Below are positions 1 to 55,050 of a stretch of 55,050 bases of DNA, piece by piece (the first letter of the stretch is position 1; the number at the start of each line of letters is the position of its first letter). Under the pieces are notes generated by a model, which was not told the DNA's origin, ran no database searches, and saw nothing but the letters and a program-made list of their open reading frames with translations. A program made the translations under genes and the position numbers. The stretch is from a virus, in IMG/VR virus record IMGVR_UViG_3300025137_005047, positions 1 through 55,050 of that record; one strand, given 5' to 3'.

Positions 1-1
1 A

Positions 2-1432
2 ACTACCGCCCTGATAACTGTCTTTAGTATGGGAGCATATTTTATGGCTGACCCCTATTTGGGGTTAGTCTTTCTGACTGCTATCGTGGCAAGTTGTGCC
101 AGTGCTGATAGTTATACAAGTATTCTTACTGGTATACCTGGTGCAAGTACAACAGCCGCCTGTGTTATTGACGGTTATCCTATGGCAAAGAAAGGTCAAG
201 CCGCAAGAGCAATGGGTATTGCTATTACTGACTCTACATTTAATGGAGTTATATTCGCGGCACTAACTTTCTTTCTACTTCCTTACTATGGGAAGATTAT
301 AGTATTATTTGGACGTCCAGAGTTTCTGGGCTTCATGACAATGGCCCTAGCCTGTGTAGGTTTTGTGGCAAGTAAAAATGTATTTTTAAGTATCTGTGCA
401 ATCATATTTGGATTAGCAGTAGGTATGGTTGGAGAAGATGTTGTAAGTAATCCTAGACTAACATTTGGTTGGGAATATTTACAAAATGGAATTGGCATGG
501 TAGTTTTACTATCAGGGCTATTTGGAGTCCCAGAATTATTAGATGGATTCAGAAGAAAATTAAAATCAGCGGCACCACCAATGGAAGGCAATTACTTTGA
601 AGGCTTGAAAGAAGGCTTTGGGGATTGTAGAAAAAATTGGAAAGATATGGCCCGCGGAGGAATAATTGGTTTTGTTACTGGTTTACTACCAGGTGTAGGA
701 GGAGCAGTAGGAGACTTTTTGGCGTATGGAGCCACAAAAGCCGCACATAAAGAAAAACAAGAGGTTCCATTCGGCTCAGGTAACCCAATTGGATTATTAG
801 GTTGCGAAGGAGCCAACAATGCACAAAAAGTATCTAGTATGATACCTGCTTGTTTATTTGGTATACCAGCGGCACCATTTGCGGCTATGGTAATGGCAAT
901 TTGTATGTACTTTGGTATGGAAATTGGTACACCTAGTCTACTAGATGATTTACAGTTTACAAACAGTTTAGCATTTGGTTATATTTTTGGTACTATCGGT
1001 GTAGCATTATTAAGTATTTTCTTATACAAGTATATACTTAAAATCTTAGAAGTTCCTTTTTGGATTTATGCAACATTTATTTTAGCAGTAATTGTTTATG
1101 CAAATATGCAGTACACAGGTGGCTGGGAAGACTTGGCACTGTTAACAATTTTAAGTGCGATTGGATGTGTATGTAAACACTTTAATATTAGTAGACCAGC
1201 AATTCTTGTTGCATATGTTGTAGCATTTAAAATTGATGAATACTTTTGGGGAACATTACAATTATACGGATACAAACAATGGAAGCCAGGCTTAACTTCT
1301 ATGGAAGGATTTAGATGGACTGAATTGTTTAATATTTACAATCATCCTATCTTTCTTATATGTATTGTAATTGCAATAGGTATATTTGTAAATAGTTTAG
1401 TAAGAAAAGATAAAGGATTGGATTATACATAA
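2..1432 (+). CDS. tctA: TctA-type tripartite tricarboxylate transporter permease, 5' truncated by window edge
   Basis: Large membrane subunit of a tripartite tricarboxylate transporter, which in bacteria works with a periplasmic binding protein (TctC) and a small membrane protein (TctB) to import citrate-like acids. The frame is open from the first bases of the window, so the true start lies upstream; the first internal ATG is at 29. The protein shows the TctA-family block around GIPGAST and DGYPMAKKGQAARAMG, followed by many hydrophobic segments to the C-terminus, and at about 477 visible residues it is close to the family length of about 500. A second conserved block, GLLPGVGGAVGDF, is near residue 220. 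Its stop is two bases before the next ATG. Neither TctB nor TctC is visible here; they may lie upstream, or the phage may supply only the permease. Family call is firm; substrate is unknown. Confidence 0.85.
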   Translation, partial: TTALITVFSMGAYFMADPYLGLVFLTAIVASCASADSYTSILTGIPGASTTAACVIDGYPMAKKGQAARAMGIAITDSTFNGVIFAALTFFLLPYYGKIIVLFGRPEFLGFMTMALACVGFVASKNVFLSICAIIFGLAVGMVGEDVVSNPRLTFGWEYLQNGIGMVVLLSGLFGVPELLDGFRRKLKSAAPPMEGNYFEGLKEGFGDCRKNWKDMARGGIIGFVTGLLPGVGGAVGDFLAYGATKAAHKEKQEVPFGSGNPIGLLGCEGANNAQKVSSMIPACLFGIPAAPFAAMVMAICMYFGMEIGTPSLLDDLQFTNSLAFGYIFGTIGVALLSIFLYKYILKILEVPFWIYATFILAVIVYANMQYTGGWEDLALLTILSAIGCVCKHFNISRPAILVAYVVAFKIDEYFWGTLQLYGYKQWKPGLTSMEGFRWTELFNIYNHPIFLICIVIAIGIFVNSLVRKDKGLDYT

Positions 1433-1433
1433 A

Positions 1434-2180
1434 ATGAAACATCAAACTAATTGGAATAAAACTCTGCAACCTGCAGATGATTACGAAAGTAATTGGGATT
1501 GGACAGTTGCACACAGTGAATATCATTTCGATGATAATATTAAAGACAAAGAAGGTGAATGGTTTAAAGTTCTAGGACGATTTGACAATTCTTCCTTATG
1601 GCAAGACGAAACAGATAGATTAATCAAAGAATCAACAAAGGCAATTAATTGGCAAACAAGAAAGTTTTTTGGAGAATCTCCAAAAGAGTCACCAATGTTA
1701 AAGCAAGAAGAATATGATATTGCACAAGGCGGCGGCGACCCTAAAAAACTTATGTTAACTAATATGTTGGACGAGTTAGAAGATTACCCAGTACTAACTA
1801 AAATGAAAGAACATTTTGGAGTTATTGGAGATCAGAACGAATTTAAAGTCCGTTGTCACACTCAATTAACTGGACAGATGTTCAACTTGCATATGGATAA
1901 ATTATGGGATCGTTGTATAGATGATCCAGAAAAAATATGCCGTATTACATTCTTCTTAGAAGACTGGAGGCCTGGTCAATTTTATATGTATGGTAATTGT
2001 GTGTATGAACGTTGGAAAGCCGGCGAAGCACATATATTTGATTGGCCCAATGTACCACACGCAACCGCCAACGCAAGTAATTTCGCAAGACCAAGTATTC
2101 AGATTACAGGATTAAAATCTGATAAAACACGAGAATTAATTGAGAACGGATCACGCGATACAGTATGGACACTAGACTAA
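1434..2180 (+). CDS. 2-oxoglutarate/Fe(II)-dependent oxygenase (aspartyl/prolyl hydroxylase-like)
   Basis: Probable non-haem iron oxygenase that uses 2-oxoglutarate and O2 to hydroxylate a protein or small molecule. The iron-binding facial triad is visible as H153-x-D155 (in NLHMDKLWD) and H209 (in NVPHATAN), followed by R219, which would bind 2-oxoglutarate. The double-stranded beta-helix core spans about residues 138-228, and the N-terminal 135 residues are not recognised. Marine T4-like phages often carry 2OG oxygenases whose substrates are mostly unknown. The gene follows tctA after one base and overlaps the DUF2061 gene by 16 nt, so it is probably co-transcribed with the sulfation-like cassette downstream. 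The fold call is good; the substrate is not inferable. Confidence 0.75.
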   Translation: MKHQTNWNKTLQPADDYESNWDWTVAHSEYHFDDNIKDKEGEWFKVLGRFDNSSLWQDETDRLIKESTKAINWQTRKFFGESPKESPMLKQEEYDIAQGGGDPKKLMLTNMLDELEDYPVLTKMKEHFGVIGDQNEFKVRCHTQLTGQMFNLHMDKLWDRCIDDPEKICRITFFLEDWRPGQFYMYGNCVYERWKAGEAHIFDWPNVPHATANASNFARPSIQITGLKSDKTRELIENGSRDTVWTLD

Positions 2181-2365
2181 GAAGTATAGTAAAAACTATT
2201 TCTTGGCGATTAACTGGTACACTACTAACATTTTTAATAAGTTGGGCTATACTAGGCGATATTGCTACAAGTAGTGCTATTGCTATAATACAATTAACAT
2301 TTAATACTTTTGCATTTTATATACATGAACGTATATGGAATCTATTTAAATGGGGTAGAAATTGA
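2165..2365 (+). CDS. DUF2061 small membrane protein
   Basis: Short protein (66 aa) of the DUF2061 type, with a conserved N-terminal R-S-x-x-K-T-x-S-W-R-x-x-G-T pattern and two hydrophobic helices at about residues 14-30 and 37-53. DUF2061 domains occur beside or fused to adenylylsulfate kinase, which fits the CysC-like gene 1.3 kb downstream. It starts inside the end of the 2OG oxygenase gene, and its stop TGA overlaps the TTG start of the next gene. Likely an inner-membrane accessory of the sulfation-like cassette; its biochemical role is unknown. Confidence 0.7.
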   Translation: MDTRLRSIVKTISWRLTGTLLTFLISWAILGDIATSSAIAIIQLTFNTFAFYIHERIWNLFKWGRN

Positions 2366-3003
2366 AACCAATACTAACAATAATGACAGGACCACAAGGC
2401 AGTGGCAATCATCTATTCAGTAAAGCACTAGGACAAAATAGAAACATCTTTGCATGGCCCAGTTTACAGGAAAAGTATTGGGAAGGGCATGACTTAGAGC
2501 CTTTCGCAGAGTATTGGAAAAATCCGTTAAAACTAAATGAGTTTAATTGGAAACAAAGTTTTCATTTTGTAACAAGTATCAGTTGTCCTTATTTTGATGA
2601 TGGTAAAGAAACTATTCCAAATTATAAAAAATTTGTAAAAGAAGCAAGTAAGTACGCAGAAGTACAATTTGTTATAATTGGTAGAGATAGCAATATTATA
2701 AAATTACAACAAGAACGTGTAAGGGGTAAACATACTACCTCTTATTTTACGAAAGAAGTAGGTAATCTAATTTCAAATTATAAAACAATTTTTGCAAGTC
2801 AGGAATTGTTATACCTATATAAGGTACACTATTTAAATTGGATAGAAAAAGAAATAGGCTTATTGCCTGTAGAAACTACTGTAAATGATAGTAAACTTTT
2901 AGAAATATTATTAAAAGATGCTAATACAAAATATATATCACAAGCAGAGTCGGAATTAGATAAAACAATAAAGTTAGCAAGTAGCCGTAAAGGTGCAATA
3001 TGA
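2362..3003 (+). CDS. P-loop sulfotransferase-like protein, Walker A variant GPQGSGNH
   Basis: Begins with a beta strand and a glycine-rich loop, GPQGSGNH at residues 10-16, in the position of a Walker A/PAPS-binding loop but with Asn-His where Lys-Ser/Thr is usual. An aromatic-rich block (AWPSLQEKYWEGHDLEPF) follows. The layout resembles the sulfotransferase-like proteins of marine myophages and the related proteins at 3000-3683 and 18395-18919. The start is TTG at 2362 within the preceding stop (TTGA); no ATG fits better. It ends in an ATGA overlap with the next gene. Given the APS kinase downstream it may transfer sulfate from PAPS, but the substrate is unknown and catalysis is unproven. 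Confidence 0.5.
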   Translation: MKPILTIMTGPQGSGNHLFSKALGQNRNIFAWPSLQEKYWEGHDLEPFAEYWKNPLKLNEFNWKQSFHFVTSISCPYFDDGKETIPNYKKFVKEASKYAEVQFVIIGRDSNIIKLQQERVRGKHTTSYFTKEVGNLISNYKTIFASQELLYLYKVHYLNWIEKEIGLLPVETTVNDSKLLEILLKDANTKYISQAESELDKTIKLASSRKGAI

Positions 3004-3683
3004 AAAAACAAGTAAAAGAGTTATGGGTTTGGCCACCAGGTGCTAGTGGTAATTTTGTAATGACACACTACTATGGAGATGGTGAAATAAAACCTAATAA
3101 CGAGTATCAAGTTAAAGGTCCAGTTAAATGGATACCAATGTTCTTTAACAAAGTTCATGCAAACCATTACTTAAAATTAGGACATACTATAAGACAAGAT
3201 GTATATAGCAGTAACTTACAAAAATTACTTAATAGTACAGAAGAGAATTTATCTTGGCACTGGTTACCGATCTTCTTAAAAAAACATTTAGATATAAACG
3301 AAATACATTATATTTTACCTAAACCAGAAATACAATGGTATATTAGTTTTTTAACGTTACTTAAAAATACAACAATAAACACATACGATAACTTTGTAAA
3401 CGACTTACTAGAACATAGTAATACAAAGTTGTTAGAGTACGAATACAAACAACGTATAGATGAAGTTAACAGTTTTAAAACAAATAAGACAAATATTATC
3501 GATTATGAAAGTTTATTTTTTAACTATGATGCAGAATTACTAGATAGATACAATCTAACTAAAGATGTGGTAGAGAAGTACACATATGACAATATAGAAT
3601 TAATTAAACAGTTTATAAACAAAAATTTAAACGCAGAGCAACAAGCATATTTTATGTCACAGATAAGAAAGTTAGAAAAATGA
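3000..3683 (+). CDS. P-loop sulfotransferase-like protein with WPPGASGNF motif
   Basis: A 227-residue protein opening with a strand and the loop VWPPGASGNFVM (about residues 10-21), again a P-loop-like turn with Asn in place of the usual Lys. The rest is helical and rich in Lys, Asn and Tyr with no further recognised motif. It shares the N-terminal signature with the protein at 18395-18919 (WPAGAGGNF), so they are probably distant paralogues. ATGA overlaps at both ends place it inside the cassette leading to APS kinase. Sulfotransferase or nucleotide-binding activity is an inference from the loop and neighbours only. Confidence 0.4.
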   Translation: MKKQVKELWVWPPGASGNFVMTHYYGDGEIKPNNEYQVKGPVKWIPMFFNKVHANHYLKLGHTIRQDVYSSNLQKLLNSTEENLSWHWLPIFLKKHLDINEIHYILPKPEIQWYISFLTLLKNTTINTYDNFVNDLLEHSNTKLLEYEYKQRIDEVNSFKTNKTNIIDYESLFFNYDAELLDRYNLTKDVVEKYTYDNIELIKQFINKNLNAEQQAYFMSQIRKLEK

Positions 3684-4123
3684 AAATTTTAATATTTGGA
3701 TTACCTGGAAGTGGTAAAACAACATTAGCAAAGCCTTTCGCAGAATTGATTGGTGCAATACATATTAACGCCGATGTAGTACGCACACAATATGATGATT
3801 GGGATTTTAGTCCTGAAGGAAGAATTAGACAAGCACAACGTATGAAACATTTAGCAGATGGCGTAGTAATGGCAGGTAAAATTGCAGTTGCTGATTTTAT
3901 TTGTCCTACTATAGAAGCAAGAAAAGAATTTGCTCCAGACTATACAGTTTGGATGAATACTATTAAAGTGGGTAAGTATGAAGATACTAACAGAATGTTT
4001 GAGGATCCGGGTGAAGTTAATTACCATGTACGTGAATGGTTTACTGATACACACGCACAACTTGGGCAAGTCGTACAGAACTATATGTTAGTTAAACAAG
4101 GAAAACCCACGGAGAGGTTATAA
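3680..4123 (+). CDS. cysC: Adenylylsulfate (APS) kinase-like protein
   Basis: Phosphorylates adenosine 5'-phosphosulfate to PAPS in the classic family reaction. The Walker A motif is intact as GLPGSGKTT at residues 7-15. The segment ADFICPTIEARKEF near residues 71-84 corresponds to the CysC FxSPxxxxR block, and an R-x-M-F-E-D-P segment near residues 105-110 fits the lid region. At 147 aa it is shorter than bacterial CysC (about 200 aa). With DUF2061 and two sulfotransferase-like genes immediately upstream it would supply PAPS for sulfation rather than for sulfate assimilation, which is an inference. Overlaps: ATGA at the start, TAATG at the end. Confidence 0.75.
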   Translation: MKILIFGLPGSGKTTLAKPFAELIGAIHINADVVRTQYDDWDFSPEGRIRQAQRMKHLADGVVMAGKIAVADFICPTIEARKEFAPDYTVWMNTIKVGKYEDTNRMFEDPGEVNYHVREWFTDTHAQLGQVVQNYMLVKQGKPTERL

Positions 4124-4512
4124 TGTTTGATTTGAAAAAGCCCACTGCACAAATGTTAGGCAGATGGCAACCATGGCACGACGGACACACTGAATTGTTT
4201 AAACGTGCATTAGCACAAACTGGGCAAGTTGCTATAATGGTTAGAGATGTCGAAGGTGTTGATGCTGGTATGGGAAATGATGATAATCCTTTTGATTTTA
4301 CAACGATTGCACTAGGTATTAATGAGGTACTAGCAAAGCATGGATTTACAGTACAAAAAGAGTATATTGTAATGCAAGTCCCTAATATTGTTGATATAAG
4401 TTATGGTAGAGGCGTAGGTTATACGTTTACAGAACATGACTTAGGTAAAGAACTGCATAGTATTAGTGCTACTAAAATCCGTGCTAATATGCGAAAAAAC
4501 GGCAAATTATAA
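4123..4512 (+). CDS. Nucleotidyltransferase (NMNAT/cytidylyltransferase-like, HxGH family)
   Basis: A 129-residue alpha/beta phosphodiesterase-type nucleotidyltransferase. It has the family signature GRWQPWHDGH at residues 13-22 (HxGH = H19-D-G-H22) and the C-terminal ISATKIR-like segment (SISATKIRANM, about 111-121), both used to bind ATP or CTP. Similar short proteins in marine T4-like phages are usually called cytidylyltransferases; NMN adenylyltransferase or an APS-forming activity cannot be excluded from sequence alone. Last gene of the first + strand cluster, followed by a 430 bp gap. Confidence 0.65.
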   Translation: MFDLKKPTAQMLGRWQPWHDGHTELFKRALAQTGQVAIMVRDVEGVDAGMGNDDNPFDFTTIALGINEVLAKHGFTVQKEYIVMQVPNIVDISYGRGVGYTFTEHDLGKELHSISATKIRANMRKNGKL

Positions 4513-4540
4513 AATAATTTAAAAAAGATTAGAAAAAAGG

Positions 4541-4569
4541 TTGACTTTGGATACCTTATACTGTATATT
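4541..4569 (+). promoter_or_regulatory. sigma70-like promoter before the intergenic RNA candidate
   Basis: TTGACT at 4541-4546, 17 bp spacer, TATATT at 4564-4569. It lies just after the nucleotidyltransferase gene and points into a stretch with no open frame, so it most likely drives the structured RNA candidate that follows. The preceding AAAAAAGG run is shared with other promoters of the window. Confidence 0.65.
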
Positions 4570-4576
4570 AATAATT

Positions 4577-4815
4577 AACAACTAGCACAAAAAGGCTTAT
4601 AATCTTTTTGCGTTTGTGGCGGAACAACTCTTCGGCAGAGGGGTAACGCACACTAATTCTTTTTAGGCGCCCGAGTGGGTAGGTTTAAGAGGAGGTGGTT
4701 CTAGTAAATTTCATATCTAAACCTTGCAAAAAATAGATGTGATCTGCTATTAGAAAGTTGGGGGTGAGTTCACAGCAAGGCCCTCCGAACTGCTAGTTGT
4801 AACAATTATTTCAGA
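4577..4815 (+). ncRNA. Candidate structured non-coding RNA in the gap before gp32
   Basis: The 433 bp between 4513 and 4945 hold no credible reading frame but have two strong promoters and several potential stems. Visible pairings are CAAAAAG/CTTTTTG (about 4588-4611), GCGTT/AACGC enclosing a CTC-TTCGGCA-GAG hairpin (about 4610-4650), GGTTTA/TAAACC (about 4682-4723), and AACT/AGTT near 4788-4798. GC content is clearly higher than in neighbouring DNA. I do not recognise it as 6S, RNase P, SRP RNA or a known riboswitch. It could be an independent small RNA from the 4541 promoter or a long leader for gp32 by read-through. End points are estimates. Confidence 0.45.
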
Positions 4816-4829
4816 TTCAGAAAAAAAGG

Positions 4830-4858
4830 TTGACTTTGAGTTCGAAGATAAGTATAAT
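4830..4858 (+). promoter_or_regulatory. Strong sigma70-like promoter for gp32
   Basis: TTGACT at 4830-4835, 17 bp spacer and a perfect TATAAT at 4853-4858, again preceded by AAAAAAAGG. It starts transcription about 80 nt before the gp32 ATG at 4946. The close match to the host consensus suggests early or constitutive expression of the single-strand binding protein. Confidence 0.75.
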
Positions 4859-4945
4859 TGTTAGCAGTACATCAGGAAGGTGTACATATTGCTATCATAG
4901 GCAATAATTAATTAACTTAAATAGGCAAATAGAGAGGCATACATT

Positions 4946-5980
4946 ATGGCAACATTGGCTGATATCCGTGCGAAACTACAAGCACAAGACACCCGCTCAC
5001 AAGGCGGAAACCGCGGCGGCGACAACGCAATTTATCCACACTGGAATATAGCAGAAGGTACAAGTAGTACATTAAGGTTCCTTCCGGATTCCAATCCACA
5101 AAACACATTTTTCTGGGCCGAACGAGCAATGATTCGTTTACCGTTCCAAGGCATTAAAGGACAGGTTGATAGTAAACCTATTACTGTTCAAGTACCTTGT
5201 ATGGAAATGTGGGAACCAGTAGGTTCATGTCCAATACTTACAGAAGTACGTCCATGGTTTAAAGATAGTTCTTTAGAAGACATGGGTCGTAAATATTGGA
5301 AAAAGAAATCTTACGTTTTTCAAGGAATTGTTCGTGATTCTGCACTAGATGAAGAAGCACCAGAAAATCCAATTCGTAGATTTATTATGGGACCACAACT
5401 GTTTAATATTATTAAAGCAAGTTTAATGGATCCTGATATGGAAGAATTACCTACTGATTATTCAAAAGGTATTGATTTCCGTGTTGTAAAAACTAGTAAA
5501 GGTGGATACGCAGATTATTCAACTTCTAACTGGGCAAGAAAAGAAACTGCTCTATCTGAAGATGAAACGAAAGCCATTGAAACTTACGGTCTTTATGACT
5601 TAAATGACTTTCTTCCTAAGAAACCGAGTGAAGCAGAACTAGGCATTATCAAACAAATGTTTGAAGATAGTGTTGATGGTAAGGCTTACGATTCGGAGAA
5701 GTACTCACAGTACTTCCGTCCTTCAGGAGTGCAATTACCAGATAATGGTAACAAAGCAAGTACAACAGTAACATCGGCACCAGCGGCAACGCCAACACCG
5801 ACACCTACTGCAACTGAAACAACTCAGACATCTGCTCCGGCGGCTCCTGTTTCAGAACCTGCTAAAACTGAAGCAGTTGCAACACCTGTTGCATCAGCGA
5901 CAGCAACGACAACTGCACCTGCTGAATCTGGACAACGTGCTGAAGATATTTTAGCAATGATTCGTTCAAGACAACAGTAA
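4946..5980 (+). CDS. 32: gp32-like single-stranded DNA-binding protein
   Basis: Coats single-stranded DNA at the replication fork and in recombination, working with UvsX and UvsY encoded next door. The N-terminal 20 residues are a basic, Gln-rich arm like the cooperativity domain of T4 gp32. The core (about 25-220) has aromatic-rich strands and a partial zinc-binding-like region (VPCMEMWEPVGSCPIL, Cys near 73 and 82). A long low-complexity linker of Pro, Thr and Ala (about 265-325) leads to a conserved tip, RAEDILAMIRSRQQ, instead of a T4-type acidic tail. A terminator follows directly. The ATG at 4946 follows a GAGAGG-type ribosome-binding site. Confidence 0.85.
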   Translation: MATLADIRAKLQAQDTRSQGGNRGGDNAIYPHWNIAEGTSSTLRFLPDSNPQNTFFWAERAMIRLPFQGIKGQVDSKPITVQVPCMEMWEPVGSCPILTEVRPWFKDSSLEDMGRKYWKKKSYVFQGIVRDSALDEEAPENPIRRFIMGPQLFNIIKASLMDPDMEELPTDYSKGIDFRVVKTSKGGYADYSTSNWARKETALSEDETKAIETYGLYDLNDFLPKKPSEAELGIIKQMFEDSVDGKAYDSEKYSQYFRPSGVQLPDNGNKASTTVTSAPAATPTPTPTATETTQTSAPAAPVSEPAKTEAVATPVASATATTTAPAESGQRAEDILAMIRSRQQ

Positions 5981-5993
5981 TTAAAAATAATAG

Positions 5994-6022
5994 GGAGGCG
6001 GCTATAGTCGTCTCCTTTTTTT
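5994..6022 (+). terminator. Rho-independent terminator after gp32
   Basis: Nine-base-pair stem GGAGGCGGC/GTCGTCTCC with a TATA loop, followed by seven T. It ends the gp32 transcript; partial read-through may feed uvsX, which starts 20 nt later. Confidence 0.85.
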
Positions 6023-6041
6023 AAACGGAAAGAGAAAAAAT

Positions 6042-7100
6042 ATGGCAAAACCATTTGACGTGAGTAAATTTCGTAAAGATATTACGAAGAGTATTGATGG
6101 TTTAAGCATTGGCTTCAATGATCCGACTGATTGGATTTCAACAGGAAGTTATGCATTAAATTATCTAGTAAGTGGAGATTTTAACAAAGGTCTTCCATTA
6201 GGAAAAGTAAGTGTATTCGCAGGCGAATCCGGTGCAGGTAAAAGTTATTTTGCATCAGGGAACGTTATTAAATCTGCACAAGAACAAGGTGTATTTGTAG
6301 TACTAATTGATAGTGAAAATGCATTAGATGAAACTTGGTTAAAAGCATTAGGTGTAGATACAAGTGATAGTAAACTACTAAAATTAAGTATGGCAATGTT
6401 AGATGATGTTGCTAAAACTATTAGTACATTTATGAAAGATTATAGAGATATGCCAGACGGAGAACGTCCTAAGGTATTATTTGTAATTGATTCATTAGGA
6501 ATGATGATGACACCAACTGAACTTAATCAGTTCGATGCAGGTGACATGAAAGGCGACATGGGTCGTAAAGCAAAAGCTCTTAAGGCATTAGTAACAAACT
6601 GTGTCAATATGTTTGGTAGTTATAATGTAGGGCTAGTAGCAACAAACCACACTTATCAATCGCAAGATATGTTTGATCCAGATGATAAAATATCAGGTGG
6701 ACAAGGATTTATCTATGCAAGTAGTATTGTTATTGCTATGAAGAAACTTAAATTAAAAGAGGATCTTGACGGTAATAAAGTAAGTGATGTAAGAGGTATT
6801 AGAGCAGGATGTAAAGTAATGAAAACACGTTACTCTAAACCTTTTGAAGGTGTACAAGTTAAAATCCCATACGAAACAGGTATGGATCCATATAGTGGAT
6901 TAGTTGACTTGTTTGAAAAAGCCGGTTTACTTAAGAAACAAGGTAACCGATTACAATATAAAGCAAAAGATGGGACAGAAGTTATTGAATTTCGTAAAAA
7001 TTGGACAGGCGACAAACTTGACATTGTTATGAAAGATGTATCTTCTGGCGTAGTAGAAATATCCGAAACGGCGTCTGAAGACGAAGTACCGGAAGAATAA
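6042..7100 (+). CDS. uvsX: UvsX RecA-like recombinase
   Basis: Strand-exchange ATPase of T4-type recombination-dependent replication. Walker A is AGESGAGKS at residues 60-68, and the Walker B strand VLFVIDSLG is near 146-154. The DNA-binding loop region and a C-terminal domain ending in an acidic tail (SEDEVPEE) complete a 352-residue protein, close to the T4 length of about 390. It is flanked by gp32 and UvsY, its functional partners. Confidence 0.92.
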   Translation: MAKPFDVSKFRKDITKSIDGLSIGFNDPTDWISTGSYALNYLVSGDFNKGLPLGKVSVFAGESGAGKSYFASGNVIKSAQEQGVFVVLIDSENALDETWLKALGVDTSDSKLLKLSMAMLDDVAKTISTFMKDYRDMPDGERPKVLFVIDSLGMMMTPTELNQFDAGDMKGDMGRKAKALKALVTNCVNMFGSYNVGLVATNHTYQSQDMFDPDDKISGGQGFIYASSIVIAMKKLKLKEDLDGNKVSDVRGIRAGCKVMKTRYSKPFEGVQVKIPYETGMDPYSGLVDLFEKAGLLKKQGNRLQYKAKDGTEVIEFRKNWTGDKLDIVMKDVSSGVVEISETASEDEVPEE

Positions 7101-7109
7101 GGGGATTAC

Positions 7110-7340
7110 ATGGAAGAAGAAATGTTACCTGAAATTTGGAATGTATTAAAAGAATATATTCCAGCAAAAGATAGAACAACTGCGGCGGATCATTGGGTAT
7201 CTGCGTTAGTTGACTTAGGTGTTAGTGACGAAGCATTAAAAGAATTAGGTAAAGAAGATACACATATTCGAGATGCAGTTAGTAATGCAATTCCTGAAGA
7301 GGAATTAGTTGATGACGAAGACCCTTACGGAGACGAATAA
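7110..7340 (+). CDS. Small acidic protein between uvsX and uvsY, function unknown
   Basis: A 76-residue, strongly acidic protein (C-terminus EEELVDDEDPYGDE). It starts nine bases after uvsX with a GGGG-type ribosome-binding site and ends in TAATG overlap with uvsY. The predicted helical repeats (EIWNVLKEYIP, WVSALVDLGVSDEALKEL) suggest a small helical bundle. Its position suggests a recombination accessory, but no family is recognised. Confidence 0.6.
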   Translation: MEEEMLPEIWNVLKEYIPAKDRTTAADHWVSALVDLGVSDEALKELGKEDTHIRDAVSNAIPEEELVDDEDPYGDE

Positions 7341-7795
7341 TGAGTTGGTATGGTAAAGTAACACATGATTTATCTAAATTACCTGACTTTATTGCACACT
7401 TTGAGAAAGAACTCGAAGAAGCAAAAAGAGATGTAGGTATATATGGTATCGTAGAAAAAAGTATTCGTGCTTTACCAGGAGTAACTGAGCATCGCTTTAA
7501 TCAACTTCAAGAAGTTGAAGCGGTGCTTAATTTCCTTAATATACAAATAAGAAAAATTCGTAGAAAACATTTTAAGAAATATCTAGAAGGATATCAAAGA
7601 GCATTAACAAGCCGTGATGCTGAAAAGTATGTTGACGGTGAAGATGAAGTTGTTGACTTTGAAACTTTAATCAACGAAGTTGCATTATTGCGTAATAAGT
7701 GGCTAGGTATAATGAAAGGACTAGATGCAAAACAATGGCAACTAGGACATATTGTTAAACTTAGAACAGCCGGAATGGAAGATGTATCATTATAA
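7340..7795 (+). CDS. uvsY: UvsY-like recombination mediator
   Basis: Probable mediator that loads UvsX on gp32-covered DNA. The 151-residue protein is helical. Its C-terminal segment LDAKQWQLGHIVKLRTAG aligns by eye with the T4 UvsY end (LDAIKSRGFAIKHIQDMR), and the middle KYLEGYQRALTSRDAEKY fits the YYSGR...DRY region. T4 UvsY is 137 aa. Position behind uvsX agrees. Identification is by pattern and synteny rather than by a diagnostic motif. Confidence 0.65.
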   Translation: MSWYGKVTHDLSKLPDFIAHFEKELEEAKRDVGIYGIVEKSIRALPGVTEHRFNQLQEVEAVLNFLNIQIRKIRRKHFKKYLEGYQRALTSRDAEKYVDGEDEVVDFETLINEVALLRNKWLGIMKGLDAKQWQLGHIVKLRTAGMEDVSL

Positions 7796-8099
7796 AACAA
7801 GTAAAGTAGCAGTAGAAACACTGTTTGAATACAATAAGTTTTCAAAAGAATATAATCAATATATACAATCTTTAACAGAAGAGTTAGAAGATTGTCCAGA
7901 GTGTGTACAGTTCAGACGTAAAAAGCATACATTGGATCAATTAGCAGATGACTTAAATAGAAGTTATAATAAAGTTAAAGCAGATATATTTGATACAAAA
8001 ATAAAAAACACACAACGTCAGTTAGAAGATGTAAAAGCAGACTTTATGAAAGGAATGTTAAACGATGGATTTTCTATTAAGCAACCCAGCGAACTCTAG
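7782..8099 (+). CDS. Small helical protein, function unknown
   Basis: About 105 residues starting at ATG 7782, inside the last codons of uvsY (14 nt overlap). An upstream in-frame TTG is possible, but the ATG removes a 30 nt longer overlap. The sequence is a long charged helix with a CPEC pair (residues about 38-41) that could form a disulfide or half a metal site. It overlaps the following methyltransferase gene by 35 nt. No family recognised. Confidence 0.55.
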   Translation: MYHYKTSKVAVETLFEYNKFSKEYNQYIQSLTEELEDCPECVQFRRKKHTLDQLADDLNRSYNKVKADIFDTKIKNTQRQLEDVKADFMKGMLNDGFSIKQPSEL

Positions 8100-8817
8100 A
8101 TTACATAGTTTAAATTTCTTAAACTTAATATATCAATATCCAGAATTAATGGAAAGTGTTGATAGTGTTTTAGATGTTGGCAGTAGAGATGGACATGATG
8201 CACATTGGTGGGCAACTACTGATGATGGAGACGACGATAATCCACAACCATTAAATATTAATGTTACTGCATTAGATAAAGATCCAAAATGGAACGAAGA
8301 GTTTGCACACGAAAATATAGTAAAATTAAAAAGCGACTGGGACAACAGTAACTTTGATAAAACATTTGATATTATATGGGCTCATAGTGTTTTACAAGAA
8401 GCAACTGACCCATTAAAATTCTTACACAAAATGAATAAATTTTGTTCTGAAGGAGGAGTACTTTGTTTAAGTTTTCCAACTACAGTGAATACATTCTATG
8501 GTGAACCTGATCATCGGGTTTACGAAAAAGCAACACATCAAATCACTATACCACACTTAATTCATATGTTAGTTCTAAGTGGATTTAATTGTAGAGATGG
8601 CTTTTTATACAAAGCACCTAACACTAATATTATCAATGCATTTGTATATAAAGATACTAACGAAGTTTACAATTACGGTGAAAAAACTTTGTTTGATTTA
8701 GTTAACTTTATGCCAGAACCATGCGAAAAGCAAATAGATAAATTTGGTTATATAACCAATAAAGGATTGTTACTTAAATGGCTAGATGGAACCATAATAG
8801 ACTATTCAAATACCTAG
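8065..8817 (+). CDS. Class I SAM-dependent methyltransferase
   Basis: A 250-residue methyltransferase with motif I VLDVGSRDG near residues 36-44, an acidic residue after strand 2 (ALDKDPKW), and the post-motif block FDIIWAHSVLQEATDPLKFLHKM typical of Methyltransf_11-like small-molecule or surface-sugar methylases. The first of three genes (with the cupin fusion and FkbM) that together suggest modification of sugars or surface glycans. Substrate unknown. Confidence 0.7.
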   Translation: MDFLLSNPANSRLHSLNFLNLIYQYPELMESVDSVLDVGSRDGHDAHWWATTDDGDDDNPQPLNINVTALDKDPKWNEEFAHENIVKLKSDWDNSNFDKTFDIIWAHSVLQEATDPLKFLHKMNKFCSEGGVLCLSFPTTVNTFYGEPDHRVYEKATHQITIPHLIHMLVLSGFNCRDGFLYKAPNTNIINAFVYKDTNEVYNYGEKTLFDLVNFMPEPCEKQIDKFGYITNKGLLLKWLDGTIIDYSNT

Positions 8818-8847
8818 AAACTCCCCCAAATACTGATAAGTATTAAT

Positions 8848-9621
8848 ATGAAGAAACTTGTGCTAGTAACGGGCGGATTTGACCCCTTACACGACGGACA
8901 TATCTCTTATTTTATTGATGCCAAAAAACTCGGTGATAAACTGATTGTTGGGGTTAATAGTGATGAATGGCTTAGACATAAAAAAGGTAAAGAGTTTCAA
9001 AGTTTAGAAATACGTTCAAAAATTATTAAACATTTAGACATGGTCTCAGAAGTTATCCATTTTGACGACTCAGATGGCACTGCCTCCAATGCCATAGAAC
9101 TCTTACTAAAAGAGTACCCGCATGATGAAATCGTTTTTGCCAATGGAGGAGACCGGGTAGAAGAATCAACACCTGAAGTTAAACAATTTGCATCTAAAGA
9201 TAGAGTGTCGTTTAAATTTAATGTAGGTGACGAAAAGAAATATGGTTCTCGCGATTTCCTTGCTTCTTGGGTAAATGCAAAAACAGAAAGACCATGGGGA
9301 TATTATAAAATTTTATATAGAGATGACGGAGTAAAGGTTAAAGAAATAGTTATACAACCTGGTAAATCTATGTCATATCAAAAACACAATCTTAGAAGTG
9401 AACTTTGGTTAGTTACTGAAGGCCCACTTGCTAATAATTGTGAACACCCAAGCGATCCTAGATTAATACATCAGCAAGTATTACAAAAACATGAATTCAC
9501 AAACATAGAACCTGGTACTTGGCATCAGTTAAATAATCCTAGTAACGAAGATATAAAAGTAATCGAGATACAGTATGGAGAAAAATGTACTGAGGAAGAT
9601 ATAGAACGTAAAGATGAATAG
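8848..9621 (+). CDS. Fusion: cytidylyl/adenylyltransferase + ManC-type cupin (mannose-6-phosphate isomerase type II-like)
   Basis: Two enzymes in one 257-residue chain. Residues 1-130 are an HxGH nucleotidyltransferase (GGFDPLHDGH at 9-18) like the HldE/TagD class that activates sugar or polyol phosphates. Residues 145-255 are a cupin beginning ERPWGYYKIL and ending IEIQYGEKCTEEDIER, the hallmark of the C-terminal isomerase domain of ManC/mannose-6-phosphate isomerase type II. The arrangement would couple isomerisation of a sugar phosphate with nucleotide activation. The gene overlaps the FkbM gene by 8 nt. Domain calls are firm; the sugar is not known. Confidence 0.75.
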   Translation: MKKLVLVTGGFDPLHDGHISYFIDAKKLGDKLIVGVNSDEWLRHKKGKEFQSLEIRSKIIKHLDMVSEVIHFDDSDGTASNAIELLLKEYPHDEIVFANGGDRVEESTPEVKQFASKDRVSFKFNVGDEKKYGSRDFLASWVNAKTERPWGYYKILYRDDGVKVKEIVIQPGKSMSYQKHNLRSELWLVTEGPLANNCEHPSDPRLIHQQVLQKHEFTNIEPGTWHQLNNPSNEDIKVIEIQYGEKCTEEDIERKDE

Positions 9622-10438
9622 TATCCAAACTGCACAATGTAAACACGGAAAGTTTTCTTACTTTACTAATGATACTATTATTGGTAAGAGTTTAGATATG
9701 TATGGTGAGTATTGTGAACAAGAGTTTACAATAATGGAACATATTGTTAGACCAACAGATTTTATTATAGATGTAGGAGCAAATATTGGTGTACATACTA
9801 TATGGCTCAGTAAACACGCCTTTCAGGGTCGTGTAAGCTCGTTTGAACCAAATGAGTTTAGTAGGGAACTACTATTAAAAAATTTATATCTCAATAACTC
9901 TACTAACGTAACTGTATATAATAACGTAGTAGGAAATGGTATGTCTTCAGTTTTTATAAGTTCTTATAGTCCGCATATTCCAGGTAACTACGGAGAATGT
10001 AGTGTACTAGATAAAAGACCAGGCAATTACCACTCTGCACAAATGTTAACTATTGACCAATTAGATCCTGTAAAAGTTGACTTTATGAAAATAGATGTTG
10101 AAGGATATGAAATGGAAGTGATAAAAGGTGCAAGAAGTACAATAGAAAAATTCCGTCCTAGTATGTTAATTGAAGTAAATGACAGTTTACCGCATATAGA
10201 TTTTTTATATAAAGAACTAGTACCAAAAGATTATCAACTGTATTGGTTACCTGTTAGAAATTATAATCCAAATAATTATAAAGGTAACAAAACTAATATC
10301 TTTATGAATAGTGGTGTTGTAAATATTATAGCCGCACATAAGGATAAAACCCACATAAAAACTTTAGATACATTATTAGCACCAGTAACGAGTGCAGACG
10401 ACTCATATATAAAGATGCATAAAAGACGAACATTCTAG
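9614..10438 (+). CDS. FkbM-family methyltransferase
   Basis: SAM-dependent O-methyltransferase of the FkbM type. Motif I is FIIDVGANIGVHT (about 53-65), followed by FEPNEFSRELL and the characteristic VDFMKIDVEGYEMEVIKGA block (about 153-171). FkbM enzymes methylate sugars and polyketides; with the sugar-activating fusion upstream a glycan target is plausible. It ends one base before the promoter at 10439. Confidence 0.8.
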   Translation: MNSIQTAQCKHGKFSYFTNDTIIGKSLDMYGEYCEQEFTIMEHIVRPTDFIIDVGANIGVHTIWLSKHAFQGRVSSFEPNEFSRELLLKNLYLNNSTNVTVYNNVVGNGMSSVFISSYSPHIPGNYGECSVLDKRPGNYHSAQMLTIDQLDPVKVDFMKIDVEGYEMEVIKGARSTIEKFRPSMLIEVNDSLPHIDFLYKELVPKDYQLYWLPVRNYNPNNYKGNKTNIFMNSGVVNIIAAHKDKTHIKTLDTLLAPVTSADDSYIKMHKRRTF

Positions 10439-10467
10439 TTGACATTTGAATTAATAGACTGTATTAT
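10439..10467 (+). promoter_or_regulatory. sigma70-like promoter
   Basis: Consensus TTGACA at 10439-10444, 17 bp spacer, TATTAT at 10462-10467, with TATAAT overlapping at 10465-10470. Drives the 67-residue gene at 10495, which is closed by its own terminator, so this is an isolated early-type unit. Confidence 0.65.
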
Positions 10468-10494
10468 AATAGTTATATTAATAGGAGAATACAA

Positions 10495-10698
10495 ATGGCA
10501 AACAATAAGTATGTAGTTCGGTATGTTATAGATGATGACCCACGCAGTCAAGAAGCAATCATGCTGGCGAGCTCAAAAGATGATGCACAACGCCAATTAG
10601 TTAACGAGTTTATTGATGTTAATTATGTACGAATACTTGATGTTTCTACAAAAACTGTTGAAGATACCCGGAAAAAAGCAGAATCTTTCTTTATATAA
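10495..10698 (+). CDS. Small monocistronic protein, function unknown
   Basis: A 67-residue protein with a beta-alpha-beta pattern (KYVVRYVIDDD, then SSKDDAQRQLVNEF, then VRILDVSTK) that could be a small ferredoxin-like fold. It has its own promoter, a good AGGAGA ribosome-binding site and its own terminator, a setup typical of early phage genes made in quantity, possibly host takeover factors. No family recognised. Confidence 0.6.
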   Translation: MANNKYVVRYVIDDDPRSQEAIMLASSKDDAQRQLVNEFIDVNYVRILDVSTKTVEDTRKKAESFFI

Positions 10699-10713
10699 TA
10701 TAAGAAATTAATT

Positions 10714-10740
10714 AAAGCCTTGTTTATCAAGGCTTTTTTT
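10714..10740 (+). terminator. Rho-independent terminator
   Basis: AAGCCTTG stem, TTTAT loop, CAAGGCTT, then a T-run. Closes the single-gene unit at 10495-10698 just before the next promoter. Confidence 0.85.
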
Positions 10741-10753
10741 ATGACTAAAAAGG

Positions 10754-10781
10754 TTGACAGATAGAGCAAAGATGCTATTAT
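10754..10781 (+). promoter_or_regulatory. sigma70-like promoter with extended -10
   Basis: AAAAAGG then TTGACA (10754-10759), 16 bp spacer, TGC-TATTAT (-10 at 10776-10781). One of a set of near-identical early promoters in this window; it starts the operon from 10815 to 12235. Confidence 0.65.
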
Positions 10782-10814
10782 AAAATAGTAAGTTAAATAA
10801 ACAGGAGAAAATAA

Positions 10815-11180
10815 ATGAATATATTACTTAAACAAGCAGTAGAACAAGTTACTGAAACAATGAAGCAAGACTATATTAATTGGTGTACTTCGAATGGTAA
10901 GAAAGATCTTTCAGGTTATCATAAAGAAGTTATTGATAATTGGAAAATTGAAATTAAAGAAGGTCAAAAGTACATTAAACTTATTAAAAAAGAACATAAG
11001 AGTTCATTTGGTGGCGGTAGTGTAAACGGCTTTATTGTTAAAACTCCTACTAAAGGCTTTGTAGAAGGTGATATGCTTAAGGCGGCTAGTTATAATATGC
11101 CAGCAACAAATTTTAAACGTGGTAATGTTTACGAAGATGCCAATAATGGTACAATAGCAAGGTGGACAGGAATTAGTTAA
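10815..11180 (+). CDS. Hypothetical early protein
   Basis: A 121-residue protein behind a promoter and an AGGAG ribosome-binding site. The N-terminal half is charged and helical; the second half has a GGGSVNGFIV turn and ends in ATGG overlap with the HD hydrolase. No family or catalytic motif is recognised. Confidence 0.6.
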   Translation: MNILLKQAVEQVTETMKQDYINWCTSNGKKDLSGYHKEVIDNWKIEIKEGQKYIKLIKKEHKSSFGGGSVNGFIVKTPTKGFVEGDMLKAASYNMPATNFKRGNVYEDANNGTIARWTGIS

Positions 11181-11689
11181 TGGATTACGATTTTATCCAG
11201 CAGGCAAAAGAATTTGCCATTGAAGCACATAAAGGTCAAGTCCGTAAATATACGGGCTTACCTTATATTACTCACACTGAAGAAGTGGCAAAGATTGTCG
11301 AGTCTTATAACGGCAGTAAAGAAATGATAGCCGCGGCTTTGTTACATGATACAGTAGAAGATACAAATATTACTATAGAGAATATTAGACATAACTTTGG
11401 TAATTCAACTGCTGATATGGTTAATTGGTTAACAGATACAAGTAAGCCAGAAGATGGTAATCGTGAAGTTCGTAAAACCATTGACAGAGACCGATTAAGT
11501 CAAGCACCGGCGGCAGTGCAATTAATCAAAGCCGCTGATATGATTAGTAACGGTAAAGATATTAAAGTAAATGATCCAAGTTTTGCTAAAGTTTATATTT
11601 CAGAAATGAAGTTGTTATTAAATGCAATGACTAAAATACATATGATGGATATTTACAAAGAAGCACAAGGAGTAGTAAATGGATCATAG
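11180..11689 (+). CDS. HD-domain (p)ppGpp hydrolase-like protein (SpoT/MESH1 type)
   Basis: Metal-dependent phosphohydrolase of the RelA/SpoT hydrolase family. Visible signatures are EAHKGQVRKYTGLPYITHTEEVA (residues about 15-37, H32 metal ligand), the HD-ED pair ALLHDTVEDT (H56, D57, E60, D61), and a later AADMISN Asp. There is no synthetase or TGS domain; the 169-residue size matches stand-alone small alarmone hydrolases. It could lower host ppGpp during infection. It overlaps the next gene by 11 nt. Confidence 0.75.
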   Translation: MDYDFIQQAKEFAIEAHKGQVRKYTGLPYITHTEEVAKIVESYNGSKEMIAAALLHDTVEDTNITIENIRHNFGNSTADMVNWLTDTSKPEDGNREVRKTIDRDRLSQAPAAVQLIKAADMISNGKDIKVNDPSFAKVYISEMKLLLNAMTKIHMMDIYKEAQGVVNGS

Positions 11690-11912
11690 AACTGATGTAC
11701 CAGAAAAAGTAATGGTGCATTGTACAGACAATGATAAGAAATGGGAAGGTACAGTCATACATCAACATGATGATATGGTTAAAGTTCTGCTAGAAGGTGT
11801 ACCTCTTAACTTCAAAAGATACAAAGGCAAAGACTTATTTGTTGCAAATTTCAGTGGTATGGAATTAACGTTTTCTTTTAATGTTAAGAAAATGGGTGGA
11901 ATATTTCTTTGA
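11679..11912 (+). CDS. Small hypothetical protein
   Basis: A 77-residue protein with alternating beta strands (KVMVHCTDNDKKWEGTVIHQHDDMVKVLL), compatible with a small barrel. It overlaps the HD hydrolase gene upstream, and its stop overlaps the TTG start of the Smr gene. Function unknown. Confidence 0.55.
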   Translation: MDHRTDVPEKVMVHCTDNDKKWEGTVIHQHDDMVKVLLEGVPLNFKRYKGKDLFVANFSGMELTFSFNVKKMGGIFL

Positions 11913-12235
11913 ACTTTAGATTAGATTTACATGGATATACAGTGCATGATGCTTGGAGACAATTTAAAGCTCATACTGAAATATGTGAATTAAATGGCAT
12001 TCGTAAATTTACAGTAATTACAGGACGAGGTAAAATATACGACGAATTGCCTAAATGGGCTGAAGCAATTCCTAGCATTTCTGAGGTATTAGTGCCTATG
12101 AGAGGGCCTGGATCTTACCAAATTGTGTTAAAAAAGAAGAAAATAGATCCAAAAATTTCAATTCAATCAAAAAACCCAATAAAATCAATGGTTAATATAG
12201 CACCTTTATTAAAAAAATGGGGTCTAAAAGGTTGA
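11909..12235 (+). CDS. Smr-domain protein
   Basis: Small MutS-related nuclease-type domain. The family motifs LDLHGYTVHDAW (about 4-15) and the VITGRG turn (about 39-44) are present, followed by the C-terminal PGSYQIVLKKK strand. Stand-alone Smr domains nick DNA or cleave RNA, including stalled mRNAs in some systems. Start is TTG at 11909 within the preceding stop. A basic tail of about 30 residues extends beyond the domain. Confidence 0.7.
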   Translation: MNFRLDLHGYTVHDAWRQFKAHTEICELNGIRKFTVITGRGKIYDELPKWAEAIPSISEVLVPMRGPGSYQIVLKKKKIDPKISIQSKNPIKSMVNIAPLLKKWGLKG

Positions 12236-12259
12236 CAGATAACAGAATGGTGTTATTAT
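12232..12259 (+). promoter_or_regulatory. sigma70-like promoter with extended -10
   Basis: AAAAGG then TTGACA (12232-12237), 16 bp spacer, TGT-TATTAT (-10 at 12254-12259). Its -35 overlaps the end of the Smr gene. Same architecture as the promoters at 10754 and 12745. Confidence 0.65.
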
Positions 12260-12298
12260 AATAATATAAGTTAAGTTAATAAACAGGAGATAAAAAAC

Positions 12299-12736
12299 AT
12301 GGCATATATTAATAAAGAAGACGTTAAAGCAATTAGAGTAGCATTAAAAAAAGCATATCCTAACATTAAGTTTAGTGTAAGAAAAGATCACCATTCAAGT
12401 GTACAAGTTACACTAGTATCAGGTGATATTGACTTTTATGATGGATCTTTAGATTTCTTTGACAGATACTCTCAGAAAATTGCACCATTTCCAGGTTCAG
12501 CACAAATTAATCATTATCATACAGATTATTATGGTATACATAAACCATTATTTGATAACCTACTTGAAATTATTAAAACTGCTCCAGTTAAAGGAGAAGG
12601 ATATCATAAGAACAAAGGTTGGTTTGATGAGTCAGATATTATGACAGATTATTTCCATACTGCATATTATATCAATATTAGTGTTGGTAGTTGGAATAAG
12701 AATTATGAAACTACTAAACAAAAGGTGGCGGCATAA
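12299..12736 (+). CDS. LPD29-like protein
   Basis: A 145-residue protein resembling the large polyvalent protein-associated domain 29: the N-terminal KAIRVALKKAYPNIKFSVRKD followed by a beta-rich SSVQVTLVSGDIDFYDG is the typical layout. Such domains occur in phage and plasmid proteins of unknown role. It has its own promoter and is followed directly by another promoter, so it is a single-gene early unit. Confidence 0.5.
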   Translation: MAYINKEDVKAIRVALKKAYPNIKFSVRKDHHSSVQVTLVSGDIDFYDGSLDFFDRYSQKIAPFPGSAQINHYHTDYYGIHKPLFDNLLEIIKTAPVKGEGYHKNKGWFDESDIMTDYFHTAYYINISVGSWNKNYETTKQKVAA

Positions 12737-12744
12737 AAAAAAGG

Positions 12745-12772
12745 TTGACACTATAGCAAATGGTGTTATTAT
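12745..12772 (+). promoter_or_regulatory. sigma70-like promoter with extended -10
   Basis: AAAAAAAAGG then TTGACA (12745-12750), 16 bp spacer, TGT-TATTAT (-10 at 12767-12772). Drives the AAA ATPase at 12810. Confidence 0.65.
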
Positions 12773-12809
12773 TAAAATATAAACATAAAACGACGAATAG
12801 GAGAAATAC

Positions 12810-13835
12810 ATGAATAGTTACGTTTTAGTTAAAAGTGGTTCTTATAGAAACCAACAAATAAAAAACAAAGTCTTTCCATTACTTAAAAATGTACAGGAAA
12901 GTAAAACAGGAATGTTTGTTACTGTCGATGGTACAGAAGGCTTTGGATCCGATAAAATTAGGGTAAAAATTAAATCCCCTACTGCAATTACTTTCGTTGA
13001 TAGGTCAGAATATGCTACACAGGTTGAAGCATCGACACCTAAAGAAAGTTCGAAACTTACTAAACAAGATGAGAAGAGAATCGTTGAAATCCAAGATAGG
13101 TTTGAAATCCTAAATGAGATGACAGGTGCTCTTAAGAATAATGACGTTAGAGCAATGATTGTTACAGGACCTCCAGGGGTTGGTAAATCATATGGTGTTG
13201 AAACTACACTTGAAGAACAAAGTGGTTTTGATGACCTTGCTGGTAATAGGAAGTTTGAGTTTGTAAAAGGTGCTATGACGGCACTAGGTTTATATGCTAA
13301 ACTTTATGAGTATTCAGCTCGTGGTAACGTTGTAGTGTTTGATGACTGTGATAGTGTATTACTAGATGACCTTGCATTAAACATTTTAAAGGCGGCACTT
13401 GATAGTGGTGCTAGACGTAAAATTTATTGGAATGCTGATTCCTCAAAATTGAGAGCAGAAGGTATTCCTAATAGTTTTGATTTCCAAGGAAGTGTTTGTT
13501 TTATTACTAACATTAAATTTGACAATGTTAGAAGTAAAAAACTTAAAGATCACCTAGATGCTTTGATGTCAAGATGTCATTACATTGATTTAACTCTTGA
13601 TACCGAAAGAGACAAGTATCTTAGAATTATGCAGATTGCTAGAAAAGGCGATTTGTTTCAAGGATACAAAATGGACGAAAGTGAAGAAAAAGAAGTACTT
13701 CAATTTATGTTCGAAAAAAGAAAGTTCCTTAGGGAGATGTCATTAAGGATGGCACTAAAGATTGCCGACCTTAAGAAGTTAAGTCCAACAAATTGGAAGA
13801 ACTTGGCGGCGTCAACTTGTATGCGAAGAGCATAA
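12810..13835 (+). CDS. AAA+ family ATPase
   Basis: A 341-residue protein with Walker A GPPGVGKS (about 114-121) and Walker B VVVFDDCDS (about 174-182). A sensor-1-like strand (GSVCFITNI) is near 227-235. The N-terminal 80 residues form a separate small beta domain (VTVDGTEGFGSDKIRVKIK). It has its own promoter and terminator. The ATPase resembles conserved proteins of marine T4-like phages with no assigned role; it is not the gp44 clamp loader, which has different motifs. Confidence 0.7.
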   Translation: MNSYVLVKSGSYRNQQIKNKVFPLLKNVQESKTGMFVTVDGTEGFGSDKIRVKIKSPTAITFVDRSEYATQVEASTPKESSKLTKQDEKRIVEIQDRFEILNEMTGALKNNDVRAMIVTGPPGVGKSYGVETTLEEQSGFDDLAGNRKFEFVKGAMTALGLYAKLYEYSARGNVVVFDDCDSVLLDDLALNILKAALDSGARRKIYWNADSSKLRAEGIPNSFDFQGSVCFITNIKFDNVRSKKLKDHLDALMSRCHYIDLTLDTERDKYLRIMQIARKGDLFQGYKMDESEEKEVLQFMFEKRKFLREMSLRMALKIADLKKLSPTNWKNLAASTCMRRA

Positions 13836-13845
13836 CACAAATTAA

Positions 13846-13866
13846 AAAAGAGCCTTCGGGCTCTTT
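13846..13866 (+). terminator. Rho-independent terminator
   Basis: AAAGAGCC-TTCG-GGCTCTTTT: eight-pair stem with a stable TTCG tetraloop and a short T-run. Ends the AAA ATPase transcript. Confidence 0.85.
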
Positions 13867-13887
13867 TATATACCTTAAGGAAATGAT

Positions 13888-15120
13888 ATGCATTTATACA
13901 AACCTGAGAATATCGAGTATTGCTTAAAAATAGCAACAGGTATTATAACCAGTCCAATTCCCCCTAGACATATTAGTAAGCCTATTAGTTTGGCAAACTA
14001 TGATGTTGGCTTTGTCAACAATGCCGTTCGTAGCATAAACAAAGGCGAAGGGTTAAGTGACAGGCAGAGAGAACTATCTGTTAAGTTAGTTAAAAAATAT
14101 GCAAGACAATATAAACGACTTGGTATAGACATTAGTGAAATTGTAATTAGACCATCGTTTGAAAGTACATTAAGACAAGTTGATAGACTAAGGTACTTTG
14201 ATATTGAAGAAGAAAAGATTAGTATTAAGTTTCCCTATAATAAAGATATGATTAGAGAGTTTAATGCAATAGCAAAGAAACTACGAGCTTCCAAGAGTAT
14301 GTTTAATAAAGAAGAAAAGAAATACTATACAGACTATAACGAGTACAACTTTTTATCGTTGTATAATTGGGCGGCAAAATATAACTTTGGTTATTCGGAT
14401 ACTGTTAAAAAACTTTATAATGATTGTCAAAACATCATTAATAATAGAAAAGAATATGCAATACAATTAGTAGTTAATGATGACAAGTGTTTTCTTCGTA
14501 ATGCTCCAGATAGTCTAAACGAATATTGGGTAAATACTATGAAGTCCGAAAGTCCAATTAAACAAATTGTTTCAGCGGCTGATCAAAATATTGATATTGT
14601 TAATAACAGTAGTAAGATAAATTTAAGTTCACTAGGAATAAAAATATTACAAACTCGTGGTGGTAGATTTGATTGGTTAAAAACAAAACCTATTGATATC
14701 TATAATTCAGCAGTTAACGAATTTGGGTTTAAAAAGATTGCTTTTATAATAGACGGTAGAACAATGACGGAGGAATTGACACAAAACCTTCTAAATATGG
14801 TGTCTAAACTGGGCAAAGACGTCTGTACAGTGCAGTTGAAACATAACAAGCACCACTTTAAGTCCAATAAGACATTGACTTTGGATACTAAATTTGCTAT
14901 AATAGATAGTGTACAAAGGTATACCAATCCTCGTGTTAAACATGATTGGAAACCTGATTTCGTTATCAGTACAAATACAGTAACAAAATATAGACGTTAT
15001 GGATTCAATGTAATTGGAGGACAGACTGGAGTTTCATTTAATACTGAGGCTTGGATTTGTCATTATACGTTTGGAACAGAATTAGGAAAAGATAGTGCCG
15101 ACGGCGAAATTATTAATTAA
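13888..15120 (+). CDS. Unknown protein with possible HARP-like segment, upstream of UvsW
   Basis: A 410-residue protein overlapping uvsW by 26 nt. Residues about 105-165 (ISIKFPYNKDMIREFNAIAKK, then YYTDYNEYNFLSLYNWAAKYNF) recall the HARP/SMARCAL1-type annealing-helicase accessory domain, in which a pattern FPYNxxxIxxFK is followed by W...PLxEY. The C-terminal 200 residues have alternating strands and helices with IIDGRTM and FVISTNTVT segments that could be a helicase-like or nuclease-like Rossmann core lacking Walker motifs. It may work with UvsW in fork or R-loop remodelling; this is inferred from position. A strong promoter for the next gene lies inside it. Confidence 0.45.
   Translation: MHLYKPENIEYCLKIATGIITSPIPPRHISKPISLANYDVGFVNNAVRSINKGEGLSDRQRELSVKLVKKYARQYKRLGIDISEIVIRPSFESTLRQVDRLRYFDIEEEKISIKFPYNKDMIREFNAIAKKLRASKSMFNKEEKKYYTDYNEYNFLSLYNWAAKYNFGYSDTVKKLYNDCQNIINNRKEYAIQLVVNDDKCFLRNAPDSLNEYWVNTMKSESPIKQIVSAADQNIDIVNNSSKINLSSLGIKILQTRGGRFDWLKTKPIDIYNSAVNEFGFKKIAFIIDGRTMTEELTQNLLNMVSKLGKDVCTVQLKHNKHHFKSNKTLTLDTKFAIIDSVQRYTNPRVKHDWKPDFVISTNTVTKYRRYGFNVIGGQTGVSFNTEAWICHYTFGTELGKDSADGEIIN
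14875..14903 (+). promoter_or_regulatory. Intragenic sigma70-like promoter before uvsW
   Basis: TTGACT at 14875-14880, 17 bp spacer ending in TGC, and TATAAT at 14898-14903, within the coding sequence of the upstream gene. Close to consensus, including the extended -10. It is about 190 nt before the uvsW start and may uncouple uvsW-clpP expression from the upstream gene. Confidence 0.6.
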
Positions 15121-16555
15121 AGACGAAGTTAACGTATCTATAAAAGGACTAGAGTTAGACGCCCGTAGGCGTTTACTTAATATGTTCAAATACGAAGTAC
15201 CTTATGCACGATATCTCCCAGCAGTACGTTTAGGAAGATGGGATGGTAAAGTAAGTTATTTTCAATTAGGTGGCAGTACTTACATTAATCTTTTACCACA
15301 GATACTTCCGGTATTAGAAGAGATGAAGTATCAAATAGATTTAGATGATCAAAGAGATTATAGAACTGCATTTGAATTTGATAAAGTAGAAGAAGATGCT
15401 TTCTCAGACATAATGTGGCCCGAGAATCATCCAGTTGGAGGAACACCTATTGTATTAAGAGATTACCAAGTAGATATTATTAATAACTTTTTAGTTAATC
15501 CACAAAGTATGCAAGAGATTGCCACTGGTGCAGGTAAAACATTAATAACGGCGGCATTAAGTAGTAAAGTAGAACAGTATGGAAGAAGTATTGTAATTGT
15601 TCCTAACAAAAGCCTAGTAACACAAACAGAAGAAGATTATGTTAATATGGGTTTAGATGTTGGGGTATTTTACGGAGACAGAAAAGAATTTGGACATAAG
15701 CATACAATTTGTACATGGCAAAGTTTAAATATTCTTTTAAAGAATACAAAGAACGCAGTAGCACCTATAACTATTGGAGAGTTTATTGAAGATGTAGTAT
15801 GTGTTATGGTAGACGAAGTGCATATGGCAAAAGCAGATGCATTAAAAACATTATTAACTGGACCAATGTCCACTATACCTATTAGGTGGGGACTAACTGG
15901 AACTATACCAAAAGAAGATTTTGAATTTATGAGTCTTCTAGTAAGTTTAGGAGAAGTAGTTGGTCGTAAGAGTGCAAGTGAGTTACAAGAACAAGGTGTA
16001 CTTGCAAATTGCGAAGTTAATGTAGTACAATTAGTTGACCATGGAGATTATGGCAACTACCAAAGTGAATTGAAATATTTACTTACAAACGAAAAACGTT
16101 TAGACTATTTGTCTACACTAATTGGTAAAATTGGTGAAGATGGTAACTCGTTAGTATTAGTTGACAGAGTTGAGTCCGGCAAAGAGTTAGTAAAACGTTT
16201 AGGAGACAAAGCAGTTTTTATTAGTGGAGCAACTAAAGTAAATGATAGAAAAGAACACTATGATGAAATTGCAGACGTAGATAATAAGATTATTGTAGCA
16301 ACATACGGAGTTGCCGCAGTAGGATTGAATATACCAAGAATTTTTAATCTTGTACTAGTAGAACCTGGAAAGAGTTTTGTAAGAGTTATACAAAGTATCG
16401 GCAGAGGTATTAGAAAAGCACAAGACAAAGATTTTGTTAAAATATGGGATATTACAAGTACTTGTAAATATGCTAAAAGACATTTAACTAAAAGAAAACA
16501 CTTCTATAAAGAAGCAAATTATCCCTTTGTTATAGAAAAAACACAATGGGATTAA
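15095..16555 (+). CDS. uvsW: UvsW-like superfamily 2 DNA/RNA helicase
   Basis: Branch-migrating helicase that in T4 unwinds R-loops and reverses forks. The N-terminal domain (1-110) has the T4 UvsW start (KGLELDARRRLLNMF). Helicase motifs are clear: RDYQ (Q motif) near 122, Walker A ATGAGKT at 143-149, a DEVH motif II (in VMVDEVHMAK), GLTGT motif III, and QSIGRGIRK motif VI. Length 486 matches T4 (503). The GTG start at 15095 overlaps the upstream gene by 26 nt. Confidence 0.9.
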   Translation: MPTAKLLIKDEVNVSIKGLELDARRRLLNMFKYEVPYARYLPAVRLGRWDGKVSYFQLGGSTYINLLPQILPVLEEMKYQIDLDDQRDYRTAFEFDKVEEDAFSDIMWPENHPVGGTPIVLRDYQVDIINNFLVNPQSMQEIATGAGKTLITAALSSKVEQYGRSIVIVPNKSLVTQTEEDYVNMGLDVGVFYGDRKEFGHKHTICTWQSLNILLKNTKNAVAPITIGEFIEDVVCVMVDEVHMAKADALKTLLTGPMSTIPIRWGLTGTIPKEDFEFMSLLVSLGEVVGRKSASELQEQGVLANCEVNVVQLVDHGDYGNYQSELKYLLTNEKRLDYLSTLIGKIGEDGNSLVLVDRVESGKELVKRLGDKAVFISGATKVNDRKEHYDEIADVDNKIIVATYGVAAVGLNIPRIFNLVLVEPGKSFVRVIQSIGRGIRKAQDKDFVKIWDITSTCKYAKRHLTKRKHFYKEANYPFVIEKTQWD

Positions 16556-16569
16556 TAATGGAGAGAACA

Positions 16570-17160
16570 ATGGCAGACATGAAGAACGCAAAACCAACAC
16601 CACCAACACCACCTAAACAACCAGGTATGTTGATGTGGGAAACAGGAGTGCATTACTTCGCTGATCCTTTTACAATGGAATCGACAAAACCAGTCGTACA
16701 ATGGATTATTGAAAAGAATTTAGCACCCGATAGTGAAAGACCTAAAGAGTTAACATTAATTATTAATAGTCCAGGTGGCGATGTTCATGCCGCATTTGCT
16801 CTTATTGATACAATGAAAGCAAGTGGTATTCCTATTAAAACAGTAGGATTAGGAATTATTGCAAGTTGTGGTATACTTACATTTATGGCAGGGACAAAAG
16901 GAAAACGTATCCTAACACCAAATACAAGTATTTTATCACATCAATATAGTTGGGGATCAGGCGGAAAAGAACACGAACTTTTTGCTCGTGTTAGAGAGTT
17001 TGAATTATCAAGCGAACGTATGGTTGAACACTATAAAAAATGTACAGGTATGACAGAGAAGAAAATTAGAGAGGTATTATTACCAGCAAAAGATGTTTGG
17101 CTTTCTGCCAAAGAAGCAGTCAAATATGGTATTGCAGATAAAATTAAAGAGGTATATTAA
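16570..17160 (+). CDS. clpP: ClpP-like serine protease
   Basis: Phage homologue of the ClpP peptidase. With ATG 16570 as start (preceded by GGAGAG four bases upstream; earlier in-frame ATGs at 16546 and 16558 have no such site) the catalytic triad is Ser99 (IIASCG), His124 (SILSHQ) and Asp175 (PAKDVWLS), all in family context. The segment NSPGGDVHAAFALIDTM is the usual oxyanion-loop region. A Pro-rich N-terminal tail (PTPPTPPKQPG) replaces the normal axial loops, so docking to ClpA/ClpX may differ. It overlaps the next gene by one base. It may mix with host ClpP or process phage proteins. Confidence 0.88.
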   Translation: MADMKNAKPTPPTPPKQPGMLMWETGVHYFADPFTMESTKPVVQWIIEKNLAPDSERPKELTLIINSPGGDVHAAFALIDTMKASGIPIKTVGLGIIASCGILTFMAGTKGKRILTPNTSILSHQYSWGSGGKEHELFARVREFELSSERMVEHYKKCTGMTEKKIREVLLPAKDVWLSAKEAVKYGIADKIKEVY

Positions 17161-17660
17161 TGCAGATACTTACATTAGAAAATAAAACTTTTGTAATGAA
17201 CGACCTTCCGGAGGAAGTAGATGATTTAAGATTTGCAGTTTTAGATAATAGCAATCCTAAAGAACCTGATTACTTTTTTATTCCTCTTATTTTTCTTCAA
17301 AGTTTCAATGCTCCAGCACTTGTATTAAAGATAGGAGAGCATACAATTAGAATGCCAAGAGATTGGCAATTACTAATCGGTGAAGCAGAAGTAGGAGATT
17401 TAGAAGTTGTTCCGTTAACAAGTTTAAATGATAGAGGCTTTAATGCATTTACGTTTAATCCACGTGGCGACTTCCGTCCTGAGTTTTATCCTGTAGAAAT
17501 TGTAGACGTTTACCAAGAAGTTAAATGGTATTTTCCAAAACTTAAACCTGGGCATCTATTAGCAGTACCTTTATGTGAAGGTGAAAACCCACCTTGTGTT
17601 TATTTTGTAGAAGATATAAGTAGAACTTCGGAAGTAGTTGATGTCTCAAAAGTCTGGTAA
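17160..17660 (+). CDS. Hypothetical protein
   Basis: A 166-residue, beta-rich acidic protein immediately after clpP (TAATG overlap). It has several Pro-containing loops (FTFNPRGDFRPEFYP, KLKPGHLLAVPLCEG) and no catalytic motif I can name. It overlaps the next gene by 20 nt. The tight linkage to clpP is the only clue to its role. Confidence 0.55.
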   Translation: MQILTLENKTFVMNDLPEEVDDLRFAVLDNSNPKEPDYFFIPLIFLQSFNAPALVLKIGEHTIRMPRDWQLLIGEAEVGDLEVVPLTSLNDRGFNAFTFNPRGDFRPEFYPVEIVDVYQEVKWYFPKLKPGHLLAVPLCEGENPPCVYFVEDISRTSEVVDVSKVW

Positions 17661-17910
17661 ATTAATTGTTAAAAAGAACGCATACGAATACAGTCTTAAA
17701 CTGAATGCCCAAGACGAAGAACATTGGCTTGAAACACAGAGACCGTTAATTGAAAATGTAGTAGGATTTTTTAATGATAGACAACTAGTTAATAAAGGTG
17801 TAACTGTTAAAATTGACTGGGATCCAGATAATAACAGATGGTATCATATACAATTTGAAAGCATTGATGACGCAAACTTATTTGAAATTACATTTGCAGA
17901 ATACTTATAA
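17641..17910 (+). CDS. Hypothetical protein
   Basis: An 89-residue protein starting at ATG 17641 (a TTG three bases earlier is less likely) inside the preceding gene. The C-terminal half, VKIDWDPDNNRWYHIQFESIDDANLFEITFAE, suggests a small alpha/beta fold. Unknown function; in line with replication genes downstream. Confidence 0.55.
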   Translation: MSQKSGKLIVKKNAYEYSLKLNAQDEEHWLETQRPLIENVVGFFNDRQLVNKGVTVKIDWDPDNNRWYHIQFESIDDANLFEITFAEYL

Positions 17911-17927
17911 AGGTGTTATAATAAACT

Positions 17928-18395
17928 ATGGCTAGTAAATTACCGCTTAATAGAATACTTGGTGCAATGGATCGTAAACAAAAAGACTTTTACGATACAT
18001 TAACTGATGAGGAGAAGAAGGCTTTTAGTGCCTTTCTTATGAATCGTTATGCGAGTAGTGTTAAAGGTAATTCATCATTACAAGAATGGTGGCTAATTGC
18101 AACAAACAAAAGAGTTAATACAAACTTTTTTGATTTAACTAAACACCCAAAACTACAGTGGTTATTATTAACAACTGCTAGTCCTGGAATGGGTACTGCA
18201 TTTCATGAATGGATACCGGGTGGAAAAAAGAAAAATGCAGTAAATAACAAAATACTAAAAACACTGAAAACATTGTATCCATTTGCAAAAGAAGACGAAC
18301 TTGAACTTATGGCAACTATGAATACTAAAGCAGATGTTAAGAAATACTTAATTGCTTTAGGGTATGATGATAAACAGATAAAAGAATTAATATAA
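17928..18395 (+). CDS. Possible clamp loader small subunit (gp62-like)
   Basis: A 155-residue helical protein. The pattern MDRKQKDFYDTLTDEEKKAFSAFLMNRY, then LQEWW, then LTTASPGMG, and a helical end with DDKQIKEL, resembles proteins annotated as clamp loader small subunit (gp62) in marine T4-like phages; the second half loosely follows T4 gp62 (187 aa). gp44 and gp45 are not in the window, so the synteny argument is weak. Treat the function as a suggestion. Confidence 0.4.
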   Translation: MASKLPLNRILGAMDRKQKDFYDTLTDEEKKAFSAFLMNRYASSVKGNSSLQEWWLIATNKRVNTNFFDLTKHPKLQWLLLTTASPGMGTAFHEWIPGGKKKNAVNNKILKTLKTLYPFAKEDELELMATMNTKADVKKYLIALGYDDKQIKELI

Positions 18396-18919
18396 TGAAA
18401 ACTATCGATTGTGAATTATTTTTAATGTGGCCCGCAGGAGCAGGAGGCAACTTTTTACAATCTTTATGGACTTGGGGAAGTATAGAAGATATTCCTATCG
18501 ATAATAACATAAACTTATTTGATGCTTCACCTTTTAAAAGTGTAGCACAGATTGATAACTTAAATGATATTCACAGTGTAGAAAGTTCAACTTTAATTAG
18601 TACTCATAATCCAGATGATTTTTATCTAACTAATTATGAGTTTAAATGTAAAGAAGCATGGGCAATAACAATTAACGATTTGAAAACTTGGAAATATGTA
18701 TGCAATCTTAAAGACTTTAAACGTTATGGACAGCCAACTAATAGAGGAACTAAATCACAATTAAATAGATATACATCTAATATGAATAAAGTTGCAAATT
18801 TAATTGACAATTTGCAGATAATAGATTATAATGAGATATTCGTAAATAAAACTATATTTCCAAAATGGAGTAAGAGTATTGAACAATACCATAAAAAGAA
18901 TTTAATGTTATGGACGTAA
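18395..18919 (+). CDS. P-loop sulfotransferase-like protein, WPAGAGGNF motif
   Basis: A 174-residue protein opening with the strand-loop LFLMWPAGAGGNFLQSLW (residues 8-25), similar to the proteins at 2362-3003 and 3000-3683. The conserved Gly-rich loop has Asn where Walker A has Lys. The remainder (ALTINDLKTWKYVCN-type helices and an IIDYNEIF segment) is also like the 3000-3683 protein. Overlaps: TAATG at the start, a few bases at the end. Function unknown, sulfotransferase-like at best. Confidence 0.4.
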   Translation: MKTIDCELFLMWPAGAGGNFLQSLWTWGSIEDIPIDNNINLFDASPFKSVAQIDNLNDIHSVESSTLISTHNPDDFYLTNYEFKCKEAWAITINDLKTWKYVCNLKDFKRYGQPTNRGTKSQLNRYTSNMNKVANLIDNLQIIDYNEIFVNKTIFPKWSKSIEQYHKKNLMLWT

Positions 18920-18921
18920 TT

Positions 18922-19644
18922 ATGGCTATAGCAAAGCAAACTAGAGAAAATTACAAGCCGGGTAATAAACCTTTTGTGTGCAAGTATTGTGAAAGAGGTT
19001 TTAGTAGAGAAAAAACATTACTACACCATGTTTGTGAACAAAAACGCAGATGGCAACAAGAAAAAGATAAAGGAGTACAATTAGGACTTCAAGCATATTT
19101 ACGTTTTTATGAAGTTACACAAGGCGGTGATAAAGCAAAAAAGACATATGGCGATTTTGTAAATAGCCAATATTATAATGCCTTTGTTAAATTTGGTAAA
19201 CATATGGTTAGTATAAGTTGTATTAATACATCGGCTTTTATAAACTATGTTATTAATAATAATGTTAAGTTAGATCAATGGTGTCAAGATAAACATTACC
19301 AAGCATATTTAGAACATCATCTTAGAACTGAAACATGGCAAGATGCTATTGCAAGAAGTTTAAAAACTATGGAAAGTTGGGCAGATGAGAATGGTGTACA
19401 TTTACACACTTACTTCTTTGCTTGTAACCCAAACAAAATTTGTAGCCATATTGTTAATGGCAGAGTTAGTAGTTGGGTTATATTTAATTGTGATACAGGT
19501 GTTAACTTTTTAAGTAAACTTAATCCAGAACAATTACAAATTATTTACAGTTACATTGATCCAGACTTTTGGAGAAGATATTTTGTAAAGTTTCATCAAG
19601 AAACGGCAATAGTAAAAGACGCACTAAAAGAGGCAAAATTATGA
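18922..19644 (+). CDS. 59: gp59-like helicase loader with N-terminal zinc finger
   Basis: Residues about 12-36 hold a C2H2-like finger (FVCKYCERGFSREKTLLHHVC). The rest is a two-domain helical protein. Its C-terminal block KICSHIVNGRVSSWVIFNCDTGVNFLSKL matches by eye the T4 gp59 segment around SSYIFKLLQSNIISFETFILLDSFLNII, and the total length (240) is close to T4 gp59 (217). It would load the gp41 helicase encoded 3 kb downstream. T4 gp59 has no zinc finger, so that is an added element. ATG 18922 was preferred; ATG 18910 is also possible. Confidence 0.5.
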   Translation: MAIAKQTRENYKPGNKPFVCKYCERGFSREKTLLHHVCEQKRRWQQEKDKGVQLGLQAYLRFYEVTQGGDKAKKTYGDFVNSQYYNAFVKFGKHMVSISCINTSAFINYVINNNVKLDQWCQDKHYQAYLEHHLRTETWQDAIARSLKTMESWADENGVHLHTYFFACNPNKICSHIVNGRVSSWVIFNCDTGVNFLSKLNPEQLQIIYSYIDPDFWRRYFVKFHQETAIVKDALKEAKL

Positions 19645-20222
19645 GTCACAGATTACCAGACATCGATATAGATTTTGGAGACAGAGAACGTGCATTAAGT
19701 GTGATGCCCGGTGTAACGGCGTCTATAAGCGAACACGGGGTCACTAAAAAGCATAATACAGGAGTATACTATACAAAGATTCCTGTTGATCCAGTTACTG
19801 GTATGAGTACGTTAGATTATAAAATAGCAGAAGATAGAGGTTACTTTAAATTAGATTTACTTAATGTAGCAGTGTATCAAAAAGTAAAAGACGAAGAACA
19901 TTTAAATAGATTAATTAAGCAAGAACCGTTATGGGAACTGCTTTGGAAAAGTAAAGAATTTTGTGAACAAGTTATCCATGTTGGTAACTATCACGAACTA
20001 ATTAAAAAGATGAAACCTGATAGTATACCTAGAATGGCAATGCTATTAAGTATCATAAGACCAGGTAAAGCAAAACTACAAGGTAAGTCCTGGAAAGAAG
20101 TATCGGAAGATGTTTGGAAAAAGCCAGAAGGAGATGCATATTACTTTAAAAAAGCCCATGCAGTTGCATATGCTCATTTAGTATCTATACACATAAATTT
20201 ACTATGCGAGGATTATAAATAA
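19641..20222 (+). CDS. Miniature DnaE-like protein (DNA polymerase III alpha palm remnant)
   Basis: A 193-residue protein that follows the active-site order of bacterial replicative polymerase DnaE (about 1,160 aa). [13 protein letters not shown] (5-17) matches the PDFDVDF motif with both metal-binding Asp (D9, D11). HNTGVYY matches the HAAGVVI block. [14 protein letters not shown] (68-81) matches the KFDFLGL motif with the third Asp (D72). [25 protein letters not shown] matches the MKPDxFxDxIALIALYRPGP block, and [15 protein letters not shown] (169-183) the FNKSHAAAYGLVSY block. The PHP, most of the fingers, and the C-terminal domains are absent. It may be a small nucleotidyltransferase or a decoy. 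It follows gp59 with a 4 nt overlap and starts at ATG 19641. Confidence 0.7.
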
Positions 20223-20226
20223 ATTT

Positions 20227-20586
20227 ATGACATATCTCGTAGATGACAAATGTATCAAATGTAGATTTACTGACTGTGTAGAAGTTTGTCCTGTGGACTG
20301 TTTTTACCTTGGAGAAAATTCTATAGCAATTAACCCAGACGAATGTATTGACTGTGGAGTATGTGAACCAGAGTGTCCAGCAGGTGCCATTAGAGCAGAT
20401 AGTGACTTTGAAGATACTGAACTAGCATACTGGATGAAAATTAATACAGATATGTCTGAAAAGTGGCCCAACATAACAGAAAAAATTGATCAACTAGAAG
20501 ATGCTGATAAGTTTAATCCAAAAGAAAATCCAGATGTTGGTGATAAGAGAGAAGAATTAAGTTTAGAACCTGGTGAAGTAGATTAA
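20227..20586 (+). CDS. fdxA: 7Fe/8Fe ferredoxin (FdxA type)
   Basis: Small electron carrier of the FdxA type common in alphaproteobacteria. The two cluster sites are clear: [17 protein letters not shown] (C9 to C25) and [12 protein letters not shown] (C40 to C50). The first site, with an expanded CxxCxxxxC spacing, usually holds a [3Fe-4S] and the second a [4Fe-4S] cluster. The 119-residue length and the acidic C-terminal extension match the family. It could feed electrons to the phage oxygenases (43164, 1434) or to a host enzyme; no reductase is visible. Confidence 0.85.
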
Positions 20587-20957
20587 TCTACTCTTTTAAC
20601 CAATTGTATACTTCTACGTTTTGTTCTTTTTTTAGATAGTTCGTTTAAACTTACTTGAGGACCGGCTAAAACATTACAGTCTTTACTAACAAAAGTTGTT
20701 AGATATGGTCTGAACATAAACCATTCTTCTTTAAGAAATATGTTAATTGGAATCATTCTATTTGATTCCCACCACCAACTTTCTGCAGAAGTTAAAAACT
20801 GTTTTTTAAGTTCTATGTCTTGAATTTTTTCATAATCATAGAAACTGGTACAATGGGAATCACGGTTTTGTATGATACCGATATATTCCTTCTGACCATA
20901 GTTTATATGGCTTAAAAAGGGGTATTCTTTAAGTAGTTTTTCTAATAGCTCGTCCAT
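20583..20957 (-). CDS. Hypothetical protein on the minus strand
   Basis: A 124-residue protein starting at the ATG at 20957 (downstream of an AAAGAGA-type site; the longer frame to 20996 has no such site). It is rich in aromatic residues ([25 protein letters not shown]) and ends in a basic tail ([14 protein letters not shown]). It is convergent with, and overlaps by 4 nt, the ferredoxin gene. Unknown function. Confidence 0.5.
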
Positions 20958-20970
20958 AGGTCTCTTTTTA

Positions 20971-20979
20971 TATAAATAC
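20971..20979 (+). promoter_or_regulatory. T4-like late promoter, TATAAATAC
   Basis: TATAAATAC 25 bases before the start of a predicted virion gene at 21004. It matches the T4 late -10 element (TATAAATA), which needs the gp55/gp33/gp45 machinery rather than a -35 box, and no -35 is visible here. Confidence 0.6.
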
Positions 20980-21003
20980 AATGTATGTGGAAACAAAAAT
21001 ACT

Positions 21004-21786
21004 ATGCAAAAATTATTTGGATATTTAACAAATCAGAACTTATCAGTTGTATACTCCCCAGATGCAACTGTGGAAAATAGGAATAAAAAAGTGTACTCAC
21101 GTCCCTTAAAAGCATATAGAGGAATTAAAAACACTCTACAACTACAACTGAAAGATTCAGATCAAAAACCCGTTGTCATTACTGGCAAAACTTTTGTTTT
21201 TAATATTTTAAATCCTTCTACATATGTAGTTATCCTTTCTAAAACCGGCACCATATCAAATGCGAATCTAGGTAAGGTCAATTTTGAATTATCTGATTCT
21301 GATTTAAGAAACACTGATGCAAATATGTATACTTACAGTGTACACGAATTAAATGCAGATAGTACAAGAACTATAGTATTTGGTGGAGACAATTACGACG
21401 CTGGTGGTACTATTGAAATAATTGATGGCGTTTATAATGAGTTCAGAAAATCTGCAGAATTAAAAATTTTATCAGATGTAGTTGGAACAGGTACAGAAAC
21501 AACAAGGTATACTAGTGCCGCTAACGCATATCCAGAATTAAATCAAAATAAAGCACTTCATACGGCTCAATACTATCTAGACGGTTATACAGGAACAATT
21601 ACAGTTGAAGGAACCATGGATCCAGTAACAGATATACTAAATGCTAACTTTTTCGATGTTACTTCTAATACATATACGTCTAAAACAGGCAATGAATACG
21701 CGACTTTTAGCGGTGTCTTTACTGCAATTAGAATAAAAGACAAAAAAACCTTCGGAACCTTAACAAAAGTCTTGTATCGTTCGTAG
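21004..21786 (+). CDS. Predicted virion/baseplate-upper-like structural protein
   Basis: A 260-residue, beta-strand-rich, Thr/Ser/Asn-rich protein with no catalytic motif. Residues about 35-115 look like an immunoglobulin-type domain of the BppU class (LKDSDQKPVVITGKTFVFNIL ... NLGKVNFELSDSDL). A second beta domain follows. The late promoter in front supports a virion role. It lies alone among replication genes. Confidence 0.5.
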   Translation: MQKLFGYLTNQNLSVVYSPDATVENRNKKVYSRPLKAYRGIKNTLQLQLKDSDQKPVVITGKTFVFNILNPSTYVVILSKTGTISNANLGKVNFELSDSDLRNTDANMYTYSVHELNADSTRTIVFGGDNYDAGGTIEIIDGVYNEFRKSAELKILSDVVGTGTETTRYTSAANAYPELNQNKALHTAQYYLDGYTGTITVEGTMDPVTDILNANFFDVTSNTYTSKTGNEYATFSGVFTAIRIKDKKTFGTLTKVLYRS

Positions 21787-21800
21787 TTTTGTGCTATAAT
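21772..21800 (+). promoter_or_regulatory. Promoter for primase, extended -10 with inverted repeat
   Basis: TATAAT at 21795-21800 preceded by TGC (extended -10); -35 is weak (TTGTAT at 21772-21777, 17 bp spacer). The -10 sits inside GTGCT-ATAATA-AGCAC, a perfect inverted repeat, so a repressor or melting effect at the promoter is possible. Confidence 0.5.
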
Positions 21801-21807
21801 AAGCACT

Positions 21808-22818
21808 ATGCAAAATATAATTTACGAAACAATTACAGGTTTACTACCTTCTAGAAAGAAAACTAGTCCTAGTGGCTGGGTAAGTTTTAGTGGCCCGTGT
21901 TGTGTACACAATGGTGAGTCTCAAGATAAAAGAGGCAGAGCAGGAATAACAGGCGCCGGAGATGGTGTTGTAAGTTATCACTGTTTTAATTGTGGATTTA
22001 AAACACATTGGAAACCTGGATGGCATCTTACATACAAAGTAAGAAAACTTTTAGAATGGTTAGGTGCTGACGAACGTACTATTAAAGGTTTGCAGATTGA
22101 AGCATTACGATTAAAAGAGTATGCACAAGAACAAGGTGAAGTCGAAGAATACGAAGAAGTAGAATTTAAAGAAGAAACTTTTCCTACAGATTCAGAGACA
22201 CTAATACATTGGATTCATAATCCAGGTAAACATGAAGTACAAATTGCGGCAGTGGCAGAGTATGCCATTGCAAGAGGACTAGAAAATAATTTACATGAAT
22301 TAAGATGGTCACCGAGTAGAGCTGGAAATTTAAATCAACGATTGATTATTCCGTTTTTTTATAAAAAGAAATTTGTTGGTTATACTGCAAGAGCAATTAA
22401 TAATAACATACAACCTAAATATATGAACCATATGCAACCGGGTTATGTGTATAATATTGATGAACAAAACAAGGACAGAAAGATAACAATAGTTACAGAA
22501 GGTCCAATTGATGCTTTAAAAATTGGCGGTGTTGGAATAAACAGTAATATGATTAACGATACTCAAGCGGATTTACTTGACTCTTTAGGAAAAGATGTTA
22601 TAGTAATACCAGACCAAGACAATGCAGGAAGTAAAGTAATTGATACTGCATTAGAATATGGGTGGAGTGTTGCATTTCCGGATTGGGAAAATAATGTTAA
22701 AGATGTTAGTGATGCAGTTGACAAATATGGAAAGTTATATGCATTATGGAGTATTATAAACACTGCACAAAGTAGTAAAATAAAAATCGAACTTATGAGG
22801 AAGAAACTTGGCAACTGA
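21808..22818 (+). CDS. 61: DNA primase (gp61-like)
   Basis: Makes RNA primers for lagging-strand synthesis with helicase gp41, encoded next. The N-terminal zinc-binding domain has Cys31/32, His34 and C59-x-x-C62 (YHCFNCGFKTHW). The TOPRIM domain shows TEGPIDALKIGG (about 232-243) and the VIPDQDNAGSK block (about 269-279). Length 336 matches T4 gp61 (342). It overlaps the helicase gene by 11 nt, as expected of a coupled primosome operon. Confidence 0.88.
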   Translation: MQNIIYETITGLLPSRKKTSPSGWVSFSGPCCVHNGESQDKRGRAGITGAGDGVVSYHCFNCGFKTHWKPGWHLTYKVRKLLEWLGADERTIKGLQIEALRLKEYAQEQGEVEEYEEVEFKEETFPTDSETLIHWIHNPGKHEVQIAAVAEYAIARGLENNLHELRWSPSRAGNLNQRLIIPFFYKKKFVGYTARAINNNIQPKYMNHMQPGYVYNIDEQNKDRKITIVTEGPIDALKIGGVGINSNMINDTQADLLDSLGKDVIVIPDQDNAGSKVIDTALEYGWSVAFPDWENNVKDVSDAVDKYGKLYALWSIINTAQSSKIKIELMRKKLGN

Positions 22819-24202
22819 ATATACAATAGACCTACAAAGATTATTCTTAGAAATGATGCTTAATGATGCGGAATCTTATGTCCGTGTGCAAAACATCTTT
22901 AATAGTGAAAATTTTGATAAGAGTCTTAAAGAGTCGGCGAAGTTTATTGAAAAACATACAGCCGAATATAGTACAATGCCTACAATAGATCAGGTAAATG
23001 CGTCTACAGGCAGTAAACTTAAACCAGTTAAAGAAATTAACGATGGTCATTATGAATGGTTTATGGCTGAATTTGAATCGTTTACTAGGAGACAAGAACT
23101 AGAACGTGCAATTTTAAAAAGTGCAGACTTATTAGAAAAAGGTACATATGATCCTGTAGAGAAATTGATTAAAGACGCAGTACAAATAAGTTTAACAAAA
23201 GACTTAGGTATAGAGTATTGGGAAGATCCTAGAGCAAGACTTATGGCTCTTAAAGATAACAATGGACAAGTAAGCACAGGTTGGCCCGCATTAGATAGAA
23301 AGTTATTTGGTGGATTCAACAGAGGCGAACTTAATATCTTTGCAGGTGGTAGTGGGTCTGGTAAGAGTTTGTTTATGCAGAATCTAGCAGTTAACTGGAC
23401 TATGGCAGGACTTAATGGCGTATATCTAACACTTGAATTAAGTGAAGGGTTATGTGCTATGCGACTAGATAGTATGGTTACTGATATTCCAAGTAAAGAT
23501 ATCTTTAAAGATTTAGATACTTTAGAAATGAAAATTGGAATGACTGGTAAAAAAGCAGGAAGTTTGCGAATTAAATATATGCCAGCACAAAGTAATATTA
23601 ACGACATTAGAGCATACATAAAAGAACTACAAATAAAAATTGGTAAAAGATTAGACTATATCTGTGTTGATTATCTAGACTTGTTAATGCCAGTTAGTGC
23701 AAAAGTTAGTCCTAATGATCAATTTATTAAAGACAAGTATGTTAGTGAAGAACTGCGTAATCTTGCAAAAGAGATGGACTTTATTATGGTAACTGCTTCG
23801 CAGTTAAACAGAGCGGCAGTTGAAGAAATTGAATTTGACCATTCTCATATTGCAGGTGGTATTAGTAAAATTAATACTGCTGACAATGTTATTGGTATTT
23901 TTACTAGTAGAGCTATGCGTGAACGTGGTAGATATCAAATACAATTTATGAAAACAAGAAGTAGTAGTGGTGTAGGTATGAAAGTAGACTTAGAGTTTGA
24001 TAATAACAGTCTGCGTATTAGAGACCTAGGTGATGAAGCAGAAACTGAATACAAGAAGACTGAAAATAGAAGTAATGATGTAATGAATAAGATTAAAGCA
24101 TCTTCAGAATTTAAGCCAGCAGACGAACAACCTGAAAAGGTAGTCCGTGCTGACGTTCAGTCGCATAAACTAAATGATATGCTTAAGAACTTAAAAACTT
24201 AA
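22808..24202 (+). CDS. 41: Replicative DNA helicase (gp41, DnaB family)
   Basis: Hexameric 5'-3' helicase of the phage fork. Walker A is AGGSGSGKS (about 179-187). Walker B lies in YICVDYLDLL, the SQLNR motif near 338 and an arginine-finger region (FMKTRSSSG) complete the RecA-like core. The start is TTG at 22808 behind GAGGAAG, overlapping the primase end. The 464-residue length matches T4 gp41 (475). Its 3' end overlaps the convergent lipase gene by 20 nt. Confidence 0.9.
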   Translation: MATEYTIDLQRLFLEMMLNDAESYVRVQNIFNSENFDKSLKESAKFIEKHTAEYSTMPTIDQVNASTGSKLKPVKEINDGHYEWFMAEFESFTRRQELERAILKSADLLEKGTYDPVEKLIKDAVQISLTKDLGIEYWEDPRARLMALKDNNGQVSTGWPALDRKLFGGFNRGELNIFAGGSGSGKSLFMQNLAVNWTMAGLNGVYLTLELSEGLCAMRLDSMVTDIPSKDIFKDLDTLEMKIGMTGKKAGSLRIKYMPAQSNINDIRAYIKELQIKIGKRLDYICVDYLDLLMPVSAKVSPNDQFIKDKYVSEELRNLAKEMDFIMVTASQLNRAAVEEIEFDHSHIAGGISKINTADNVIGIFTSRAMRERGRYQIQFMKTRSSSGVGMKVDLEFDNNSLRIRDLGDEAETEYKKTENRSNDVMNKIKASSEFKPADEQPEKVVRADVQSHKLNDMLKNLKT

Positions 24203-24956
24203 TTTTAGGGTGTACTTTATTAGATATCTTAAAACTTTTATCTAATTTTGAATGGTAGTCACTAACACTGTGGTCAAACACACCATCAAAGAATTGTAAT
24301 TTTTTCCAAGCAGACCATCTTCCTCTAAATCTGTCTTTTATACGTTGCCATGTACTTAATCCGTTACGAACGTTTCCGTAATGATTTAAATAATGCATTT
24401 TACCGTAGTGTCTAAAACCAAATAAAGCAGGTGGTACTCTCGTTACAGTATCGTTATTATTAACCCAACGACAATGTTTAAATTTAAGGCTTGATATGAA
24501 CTTTTTATTACCAACACGTGGAGAACCATATGTATATAAACACATATTTTCAAACTTGTCTTGTAGTCTTGCGGCACAGATAGTTGCCATTGCGGCACCT
24601 AAACTATGACCAGATATAGTACATTCTTTTCCTTCATGTTTGGCTACAAATTCTTGTATTTTGGGCCAAAGTTTTTCAATTTCGTCGTAAAATCCGCTAT
24701 GTACTCTTCCAGCAACATCGCTCTTATTTTTCCATGTTTTAAGATCAGCAATTATATCACTGGGTTGACTTGGTTCTGTTCCCCTAAAAACAATCGTAAT
24801 AAGGTCCTTATTGGCGAGCAAATATGCTTGAGCTCCATCAATATTCAAAAAATCAACGTTTTTGTACCCTATTTTTTTAAAAGATGCTTCTAGAATTGGA
24901 GTCAGATTCTTATATGCAAGTGCTGAAAGCATGGCATGATGTGAATCGTAGTTCAT
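24183..24956 (-). CDS. Class 3 lipase-like alpha/beta hydrolase
   Basis: A 257-residue lipase_3 family hydrolase. The nucleophile elbow is TISGHSLGAAMAT with Ser118. Upstream, ITIVFRGTEPSQ carries the oxyanion-hole Arg-Gly-Thr typical of the family, and LYTYGSPRVGN is the conserved strand before the catalytic Asp (NNDTVTRVPP); a C-terminal His is available (HYLNHYG). No signal peptide. It is on the opposite strand with its own late-type element, suggesting late expression, possibly for membrane disruption at lysis or a virion role. Confidence 0.8.
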   Translation of the reverse strand: MNYDSHHAMLSALAYKNLTPILEASFKKIGYKNVDFLNIDGAQAYLLANKDLITIVFRGTEPSQPSDIIADLKTWKNKSDVAGRVHSGFYDEIEKLWPKIQEFVAKHEGKECTISGHSLGAAMATICAARLQDKFENMCLYTYGSPRVGNKKFISSLKFKHCRWVNNNDTVTRVPPALFGFRHYGKMHYLNHYGNVRNGLSTWQRIKDRFRGRWSAWKKLQFFDGVFDHSVSDYHSKLDKSFKISNKVHPKIKFLSS

Positions 24957-24992
24957 ATTTTAATCCCCTATTAATAGTTAGTATTGTAATAT

Positions 24993-25000
24993 GTATTTAA
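24993..25000 (-). promoter_or_regulatory. Putative late promoter for the lipase
   Basis: TTAAATAC on the minus strand, 37 bases before the lipase ATG. A possible + strand counterpart TAAATAAAT at 25011-25019 precedes the gene at 25046, so this short gap may hold divergent late promoters. Both are weaker matches than TATAAATAC. Confidence 0.4.
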
Positions 25001-25045
25001 CCAAATTTTTTAAATAAATAACATATAGTACGGAGAAAAATACTC

Positions 25046-25288
25046 ATGCATAATAAACATCGTAGATTATTAGAAGAATTAGACAGCATTTCTTTACCAA
25101 GAGATCGAGTACATTTAATAGAGTCTAGAGCTCAGCATATTATCGCTGGTGCAACGAATCTAATTAACTTAATTAAAGAGACCTACGATGATGGTATGGC
25201 TGAGGAATTAGAGCGAAAACTACTATTAGCAATTAAACGTCAAGATCCTACGAAGTTTAACAACGGTTTAAAGAAGATAAAAAAATGA
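25046..25288 (+). CDS. Small helical protein at head of late cluster
   Basis: An 80-residue, charged, all-helical protein (HRRLLEELDSISLPRDRVHLIESRAQHIIAGATNLI) with an ATGA-type overlap with the next gene. Ribosome-binding site CGGAGA. The helix-turn arrangement could bind protein or DNA, but no family is recognised. First gene of a block of probable virion genes. Confidence 0.55.
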   Translation: MHNKHRRLLEELDSISLPRDRVHLIESRAQHIIAGATNLINLIKETYDDGMAEELERKLLLAIKRQDPTKFNNGLKKIKK

Positions 25289-25845
25289 GAATAGATGAAA
25301 TCGCAGGGTTTGAAAAACCTGATATACAAAAAAAATTAGCAGATGTTAAAGCCAAAGAGCAAGAATTAAAAGTACTTGCTAACAAAACTAAACAAATGTA
25401 TACTAAAGCACTTGCAAACTACGAAGAGGTAGAAAGCAAGAATGCAGAGAAATTTGACACAGATCCATTTAATTCATTTAATGGCTGGTTCACTCATATG
25501 TTTAAGGCAGACGTTTCTAAACTATTTGCTATACCTAACCTACAAATTCAAGACAACAATATTAAAAAGTTAGGTAAATTAATTATTGCATATGCAAGTC
25601 AAAACTATTTTTTAAAGCCTAAGACTCCTTTTGCAGGAGCAGATACATTTTTAAAGATTTGTAAAGCCGTTGATTCAAATTTACTAACAATGGCGGATCA
25701 GGTATTAGGAAGATTTGTAAGAGGTGAAGAAGCAAAAAACCCAACACCAGTACCTAATGATATGAAAGCAGTAATACAGAATTTAACTCCGGAACAAAAG
25801 AAACAATTAAACGATTTAATAAGTAAAGCCGGTGGAAAAGCATAA
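25285..25845 (+). CDS. Probable internal virion protein with CTS-like N-terminus
   Basis: A 186-residue protein beginning MRIDEIAGFE, which resembles the T4 capsid-targeting sequence (MKTYQEFIAE) that directs internal proteins into the prohead before cleavage at an I/L-x-E site. A helical segment (KLADVKAKEQELKVLANKTKQM) follows. One-base overlap with the next gene. Role inferred from the N-terminus and neighbours. Confidence 0.5.
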   Translation: MRIDEIAGFEKPDIQKKLADVKAKEQELKVLANKTKQMYTKALANYEEVESKNAEKFDTDPFNSFNGWFTHMFKADVSKLFAIPNLQIQDNNIKKLGKLIIAYASQNYFLKPKTPFAGADTFLKICKAVDSNLLTMADQVLGRFVRGEEAKNPTPVPNDMKAVIQNLTPEQKKQLNDLISKAGGKA

Positions 25846-28124
25846 TGAAATTAAATGAAGTAAAACATGAATATAAGTCAAAGCAATATTTGGCAGAAAG
25901 TTGGAGTTATCTAACTGAAGCACAACAAGTATATGTTGGCTCTTGGGAAAAGAAAGTTTGGCCTCTAGTTGAAAACTATAGCAAACTATTTGAAGCAGAA
26001 CTTACACCAGACCAAATTAATGGTTTATTTAAAAAAGCAGAACAAACTGCTACACAAAGCGGAACTAATCAAACTGTTTTAGGTAAAGCAGGAAAAATTA
26101 GTGGACAAATTGCTAGTAAATTAAAAGTAGAAATTGAAAAATTAGCCAAACAAGCACAAGATTCAAAACCAATACAAAATGTTGATAATGCATTTGATGG
26201 ACTAAGAACACAAATTGCACAATCAATTGGCAAAGGCCCAGGCGGACAGAGTATTTTATCAATAGTTGATAAATGGAAAAACTATGTAAAAGAAAATCCA
26301 GCCAAAGGTGCATTTGTAATTGCGGCAATGACATCATCATTAGCATTCGCAAGTGGTGGTATTGTTTCGGGTATGGCAATTGGTTTCTTTCTTAAATTAG
26401 CAAACAATATTTTAACAGGTGACAAATTAAGTAGTGCAGTTGCAAAAACTGGAAAACAAATAGCCATTGGTGCTATTGCAGGTGGACTTGGAAAAGTAAT
26501 TGCCGATGCGGCGGCAGATTTATTTCCAGCAGAAGTTACAGATTTATTTACAAGTGCAGATGGGCAAACAATTAGTTTAGATAATGTTGATGCCATGAAT
26601 ATGACACCGGAGACGATAACACCTGAAGCAGTAAAAGAATTATTACAGACTAGAAATGCATTTATTGGACTAGCAAGAGATTTAGCCGGACAAGATGCTG
26701 AAGCCCAAACAGCCATTTTGGACCAAGTTAGAGAAATTAACGATAAAATATTTGAACTATCGCCAGACGGATCAACAGCCGACCAAGCCGCTATTAATTT
26801 AGCCAATGCAAACGGTGTTGTAGGTGATGGTATAGATTTAGAAACACAAACAGTAAAAACTGGAACTGATGTTGATCCTGATGGTGATGGAATGGATATC
26901 ACGGATAGTGAAGTCGTAAAAGAGATACCGATAGAACAAGTACAAGCGGCTGGTTTAGATTATGCTACACAACCTCCAATAAGTGACGAGTTTAGAGAAT
27001 TTTTAGAAGACAAAGGTTTAAATGTAGACGAAGTACAAGCACAGGTTGGATTTGATAAAGCATATGATGACCAATCATTTATGGGTATTAATGTTGGCGG
27101 AGAAACGACTTCTGGAGTATTCTCAGGCGGACTCCCAGATGGCATTGAAGTACCAAAAGAAATAGATATTCCACCTGGACTTAAAGTAGGTGAAACTTTT
27201 ACAAACGAAATTGAATCTGGATTTGACGGTATTGAAGGACCATTGAGAGTTGATAGTACATTTAGACTTGTTAGTGTTGATGCTGATGGAAACGAAGTTT
27301 ACCAAACAGTACGGACTACAATGTCTCCAAAAAACTTAATGGATTTTTCTGCTATTGACAAATTATCAGAAGCAGACCAAGATCAATTTATGAAATTTAT
27401 GGATCAGTATACTGGTTCAGGATATTCTAATACAGGTAGTGTTGAAGAAATTGCTGACGCATTTAATCAAAATGTAGCACAAGGTATAGGTGGAGCAATA
27501 TCAGTATTTGCTCTTTCTGCCGCGGCGGCGAAAAAAGCAGAACAAGATAAAAATGAAAGCAGAATTCAAAACGTAGAAAACGTATTAATGGAAAAATACC
27601 TTGAAGAAGGTCCAGCCTTAGATGCTATGAAAAAAGCGGCTATGGCAACTGTTAAAGGTGTTGGTACTGTGGCAGACAAAGCCGTTGGTGGTGTTACAGC
27701 CGTTGGATTAAAAGCGGCAACAAAGGCAATTCAAACTGGTAAAGCAGTAGCACACGAAGTAGGTAACAAAGTTACTGTTAAAAAATTACAAACTGCTTGG
27801 ACAAAAGCAGGCAAACCTACACAAATTGCAGGCGTAGTACAAGTATTACAACAAGCAGGTATGGATGACCAACAAATTGGTTTACTTAATAAAGAAGTTG
27901 ATATAGACTTAACTGCTAAAGCAGATCCAAAAGCAGATGCAAAAGCAGATCCAAAAGCAACCGATGACGCACAAACTGATAAAAATAAAGATGGCAAAGA
28001 TGATAAAACAGGAATGGATATGAAAAACTTTGTCGATGTTGAAGCACTAGCAAAAATTATTAGAGCAAATGACTTAGATGACGAAGTAAAAGTTATACTT
28101 GCTAAAAGTATGAAGGCGGCATAA
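25845..28124 (+). CDS. Large probable internal/virion protein with membrane-like glycine-alanine segment
   Basis: A 759-residue protein starting MKLNEVKHEY, another CTS-like N-terminus. Residues about 150-220 are strongly hydrophobic and Gly/Ala-rich (FVIAAMTSSLAFASGGIVSGMAIGFF, then QIAIGAIAGGLGKVI), a pattern that could insert in a membrane during DNA injection. The middle is acidic with Asp-rich stretches (TDVDPDGDGMDITD), and the end has a Lys-Ala-Asp-Pro repeat. It resembles large ejected or internal proteins of marine T4-like phages, function unknown. Confidence 0.5.
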   Translation: MKLNEVKHEYKSKQYLAESWSYLTEAQQVYVGSWEKKVWPLVENYSKLFEAELTPDQINGLFKKAEQTATQSGTNQTVLGKAGKISGQIASKLKVEIEKLAKQAQDSKPIQNVDNAFDGLRTQIAQSIGKGPGGQSILSIVDKWKNYVKENPAKGAFVIAAMTSSLAFASGGIVSGMAIGFFLKLANNILTGDKLSSAVAKTGKQIAIGAIAGGLGKVIADAAADLFPAEVTDLFTSADGQTISLDNVDAMNMTPETITPEAVKELLQTRNAFIGLARDLAGQDAEAQTAILDQVREINDKIFELSPDGSTADQAAINLANANGVVGDGIDLETQTVKTGTDVDPDGDGMDITDSEVVKEIPIEQVQAAGLDYATQPPISDEFREFLEDKGLNVDEVQAQVGFDKAYDDQSFMGINVGGETTSGVFSGGLPDGIEVPKEIDIPPGLKVGETFTNEIESGFDGIEGPLRVDSTFRLVSVDADGNEVYQTVRTTMSPKNLMDFSAIDKLSEADQDQFMKFMDQYTGSGYSNTGSVEEIADAFNQNVAQGIGGAISVFALSAAAAKKAEQDKNESRIQNVENVLMEKYLEEGPALDAMKKAAMATVKGVGTVADKAVGGVTAVGLKAATKAIQTGKAVAHEVGNKVTVKKLQTAWTKAGKPTQIAGVVQVLQQAGMDDQQIGLLNKEVDIDLTAKADPKADAKADPKATDDAQTDKNKDGKDDKTGMDMKNFVDVEALAKIIRANDLDDEVKVILAKSMKAA
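27917..27960 (+). repeat. Short in-frame repeat (KADPKADAKADPKA)
   Basis: Nearly identical 12 bp units AAAGCAGATCCA / AAAGCAGATGCA in tandem, encoding Lys-Ala-Asp-(Pro/Ala) repeats near the C-terminus of the 759-residue protein. Probably a flexible linker, prone to length change. Confidence 0.7.
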
Positions 28125-29380
28125 TGTTAATAAACGAAATTTTTATTCCTAAAACACATAGTTGGAAATTACTTGAAGCGGCTGAAGGTAAAAACACACA
28201 CCTTGAGCATATTGAAGATTTAATTTTTAACGAAGGTTATAAAGGAGCCATTAGAGCATTTGATTATTTAGATGCAGTTAAAGGATTACTAGAAGGCGGA
28301 GATCCGGAAGGTAAAGTAACTGTTAAGTGGGACGGTGCTCCTGCTATAGTTTGCGGAGTTGATCCAGAAGATAGTAAATTTTTTGTAGGTACTAAATCGG
28401 TGTTTAATACAACAACACCTAAAGCGGCTAAATCAGTTGCACAAATTAAAGAATGGTATGCTGAACAACCTACGTTAGCAAATAAATTAATTTTAGCCTT
28501 ACAACTATTACCTAAATTAGGAATAGGTACAGTAGTACAAGGTGATTTTTTGTTTGGACAAGGAGATGTCGAAACAGATACAGTTGGTGACGACGAATGT
28601 TATACGTTTACTCCTAACACTATTACATATGCAGTTCCAGTGAATAGTGCTATAGGTAAACGTGTCGCGAAAGCAAAGATTGGTATAGTATTTCATACAG
28701 AATATACAGGTGCTACATTGGGTGAGATGACTGCAAGTTTTGGGTACAGTGTTAGAGGTTTGAAAGAAACCTCAGATGTATGGTATGATGACGCTAATTA
28801 TAAAGACGTTTCAGGAATTGCAACACTAACTGCAAGTGAAGAAAAGGGTATAGACGACACTATTGCAACAGGACGTACTACACTTAAAAAAGTAGGTACT
28901 CAAATGGATGCAGTATTACAGGCAGAATTTGCAAAGTTTATTAAACCTTTTATTAACAACAATGTAAGAGCTGGTGAACAAGTTGGTGAACCTATGAAGT
29001 TTTTAGAAAACTTTATGAATTACTACACTGACAAAATGAATAAAGAAATTGAAAAATTAAAAGGCGGTGCAGAAAGTCCTGCGGCACAAAAACGTATAGA
29101 AAAAATTGAACAACAAAAGAAATTTTTGGCAGACAATAGTAATACGTTGCTCTTGACACTAGCAGTATATCGTCGTATAATAAGTGCTAAATTAATGTTA
29201 ATTAAAAAGTTAAGTAACGTAGATAAAATTGGTACATTCGTTAAAACTGATACAGGATACAAAGTTACAAATCATGAAGGTTTTGTAGCATTTGGAGTAG
29301 ACGGTGGAGCAGTTAAACTTAACGATAGAATGGAATTTAATGCTTTAAATTTCGCGGCAACTAAGACTTGGAGTAAGTAA
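28124..29380 (+). CDS. Virion-cluster protein with ligase-like nucleotidyltransferase motifs
   Basis: A 418-residue protein (MLINEIFIPK start, CTS-like). Motifs resemble the covalent nucleotidyltransferase superfamily of DNA/RNA ligases and capping enzymes: motif I-like KWDGAPA (K68-W-D70-G71), motif III-like VVQGDFLFG (G140, D141), motif IV-like NHEGFV (E385, G386), and a final AVKLND with K398 as motif V-like. Conserved proteins of this sort occur in marine T4-like phages without known activity. Spacing differs from classic ligases because a helical insert (about 300-360) lies between motifs III and IV. Possibly a packaged enzyme. Confidence 0.55.
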   Translation: MLINEIFIPKTHSWKLLEAAEGKNTHLEHIEDLIFNEGYKGAIRAFDYLDAVKGLLEGGDPEGKVTVKWDGAPAIVCGVDPEDSKFFVGTKSVFNTTTPKAAKSVAQIKEWYAEQPTLANKLILALQLLPKLGIGTVVQGDFLFGQGDVETDTVGDDECYTFTPNTITYAVPVNSAIGKRVAKAKIGIVFHTEYTGATLGEMTASFGYSVRGLKETSDVWYDDANYKDVSGIATLTASEEKGIDDTIATGRTTLKKVGTQMDAVLQAEFAKFIKPFINNNVRAGEQVGEPMKFLENFMNYYTDKMNKEIEKLKGGAESPAAQKRIEKIEQQKKFLADNSNTLLLTLAVYRRIISAKLMLIKKLSNVDKIGTFVKTDTGYKVTNHEGFVAFGVDGGAVKLNDRMEFNALNFAATKTWSK

Positions 29381-30058
29381 ATGGCTATGGAATTTATTAA
29401 TGATGAACTTGCAGAAGCACGTTTATTCAGAAGTCCTAAACAGTTCGTTACTACTAACGGTTCTGATATAGCGGCTAATGTATACGCACACTTATTAGGT
29501 GTACAGGCTATGCGTTATACTGATCCTGGTCAAGCAAGTACATACGCAAGAAATACATTAAAGTTTAGTGGCTTTGATGGTGTTAGAGCAGGCGGTACAG
29601 ATTTACATAATTTAATTGCAGGGTTAGAACGCAAAGGTGGATACAATATTCCTACTGCACAAATTAAAAGATATTTAAAAAATGTTCAAAACGGTGTAGT
29701 AGATACTGCACTAGATAGACGAACAATGATGGCAGTTGAACGTGGACTATCAATTAGAGATAGTAAACTAACTTCAATGAGACGTATTATTTCAGATTGG
29801 CCTCGTGCTTTACCTAACGAACAAAAAGCAGGTGCAACACGTTTAGGCTTTATGCTTAATCATTATGCTAAAGGAAGTGATTTAGCCGGACCTTACAATA
29901 AAAGTGTAAGAGGTATTGCGGCTCCTAAAGCCAAAAGTCCTTACAATTCTGCATTAACTTGGGCGGCAGTGGCGGCTGGTGCAGTTATAGGTTACAAAGC
30001 AATAAGAAATAAAAATATAGCAAACGTTCACAAAAATTACAAGATTAAAAAAGCATAA
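29381..30058 (+). CDS. Probable virion-associated protein
   Basis: A 225-residue basic protein beginning MAMEFINDELAEA, which contains a possible prohead-protease site after an acidic N-terminus. A single hydrophobic segment near the C-terminus (NSALTWAAVAAGAVIGYKA) could be a membrane helix. It starts one base after the previous stop. No family recognised. Confidence 0.5.
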   Translation: MAMEFINDELAEARLFRSPKQFVTTNGSDIAANVYAHLLGVQAMRYTDPGQASTYARNTLKFSGFDGVRAGGTDLHNLIAGLERKGGYNIPTAQIKRYLKNVQNGVVDTALDRRTMMAVERGLSIRDSKLTSMRRIISDWPRALPNEQKAGATRLGFMLNHYAKGSDLAGPYNKSVRGIAAPKAKSPYNSALTWAAVAAGAVIGYKAIRNKNIANVHKNYKIKKA

Positions 30059-30264
30059 AAAGACCATAGTTAAAAGTTAGTATAAATATTATGGTAGTTT
30101 ATACAGTGGTAACGCAGTATAAATACTTTAGTAAGAACATTAATGTTCTTATTTGTAAACAACAATTATTATGGCATTATAGGCAAACAAAACAGGCATT
30201 TCAAGGCTCACATTAGGCATCCGACAAAATCAATCCGTCCAAGGTAGACGTAAATGAGGAAGCA
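30059..30264 (+). promoter_or_regulatory. Intergenic region with two late-promoter motifs and an 18-bp palindrome
   Basis: This 206 bp gap holds TATAAATA at 30081-30088, TATAAATAC at 30118-30126, and the perfect palindrome AAGAACATTAATGTTCTT at 30133-30150, immediately downstream of the second element. The remainder before 30265 has no open frame of note. The palindrome would form a hairpin at the 5' end of the transcript or be a dimeric protein site. Confidence 0.55.
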
Positions 30265-30525
30265 ATGAGTACAACTCGAGAAATAGAAAAAGAAAGCCTA
30301 GAAGCCCATGTAGAATTATGTGCGGCGAGGTATTCACGTTTGGAAGAAAAACTAGACAATCTAGAGGGCCGAGTTATCGGCATAGAAACAGTTCTTGGCG
30401 AAATTAGAGATACGGTAATAAAAGACCGTGAAAGACGTCAAACCCAACTTATTACTTGGGGTATGGCTATCATTGGCTCATTAGCGACAGCAGTAGGTGT
30501 ATTATCCTACAATTTATTCATTTAA
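30265..30525 (+). CDS. XhlA-like coiled-coil protein with C-terminal membrane helix
   Basis: An 86-residue protein with a heptad-like coiled coil (RYSRLEEKLDNLEGRVIGIETVLGEIRDTV) and a C-terminal transmembrane helix (LITWGMAIIGSLATAVGVLSY). This is the architecture of XhlA-type haemolysin/holin-associated proteins in other phages. It may take part in lysis; the lysin at 46458 is not nearby. Family call is by layout only. Confidence 0.5.
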   Translation: MSTTREIEKESLEAHVELCAARYSRLEEKLDNLEGRVIGIETVLGEIRDTVIKDRERRQTQLITWGMAIIGSLATAVGVLSYNLFI

Positions 30526-30576
30526 TACAATTCACAAAAAATTAAAACCGATTAATCTATACTAAATAGTAGTGTT

Positions 30577-30879
30577 ATGCTTATATTAGAACTTTTTAGC
30601 GACGAAAATACAGAACTTACAGAGACCAAAATGGCTTGGGGCCGTTCTGGAAATAAAGTTGTGCGTAAGTACAGATGTTCTATAGGACGTTTAAAAGGTA
30701 AAATTGTAAGCAGTCCAGGTGCTTGTTTTAAGGCACCAGACATTAAAAAACGAATTAGACTTAAAATGGCTAAAGCAAAATTAGGTGCTAGAATGAAGTT
30801 GAAAGCAAAACGTACAAAACGTATTAATCCAGCAAGTAAACGTGTTCAAGCATTAAACAAAGCAGGACGTAGAAAGTAA
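30577..30879 (+). CDS. Highly basic internal (histone-like) virion protein
   Basis: A 100-residue protein with an acidic N-terminal peptide (MLILELFSDENTELTET) followed by an extremely basic body rich in Lys and Arg (IRLKMAKAKLGARMKLKAKRTKRINPASKRV). Cleavage of the N-terminus by a prohead protease after L/I-x-E would leave a DNA-binding peptide like T4 internal proteins. A CTAAATAG element at 30562 may be its late promoter. ATGA-type overlap with the next gene. Confidence 0.55.
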   Translation: MLILELFSDENTELTETKMAWGRSGNKVVRKYRCSIGRLKGKIVSSPGACFKAPDIKKRIRLKMAKAKLGARMKLKAKRTKRINPASKRVQALNKAGRRK

Positions 30880-31133
30880 TGAGATTTTCAGAATTATTTG
30901 AACAACCAATGACAGGCAAAGTAACTAAAGTTGCCGGTGATAATGTTGAAATTAGCGATCCAAAGAAACCGGGTATTACTACAAAAATAGACCTGAAGAA
31001 AATGGATATTGATAGCACAAACCCAAATGAACCTACGTTAAAACCTAAAACTGCAAAACCACAAGGACAAGGGTCAAAGATTAGACCAGGTCAAAAAATT
31101 TCCGTTGCTACCGAGGTCAAAAAAAAAGACTGA
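30879..31133 (+). CDS. CTS-like N-terminal part, possibly fused to downstream P-loop protein by -1 frameshift
   Basis: An 84-residue protein starting MRFSELFEQ (CTS-like) followed by a short beta domain (KVTKVAGDNVEISDPKKPGITTKIDL) and a Lys/Pro-rich linker. It stops at TGA right after a run of nine A (31119-31127, read AAA AAA AAA GAC TGA). A -1 slip on A-AAA-AAA-G joins it to the P-loop frame that continues to 31783. Either a programmed frameshift or a homopolymer error is possible. Confidence 0.55.
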   Translation: MRFSELFEQPMTGKVTKVAGDNVEISDPKKPGITTKIDLKKMDIDSTNPNEPTLKPKTAKPQGQGSKIRPGQKISVATEVKKKD

Positions 31134-31783
31134 CTGACCTTGAAGAAGGCATAAACGATCCAGCAATTTTTAAAGCAGTATTCCTAGCAGGTGGCCCTGG
31201 TAGTGGAAAAAGTTTTATGGTAAAACAAACGGCTTTAGTTAGCATGGGTTATCGTTTAATTAATAACGATGCCGCATTTGAAAAATATTTAAAAGATGCA
31301 GGAATGGGATCAGATCCAGAAAGCATCTTAAGTCCACAAGGACAAGAAGTTCGAGCGAAAGCAAAACGAGTTACAGACAATAAACTTGCCATGCATCTAA
31401 ATGAACGTTTAGGTTTAGTTATAGATGGAACAGGCAAAGATTACAGTAAGATCACATCACAAGCAGATACCTTAAGATTATTAGGTTACGATGTAGCAAT
31501 GATATTTGTTAACACCGACCTAGAAACTGCTATAGGTAGAAACAATCAGAGAGATAGAAGATTACCAGACGACATGGTTACTAAATTATGGAAAGAAGTA
31601 CAAAGAAATATTGGAAGATTCCATAACTTTTTTGGTAAATTTATGTTTGTCGTTGACAATTCAGAAAGTTCAGATACACAAGGTGTTACTATGAATATGT
31701 ATAAGAGAATGAAAGAGTTCACTAGCATACCTCCGCATAGTCCAATGGCAAAAAATTGGATTAAACAGAGGACTACTACATAA
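31121..31783 (+). CDS. P-loop kinase-like protein; start upstream of any ATG, probably expressed by -1 frameshift
   Basis: The frame is open from 31085, and the P-loop FLAGGPGSGKSF is encoded at about 31181-31216, upstream of the first ATG (31217). So a product starting at that ATG would lack Walker A. No upstream ATG/GTG/TTG exists in frame; CTG at 31130 or a -1 slip at the A9 run are the ways to express it. The body includes LGLVIDGTGKDY, a zeta-toxin/kinase-like core (VAMIFVNTDLETAIGRNNQRDRRLP), and FMFVVDNS, typical of phage P-loop kinases whose usual form has a CTS-like start directly joined to the LEEGINDPAIFKAVFLAGG segment. Confidence 0.6.
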   Translation, partial: KKRLTDLEEGINDPAIFKAVFLAGGPGSGKSFMVKQTALVSMGYRLINNDAAFEKYLKDAGMGSDPESILSPQGQEVRAKAKRVTDNKLAMHLNERLGLVIDGTGKDYSKITSQADTLRLLGYDVAMIFVNTDLETAIGRNNQRDRRLPDDMVTKLWKEVQRNIGRFHNFFGKFMFVVDNSESSDTQGVTMNMYKRMKEFTSIPPHSPMAKNWIKQRTTT

Positions 31784-31989
31784 TGTCACACTTTGAATTT
31801 TCTAATGGCGCAAGAGTGTCATTAACAAAAGAAGAAGACGTATTTTTGAAAGAATTTAAACAGTCAATTAAGTTGACTGATTTAAATGAAAGCCAATTAA
31901 AGTTGGCTTTTATGTTAGTCAATAAAAGTGTACTCAATAGGAAAAAGAAAAATGGTGATCTCTACTATGTCAAGGAAAGTAAAAAGTAA
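31783..31989 (+). CDS. Small hypothetical protein
   Basis: A 68-residue protein joined to the P-loop gene by TAATG overlap. Composition: FSNGARVSLTKEEDVFLKEFKQSIKLTDLNESQLKLAFMLVNKSVL; likely two or three helices with a basic end. Unknown function. It overlaps the next gene by about 38 nt. Confidence 0.5.
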   Translation: MSHFEFSNGARVSLTKEEDVFLKEFKQSIKLTDLNESQLKLAFMLVNKSVLNRKKKNGDLYYVKESKK

Positions 31990-32407
31990 AGTAGCAATAA
32001 CAAAGATAAAGAACTTCCTGGAAGAAAAATCTGATGAACTTCCTGTAATTTCTATATCCGGTGCTCATATTAAAATAGGTAAATATTTTTGCCTAGAACG
32101 TAATGGTGTTTGGGAAATTTACAATAAAGAAATGCTTGTAAAGTCGTTTACACTGCGAAATAGTGCCATTGCTTGGGCAGTAGCGTCATTACAAGGGCAA
32201 ACAGTAGATGCACAACAAATAGAGTCACATGATTTGCATTTTAGTAGGCACCACAATGATTCTATTATATTTCACCAGAGATATCGTACTGCAACAGACG
32301 ATTTTCGGAGAGATTTAATGTATATTAGGTATGAAGAGAGCGAATATCATAAAAATCACATTAGAAACCAACTGGAAGAATCAATAAAAAAGATTAAAAT
32401 CAACTAA
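31952..32407 (+). CDS. Hypothetical protein
   Basis: About 151 residues from ATG 31952 (GGAAAAAG site upstream); ATG 31967 and GTG 31928 are alternatives. An N-terminal basic stretch (MSRKVKSKVAITKIKN) precedes an alpha/beta region (GAHIKIGKYFCLERNGVWEIYNKEMLVKSF) and His-rich segment (HDLHFSRHHNDS). No family recognised; lies in the late block. Confidence 0.5.
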   Translation: MVISTMSRKVKSKVAITKIKNFLEEKSDELPVISISGAHIKIGKYFCLERNGVWEIYNKEMLVKSFTLRNSAIAWAVASLQGQTVDAQQIESHDLHFSRHHNDSIIFHQRYRTATDDFRRDLMYIRYEESEYHKNHIRNQLEESIKKIKIN

Positions 32408-32411
32408 ATAC
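32404..32411 (+). promoter_or_regulatory. Late promoter motif CTAAATAC
   Basis: CTAAATAC overlapping the stop of the previous gene, 28 bases before the ATG at 32439. Matches the late-promoter variant typical of T4-like phages. Confidence 0.55.
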
Positions 32412-32438
32412 AAATAACGTACAATTAGGGAACTCAAC

Positions 32439-33449
32439 ATGGAACTAAATGATTTAAATAAAACATCACGTAGTGGCAGTTTAAACAAACTGTTAAACAC
32501 ACGTTTTGAATTCGATCTAGATTTATCGAAAATGAATGAAACAATAGCAACACAAATGGTTGCAACTGCTGACAACAAAATGAATGAAGTAGCAAGTAAA
32601 GAAGGCGACTTTCAAGTTAACAAAGAATACTTGATGTCAAAACTTGTTAAAGAAACAGTTGAAGCATGGCAAATAGAAAATAACATCGCTGAAGCACCAA
32701 AGAGTGACAGTAACAATAAAGAGTTAGAGCCAGGAGATGGGGAAATTAACCCACAACAAAATTCACCAAGAGCACAATCAACTCGTGCAAACGCACTAAG
32801 ATTGTTAGTTGGTCCATCAAATTATATGAAAGCCAAACGTGCTTTAGATATGTACAAAAAAGGTCAAACAGTTCCCCCAGCCTTAATGCAAGGTCTAATG
32901 CCAATTATAGATATGATTGATGAAATTATGTCAAGCAATCTTGCAAATGTACGTTTCTTGCAAATGGTAGACAAAAGAGCAAAAAAACAATTAGGCATTT
33001 CAGAAAGTGTTCTTAAAGAAGGCGAAATGGAAAATGCTGAATTAGTGTTAGCATCAAAAGATATGGTTGACAGAATTCAATCTATGTTAGAAGATGTAAG
33101 TGAAATGCAGGCAGAAGATTTACTTCCGTTAACTGATCAAATCCGTGACGAAATGGGTAATGATAAAGCAGAAGCATTTATGACAGCGGCAAAAGGTTCA
33201 CTAGAAGCATTATTAGATGCTATTACAACTGCAAGAGGCGACATGGATAATGCATCACGTATTTTAACAGGTACTGCTGATGAATCAGGCGCAGACTTAA
33301 CTGTAGAAGAACCTGCAGAAGAGCCAGAAGCAGAAGTTGATGTTGACGCAGAAGCACCAGCAGAAGATGATACAGTTGATGTAGACTTAGATGCAGGTGA
33401 AGAAGGCCAAGAAGGCGTTGACGAATTAGATAGACAAGAACGTCCGTAA
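32439..33449 (+). CDS. Acidic scaffold-like/internal virion protein
   Basis: A 336-residue protein, helical in the middle (MKAKRALDMYKKGQTVPPALMQGLMPIIDMIDEIM) with a very acidic, repetitive C-terminus (EEPAEEPEAEVDVDAEAPAEDD). An internal KEGEMENAELVL segment has possible prohead-protease sites. Composition suggests a core or internal virion protein. TAATG overlap with the next gene. Confidence 0.5.
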   Translation: MELNDLNKTSRSGSLNKLLNTRFEFDLDLSKMNETIATQMVATADNKMNEVASKEGDFQVNKEYLMSKLVKETVEAWQIENNIAEAPKSDSNNKELEPGDGEINPQQNSPRAQSTRANALRLLVGPSNYMKAKRALDMYKKGQTVPPALMQGLMPIIDMIDEIMSSNLANVRFLQMVDKRAKKQLGISESVLKEGEMENAELVLASKDMVDRIQSMLEDVSEMQAEDLLPLTDQIRDEMGNDKAEAFMTAAKGSLEALLDAITTARGDMDNASRILTGTADESGADLTVEEPAEEPEAEVDVDAEAPAEDDTVDVDLDAGEEGQEGVDELDRQERP

Positions 33450-33811
33450 TGAAAGCAAGTGATTTTATCACAGAATCCGTACCAGATGGAGCAGACAAAC
33501 TAATGAGTTTGTTAATCTTTCTTCGTAACCGTGCAGAACAGTTAGGAGCAAAGACTCAAATCTCTATGAAGGCGTTATCTCAAATGGCAAGTGGTTTAGG
33601 TATACCTCTTACTTACGATAGTTTTTCAGCAATACATCAATCAAATCCAGGAATACAAAATTTAGTAACAGACTTTAATAAAGACGTAGTTATTTTTAAA
33701 AACACAGATGGTGAAGACGATCAAACAATCTCAACTCCAGATGATGCAGATATAAAGCCAACAACAAATGTTGATAAAATGGCTAAACGTGCTCTTAAAA
33801 AACGTTCATAA
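33449..33811 (+). CDS. Small virion-cluster protein with CTS-like N-terminus
   Basis: A 120-residue protein beginning MKASDFITES, which closely follows the T4 capsid-targeting pattern (MKxxxFIxE), so cleavage after ITE is predicted. The remainder has a small helical domain and a basic end (KMAKRALKKRS) suited to DNA binding inside the head. Confidence 0.55.
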   Translation: MKASDFITESVPDGADKLMSLLIFLRNRAEQLGAKTQISMKALSQMASGLGIPLTYDSFSAIHQSNPGIQNLVTDFNKDVVIFKNTDGEDDQTISTPDDADIKPTTNVDKMAKRALKKRS

Positions 33812-33816
33812 TTTAC

Positions 33817-33845
33817 TTGACATCACACGTCAAAACCTGTATAAT
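33817..33845 (+). promoter_or_regulatory. Consensus sigma70-like promoter
   Basis: TTGACA at 33817-33822, 17 bp spacer, TATAAT at 33840-33845: a perfect match in both boxes. An inverted repeat TTGAC...GTCAA (33817-33833) covers the -35. Drives the exonuclease at 33881, an early gene placed inside the late block. Confidence 0.8.
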
Positions 33846-33880
33846 TATAAGTTACACACAATCAATTCAGAGAACAATCA

Positions 33881-34564
33881 ATGATTACCGAACGGTACGA
33901 CTATACACCTATAAAACGTAAACAAGTAGATGGCAAAAGATTATACACAACACCAACAGGTGAAGCCGTCCCAAGTGTTACAACAATCTTAGACAAAACT
34001 AAATCAGAAGAAAAGAAGCAGGCACTCCGTAATTGGAAGAAACGTGTTGGTGAGGCTAAAGCACAAGAAATTGTAACAGAAGCCGCCGGACGTGGAACTC
34101 GTATGCATAAATGGTTAGAAGACTATTGTATTGCAGACGAAATTAAATCACCTGGCAGTAACCCATTTAGCCAACAAAGTCATAAAATGGCTAATATTGT
34201 TATTGAAAAAGGTATGTCTAATGTTTCAGAGATTTGGGGAACAGAAGTTCCTTTATATTTTCCAAAAATATATGCAGGTACTACAGATTGTGTAGGAATA
34301 TACAATAATGAACCCGCTATTATAGATTTTAAACAAACTAATAAACCTAAAAAGACAGAATGGGTACAAGATTATTTTTTACAATTAACGGCATATGCTG
34401 AAGCACATAACGAAGTACATGGTACTAATATTAAAAAAGGTGTAATTTTAATGTGTAGTAAAGACTATGAGTACCAATCTTGGGTACTAGAAGGCGATGA
34501 GTGGAAAAATAACGTAAAAACGTGGTGGAACAGGGTAGAACAGTTTTATACAAATCACAACTAG
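33881..34564 (+). CDS. PD-(D/E)XK exonuclease, MGME1-like
   Basis: A 227-residue nuclease of the RecB/Cas4-like group that includes mitochondrial genome maintenance exonuclease 1. It shows the helix GRGTRMHKWLEDYC (about 70-83), the catalytic core AGTTDCVGIYNNEPAIIDFKQTN (Asp, then D-x-K in IIDFKQ, about 147-153), and the conserved QLTAYAEAHN. It probably trims single-stranded DNA ends in replication or host DNA breakdown. Confidence 0.8.
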   Translation: MITERYDYTPIKRKQVDGKRLYTTPTGEAVPSVTTILDKTKSEEKKQALRNWKKRVGEAKAQEIVTEAAGRGTRMHKWLEDYCIADEIKSPGSNPFSQQSHKMANIVIEKGMSNVSEIWGTEVPLYFPKIYAGTTDCVGIYNNEPAIIDFKQTNKPKKTEWVQDYFLQLTAYAEAHNEVHGTNIKKGVILMCSKDYEYQSWVLEGDEWKNNVKTWWNRVEQFYTNHN

Positions 34565-34566
34565 AG

Positions 34567-34575
34567 CATAAATAC
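34567..34575 (+). promoter_or_regulatory. Late promoter motif CATAAATAC
   Basis: CATAAATAC 18 bases before the AGGAGT ribosome-binding-site region of the tail-fibre gene at 34593; one mismatch to TATAAATAC. Confidence 0.5.
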
Positions 34576-34592
34576 GTTATAGGAGTATACAA

Positions 34593-36173
34593 ATGGCAGT
34601 AATTCAAATATCAAAAATTCAACACAGAAGAGGTTTAAATTCCGATTTACCGCAATTATCTAGTGCAGAGCTAGGTTGGGTAATTGACCAACGTAAATTA
34701 TACATTGGAAACGGTACCACTTCAGAAGGTGCACCAGCAATTGGTAACACAGAAATTTTAACACAATATAGTGATATATTGGGAAGTATAAACAGTTATA
34801 CTTACAAAGGTGCAGAAGTTGGATACACGGCACAAACAACAAGTACAGGTGCTGATGTACAACGTTCTTTACAGAATAAGTTAGATGATTTTGTTAGTGC
34901 TAAAGACTTTGGTGTTGACGGTGATGGAGTTACAGATTATACTGCTAAAATTAACTTCATGTTAAACCAAGTATACTCACGTGAAGCAACAAACACAGAA
35001 TCTTTAAAAACAGTTTATTTTCCAGCAGGTACATATATTGTAACTGACTCTATTAAGTTTCCTAGAGGAGCAAAAATAGTTGGTGCTGGAGCAGGTTCAA
35101 CAATTATTAAAAGAACTACTAGTGCAGGTTATGTTGGAGAAACTTCCGACAGTAAACAACAAACAGGTTCTAATGTTGGAGTAGGTGGTGCCTTAAAACC
35201 AAAAAATATTGAAATTTCAGGAATTGAATTCTTTAATTCACAAGATGATGATGTATTCGTAGTTGACCAAGCAAATCTAGTAACATTTACAAATGTTAGA
35301 TTTAAAGGAAGACACACTACAAATCCAATTACTATTGGAAATAGAAAAGCAGGAGTTCGTATTACAGAAACAACTGCAACAGATTGTAAAAATATTAAAT
35401 TTGAAAATTGTGATTTTGCAAGATTAGACGTTGCATTCGATTGTGACCATGATGCAAAGAACATAGTTTTTAATAATTGTTACATACACGATAACTTTGC
35501 AGGAATTTTAGTTGGTGAAAACATTACAGGTTCAGCACCAAGTGTTACAGGACCACGTGGAGTTAAAGTTTCAAATTGTTTGTTTGAAATTATATTTAAA
35601 GAAGCAATTAAAACTGTAACAGTACAAGAATTTGTTAGTGCATATAATACTTTCGTAACTTGCGGAGTAGGAAACGTTGCATCAGCAGGAACACCGACTT
35701 GTCCAATTATTAATTTTAATGCGGACAATAATTATAGTATTGGTGATAGTTTTGATAGAACGACATCACAACAAGCAACATATCCAAATATCGAAAACAA
35801 CGGTAAAGCAGTATTCAGTTTAGAAGCAATTAACAGTATGCGTTATGGATTCTTTGATACAGAACCGGGTAAAACATTCACGTTAACTGATAATACAAGT
35901 GCAACAACAAATACGCCAATTGATTTTGATTCCTCTACATTAATTAATGCAACAGTTGATTTTGTTATTGAAAGAGGAACGTCTAGAAGAGTTGGAACTT
36001 TAACAGTTGCAGGTAATAATACTTCTGGATATTCATTAGAGCAGGATTACACTGAAAACTCTGACGCAGGTGTTGGGTTTACTATTTTATCCACAGATGG
36101 TACAGTTCAGTACACAACTACATCCACAGGCAATAACGCAACATTAAAATATCGCATAACTAAATTTGCATAA
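34593..36173 (+). CDS. Tail fibre/tailspike-like protein with pectate-lyase-type beta-helix
   Basis: A 526-residue structural protein. The N-terminal 65 residues (IQISKIQHRRGLNSDLPQLSSAELGWVIDQRKLYIGN) form a module seen on phage fibre proteins. From about residue 100 a Pectate_lyase_3-like right-handed beta-helix begins (SAKDFGVDGDGVTDYTAKINFML, VYFPAGTYIVTDSIKFP) and continues through repeating short strands to about 400. The C-terminal 100 residues are a beta-rich tip. It likely binds or cuts a surface polysaccharide. Confidence 0.75.
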   Translation: MAVIQISKIQHRRGLNSDLPQLSSAELGWVIDQRKLYIGNGTTSEGAPAIGNTEILTQYSDILGSINSYTYKGAEVGYTAQTTSTGADVQRSLQNKLDDFVSAKDFGVDGDGVTDYTAKINFMLNQVYSREATNTESLKTVYFPAGTYIVTDSIKFPRGAKIVGAGAGSTIIKRTTSAGYVGETSDSKQQTGSNVGVGGALKPKNIEISGIEFFNSQDDDVFVVDQANLVTFTNVRFKGRHTTNPITIGNRKAGVRITETTATDCKNIKFENCDFARLDVAFDCDHDAKNIVFNNCYIHDNFAGILVGENITGSAPSVTGPRGVKVSNCLFEIIFKEAIKTVTVQEFVSAYNTFVTCGVGNVASAGTPTCPIINFNADNNYSIGDSFDRTTSQQATYPNIENNGKAVFSLEAINSMRYGFFDTEPGKTFTLTDNTSATTNTPIDFDSSTLINATVDFVIERGTSRRVGTLTVAGNNTSGYSLEQDYTENSDAGVGFTILSTDGTVQYTTTSTGNNATLKYRITKFA

Positions 36174-36177
36174 TTAA

Positions 36178-36618
36178 ATGTTTGACTTAAAACCAGAAGA
36201 CAGAATTCATTTCTGGAGAAACTTCCGTGTCGGACTAAAAGATATGGAACCAGAAAAAGCCCTACAAGAAATTGTTGACTTATGGGGAAAATGTCCTACA
36301 ACCAACGGTTACTTGGATTATGCAGATTGTAAAGATTGGCCTGATCCCTGGACATTACTAGACAATAATCACTATTGCGACGTAGCAGTTGCATTAGGTA
36401 TATTTTATACTATTTTTTTATCGGAAATACTTGACAATAGTACCCTAAAGATAGTAATATATAAACATGAAGCAAATTTCGTTAATGCAGTGCATATAAC
36501 AAAATATGCTCTTAATATAAACTATCGAGAAGTATTAAATACTACATCGATACCAAAAGATTTATCAACGCAATCGGTCTTTACAGTAAAGGACTTAAAT
36601 GCACAGAAGTATCTATAA
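36178..36618 (+). CDS. Conserved-looking hypothetical protein before nrdA
   Basis: A 146-residue protein with a compact Trp/Tyr/Cys-rich N-terminal half (VDLWGKCPTTNGYLDYADCKDWPDPWTLLDNNHYCD) and a later alpha/beta part. No catalytic motif is recognised. A weak internal promoter (TTGACA at 36431, TAATAT at 36455, 18 bp spacer) may help drive nrdA. Confidence 0.55.
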   Translation: MFDLKPEDRIHFWRNFRVGLKDMEPEKALQEIVDLWGKCPTTNGYLDYADCKDWPDPWTLLDNNHYCDVAVALGIFYTIFLSEILDNSTLKIVIYKHEANFVNAVHITKYALNINYREVLNTTSIPKDLSTQSVFTVKDLNAQKYL

Positions 36619-36635
36619 TAATAGCAAGGCATCAA

Positions 36636-38939
36636 ATGACACAGATTCAAGTAACAAAAAGAGATGGCAGTAAAGAAGATTTAGATTTAGAAAAAATGCA
36701 CAAGGTCGTCTTTTATGCTTGTGAAAATATAACTGGCGTAAGTGCTAGTGAAGTCGAAATAAAATCCCACCTTTCGTTTTATAGCGGAATAACATCAATA
36801 GAAATACAAGAGACACTTATTAAAAGTGCGGCAGATCTTATTAGCGAAGATACTCCAAATTATCAGTGGGTAGCAGGTAGGCTAATTAATTACCATTTAA
36901 GAAAACAAGTTTATAACACATTTGAGCCATGGAAAATTTTAGACGTTGTAAAAAACAACATTAAACTTGGATTTTATGATCCAGAAATTTTAAACCTTTA
37001 CACAGAAGAAGAGTTTGCACAATTTGATACATTAGTTAATCATGAACGTGATGAAGGTATGACATATGCGGCAATGGAACAATGGCGTGGAAAATATTTA
37101 GTACAAAATAGAGTAACAAAACAGATGTTTGAAACTCCTCAAGTTGCATATCTTTTAATTGCGGCTACATTGTTTAGTAAATATCCTATAGAAACGAGAA
37201 TGAAATATGTTAAAGATTATTATGATGCAATTAGCACATTTCAAATAAGTTTACCTACACCTGTTATGGCAGGAGTTCGTACACCACAAAGACAATTTTC
37301 TTCTTGCGTTCTAGTAGAAACAGGAGATAGTTTAGATAGTATTAATGCTACAACAAGTAGTATTGTAAAATATGTTTCACAAAAGGCAGGTATTGGTATT
37401 GGTGCAGGAAGTATTCGTGCATTAGGAAGTCCTATTAGAAATGGTGATGCATATCATACAGGTGTTATCCCTTTTTATAAAATGTTTCAGGCGGCAACAC
37501 GTTCTTGTTCTCAAGGCGGTGTTCGCAACGGTGCGGCAACATTATATTACCCAATATGGCATTTAGAAATAGAAGATATGTTAGTGCTAAAGAATAATAA
37601 AGGTACTGAAGAAAACAGAGTTAGACATATGGACTATGGAGTTCAGTTTAATAAATTGATGTACGAAAGGTTATTGTCTAATGATAATATAACTCTTTTC
37701 TCGCCTCAAGATGTACCAGGTTTGTATGAAGCATTCTTTTCAGACCAAGATAAATTTAAAGAATTGTATGAACGTGCAGAACGTAATACAAAAATTAGAA
37801 AGAAAACTATTCGTGCAAGTGAATTGTTTAGTTCTTTTATGGAAGAACGTAAAAACACAGGTAGAATTTATTTAATGAATGTTGACCATGCAAATGATCA
37901 TAGTTCTTTTATCTCAGAAAAAGCACCAATAAAACAAAGTAATTTATGTTGTGAAATTAACTTACCTACAAGACCTTTAGATTCGTTTGATGATGAAGAG
38001 GGAGAAATTGCATTATGTACATTAAGTGCTATTAATTGGGGCAGTGTTAAAGAACCACAAGATTTTGAAAAACCTTGCGAACTTGCAGTTCGTGGATTAG
38101 ATGCATTATTAACTTATCAGAATTATCCTGTTAAAGCGGCTGAAAATAGTACAGTTAAAAGACGACCTTTAGGAGTTGGTATTATTAATTTAGCATATTG
38201 GATGGCTAAGAACGATATGACTTATACAAATCCTAATTTAGACTTAATTGATAGATATGCAGAAGCATGGAGTTATTACTTAATTAAAGCAAGTGCAGAT
38301 TTGGCAGTTGAACAAGGTGCTTGTCCAGGTACTACTGAAACAAAATACGGTGCTGGCATTACTCCTAATCAAACATATAAGTCTGATGTAGACGAATTAG
38401 TACCACATAAAGAACGTATGGCATGGACTAGTTTAAGAAAACAACTGCAAAAAACAGGTATTAGAAATTCAACTTTAATGGCTTTAATGCCAGCAGAAAC
38501 GTCTGCACAGATAAGTAACAGTACCAACGGAATTGAACCACCTCGTGCATATGTAAGTGTTAAGCAGAGCAAAGACGGTGTTTTACGACAAGTTGTACCT
38601 GAGTTTCGTAGATTAAAGAACAAATACGAGATGTTATGGACACAAAAGTCTCCCGAAGGTTATTTAAAGATTATGGCTGTATTGCAAAAGTATATAGACC
38701 AAGGTATTAGTGTTAATACAAGTTATAATCCAACACACTACGAAGATGAAAAAATTCCTATGAGTGTGATGTTACAACATTTAATTATGTTTTATAAGTT
38801 TGGTGGTAAACAACTTTACTACTTTAACACTTATGATGGACAAGGCGAGATCGACGTAGACAAGTTTAACGTCGAAGATAAAGAAGTAAACTTACTAGAT
38901 GACATTGAAGACGCTGATTGCGATTCGTGTGTGATATAA
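36636..38939 (+). CDS. nrdA: Ribonucleoside-diphosphate reductase alpha subunit, class I
   Basis: Reduces ribonucleotides to deoxyribonucleotides for phage DNA synthesis. An ATP-cone domain opens the protein (IQVTKRDGSKEDLDLEKMHKVV), followed by the R1 barrel. Visible elements: FSSCVLVETGDS (active-site Cys), NLCCEINLPT and the CTLSAINWG segment, plus MALMPAETSAQISNSTNGIEPP. The last residues DCDSCVI give the C-x-x-C redox pair that is recharged by thioredoxin or glutaredoxin. Length 767 is normal. NrdB and a glutaredoxin follow. Confidence 0.93.
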   Translation: MTQIQVTKRDGSKEDLDLEKMHKVVFYACENITGVSASEVEIKSHLSFYSGITSIEIQETLIKSAADLISEDTPNYQWVAGRLINYHLRKQVYNTFEPWKILDVVKNNIKLGFYDPEILNLYTEEEFAQFDTLVNHERDEGMTYAAMEQWRGKYLVQNRVTKQMFETPQVAYLLIAATLFSKYPIETRMKYVKDYYDAISTFQISLPTPVMAGVRTPQRQFSSCVLVETGDSLDSINATTSSIVKYVSQKAGIGIGAGSIRALGSPIRNGDAYHTGVIPFYKMFQAATRSCSQGGVRNGAATLYYPIWHLEIEDMLVLKNNKGTEENRVRHMDYGVQFNKLMYERLLSNDNITLFSPQDVPGLYEAFFSDQDKFKELYERAERNTKIRKKTIRASELFSSFMEERKNTGRIYLMNVDHANDHSSFISEKAPIKQSNLCCEINLPTRPLDSFDDEEGEIALCTLSAINWGSVKEPQDFEKPCELAVRGLDALLTYQNYPVKAAENSTVKRRPLGVGIINLAYWMAKNDMTYTNPNLDLIDRYAEAWSYYLIKASADLAVEQGACPGTTETKYGAGITPNQTYKSDVDELVPHKERMAWTSLRKQLQKTGIRNSTLMALMPAETSAQISNSTNGIEPPRAYVSVKQSKDGVLRQVVPEFRRLKNKYEMLWTQKSPEGYLKIMAVLQKYIDQGISVNTSYNPTHYEDEKIPMSVMLQHLIMFYKFGGKQLYYFNTYDGQGEIDVDKFNVEDKEVNLLDDIEDADCDSCVI

Positions 38940-38967
38940 AGATAGAGAAAGAGATAGGAAAAAAGCA

Positions 38968-40092
38968 ATGAGTGTATTTAATAGTACCAAAAAAAACCAT
39001 CTAGAAAGCAAAGCATTTTTAGACCCTAGTGGCGGTGTGAATATTCAAAGATACGATGCAGTTAAGTATAAAGCATTTGATAAGTTAACAGATAAGCAGT
39101 TAGGATTCTTTTGGAGACCAGAAGAAGTTGATATTGGCAAAGACAACAAAGACTTTAAAGACTTGACAGCACATGAACAACATATTTTTACTGCTAACTT
39201 AAAAAGACAGATTTTATTAGATAGTGTACAAGGAAGAGCACCAACAGAAGCATTTGGTCCTTTAATTAGTATACCAGAATTAGAAGCATGGGTACAAACA
39301 TGGACATTTAGTGAAACAATACATAGTAGAAGTTACACACATATTATTAGAAATGTATATCCAGACCCAAGTAAAATATTTGACGAAATGTTAGATATAA
39401 AAGAAATTACAGATTGTTCAGACGACATTAGTAAGAACTATGATGACCTTATTCAAACAAGTTTAGCATTTCAACTAATGGGAGAAGGAACACATACTAT
39501 TAACGGTAAAAAAGTTGAAGTTGACTTATACGACTTAAAGAGAAAACTTTGGTTAACAATTAATAGTGTTAATATATTAGAAGGAATTCGTTTTTATGTT
39601 TCATTTGCTTGTAGTTGGGCATTCGCTGAACTGAAAAAAATGGAAGGTAATGCTAAAATTATTAAATTTATTTGTAGAGATGAAAATGTACATTTGGCAT
39701 CTACACAACAGATGATTAAACTATTACCAAAAGACGATAAAGACTTTGCTAAAATCCAAAAAGAAACAAAAGCAGAATGTGAACAGATGTTTGCTGATGC
39801 AGTTAAGCAAGAATGTGATTGGGCTGAATACTTATTTAAAGACGGATCTATGATTGGTCTTAATGCTCAACTATTAAAAGACTATGTAGAATGGACTGCT
39901 CACAAACGTATGTTAGCAGTTGGTTTAACAAGTCCTTATAAAGGAGGATCTAATCCTTTACCTTGGACACAAAATTGGATTAGTGGAGCAGAAGTACAAG
40001 TTGCACCGCAAGAAACTGAAATTAGTTCTTATGTTACTGGTGGAACAAAACAAGACGTAGATACAGAAACATTTAAAGGATTTAGTTTATGA
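38968..40092 (+). CDS. nrdB: Ribonucleoside-diphosphate reductase beta subunit
   Basis: Carries the di-iron/tyrosyl radical centre. D85, E116 and H119 with radical tyrosine Y123 are visible (ETIHSRSYTH), and the second Glu/His set occurs in the later helices (RDENVHLAS). At 374 residues it matches E. coli NrdB. It starts 28 nt after nrdA with an intervening AGGAAA-type ribosome-binding site and overlaps the glutaredoxin by 4 nt. Confidence 0.93.
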   Translation: MSVFNSTKKNHLESKAFLDPSGGVNIQRYDAVKYKAFDKLTDKQLGFFWRPEEVDIGKDNKDFKDLTAHEQHIFTANLKRQILLDSVQGRAPTEAFGPLISIPELEAWVQTWTFSETIHSRSYTHIIRNVYPDPSKIFDEMLDIKEITDCSDDISKNYDDLIQTSLAFQLMGEGTHTINGKKVEVDLYDLKRKLWLTINSVNILEGIRFYVSFACSWAFAELKKMEGNAKIIKFICRDENVHLASTQQMIKLLPKDDKDFAKIQKETKAECEQMFADAVKQECDWAEYLFKDGSMIGLNAQLLKDYVEWTAHKRMLAVGLTSPYKGGSNPLPWTQNWISGAEVQVAPQETEISSYVTGGTKQDVDTETFKGFSL

Positions 40093-40343
40093 TCGAAATA
40101 TGGGGGAAACCAATGTGTCCTTCTTGCAACAAAGCAAAAGCACTTTGCGAGAATAGAGGATACAAGTATGTTTACAAACAACTTGGTGTCGACTTCCAAA
40201 GAGAACAAGTCATGGAAGAATTTCCAGGTGCTAGAACATTTCCACAAATAAAAGTATTCTCAACAAAAGTTGGTGGATATGAACAATTACTAGAATACAT
40301 CGACAATACCGGCTATAATGGCACAGGTGAATCAATAGGATAA
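40089..40343 (+). CDS. grx: Glutaredoxin
   Basis: An 84-residue thioredoxin-fold protein with the redox motif C10-P-S-C13 near the N-terminus and the cis-proline segment ARTFPQIKVF. It would supply electrons to NrdA, whose gene pair it follows with ATGA overlap. The length fits small phage glutaredoxins. Confidence 0.88.
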   Translation: MIEIWGKPMCPSCNKAKALCENRGYKYVYKQLGVDFQREQVMEEFPGARTFPQIKVFSTKVGGYEQLLEYIDNTGYNGTGESIG

Positions 40344-40346
40344 ATT

Positions 40347-40670
40347 ATGTTACAAGAACAAGGGCTAAAAGACCAAGTAATTACATTCAAGTTAATTACT
40401 GGCGAAGAAGTTATCACAAAAGTTACAGAAGAACACACAGATAAGTTTATGGTAGAAAAACCATTTGCTTTTATCATGCAAAAACAAGGACCAGCAATGG
40501 CTCCTATGTTTATTAGTGTTGATTGGGAAAACGAGAAAATCGTTATATTTAAGAGTGCAGTCACAATGGTAGCAAAACCTAAGAAAGAAATGGCTGATAG
40601 TTACGAACAAGTAACAAAACAACTGTCAAGTAAGCTCATTACACCTGAAAAACCTAAGATAATTACTTAA
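40347..40670 (+). CDS. Small beta-barrel protein, LSm-like layout
   Basis: A 107-residue protein with the strand pattern of small barrels: ITFKLITGEEVITKVTEE, KFMVEKPFAFIM, APMFISVDWEN, KIVIFKSAVTMVAKP. The GEE turn after the first two strands is reminiscent of Sm-like folds. Follows the glutaredoxin. RNA-binding is a guess. Confidence 0.45.
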   Translation: MLQEQGLKDQVITFKLITGEEVITKVTEEHTDKFMVEKPFAFIMQKQGPAMAPMFISVDWENEKIVIFKSAVTMVAKPKKEMADSYEQVTKQLSSKLITPEKPKIIT

Positions 40671-40694
40671 TTTACAACGTTTTTAAGAAAAAGG

Positions 40695-40724
40695 TTGACA
40701 TTTAGTGCGAAAACGTGCTATATT
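40695..40724 (+). promoter_or_regulatory. sigma70-like promoter with extended -10
   Basis: AAAAAGG, TTGACA (40695-40700), 18 bp spacer, TGC-TATATT (-10 at 40719-40724). It drives the 85-residue HTH protein, which has its own terminator. Confidence 0.6.
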
Positions 40725-40771
40725 AATAAAGTTAGTTAACATTAACATTTATTAATAGAAAAGGAGTTAAC

Positions 40772-41029
40772 ATGATGACTAAAGCAATCGGAACAAAGTT
40801 CTTTAAAGAAGGAACTCAAAATCAACAAATCCTAGCAAACTATTGGGGTAACGGTTCAACGTTTACTGCTGATGATCTAAGGTCAGACTTAGGTATCGCA
40901 TCTCCAGGTGCAAGGTTAACTGAATTAAGAGAAGCAGGCTTTAATGTAAAAGCAACTGCATCAGATTCAGGATCCGTTGGAAGACCAGCGGCAACTTACT
41001 CTATTCCAAGACGTAGAGTAGTAGCATAA
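40772..41029 (+). CDS. Winged helix-turn-helix-like DNA-binding protein
   Basis: An 85-residue protein (start 40772 or the adjacent ATG at 40775; AGGAGT site upstream). QQILANYWGNGSTFTADDLRSDLGIASPGARLTELREAGFNV has the helix-turn-helix and wing pattern of small phage repressors or regulators. It sits in its own promoter-terminator unit, suggesting an early regulator. Confidence 0.6.
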   Translation: MMTKAIGTKFFKEGTQNQQILANYWGNGSTFTADDLRSDLGIASPGARLTELREAGFNVKATASDSGSVGRPAATYSIPRRRVVA

Positions 41030-41050
41030 TTATTTTAAAATAATTTAATT

Positions 41051-41082
41051 AAAGGCCCTATAGAAATATGGGGCCTTTTTTT
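41051..41082. terminator. Rho-independent terminator (possibly bidirectional)
   Basis: AAAGGCCC and GGGCCTTT arms around TATAGAAATATG followed by T on the + strand and preceded by A-rich DNA, so it can also stop the minus-strand speD/tRNA transcript. It separates two convergent units. Confidence 0.8.
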
Positions 41083-41090
41083 GTGACTGA

Positions 41091-41167
41091 TGGTAGCAGA
41101 GGCTGGGATCGAACCAACGACCTCCGGCTTATGAGTCCGGCGCTCTAACCAACTGAGCTACTCTGCC
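41091..41167 (-). tRNA. tRNA-Met (CAT anticodon), 3' CCA encoded
   Basis: Minus-strand cloverleaf of 77 nt. The acceptor stem GGCAGAG pairs with CTCTGCT (one G-U pair), followed by ACCA. The D arm (TAGCTCAGTTGG), anticodon arm CCGGA-CTCATAA-GCCGG and T arm (GTTCGATCC) are intact. Anticodon CAT usually means elongator Met here, because the first pair is not the C1:A72 mismatch of initiators. A lysidine-modified tRNA-Ile2 cannot be excluded by sequence alone. Confidence 0.9.
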
Positions 41168-41176
41168 ATTATTTGA

Positions 41177-41614
41177 TTAAACTGCTATATGTAAGGTTGA
41201 TGGTTGGATTTCTATTTCGGTTAAACCGTTTTCTCTATCCAAATATTTGTAATCTACTTTAACAGGATTATATTGTTTTAACCAATCAAATACAATCTGT
41301 GGATCAAACTCTCCACAAGTATATACGTCTAGTTGTAGATTAGCAGGACTAGATTCGTCCCATGAATGTAATACTATATGTGAAGTTTCAATTATTGTTG
41401 CAACAGTAAGTCCTCTATTGCCTTGCATATTGCAGTATTTGGCATATGGACCCATAAGTATTTTCATACCTATACGTTCAATTAATTCTTTTACACTTTG
41501 AGAAGTACTTCCTTCTTCAAGTGGCGGGTTAACAACTTCTGCCCTAATGATAATATGCTTATGTACAAGTTCCATAAAATCCTTAACATTGTCCGAATGG
41601 TAATGGGTTGCCAT
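41177..41614 (-). CDS. speD: S-adenosylmethionine decarboxylase proenzyme (SpeD)
   Basis: Pyruvoyl enzyme of polyamine synthesis. The self-cleavage site lies in IETSHIVLHSW (E76-T-S78-H79): Ser78 would become the pyruvoyl group, His83 the processing base, and C100 (VYTCGEF) the second catalytic residue, as in prokaryotic class I SpeD (about 125 aa). The 145-residue frame from ATG 41614 is slightly longer. It precedes the tRNA-Met gene on the minus strand. Spermidine production in infected cells is likely, as seen with cyanophage speD. Confidence 0.85.
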   Translation of the reverse strand: MATHYHSDNVKDFMELVHKHIIIRAEVVNPPLEEGSTSQSVKELIERIGMKILMGPYAKYCNMQGNRGLTVATIIETSHIVLHSWDESSPANLQLDVYTCGEFDPQIVFDWLKQYNPVKVDYKYLDRENGLTEIEIQPSTLHIAV

Positions 41615-41777
41615 CTTTACCGAGAATTAATTCTCCGTTAATAGCACCACACATTCTTCCGTTTGCATTAGGACCGTAATATTTTACGGGCTTTACTTCG
41701 TGTAGTTCACCGTTAGCATCTTTTCTCATCTTCTTGTTATGCACAGAGATGATACCACGTTGTTTGATTCCTGCCAT
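41583..41777 (-). CDS. Small basic hypothetical protein
   Basis: A 64-residue protein of the minus-strand operon, overlapping speD by 32 nt (start ATG 41777 behind AAGGA). It has a compact, Gly/Asn-rich C-terminal half (YYGPNANGRMCGAINGELILGKDG). Unknown. Confidence 0.5.
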   Translation of the reverse strand: MAGIKQRGIISVHNKKMRKDANGELHEVKPVKYYGPNANGRMCGAINGELILGKDGNPLPFGQC

Positions 41778-41789
41778 TTTAAATCCTTA

Positions 41790-41945
41790 CTAGGACTTGC
41801 GTTTTTTCTTCATACCCATGTAGTTTTTACTTGGCTCATAGTTCCATTTCATACCATGATGACCTCTACAATCAGCATAAAACATACGCAGTCTTACTAT
41901 TGCTCTTACTATTGGTCTTAATAGTGGGTTAGTTTGTACTGTCAC
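41790..41945 (-). CDS. Very small basic protein (GTG start)
   Basis: Minus-strand frame of 51 residues from GTG at 41945, which overlaps the region just after the upstream stop, with GGAAAA about ten bases in front. It reads as a basic peptide with RPIVRAIVRLRMFYADCRGHH, then KNYMGMKKKRKS at the end. It fills the only gap of the operon and keeps gene spacing tight; coding status is likely but unproven. Confidence 0.45.
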   Translation of the reverse strand: MTVQTNPLLRPIVRAIVRLRMFYADCRGHHGMKWNYEPSKNYMGMKKKRKS

Positions 41946-41950
41946 GTCGT

Positions 41951-42199
41951 TTATTTTCCAATCTTTGCTCTTGCGGCTTTCTTCTTTGCTTCTATTATTG
42001 CCGCTTGTCTTATTTTTCTACCTAACGGTAATTTTTGTGTTATTTCGTATATTCCGCCCTTTTTGGCTTCCCATTCAACTCTAACAGCCTTACTCTCTGT
42101 ACCGCCTTGAAAAGATTTTACTGCTTTTCTATAAGACATAGATTCGATTGTCTTTGTTTCTTCGCCATCGATGAACGTGTAAGTTCTCATCTTCGCCAT
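41951..42199 (-). CDS. Small basic protein, first gene of the minus-strand operon
   Basis: An 82-residue protein (MAKMRTYTF...) with a beta-hairpin start and a Lys/Ala-rich helix at the end (QAAIIEAKKKAARAKIGK). It follows the minus-strand half of the divergent promoter at 42273-42301. Unknown function, nucleic-acid binding plausible from charge. Confidence 0.5.
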   Translation of the reverse strand: MAKMRTYTFIDGEETKTIESMSYRKAVKSFQGGTESKAVRVEWEAKKGGIYEITQKLPLGRKIRQAAIIEAKKKAARAKIGK

Positions 42200-42272
42200 T
42201 TTTTTGCCCCTGATTAATCTTATTAGTCTTTTTACAGAATACTTATCATCTTTTTATAAAAGTAGTACTTTA

Positions 42273-42317
42273 TTTGTACCTTATTTGGTTGACATTGTCA
42301 ACCTTTTAGTATATAAA
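42273..42317. promoter_or_regulatory. Back-to-back promoters sharing a palindromic -35 region
   Basis: GGTTGACA-T-TGTCAACC (42287-42303) is a perfect palindrome that gives a TTGACA box on each strand. On + the -10 is TATAAA at 42312-42317 (17 bp spacer), driving the tmRNA. On - the -10 is TACAAA (42273-42278, 17 bp spacer), driving the speD operon. The two promoters would compete for polymerase. Confidence 0.65.
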
Positions 42318-42327
42318 TATATATAGA

Positions 42328-42386
42328 ACGTTGAAGCAATTTGAACGTTAGACTGGACCCGGGTGCGATTCCCGGCATCTCCACCA
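42328..42386 (+). ncRNA. ssrA: tmRNA acceptor piece (permuted ssrA, 3' half of tRNA-like domain)
   Basis: Ends in the T arm GGACCCGGGTGCGATTCCCGG, then GCATCTCC and ACCA (CCA ends at 42386). The last seven bases before ACCA (CATCTCC) pair with GGGGATG at 42748, including the G3-U70-type wobble needed for alanyl-tRNA synthetase. It lies upstream of the coding piece, as in circularly permuted two-piece tmRNAs of alphaproteobacteria. The 5' end is estimated. Confidence 0.82.
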
Positions 42387-42401
42387 ATAAAAGGAAGTGT
42401 A

Positions 42402-42740
42402 ATGGAATTTATGAAGAAGAACATAGGCTGGTTTTTGCTAATAGTATTAGCAATTGGTATTTGGGCAGGTCATTCTGAGCCGTCCGACGACTATCCAGTG
42501 TTTATATTTTATCTGATGATTCCAGTAGTATTATGGAAAGTCCCTCCTTTTAGTTTTAGCGATAAAACTTTTGCTTGGGCAGGAAGACAAGACCCGTTAG
42601 GTACAAAAAAGGCTACCCGTAATTTTTTAAAGGGTAAAAAATGGTACTGGTGGGTAGGTTATACCATTCTATTATGGGGTATAGCAAGTCTTCTTATTAG
42701 TTTAATATCTGGTACACCAACGTTGGTTCTTATCGGATAA
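42402..42740 (+). CDS. Small membrane protein encoded in the tmRNA intervening segment
   Basis: A 112-residue protein from ATG 42402 (AAGGAAG four bases upstream). It has hydrophobic segments at about 8-24, 30-45 and 88-108, with a basic stretch between (KKATRNFLKGKKWYWW). The gene starts 16 nt after the CCA end of the acceptor piece and ends 7 nt before the coding piece, so it lies wholly inside the segment normally discarded in tmRNA maturation. No family recognised. Confidence 0.6.
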   Translation: MEFMKKNIGWFLLIVLAIGIWAGHSEPSDDYPVFIFYLMIPVVLWKVPPFSFSDKTFAWAGRQDPLGTKKATRNFLKGKKWYWWVGYTILLWGIASLLISLISGTPTLVLIG

Positions 42741-42747
42741 ACAGAAT

Positions 42748-43095
42748 GGGGATGAACAGGATCGACAGGTAACAACTAGGATCGGTGGAGTTCTCGGTAG
42801 GCGATGACCGTAAATCAAGCAAACTTTTAAATGCAAACACTATGTTCGCAAATGAGGATTTAGCCCTAGCGGCTTAATCTATCGGGGTTGGCAACGTACC
42901 TGGCAACAGAAATCGTTGCACTGTATCAATTTAGATATGGGTGACAATATAACTACAACCGCACTGGTAGTGATACAAATTCTAATTGCACACGTTTCAG
43001 TGGACGTGACGAACAAACACAAGATACATGACAAAAGAAACAAGAAACAAGTAACAAGATCCAACGATAACAAGAAACGATTTTACTAAAAAATT
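42748..43095 (+). ncRNA. ssrA: tmRNA coding piece with tag ANTMFANEDLALAA
   Basis: Starts GGGGATGAACAGGATCGACAGG, the canonical tmRNA 5' end. The resume codon GCA at 42833 begins the tag reading frame, GCA AAC ACT ATG TTC and onward, ending GCC CTA GCG GCT TAA at 42877, which encodes ANTMFANEDLALAA. The LAA end is the usual ClpX/ClpA signal. The remainder down to the terminator would form pseudoknots and pair with the acceptor piece; exact 3' processing is not visible. Confidence 0.85.
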
Positions 43096-43128
43096 AAAAG
43101 CCTACCTAACCCGTAGGCTTTTTTTTTG
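43096..43128 (+). terminator. Rho-independent terminator after tmRNA
   Basis: AAGCCTAC stem, CTAACCC loop, GTAGGCTT and a run of about nine T. Ends the tmRNA transcript. Confidence 0.88.
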
Positions 43129-43163
43129 TTAAATAGTACCACTAAAGGCAGAGGAGAATTATC

Positions 43164-44222
43164 ATGCCACCGCGTAATCATAAAAATTGGATAAAAGAAC
43201 CTAACGTAGAATATGTAAGCAGTGAAATATATTCTAGTCAAAAGATATTTGAAGAAGAAATTGAACACATTTTTAGTAAAGTATGGGTACCAGTATGCCA
43301 TATTAGCGAAATGTATAATAAGTTAGATTATCGCACATCACAAATTGCTGGATATAATATTATTGTTTATAATACAGGTAATGAAGTCAAAGCATATCGT
43401 AATTACGGTAGTTGGGCACCTACGGGAACATTACAAGCACCTATTGTAACAAGTGAAACACCTTTATACTGTGAAGTTAAACATGGAGGTATGGTATGGG
43501 TAACATTAGATCCTAACCCTACAATGGATGTAGAACAATGGACGGCAGGAGCATTCGATTGTATTGCTGAAGCAATTGATACAGAAGAACTAGAAATCTT
43601 CCATTATCATAAAGCAGTTATTCCTACTAACTATAAACTATGGCATGATACAAATAGTGAATTCTATCATGACTTTATGCATTACTTTAATAGAGTAACC
43701 GGTTTCAATGATGAGTATTTTGCTAGAAAGAATATTCCCTTTGATAACGGACACGTTAACGTAAGTAGTTTTACTGTTAACTATACTGAATTTGACAAAG
43801 AAGGTGACAGAGGAGAGTTAAGTTTTCCTAACTTACCACCGAACCAATGGTACATGGTAGATTTGTTTCCAGGCTTTAACTTTAATTTACGTGGTAGTGC
43901 TTATCGGTCAGATAGTGTTACACCTCTTGGACCAAACAAGGTTCTTATAGAGTTTAGAGGATATGGATTAAGAAAAGACACACCAGAAGAAAGACAAACT
44001 CGTATTAAACATCATAATACTATTTGGGGACCTTTTGGGCGTAACCTACATGAAGATTTATTAGGTGTAACAGGACAAGGTGCATCTATGGCACCAGGTA
44101 CTGAACGTAGAAACATACTACATGGTAGACATGAAAATAGCACAATACACGATGAAGTTGGTATGCGTCATTACTATGCTGAATGGGGAAAACATCTAGA
44201 TTTAAATCCGGCTAATCCATAA
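43164..44222 (+). CDS. Rieske-type oxygenase catalytic protein lacking the Rieske cluster motif
   Basis: A 352-residue protein with the layout of ring-hydroxylating oxygenase alpha subunits. The mononuclear iron site is present: NYKLWHDTNSEFYHDFMH with H169 and H173, and NLHEDLLGVTGQG with D298. But the usual CxH...CxxH Rieske block is missing: where NxCpHRG is expected the sequence is AYRNYGSWAPTG, and no CxxHGW follows. So it keeps the catalytic domain fold and iron ligands while having lost the [2Fe-2S] electron entry. It could be a non-Rieske oxygenase fed by another electron donor, such as the ferredoxin at 20227. Ribosome-binding site GAGGAGAA. Confidence 0.65.
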   Translation: MPPRNHKNWIKEPNVEYVSSEIYSSQKIFEEEIEHIFSKVWVPVCHISEMYNKLDYRTSQIAGYNIIVYNTGNEVKAYRNYGSWAPTGTLQAPIVTSETPLYCEVKHGGMVWVTLDPNPTMDVEQWTAGAFDCIAEAIDTEELEIFHYHKAVIPTNYKLWHDTNSEFYHDFMHYFNRVTGFNDEYFARKNIPFDNGHVNVSSFTVNYTEFDKEGDRGELSFPNLPPNQWYMVDLFPGFNFNLRGSAYRSDSVTPLGPNKVLIEFRGYGLRKDTPEERQTRIKHHNTIWGPFGRNLHEDLLGVTGQGASMAPGTERRNILHGRHENSTIHDEVGMRHYYAEWGKHLDLNPANP

Positions 44223-44253
44223 AGATAAGTACTACTATAATAAGAGGTAATCA

Positions 44254-45003
44254 ATGATATTATGTAGTGGTTGTAGTTATACAATTGGATCACACAAAAA
44301 TGAACTCGGGGTAGATGTTGATTATAAACACTGGCCCGATTTTATACCAAATTCTAAAAATGTAGCAATAGGTGGAGCAGGTAATAGATTAATTGCCCGT
44401 ACTATTCTAGAGAATATAAGCCACGAGTGTAACGCAGTAATTGTTATGTGGAGTACTGTTGAACGTTATGACTGGTATATGCCTGAATATAATGCATACA
44501 AATCAGAAGGTGCAAGTTACACAGGACCTAAAGAGAATTACTTAAAATATTTTTATACAGATTTTAATCAACTTGCAAAAACACTAGAATATATTCTACT
44601 AGTACAACAAACTTGTAGAGTTAGAAATATTCCACTTATAATGACACATATGGGAGATATGCGTTATGGAGATTGGGATATGGATAAAGCATATGGAATT
44701 GGTAGAGCTGAAGATGGCAAAGGTGCAAATAGGGTTAAGTACGACTCGTCAATTGATAGAGAACCGATATTGTCATTTGAACAAAAATTACAAACTGACA
44801 AAGAACGTAAATTTATTAAAACATTAATGGAACAAGTTGACTGGAGTAAATGGATATTTCATAAAGACTATGGCGGATTTTGGCAGTTTACAAATGACGG
44901 AGGTTACGACTGGATTGCATACCATCCGCCAGAACAAGCACATAAAGATTGGGTTGAACAATATATTATCCCAAGACTAAAACAACTAAATATTAGCATA
45001 TAA
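44254..45003 (+). CDS. SGNH-hydrolase-like protein
   Basis: A 249-residue protein opening with GCSYTIGS (Ser8 as nucleophile block I), the GGAGN block (III-like Gly/Asn), and a C-terminal HPPEQAHKDW segment in the place of the catalytic DxxH. Typical of GDSL/SGNH esterases found in phage genomes. Substrate unknown, possibly a glycan ester. Confidence 0.65.
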   Translation: MILCSGCSYTIGSHKNELGVDVDYKHWPDFIPNSKNVAIGGAGNRLIARTILENISHECNAVIVMWSTVERYDWYMPEYNAYKSEGASYTGPKENYLKYFYTDFNQLAKTLEYILLVQQTCRVRNIPLIMTHMGDMRYGDWDMDKAYGIGRAEDGKGANRVKYDSSIDREPILSFEQKLQTDKERKFIKTLMEQVDWSKWIFHKDYGGFWQFTNDGGYDWIAYHPPEQAHKDWVEQYIIPRLKQLNISI

Positions 45004-45027
45004 TCAACCAACTAACCCAGGAGGGTT

Positions 45028-45171
45028 ATGAAATTATACAAGGGGCATGAAGCCCATGAGACACAACCAAAGAAAACAAGTATTGGAAATAATCATAGTA
45101 GAACAAAGTTTAGTTCTATGAATAAAAGTAAAAAACGATCTTATAAAAAATATAAGGGTCAAGGAAAATAA
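45028..45171 (+). CDS. Very small basic protein
   Basis: A 47-residue frame from ATG 45028, preceded by the strong site AGGAGGG and ended by TAA at 45171, three bases before the nuclease gene. Contains KTSIGNNHSRTKFSSMNKSKKRS, a pattern I associate with small conserved proteins of marine myophages. Role unknown. Confidence 0.6.
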   Translation: MKLYKGHEAHETQPKKTSIGNNHSRTKFSSMNKSKKRSYKKYKGQGK

Positions 45172-45174
45172 AAA

Positions 45175-45606
45175 ATGTACGAGTATAAATGTAAAATATT
45201 AAGAGTAGTTGACGGAGACACAGTTGACGTTGATATTGACTTAGGTTTCGGAATGTGGATGCACAAAGAACGTGTTCGCATGATGGGAATAGACACACCA
45301 GAATCTAGAACAAGAGATAAAGTTGAAAAAAAATTCGGACTTGCATCAAAGCAAAGACTTAAAGACTTACTACCAGTTGGATCAATCCAAACTCTCAAAA
45401 CAGAGATTGACCGAAGCGGTGAAGATAAAAAAGGAAAGTTTGGGAGAATTCTTGGAGACTTCATCGTTGAAGATAAGCGATGCACTGCGATACTTATTAA
45501 AGAGGGATATGCTGTAGCATATTCTGGCGGTTCTAAAGATGCTATTACAAAACAACATATGAAAAATAGAACAAGGCTAGTTAAAGCAGGCGTTGTTACT
45601 CTTTAA
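45175..45606 (+). CDS. Staphylococcal-nuclease-like (thermonuclease) protein
   Basis: A 143-residue SNase-fold enzyme. VVDGDTVDVDIDLG (Asp ligands), RVRMMGIDTPES (catalytic Arg and Asp), then the helix DRSGEDKKGKFGRILG with Arg/Asp contacts are all in place. Lacks a signal peptide, so acts in the cytoplasm or virion. Likely takes part in host DNA degradation. One-base overlap (TAATG) with the next gene. Confidence 0.85.
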   Translation: MYEYKCKILRVVDGDTVDVDIDLGFGMWMHKERVRMMGIDTPESRTRDKVEKKFGLASKQRLKDLLPVGSIQTLKTEIDRSGEDKKGKFGRILGDFIVEDKRCTAILIKEGYAVAYSGGSKDAITKQHMKNRTRLVKAGVVTL

Positions 45607-46385
45607 TGAAGAAAGTTGCTATTATACTTACAGGCGACCCACGGCACTTGGACTTCTGTTTAAGATGGTGGCAAAATTTAGTAGATAACTCTACATACGA
45701 TATACAATTTTTTAGTAGTATATGGAAAACAGATAATTTACATTTACCTAAATTTAAAGAAACTTCAGTTACAGAAGACGAAGTATTAGAAAATGAACAT
45801 TTATGTTCTGATGAATTAAAAGAATATTTAAATAATCCTTACGAAACACATTTAAAAACAACTGTTAGATTTGATTACTATTTTGGTAGGTTAATCATGT
45901 TAAACAAGATTTTAAAATTATACAAAAATACAATACAAGATGCAGATGTAATACTTCATGCTCGTTGGGATTGCGCCATTAGAAACACAAATTTCTTCCA
46001 GGACTTTGTTACTAAAGCATATGAAACACAAAGTTATGTATTCACAGGAGTACAACCTGAGAAACATGGATTATTACACACAAATGATTGGTTATATGCA
46101 GGACCAACTTCACATTTTATAAAAGATTACAATTCAGAGTCATTACAAAAGCACATACAGTTATTTGACGAATATTATAAGGAAAACGAAGTAAAAGCAA
46201 AATCTTACTTAATAGGACACAACTTTTACGGGACGTTTTTACAACACTCAGGTGCGGAAATACAACATTTTGGTTGCGATTCTACACTAGTAAGGGATAA
46301 TAACTTGGGCATAAGTGCTAACTTTGACGATACATGGGCAAAATTACTAGAAATTTACCTAGAAAGCCTTAAAAATAGGGGATAA
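45606..46385 (+). CDS. Glycosyltransferase-like hypothetical protein
   Basis: A 259-residue alpha/beta protein (MKKVAIILTGDPRHLDFCLRWWQNLVD...) with an HARWDCAIRN segment suggestive of a DxD-like metal site. It resembles proteins annotated as glycosyltransferase-like in marine phages. No firm family; a role in glycan modification is a guess. Confidence 0.4.
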   Translation: MKKVAIILTGDPRHLDFCLRWWQNLVDNSTYDIQFFSSIWKTDNLHLPKFKETSVTEDEVLENEHLCSDELKEYLNNPYETHLKTTVRFDYYFGRLIMLNKILKLYKNTIQDADVILHARWDCAIRNTNFFQDFVTKAYETQSYVFTGVQPEKHGLLHTNDWLYAGPTSHFIKDYNSESLQKHIQLFDEYYKENEVKAKSYLIGHNFYGTFLQHSGAEIQHFGCDSTLVRDNNLGISANFDDTWAKLLEIYLESLKNRG

Positions 46386-46393
46386 TTAACCGG

Positions 46394-46421
46394 TTGACAG
46401 ATACCTATAAGATGCTATAAT
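46394..46421 (+). promoter_or_regulatory. sigma70-like promoter with extended -10
   Basis: TTGACA (46394-46399), 16 bp spacer, TGC-TATAAT (-10 at 46416-46421). Drives the cell-wall hydrolase at 46458, whose ATG follows AGGAGATA. Confidence 0.7.
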
Positions 46422-46457
46422 GAAAGAGTAAGTTAAAACAAAGATAAGGAGATATCT

Positions 46458-47099
46458 ATGCGTAAACTAGGACTAATAATTATAACAGGTATTATAGTGT
46501 TAATATCAACAAATGCACAGGCTACAACTGGTGCACATTTAACAACTCAAGCCAAACATATTTTATGGAACGAGCTTAATAACGAAAATGTTCCAAATTC
46601 TAAACACCCAGAAATCCAGTGTTTAGCAGAAAACATTTACTTTGAAGCAAGAGCAGAATCTTATTCAGGTAAAGCCGCAGTAGCAAATGTTACTCGTAAT
46701 AGGGTTGAAGATAAAAGATGGCCCGATACATTTTGTGGTGTTGTAACAGATGGTCCAGTAAGAGAAAGTTGGAAAACAAAACAACATAAAAACTTGGCTG
46801 ACAAAGATAGAGTTTATTACCCAAGAAAGCACAGATGTCAGTTTAGTTGGTTTTGTGATGGTAACAAAGATGTTATTTGGGCAAATAAAGAATTAACAGG
46901 ACAAACTATAGAAGGTAATGCAAGAGCATGGAGAGAAGCAGTACAAATTGCAATTATAGTTACTGGAAACGGTTCGTACGAAGTTACAGATAATACACTA
47001 GGTGCAGTTTTTTACTATGCACATAATTTAGTTTATCCTAGTTGGGCTGATAAGAAGAAATACATTGGTATATTAGGCAATCATACATTTATGAAATAA
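46458..47099 (+). CDS. SleB-type cell wall hydrolase (endolysin candidate) with signal peptide
   Basis: A 213-residue protein. Residues 1-22 form a signal peptide (basic start, hydrophobic LGLIIITGIIVLIS, AQA cleavage site). The rest is a SleB/cortex-hydrolase-type lytic domain: CLAENIYFEARAESYSGKAAVANVTRNRVED, then FCGVVTDG...CQFSWFCDG and GAVFYYAH. In T4-like marine phages such proteins are the likely lysin. A Sec-exported lysin could do without a canonical holin. One-base overlap with the next gene. Confidence 0.82.
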   Translation: MRKLGLIIITGIIVLISTNAQATTGAHLTTQAKHILWNELNNENVPNSKHPEIQCLAENIYFEARAESYSGKAAVANVTRNRVEDKRWPDTFCGVVTDGPVRESWKTKQHKNLADKDRVYYPRKHRCQFSWFCDGNKDVIWANKELTGQTIEGNARAWREAVQIAIIVTGNGSYEVTDNTLGAVFYYAHNLVYPSWADKKKYIGILGNHTFMK

Positions 47100-47443
47100 T
47101 GCAAAAACAAATATTTAAAGAAAATTACTTTGGAACGTTGATGTGTATTCTAGTCGACGAATCACGTAGAATGTTACCTGCATTTATGCCTACACAGGAA
47201 TTACACCAAATACAAAATGATATGTGTAAAGCAGGTAGTTGGATAGATCACATACCTGTAGATGTAATAATACAAACAATGCCACAACAATCGATACAAA
47301 AACTTCAGCAAGACGCCTTACCAAAATATAGACTTTTGGCGGCAAAATTGATAGAAACTTTTATAGAGTCATTTAAGACACAAGGAGGAGATGCAGTGAA
47401 ACTAAGACAGCATTTTGAAAAATTATATAACTGGAAACAATAA
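47099..47443 (+). CDS. Hypothetical helical protein
   Basis: A 114-residue, mostly helical protein starting in ATGC overlap with the lysin stop. No family recognised. Followed closely by the large coiled-coil gene. Confidence 0.5.
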   Translation: MQKQIFKENYFGTLMCILVDESRRMLPAFMPTQELHQIQNDMCKAGSWIDHIPVDVIIQTMPQQSIQKLQQDALPKYRLLAAKLIETFIESFKTQGGDAVKLRQHFEKLYNWKQ

Positions 47444-47450
47444 ATACAGT

Positions 47451-49430
47451 ATGTTCTTTGCATTATTAACATTATTAGTCGCCTTAAGCATAAGTTCCAT
47501 AGCGGCGTGGTATAGTATAGTAGGATTAACAGCCATCTTTGCGGCGGCAGTTTTTCCTATTATTTTAATGGGTGCAGTTCTTGAGGTAGGTAAAATAACC
47601 GCCACAGTCTGGTTACACCATTATTGGAAAAAGGCGCCTGCGTTCACTCGCTGGTACCTAAGTATGGCAGTCATTATACTCATGTTTATTACTAGTATGG
47701 GTATCTTTGGATTTTTATCTAAAAGTCATATTGAACAAACTGCACTTGGAGAAGATCAAGTAGCAATAATACAATCCGTAGAAGCAAATATTAGTCGTAG
47801 TGATGGTAAGGTTGATAGATGGCGTACGGAAATTAATAACCTAAATACAGGTGACAGTACTAGAGTAGATAATCTAGTTTCTAAAGAGCAAATAGTTTTG
47901 AATGAGTTATATGTTCGTATTGAAGCAGAAAAAGATAAAAAACGAGCAGATGCTGACAAGTCTATAGAGATTCAAAACAATAGATTAGAACAAGCAAAAG
48001 AAAGAAAAGAAGCAGATATTAAAGCCGCCAAAGACCGATTTGAAGGTAGTTTAGGTGGCGGAACAAAGTACGACAAGGCAGTCGAACGTGCCAAACAAAA
48101 CGAAATTTCAGTAGCATCTAAAGTGCAGAAAGAAATCATTGCAATCCAAACAAGACTTGCTAACGAATTAAAAGCAATCGATGACAAATATGCAAATGAC
48201 GTAGATGCAATACAAGATAGAATACAATCTCTAAGAGACCAAGCAAACGTTAAAACAGAAGATATTGATTCTAGAATAACAGAATTAGAAAACTTTATAG
48301 ATAAGGAACAAGTTAAACTAGAAGCATGGCGTAGTCAAAAATTTGATTATGAAAAAGAGTATAGAAAACTTGAAGCAGAAGTTGGCCCTATTAAGTATAT
48401 TGCAGAATTCATTTATGGTGAAGAAGCAGACAGAAATTTACTTGAGGCGGCAGTACGTTGGGTAATTATTATTATTGTTATAGTATTTGATCCACTAGCA
48501 ATTATGCTAGTATTGGCAGGTACCATGCAATTAAGATGGTTGCGAGAAGAAAAAGAATACCAACACCGTCCTGAAGCAAAACAACAAAAGATAGAGGAGT
48601 TAAAAATGAAAATTGACGACTATACTGGATTGTTACATCAATTAGAAGAAAAGATGGATGCACTTCAGGAAAGTAACAATGCTAAAGATAAAGACATTGC
48701 CAAGTTACAAAAAACAATAGATAAAACTATTAAAGATAAAGTTGCACTAGAACAACGTTTAATGAAATTAATCGAAGATAAAGATGCATCACATACACAG
48801 ATTACAGACAATTTAAAAGCAAAAGTTTCTAGTAAAGAAGAAAGTGTTGCTAAATTGAAAGAAACGGTAAAGTCCTTAGAAGCGAAAGAGCCCGAAATCG
48901 TAGAGAAGTTAGTGGAAGTAGAAAAACTAGTGGAAGACGAAACAAAGATAAAAGCGGCACTATCGGAAAAGGAAAAGATAGCATTAGAAAAATTGGAAGT
49001 AGAAAAAGCAAAAGCGGAAGTAGAAAAACAAAGTAAAGATATGGAAACACAGATTAAGGCTAGAGATGCCGCAATCGAACGTCTAAATGCAAAATATAAG
49101 TTAGTAGAAAATTCTACTACTCCTGATATTTTAAAACCTAAAGCAGATGACGATAATGATGTTCCACCGGCTACTTACGGAAGTAAATTTCCACCAGATG
49201 CAGTGAATGGTCAACTGTTTACTAAAACAGATGTTTTTCCACATACATTATTTAAATGGAATGGTAAAAAATGGATTGAAGTAGATAAAGAAGGTACTAA
49301 CAGTCATTTAACAGAAGACTATGTTAGACTACTAGTTGAAAAAGTTGCTAGTGGAGAAATTGAACTAGAAGATATGTCAGATTCTGAGAAATCACAAATG
49401 ACAGATTTTTTATCTAATGGGAGAGAATGA
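47451..49430 (+). CDS. Large coiled-coil membrane protein
   Basis: A 659-residue protein from ATG 47451 (an earlier TTG at 47415 adds only 12 residues). Membrane segments lie at about 4-60 (two or three helices), 66-90 and about 330-360 (RWVIIIIVIVFDPLAIMLVLAGT). A long charged coiled coil (about 95-310) precedes the third membrane part, and another coiled coil (380-570) follows. The C-terminal 100 residues hold a small beta domain (FPHTLFKWNGKKWIEVDKEGTN). It could anchor something at the membrane; homologues in marine T4-like phages have no known function. Confidence 0.65.
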   Translation: MFFALLTLLVALSISSIAAWYSIVGLTAIFAAAVFPIILMGAVLEVGKITATVWLHHYWKKAPAFTRWYLSMAVIILMFITSMGIFGFLSKSHIEQTALGEDQVAIIQSVEANISRSDGKVDRWRTEINNLNTGDSTRVDNLVSKEQIVLNELYVRIEAEKDKKRADADKSIEIQNNRLEQAKERKEADIKAAKDRFEGSLGGGTKYDKAVERAKQNEISVASKVQKEIIAIQTRLANELKAIDDKYANDVDAIQDRIQSLRDQANVKTEDIDSRITELENFIDKEQVKLEAWRSQKFDYEKEYRKLEAEVGPIKYIAEFIYGEEADRNLLEAAVRWVIIIIVIVFDPLAIMLVLAGTMQLRWLREEKEYQHRPEAKQQKIEELKMKIDDYTGLLHQLEEKMDALQESNNAKDKDIAKLQKTIDKTIKDKVALEQRLMKLIEDKDASHTQITDNLKAKVSSKEESVAKLKETVKSLEAKEPEIVEKLVEVEKLVEDETKIKAALSEKEKIALEKLEVEKAKAEVEKQSKDMETQIKARDAAIERLNAKYKLVENSTTPDILKPKADDDNDVPPATYGSKFPPDAVNGQLFTKTDVFPHTLFKWNGKKWIEVDKEGTNSHLTEDYVRLLVEKVASGEIELEDMSDSEKSQMTDFLSNGRE

Positions 49431-49813
49431 TTAACGACAAGATAACAATAGTAACAAGTCCAGACTATGATCACAATAGTGATTATAAAATATGTTTAGT
49501 AGGCGATACTCCTCTCGTAGATAACATATTAGATTTATTGGATAGAGATGAACGTAGAATAAGTGTTCATTGTATTACTAAAAATGATACTGATTTTGAT
49601 TGGATTGCAAATACAGTAAATTCTAGTCATTTTACATTCTTAGACCAAACTTCAGAATTGAATAAAGTATACTTGGGGTGGATACTGTCCCGCCCTAATG
49701 TATACCACAATATTGAAGCACACAAAGTGATTAATCCTAATTATGGGATTAACGTTGTGGCTTCACTACTTAAACAAACCGACAGTTACAATGGAGGGCA
49801 AATTGGGATATAA
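49427..49813 (+). CDS. Hypothetical protein
   Basis: A 128-residue alpha/beta protein (ATGA overlap with the preceding stop) with a Rossmann-like alternation: DYKICLVGDTPLVDNILDLLD, ISVHCITKN. No motif. It overlaps the bS21-like gene by 11 nt. Confidence 0.5.
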   Translation: MINDKITIVTSPDYDHNSDYKICLVGDTPLVDNILDLLDRDERRISVHCITKNDTDFDWIANTVNSSHFTFLDQTSELNKVYLGWILSRPNVYHNIEAHKVINPNYGINVVASLLKQTDSYNGGQIGI

Positions 49814-50102
49814 TCAAAAACCAAGAAGTAACAACAATTTCAAAGGAAACTTTGAACATAAAAAAAGATGGGAAGATAGACCTAGAGATCACGGGTTAAC
49901 AGTTCATGTAAATGGTGATACACCTGAAGCATTAACTAAAGCACTTCGTAAACTTAAAAAGAGAGTTGCGAATGATGGATTATTGCAAACATTAAGAGAT
50001 AAGCAATATTATCAAAAACCGTCTGAAATCAAAAGAGAGAAGAAAAAACAAGGAATTAAACGTTGGAAGAAATTACAACGTGAAGCAGAAAAAAGAGGCT
50101 AA
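49803..50102 (+). CDS. rpsU: Ribosomal protein bS21-like
   Basis: A 99-residue protein whose C-terminal 70 residues match bS21: LTVHVNGDTPEALTKALRKLKKRVANDGLL, then the helix LRDKQYYQKPSEIKREKKKQGIKRWKKLQREAEKR. An N-terminal basic extension is present. The TTG at 49803 is preferred because GGAGGG lies five bases upstream; ATG 49791 and 49743 are alternatives. bS21 is known to be carried by some phages and may replace host bS21 to bias initiation toward phage mRNAs. Confidence 0.82.
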   Translation: MGYNQKPRSNNNFKGNFEHKKRWEDRPRDHGLTVHVNGDTPEALTKALRKLKKRVANDGLLQTLRDKQYYQKPSEIKREKKKQGIKRWKKLQREAEKRG

Positions 50103-50193
50103 CATTGTGCCGTACTTTTAAACAAAGTACCGTTAAACGACGTCTTTGACTGCTTAAACTACCATATTATCCCTGGTTTTCTATCTAAAGTAC

Positions 50194-50223
50194 TTGACTT
50201 TTACAGATAAATAACTATATAAT
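50194..50223 (+). promoter_or_regulatory. sigma70-like promoter for hsp20
   Basis: TTGACT (50194-50199), 18 bp spacer, TATAAT (50218-50223); start site about 50230, at the first leader hairpin. Upstream, GTACTTT...AAAGTAC at about 50111-50129 can form a hairpin after the bS21 gene. Confidence 0.6.
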
Positions 50224-50229
50224 ACAGTA

Positions 50230-50318
50230 TGCATTAGAAATGGTTCTAATGTATATATTATCGCAACGCCTATATAGGGTTGCATTTATAAACTTGCTTA
50301 ATACAAAGGAGTTATAGC
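50230..50318 (+). promoter_or_regulatory. ROSE-like RNA thermometer in the hsp20 leader
   Basis: Three consecutive hairpins: CATTAGAA-ATGG-TTCTAATG (50232-50251), GCAACGCC...GGGTTGC with one bulge (50263-50283), and the last one where ACTTGCTT (50292-50299) pairs with AAGGAGT (50306-50312) across an AATACA loop, leaving one bulged G. The last stem hides the Shine-Dalgarno and carries the UUGCU core of ROSE elements. The ATG is seven bases after the site. Confidence 0.7.
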
Positions 50319-50762
50319 ATGACAAACTACAAAACAAATCTATCATTTTTTAACCAATTACGTCCATTTTCTGTGGGCTTTGATGATATGTTCGATCAAT
50401 TCGAAAGAATGTACGACTATCAATCAAGTAATACGGTTAATTATCCACCATATAATATCGTTAAGACAGGTGATTATACTTACGATATAGAGGTTGCACT
50501 AGCAGGCTTTGGTAAAGACGACATCGAAGTTAAAACTGCAGACGGTGAACTAACCATTAAATCAGTTAAATCAGATGAAGGACAGGAGAAAGATCCAGGA
50601 GTAATCCACAAAGGAATTTCAAAACGTCAATTCGTTAGAACATTTACTATCGCAGAAGACATGGTAGTTAATGGCGCTGAATTAAAAGACGGCTTACTTA
50701 CAGTTGCTTTGGAAAAAATTATCCCTGAAGCCAAAAAGCCAAAAACAATTCAAATTAAGTAA
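50319..50762 (+). CDS. Hsp20/IbpA-type small heat shock protein
   Basis: A 147-residue chaperone. Residues about 45-135 are an alpha-crystallin domain (YNIVKTGDYTYDIEVALAGFGKDDIEVKTADGELTIKS ... FVRTFTIAEDMVVNGAELKDGLLTVALEK), with the usual GxLTV strand. The N-terminus contains FDDMFDQFERM as in IbpA. Holds unfolded proteins; expressed behind a thermometer-like leader, so heat-inducible translation is likely. Confidence 0.88.
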   Translation: MTNYKTNLSFFNQLRPFSVGFDDMFDQFERMYDYQSSNTVNYPPYNIVKTGDYTYDIEVALAGFGKDDIEVKTADGELTIKSVKSDEGQEKDPGVIHKGISKRQFVRTFTIAEDMVVNGAELKDGLLTVALEKIIPEAKKPKTIQIK

Positions 50763-50775
50763 TCTTAATTTTAAC

Positions 50776-50807
50776 GATAGTGGTTGTAGTAGTCTATGAC
50801 CACTATC
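50776..50807 (+). terminator. Terminator-like hairpin after hsp20
   Basis: GATAGTGG and CCACTATC arms around a 16 base loop. The following TCTCTCTCC has few consecutive T, so termination may be weak. The remainder of the 135 bp gap holds a late promoter. Confidence 0.5.
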
Positions 50808-50848
50808 TCTCTCCTAAAAACTATAATATAACATACTCACCTTTGACT

Positions 50849-50857
50849 TATAAATAC
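50849..50857 (+). promoter_or_regulatory. Late promoter motif TATAAATAC
   Basis: TATAAATAC 41 bases before the first gene of the ExbB/ExbD-like operon at 50898. Best late-promoter match in the window with the one at 20971, suggesting the operon is expressed late. Confidence 0.65.
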
Positions 50858-50897
50858 AACTGAGTGATGCAAATAACAACTCATACAGGAAAAGAAA

Positions 50898-51350
50898 ATG
50901 GATCGTAATTTACTTTATAAATGGGTTGCAATATTTACTTGTACAACCTTTAGTTTCTTCGTTATACATATGTTTAACTTATGGAACGCACTTTGGCTTT
51001 CAGACCAAACAAAAATCAGTTTTATTATTATAGCCGTGTGGGCGATATCATCAATTTTTGTACTATACAAAATTTATAAACCAAAATCAGTAAACGAAGA
51101 GTTACTTTGGTTTACTTCTGAAAGTTTAGTCACACTAGGACTAATTGGAACAGTGAGTGGGTTCTTATTAATGCTTTACTCAGCATTTGCAGACATAGAT
51201 GTTTCAAATATAGATTCATTAACGGCTTCGCTAGATCAAATGGCGACAGGAATGAGTACGGCCCTTACCACAACCTTAGTTGGACTTATCAGTAGTTTAC
51301 ATTTAAAAGTACAATTAATGTTAGTGGAGTCGCATAATGCAAAAGAATAA
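50898..51350 (+). CDS. MotA/TolQ/ExbB-like proton-channel subunit
   Basis: A 150-residue membrane protein with four hydrophobic segments at about 9-30, 38-58, 73-97 and 114-140. The family signature LGLIGTVSGFLLML (TM3) and GMSTALTTTLVGLISSLHLKVQ (TM4, Thr-rich pore wall with ALxTTxxGL) are those of MotA/TolQ/ExbB. It is short because the cytoplasmic loops are reduced. It overlaps the next gene by 14 nt and is thus coupled to it. Probably uses the proton gradient; the target is unknown. Confidence 0.7.
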   Translation: MDRNLLYKWVAIFTCTTFSFFVIHMFNLWNALWLSDQTKISFIIIAVWAISSIFVLYKIYKPKSVNEELLWFTSESLVTLGLIGTVSGFLLMLYSAFADIDVSNIDSLTASLDQMATGMSTALTTTLVGLISSLHLKVQLMLVESHNAKE

Positions 51351-51981
51351 GCATCGTAGATACTTAACCACATTTGGATTTATAGACTTACTGTTTAATA
51401 TGCTAGTAGGATTTGTATTCCTATTCTTTATTGCATACATTTTAATTAATCCAATAGCAGATGATGGAAAAGTTGATCCACCTGATCAGGCTTTAATAGT
51501 AATTAACTGGTCCAATGAGAGTGACTTTGATGTAGATGTCTGGGTTAGAGATCCAAATGGAAAAATATTAAGTTTTACAAATAAAACTATTAAAGGTATG
51601 CATTTGGAAAAAGATGATTTAGGTAAAACTGGTGATGCTCCCGGTTATGTAAAGAATCAAGAAGTTGTACACATCACACAATTCTTTCCAGGGTCTTATG
51701 AAGTCAGTGTTCATTTATATAGTATGCACGATCAAGTAGAGCCAGATGATATAACAGTTGAATTTATGACTATTAAGAATTTTAGAAAATACGGAAGTAG
51801 AACTGTTACACTAAAATTTAAAGGACAAGAAGAGCCTATAGTTCGTATTAAAGCAGGCGAAAAAAATAAAGTATTAGATGTTGACTGGGACTTTAATGGT
51901 GCAGTTGTTGAATGGAATAAAGTTAACTCAGTACAATTAGGAGAAGGTAATATAGTTAATGGAAATGAGGCTAGTAGATAA
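51337..51981 (+). CDS. ExbD/TolR/MotB-like subunit with periplasmic beta domain
   Basis: A 214-residue protein with one N-terminal transmembrane helix (FGFIDLLFNMLVGFVFLFFIAYIL, about 13-36) bearing Asp17, the position of the proton-carrying Asp in ExbD/TolR/MotB. The rest (about 50-214) is exported and beta-rich: DFDVDVWVRDPNGKILSF resembles the YfaP/DUF2135 beta-sandwich. It would form a 5:2-type channel with the preceding gene. TAATG overlap with the third gene. Confidence 0.65.
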   Translation: MQKNKHRRYLTTFGFIDLLFNMLVGFVFLFFIAYILINPIADDGKVDPPDQALIVINWSNESDFDVDVWVRDPNGKILSFTNKTIKGMHLEKDDLGKTGDAPGYVKNQEVVHITQFFPGSYEVSVHLYSMHDQVEPDDITVEFMTIKNFRKYGSRTVTLKFKGQEEPIVRIKAGEKNKVLDVDWDFNGAVVEWNKVNSVQLGEGNIVNGNEASR

Positions 51982-52439
51982 TGTTTAATTTAGATTGGTT
52001 TGATACATGGATTTACCATATTATAGGTTGGCCCTTTTTAGTACTAGTACTTTGTATAGCAGTATGGCTTAGAGTTAACTGGAAAATAGCACTAGTATTA
52101 CTTCCTTTAAGTTTTGGTGCTTTAGGACTTTTAACTGTAGATATTGAAAAAGTGTTTGGAAGAGCATATCCGTCGCTACCTGAGGGAGAATGGCGATATT
52201 TATGGCATGGAGAAACTGCCAATTCTATTGAACTTTTAGTACTTGACAAAGAGGGTACAAGGTTGTATACTATAACACTAAATGAAGAAAACAGAGAACA
52301 ATTAAACTCGATGGGCGAAAAACAGAAAGTAACAGGTGTACAACAAATGGGCGAATTTAAGTCTAATAAAGGTAGAAGTACAGATAAGACTAAACTTGAA
52401 TATTATGATTTTCCTCATCAAGAATATCAAAAGAAATAA
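51981..52439 (+). CDS. Third membrane protein of the ExbB/ExbD-like operon
   Basis: A 152-residue protein with two adjacent membrane helices (about 12-30 and 34-52; GWPFLVLVLCIAVW and KIALVLLPLSFGALGLLTV) and a 95-residue soluble C-terminus. Its 1-nt overlap with the ExbD-like gene suggests a complex member. An internal promoter for clpS lies within it at 52243. No family recognised. Confidence 0.5.
   Translation: MFNLDWFDTWIYHIIGWPFLVLVLCIAVWLRVNWKIALVLLPLSFGALGLLTVDIEKVFGRAYPSLPEGEWRYLWHGETANSIELLVLDKEGTRLYTITLNEENREQLNSMGEKQKVTGVQQMGEFKSNKGRSTDKTKLEYYDFPHQEYQKK
52243..52271 (+). promoter_or_regulatory. Intragenic sigma70-like promoter before clpS
   Basis: TTGACA (52243-52248), 17 bp spacer, TATACT (52266-52271) inside the preceding gene, about 175 nt before the clpS-like ATG. 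Would allow early expression of clpS, the exonuclease and the epimerase independent of the late promoter. Confidence 0.55.
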
Positions 52440-52444
52440 GGGCA

Positions 52445-52756
52445 ATGACAGATACAGATAATGCAACGATAGTAAAGCCAGTAACTAAAGTGGAATTAAA
52501 AGAACCAAATTTATGGAAAGTCATTATGTTAAATGATGACATTACAACAATGGAATTTGTTATTCAATGTCTTGTTGACTTCTTTGAATATGATGAAGAA
52601 GGTGCAAAAAAGATTGTTGTTGATATTCATGAGAATGGAAGTTGCGTAGTAGCAACTATGCCATATGAGATGGCAGAGCAAAAAGGAATTGAAGTTACAC
52701 TGGCGGCTAGAAACGACGGCTATCCGTTAGAAGTTAGGATCGAAGAAGACAAATAG
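52445..52756 (+). CDS. clpS: ClpS-like N-degron adaptor
   Basis: Adaptor that brings N-end rule substrates to ClpA(P). The 103-residue protein has the family core LWKVIMLNDDITTMEFVIQCLVDFF with N30, D31, D32 and T34/T35, M36, and the helix DIHENGSCVVA with H62, the residue that fixes the substrate alpha-amine. The end LAARNDGYPLEVRIE matches the E. coli ARENxxPLKCTxE. An adaptor in a phage that also has its own ClpP and tmRNA is unusual. A few bases separate it from the preceding gene. Confidence 0.85.
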   Translation: MTDTDNATIVKPVTKVELKEPNLWKVIMLNDDITTMEFVIQCLVDFFEYDEEGAKKIVVDIHENGSCVVATMPYEMAEQKGIEVTLAARNDGYPLEVRIEEDK

Positions 52757-52763
52757 GGGCAAT

Positions 52764-53300
52764 ATGTCAACACACGCAATGATTGACCTAGAAACACTAG
52801 GCACTCAACCCGATTGTGTAGTACTTACACTAGGCGGTATAAAATTTAATCCATATAATAAAGAAGAACCTGCAAAAGGTTTGTACTTACGTCTTAATGT
52901 AGACGAACAAACAAGTATGAATCGAAGTGTAGACAATGGAACCGTAGAATGGTGGGGTAAACAATCTAAAGCAGTACAAGATGAAGCATTGGGAGAAGAA
53001 GGAAGAACTAATGTTTCTGATTCTTTAGCACAACTTAATAAATGGCTTATTGGGTGCGATGAGATATGGTGTCAAGGACCTGCATTTGATATGGTCATAT
53101 TAGAAAATTTATATAGGCAAATGAAACAACCTTTGCCTTGGAACTTTTGGCAAGTTAGAGATAGTAGAACATTATTTTCGATGATGCCATCTGATCCTAG
53201 AAAAGCAATAAGAACGGATGCTCATAATGCCTTAGCAGATTGCTATTATCAAGCAAAATGCGTTCAGCAATCATATGAACATTTTAAGGTAACTAAATGA
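52764..53300 (+). CDS. dexA: DexA-like 3'-5' exonuclease
   Basis: A 178-residue DEDD-type exonuclease (T4 DexA/Rv2179c family). Motif Exo I is AMIDLETLG (D8, E10); Exo II with Asp is PAFDMVILE; Exo III is DAHNALADCYYQA (Asp and His). A GGIKFNPYNK start follows Exo I as in DexA. Starts 7 nt after clpS and overlaps the epimerase by 4 nt. May act on DNA or RNA. Confidence 0.8.
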   Translation: MSTHAMIDLETLGTQPDCVVLTLGGIKFNPYNKEEPAKGLYLRLNVDEQTSMNRSVDNGTVEWWGKQSKAVQDEALGEEGRTNVSDSLAQLNKWLIGCDEIWCQGPAFDMVILENLYRQMKQPLPWNFWQVRDSRTLFSMMPSDPRKAIRTDAHNALADCYYQAKCVQQSYEHFKVTK

Positions 53301-54010
53301 ATGTACTACTTACAGGACACAAAGGTTTTATAGGAACTCAATTATATAAAAGATTACAAGACTTAAAATTTAATGTTATTGGAATCGATTTACAAGACGG
53401 TAATGATTTACTTACTTGCGAATTACCTATAGAAGTAGACTTTGTAATACATTTAGCAGGTAAAAGCGGAGTAAGACAGAGTTTAAATGATCCTGCAGGT
53501 TATTGGACAAATAATATAGAAGCAAGTAAACGTTTATTTGAAAGATATAAAGGTAAAAGAATATTATATGCAAGTTCTAGTTCGCAATACGAACCACATT
53601 TAAATCCGTATGCGGCATCTAAACATTGTTTAGAATATTTGGCTTCTTGTTATCCTTTTACTTTAGGAATGAGACTACATACAGTTTATTCAGACATACC
53701 TAGGAAAGATATGTTTTTTGACAAGTTACAAAAAGGTACATTAGAATATGTTACAAATCATACTAGAGATTTTATACATATGGAAGATGTATTAGATGCA
53801 ATACAATTATTAGTGTATAATCCAGAAATGATAGGAGTTATTGATATTGGTACTGGAAATAGTGTAAGAGTAAGAGACCTTGCACCAAATTTACCAGTTA
53901 AGATATATACTCCAAATGAAAGACACGACACACTAGCCGATATAACACAACTAAAGAAATTAGGGTTTACACCTAAACACTTATCACCAAGGATAGAGGT
54001 TATCAAATGA
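53297..54010 (+). CDS. NAD-dependent epimerase/dehydratase (extended SDR)
   Basis: A 237-residue nucleotide-sugar type reductase/epimerase. The N-terminus has the Rossmann turn LLTGHKGFIGTQL (TGxxGFIG); Y-x-x-x-K is seen as YAASKH with upstream SSSSQY. It is shorter than classic 310-residue enzymes, with the C-terminal substrate domain reduced. Likely modifies a nucleotide sugar. Overlaps GMP reductase by 4 nt. Confidence 0.8.
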   Translation: MNVLLTGHKGFIGTQLYKRLQDLKFNVIGIDLQDGNDLLTCELPIEVDFVIHLAGKSGVRQSLNDPAGYWTNNIEASKRLFERYKGKRILYASSSSQYEPHLNPYAASKHCLEYLASCYPFTLGMRLHTVYSDIPRKDMFFDKLQKGTLEYVTNHTRDFIHMEDVLDAIQLLVYNPEMIGVIDIGTGNSVRVRDLAPNLPVKIYTPNERHDTLADITQLKKLGFTPKHLSPRIEVIK

Positions 54011-55050
54011 GACTGAAAGAAGAGTTAAAATTAAATTTTGAAGATGTACTATTGCAACCAAAACGTTCTACACTATCAAGTAGACGAGATGTACAAATGA
54101 GTAGAAAATTTGAATTTAGGAACTCTGGAAAAGTTATGGACTTCTGTCCTATATTTGCAAGTAATATGGATGGAGTTGGAACATTTAGTATGGCAAAAGT
54201 TTTACAACAACATAAAATGATGACAGTTATTACAAAGTCAACAACTCCGGAACAATGGAAAGCGGCGGCTGGCACAGGTTTAAGAATGCAAAGTGTGAGT
54301 GTATGTACAGGAACAAATATAATGTGGGATCCTGATGCACCTGACTATAAAATGATGAAGGAAGTTTTAACTATGTTTCCTGATGTTAAAATGATTACTG
54401 TAGATGTTGCCAATGCATATCACGAAAACTTTATAGACTTTATTAAAAAAATTAGAAATGAATACCCTGACAAAGTTATTGTAGCAGGTAATGTAGTTAC
54501 ACCTGAAATGGTAGAAGAACTTATTATAAATGGTGCTGATGTTGTTAAAATTGGTATTGGTCCAGGATCAGTATGCACTACAAGAACAATGACGGGTGTA
54601 GGAGTACCACAGTTTTCAGCAATTATGGAATGTGCCGACGCGGCGAACGGAGTCGATGGACATATTATGGCTGACGGCGGTTGTGTATATCCAGGTGATA
54701 TTGCAAAAGCATTTGGCGGTGGAGCACATATGGTAATGATTGGTGGTATGTTAGCAGGACATGACGAATCAGAGCAACCAGTAGTAGATGGTAAAGTAGA
54801 ATTTTATGGCATGAGCTCAGACCGTGCCAGAGAAAAGCATGGTAAACGTAAAGATGGGTATAGGGGAAATGAAGGAAGATTTATTTCTATGCCATATCGT
54901 GGACCAGTAGAAGCAACTGTACAAGATATTTTAGGTGGAGTTAGATCATCGGCAACATATATTGGTGCAAGACGTTTGAAAGATATGCCAAAGTGTGCAA
55001 CGTTTGTAAGATGTAACTCAAACATTAATAGAATATACGAACAATTCACA
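54007..55050 (+). CDS. guaC: GMP reductase (3' end cut by window edge)
   Basis: Deaminates GMP to IMP with NADPH. The 348 visible codons are almost the whole enzyme (E. coli GuaC 347 aa). The catalytic Cys lies in IGIGPGSVCTTRTMTGVG, the IMPDH/GMPR loop. Preceding segments LNFEDVLLQPKRSTLSSR and FASNMDGVGT are those of GMP reductase rather than IMP dehydrogenase (no CBS domains). Start ATG 54007. The stop lies beyond 55050. Confidence 0.85.
   Translation, partial: MRLKEELKLNFEDVLLQPKRSTLSSRRDVQMSRKFEFRNSGKVMDFCPIFASNMDGVGTFSMAKVLQQHKMMTVITKSTTPEQWKAAAGTGLRMQSVSVCTGTNIMWDPDAPDYKMMKEVLTMFPDVKMITVDVANAYHENFIDFIKKIRNEYPDKVIVAGNVVTPEMVEELIINGADVVKIGIGPGSVCTTRTMTGVGVPQFSAIMECADAANGVDGHIMADGGCVYPGDIAKAFGGGAHMVMIGGMLAGHDESEQPVVDGKVEFYGMSSDRAREKHGKRKDGYRGNEGRFISMPYRGPVEATVQDILGGVRSSATYIGARRLKDMPKCATFVRCNSNINRIYEQFT

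Follow-up and report, generated by a model that had tools for sequence, protein, structure and literature searches.

A protein gene in the intervening segment of a permuted two-piece tmRNA gene from a probable T4-like marine phage

The virus record that we analyzed (the window, 55,050 bases) carries T4-like replication genes (RecA/UvsX-like, UvsW-like helicase, and ribonucleotide reductase) and a tmRNA gene in two pieces with a protein gene between them. Very probably, the phage is T4-like and marine, its circularly permuted tmRNA is functional, and the intervening segment has become a gene slot that is cut out by processing. Comparison of sequences establishes both tmRNA pieces, their pairing by covariation, purifying selection on the gene, and recurrence of the layout with unrelated genes. 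The best reading is that permuted tmRNA genes of phages offer a tolerated gene slot, which would give a bifunctional pre-tmRNA/mRNA.

The Rfam model of permuted tmRNA (RF04321) matched the window over the whole model at positions 42325 to 42877 on the plus strand, with 102.3 bits (E = 7e-19; cut-off, 47). The alphaproteobacterial model (alpha_tmRNA, RF01849) also matched, with 71.3 bits, and its match ended at 42922. In the covariance-model match, the 3' piece comes first and the 5' piece second, which is the permuted two-piece order. The acceptor (3') piece spans 42325 to 42386 on the plus strand and holds the T-arm (42359 to 42375), the acceptor 3' strand (42376 to 42382), and the CCA end (42384 to 42386). 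The coding (5') piece begins with GGGG at 42748 on the same strand and is drawn to 42922, which is the limit of the RF01849 match rather than a mapped end; at most, it would reach the terminator. All seven acceptor pairs form between CATCTCC of the first piece and GGGGATG (42748 to 42754, plus strand) of the second, including G3-U70. The tag frame ANTMFANEDLALAA runs from 42833 to 42874 on the plus strand, ends in a degradation signal, and is followed by a stop codon to 42877. The initial annotation, made from the letters alone, had proposed the two pieces, their pairing with the G-U of tRNA-Ala, and the intact tag. The covariance model scored both pieces, and the pairing and the tag were borne out as well. 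There was no group I intron in the T-loop; the T-arm is uninterrupted, and no intron family rose above threshold in the Rfam scan. ARAGORN detected the tmRNA gene too, but it took the C terminus of the ORF (GTPTLVLIG) as the tag. With the tag misread from inside the ORF, the layout would stay hidden in routine annotation.

Between the CCA and GGGG ends lies an intervening segment of 361 nt (42387 to 42747, plus strand), whose excision is expected by tRNA end processing. It is mostly taken up by a gene of 112 amino acids (ATG at 42402 to TAA at 42740, plus strand). The Shine-Dalgarno sequence AGGAAG (42392 to 42397, plus strand) sits four bases before the ATG and is kept in the three closest relatives (L002 to L004); the stop lies 7 nt before the 5' piece. 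Hydrophobic peaks near residues 3 to 26, 32 to 52, and 83 to 112 suggest that the product is probably a three-span membrane protein. Thus, the membrane-protein gene with its own Shine-Dalgarno sequence that had been annotated here was confirmed as to ORF and AGGAAG, and hydropathy points to the membrane spans. The protein had no Pfam or PHROG match of note and no endonuclease domain, and the fold that AlphaFold2 predicted from five sequences was not a confident one (pLDDT of 53).

The IMG/VR scan returned five distinct copies of this protein, one of which (L001) is the window's own sequence. L002, L003, and L004, which are 70 to 76% identical to it, are each flanked by the two halves of a permuted tmRNA; their intervals measure 366 to 368 nt, and their tags are intact. 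The position is common to all four tmRNA-resident copies, and three of them have a similar upstream region. The remaining homologue (L005, 67% identical) is on a 92-kb contig in a FecR/curlin/CHASE2-cyclase cluster without a convincing tmRNA match, so the gene can live elsewhere. The expectation that related phages would carry the same ORF in the tmRNA interval was therefore upheld by three of the four viral-contig homologues. No homologue was found among INPHARED phages or GTDB species genomes. Among the tmRNA-resident copies, dN/dS was 0.11 to 0.18 (0.11 to 0.19 for the window family), and third codon positions changed about two to three times as often as the others, so the interval gene is under purifying selection. 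None of 400 dinucleotide shuffles of the window interval gave an ORF covering as much. The genes beside L005 (L455, 5331 to 12499) were CsgF/CsgG-like, curlin-like, FecR-like, and CHASE2-cyclase-like; these names come from reading the sequences.

In an alignment of 15 distinct ORF-bearing loci, 100% of the acceptor and T-arm cells were paired, and covariation was 0.360, compared with 0.084 in shuffles. Related sequences can exceed shuffles, so the weight rests on a control with slid partners and on the number of different pair types. When each 3' partner was slid, covariation fell from 0.360 to at most 0.066 in alignment A3 and from 0.273 to at most 0.052 in alignment A4. In the window's family, L003 has GGGGGTG/CACCTCC, and the other members have GGGGATG/CATCTCC; this is an A-U to G-C change with both partners altered. 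Across 20 loci of a second interval-gene family (DWHW, described below), two acceptor pairs change on both sides, and no acceptor cell is broken. This covariation demonstrates that the two tmRNA pieces pair across unrelated ORFs. Folding in silico across the window interval was uncertain, with a predicted acceptor-stem probability of 0.71 that dropped to 0.006 when a longer sequence context was folded; in the three relatives, the values were 0.96, 0.16, and 0.01.

We then asked of viral contigs how common such intervals are. We scanned IMG/VR with sequence patterns and resolved the hits through their acceptor and T-arm pairing, which yielded 97 nonredundant permuted tmRNAs. The interval was longer than 130 nt in 21 of the 97, a rate that is biased because one scan selected for a Shine-Dalgarno sequence plus ATG; among the loci collected mostly with just the 5' pattern, the share was 13 of 69. 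Most other intervals were 5 to 122 nt. About 20 of the 21 long intervals were filled by an ORF, L101 being the doubtful exception. These ORFs start near the CCA, usually behind AGGA or GGAG, and stop either no more than about 20 nt short of the 5' piece or within that piece. The end is 12 to 55 nt inside the 5' piece in L172, L256, L133, L170, L179, L233, L120, L150, and L114, and in the L120, L150, and L114 loci the frame runs in by 33 to 55 nt. RF04321 scores lay between 72 and 121 bits for the window, for its three relatives, and for another fourteen loci that bear an ORF. The tags were intact in all ORF loci with complete sequence (those of L090 and L113 were read by eye, and L179 runs off its contig). 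A second lineage, of the GGTTTCGAC type, added 61 nonredundant cases, and all four of its intervals longer than 125 nt held an ORF. One tmRNA (L093, with near-duplicates L132 and L177) has an unusually long tag of 29 residues, ANDNVSNVFSFVDFGSLKNYVNEDYALAA, read in L093, beside an interval ORF of 55 residues.

The idea that all interval ORFs form one family was ruled out by domain matches. The ORFs of L113 and L120 are DUF6356 proteins (5e-12 and 3e-7), and those of L170 and L114 are HNH/homing endonucleases (phrog_655, 2e-11, and phrog_3322, 2e-19), the only two interval genes with an endonuclease domain. The L133 ORF is homologous to a pelagiphage HTVC010P protein and, from its context and hydropathy, may be holin-like. 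The other interval ORFs and the DWHW protein had no INPHARED match, so no cultured case was found. On this evidence, the interval ORFs are mostly unrelated to one another. A segment that a split stable RNA gene normally discards can thus be a coding slot, repeatedly and for unrelated genes, and the slot encodes small phage proteins that annotation can miss (the HTVC010P homologue, DUF6356, DWHW, and the window's membrane protein). The initial annotation knew of no described case of this layout. We likewise found no description of a protein gene in a permuted tmRNA interval in the openly accessible literature that we searched, but the layout is not isolated, since it recurs with many unrelated phage ORFs.

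The DWHW family, of 43 residues, was searched with three members and was found at 63 loci. Both tmRNA pieces flank the gene at 51 of the 63 (22 of these nonredundant), five more loci show one piece with the other cut off or altered, and seven lie outside tmRNA, some with tmRNA-like remnants adjoining the gene. Its pN/pS was 0.17. In L486 (about 1460 to 1660), the gene, with tmRNA-like ends, lies between two copies of ATGATGGAAACCTA, a 14-bp direct repeat, and this arrangement is possibly a mobile unit. In L503 (1 to 700), an apparently decayed tmRNA 3' piece and DWHW stand directly before an intact tmRNA with a different interval ORF.

Such loci bear on a reading that we hold to be possible, although somewhat doubtful: that mobile or homing elements land in the interval, and that the small genes there either derive from such elements by decay or domestication or are recombination passengers. 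The two HNH homing endonucleases fit it, and they add a new position within an RNA gene to the sites known for homing endonucleases. So do the late promoter elements (TATAAATA) in the L114 endonuclease interval, which has its own copy, and at the start of the L170 interval, the tmRNA-like scars beside DWHW genes outside tmRNA (L481, L486, and L496), the direct repeats of L486, and the DWHW genes beside intact tmRNAs (L503 and L519). However, the window's family has no mobility genes, and its tmRNA-resident copies share one position and, in three of the four, a similar upstream region.

The ends of the intervals also pair with each other. Matched ends pair far better than ends swapped between loci (-10.7 versus -5.8 kcal/mol; 0 of 5,000 permutations), and in most loci they form a helix that stacks on the acceptor stem. 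AGGA or GGAG lies in or beside this helix in many loci, and the last codons of DWHW (ATTCGTGTGTTTATG) double as its 3' strand. With the ribosome-binding site so placed, the pairing suggests that translation and maturation race each other, and these tmRNAs may be a natural system where RNA end processing and translation compete on one transcript. A full regulatory switch seems rather unlikely to us. The Shine-Dalgarno sequence would be accessible on the nascent transcript, the helix would bury it once the 3' strand of the helix is made, RNase P would then cut, and translation and maturation would be mutually exclusive; genes with a stop inside the 5' piece, as several ORFs have, would become nonstop messages tagged by the tmRNA itself. 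However, the helix is also present in short, ORF-less intervals and is stronger there, which suggests that it serves processing first. It is absent from the window's family, where the stop precedes the cut. For the window, we therefore propose plain cotranscription and excision. We consider it improbable that the marine-phage pre-tmRNA in general is a bifunctional tmRNA-mRNA in which maturation and translation regulate each other. In that reading, the helix would bury the ribosome-binding site, cleavage would put an end to expression, and read-in genes would be converted to substrates of the tmRNA with which they share a transcript.

A neutral spacer or a frame open by chance is a highly unlikely account of the ORF; the shorter frames of L101, L245, and L172 are only weakly above shuffles, but the low dN/dS, the third-position excess, the shuffles of the window interval, and the conserved homologue outside tmRNA all speak against chance in the window family. 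A decayed tmRNA remnant with a gene at the break, or an assembly artefact, has nothing specific in its favor except that the records are metagenomic contigs, and it is largely refuted: the tags are intact, compensatory changes span the gene, and independent contigs at 70 to 76% identity repeat the layout.

The signals around the window unit fit the preferred reading, a slot cut out by processing. The T4-type late promoter element TATAAATA (42312 to 42319, plus strand) starts 75 nt before the CCA end, as it does in all four tmRNA-resident members of the family. A -35-like hexamer, TTGACA (42289 to 42294, plus strand), lies in the palindrome GGTTGACATTGTCAACC, 17 nt before the -10/late element, and the arrangement is the same in the relatives. 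The consensus promoter scan, which requires the -10 hexamer to have T as its sixth base, does not call it. The window holds six copies of TATAAATA on the plus strand and none on the minus strand, with no second copy inside the interval. Among phage tmRNAs, the element accompanies 12 of 19 with long intervals, at roughly the distance seen in the window family, and 40 of 74 with short ones. An intrinsic terminator, a 10-bp stem followed by a T run (43096 to 43122, plus strand), closes the unit. It is plausible from this arrangement that one promoter serves both tmRNA pieces and the interval gene, as the initial annotation had proposed.

We infer that the window unit is transcribed as a single RNA, processed, and translated. 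One late transcript, from about 42325 to 43122, would carry the acceptor piece, the membrane-protein gene, and the coding piece, and the acceptor stem would hold the two tmRNA pieces together with the gene looped out between them. RNase P would cut before 42748 and 3' maturation would take place after 42386, so that the gene is excised and a two-piece tmRNA is left. The template for translation of the protein would be the precursor as it is being made, the segment after excision, or both; processing may thus also free or destroy the mRNA, as the initial annotation conjectured. The slot may be kept because a small phage protein is expressed in step with tmRNA.

The window's tmRNA has the piece order, CCA, G3-U70, T-arm, and tag of the usual permuted two-piece tmRNA (RF04321 and RF01849). 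The usual intervals are short, however, mostly 5 to 122 nt in the phages surveyed, whereas that of the window is mostly protein gene. RF04321 unites what had been separate alpha, beta, and cyano models, and a two-piece tmRNA is made from the permuted transcript by tRNA processing enzymes (PMC11915505). Extra interval sequence has been reported as single cases of a tRNA-Ala gene or a repetitive element, which are a structural RNA or a repeat and not a protein gene (PMC11915505). Group I introns of tmRNA likewise place a protein gene inside a tmRNA gene, to be removed on maturation, and 36 of 883 intron forms have a homing endonuclease gene; endonucleases are mentioned there only in such introns (PMC11915505). 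Those genes sit in a self-splicing intron in the T-loop, whereas the window gene sits in the acceptor-end interval and would be released by tRNA end processing, and most phage interval genes are not endonucleases. Circularly permuted tRNA genes have intervals of 1 to 74 bp and halves joined via a circular intermediate, with no mention of an interval gene (PMC3978253). Permuted tmRNA of the alphaproteobacterial type was already known in the marine phages Melnitz and Mosig, and 53 two-piece phage tmRNAs were called by ARAGORN; the accessible part of that source does not mention an interval gene (PMC9004378). The annotated tmRNA of Mosig is only 339 nt.

RF04321 matched 270 of 289 alphaproteobacterial genomes, with full-length spans of 184 to 351 nt among the matches listed. 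In three genomes picked among the weak matches, the long intervals held repeats and no convincing ORF, so in this sample interval ORFs seem peculiar to phages. These permuted tmRNAs (L446, L447, and L445) have repeat-filled intervals of several hundred nucleotides. A pattern scan of genome contigs for a Shine-Dalgarno sequence plus ATG behind CACCTCCACCA returned only one-piece tmRNA-like ends and unrelated sites.

Several other genes of the window deserve a note. A TctA permease of the tripartite tricarboxylate transporter (29 to 1432; Pfam, 5e-83) lies on this T4-like phage contig. A MotA/TolQ/ExbB-like gene (50898 to 51981; Pfam, 9e-8) is followed by a frame that reads as TolR-like. Directly after the tmRNA terminator is a gene resembling the alpha subunit of ring-hydroxylating oxygenases (43164 to 44222; Pfam, 1.5e-6). 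What follows in L003 is a different gene, similar to the one at 44254 to 45003 of the window.
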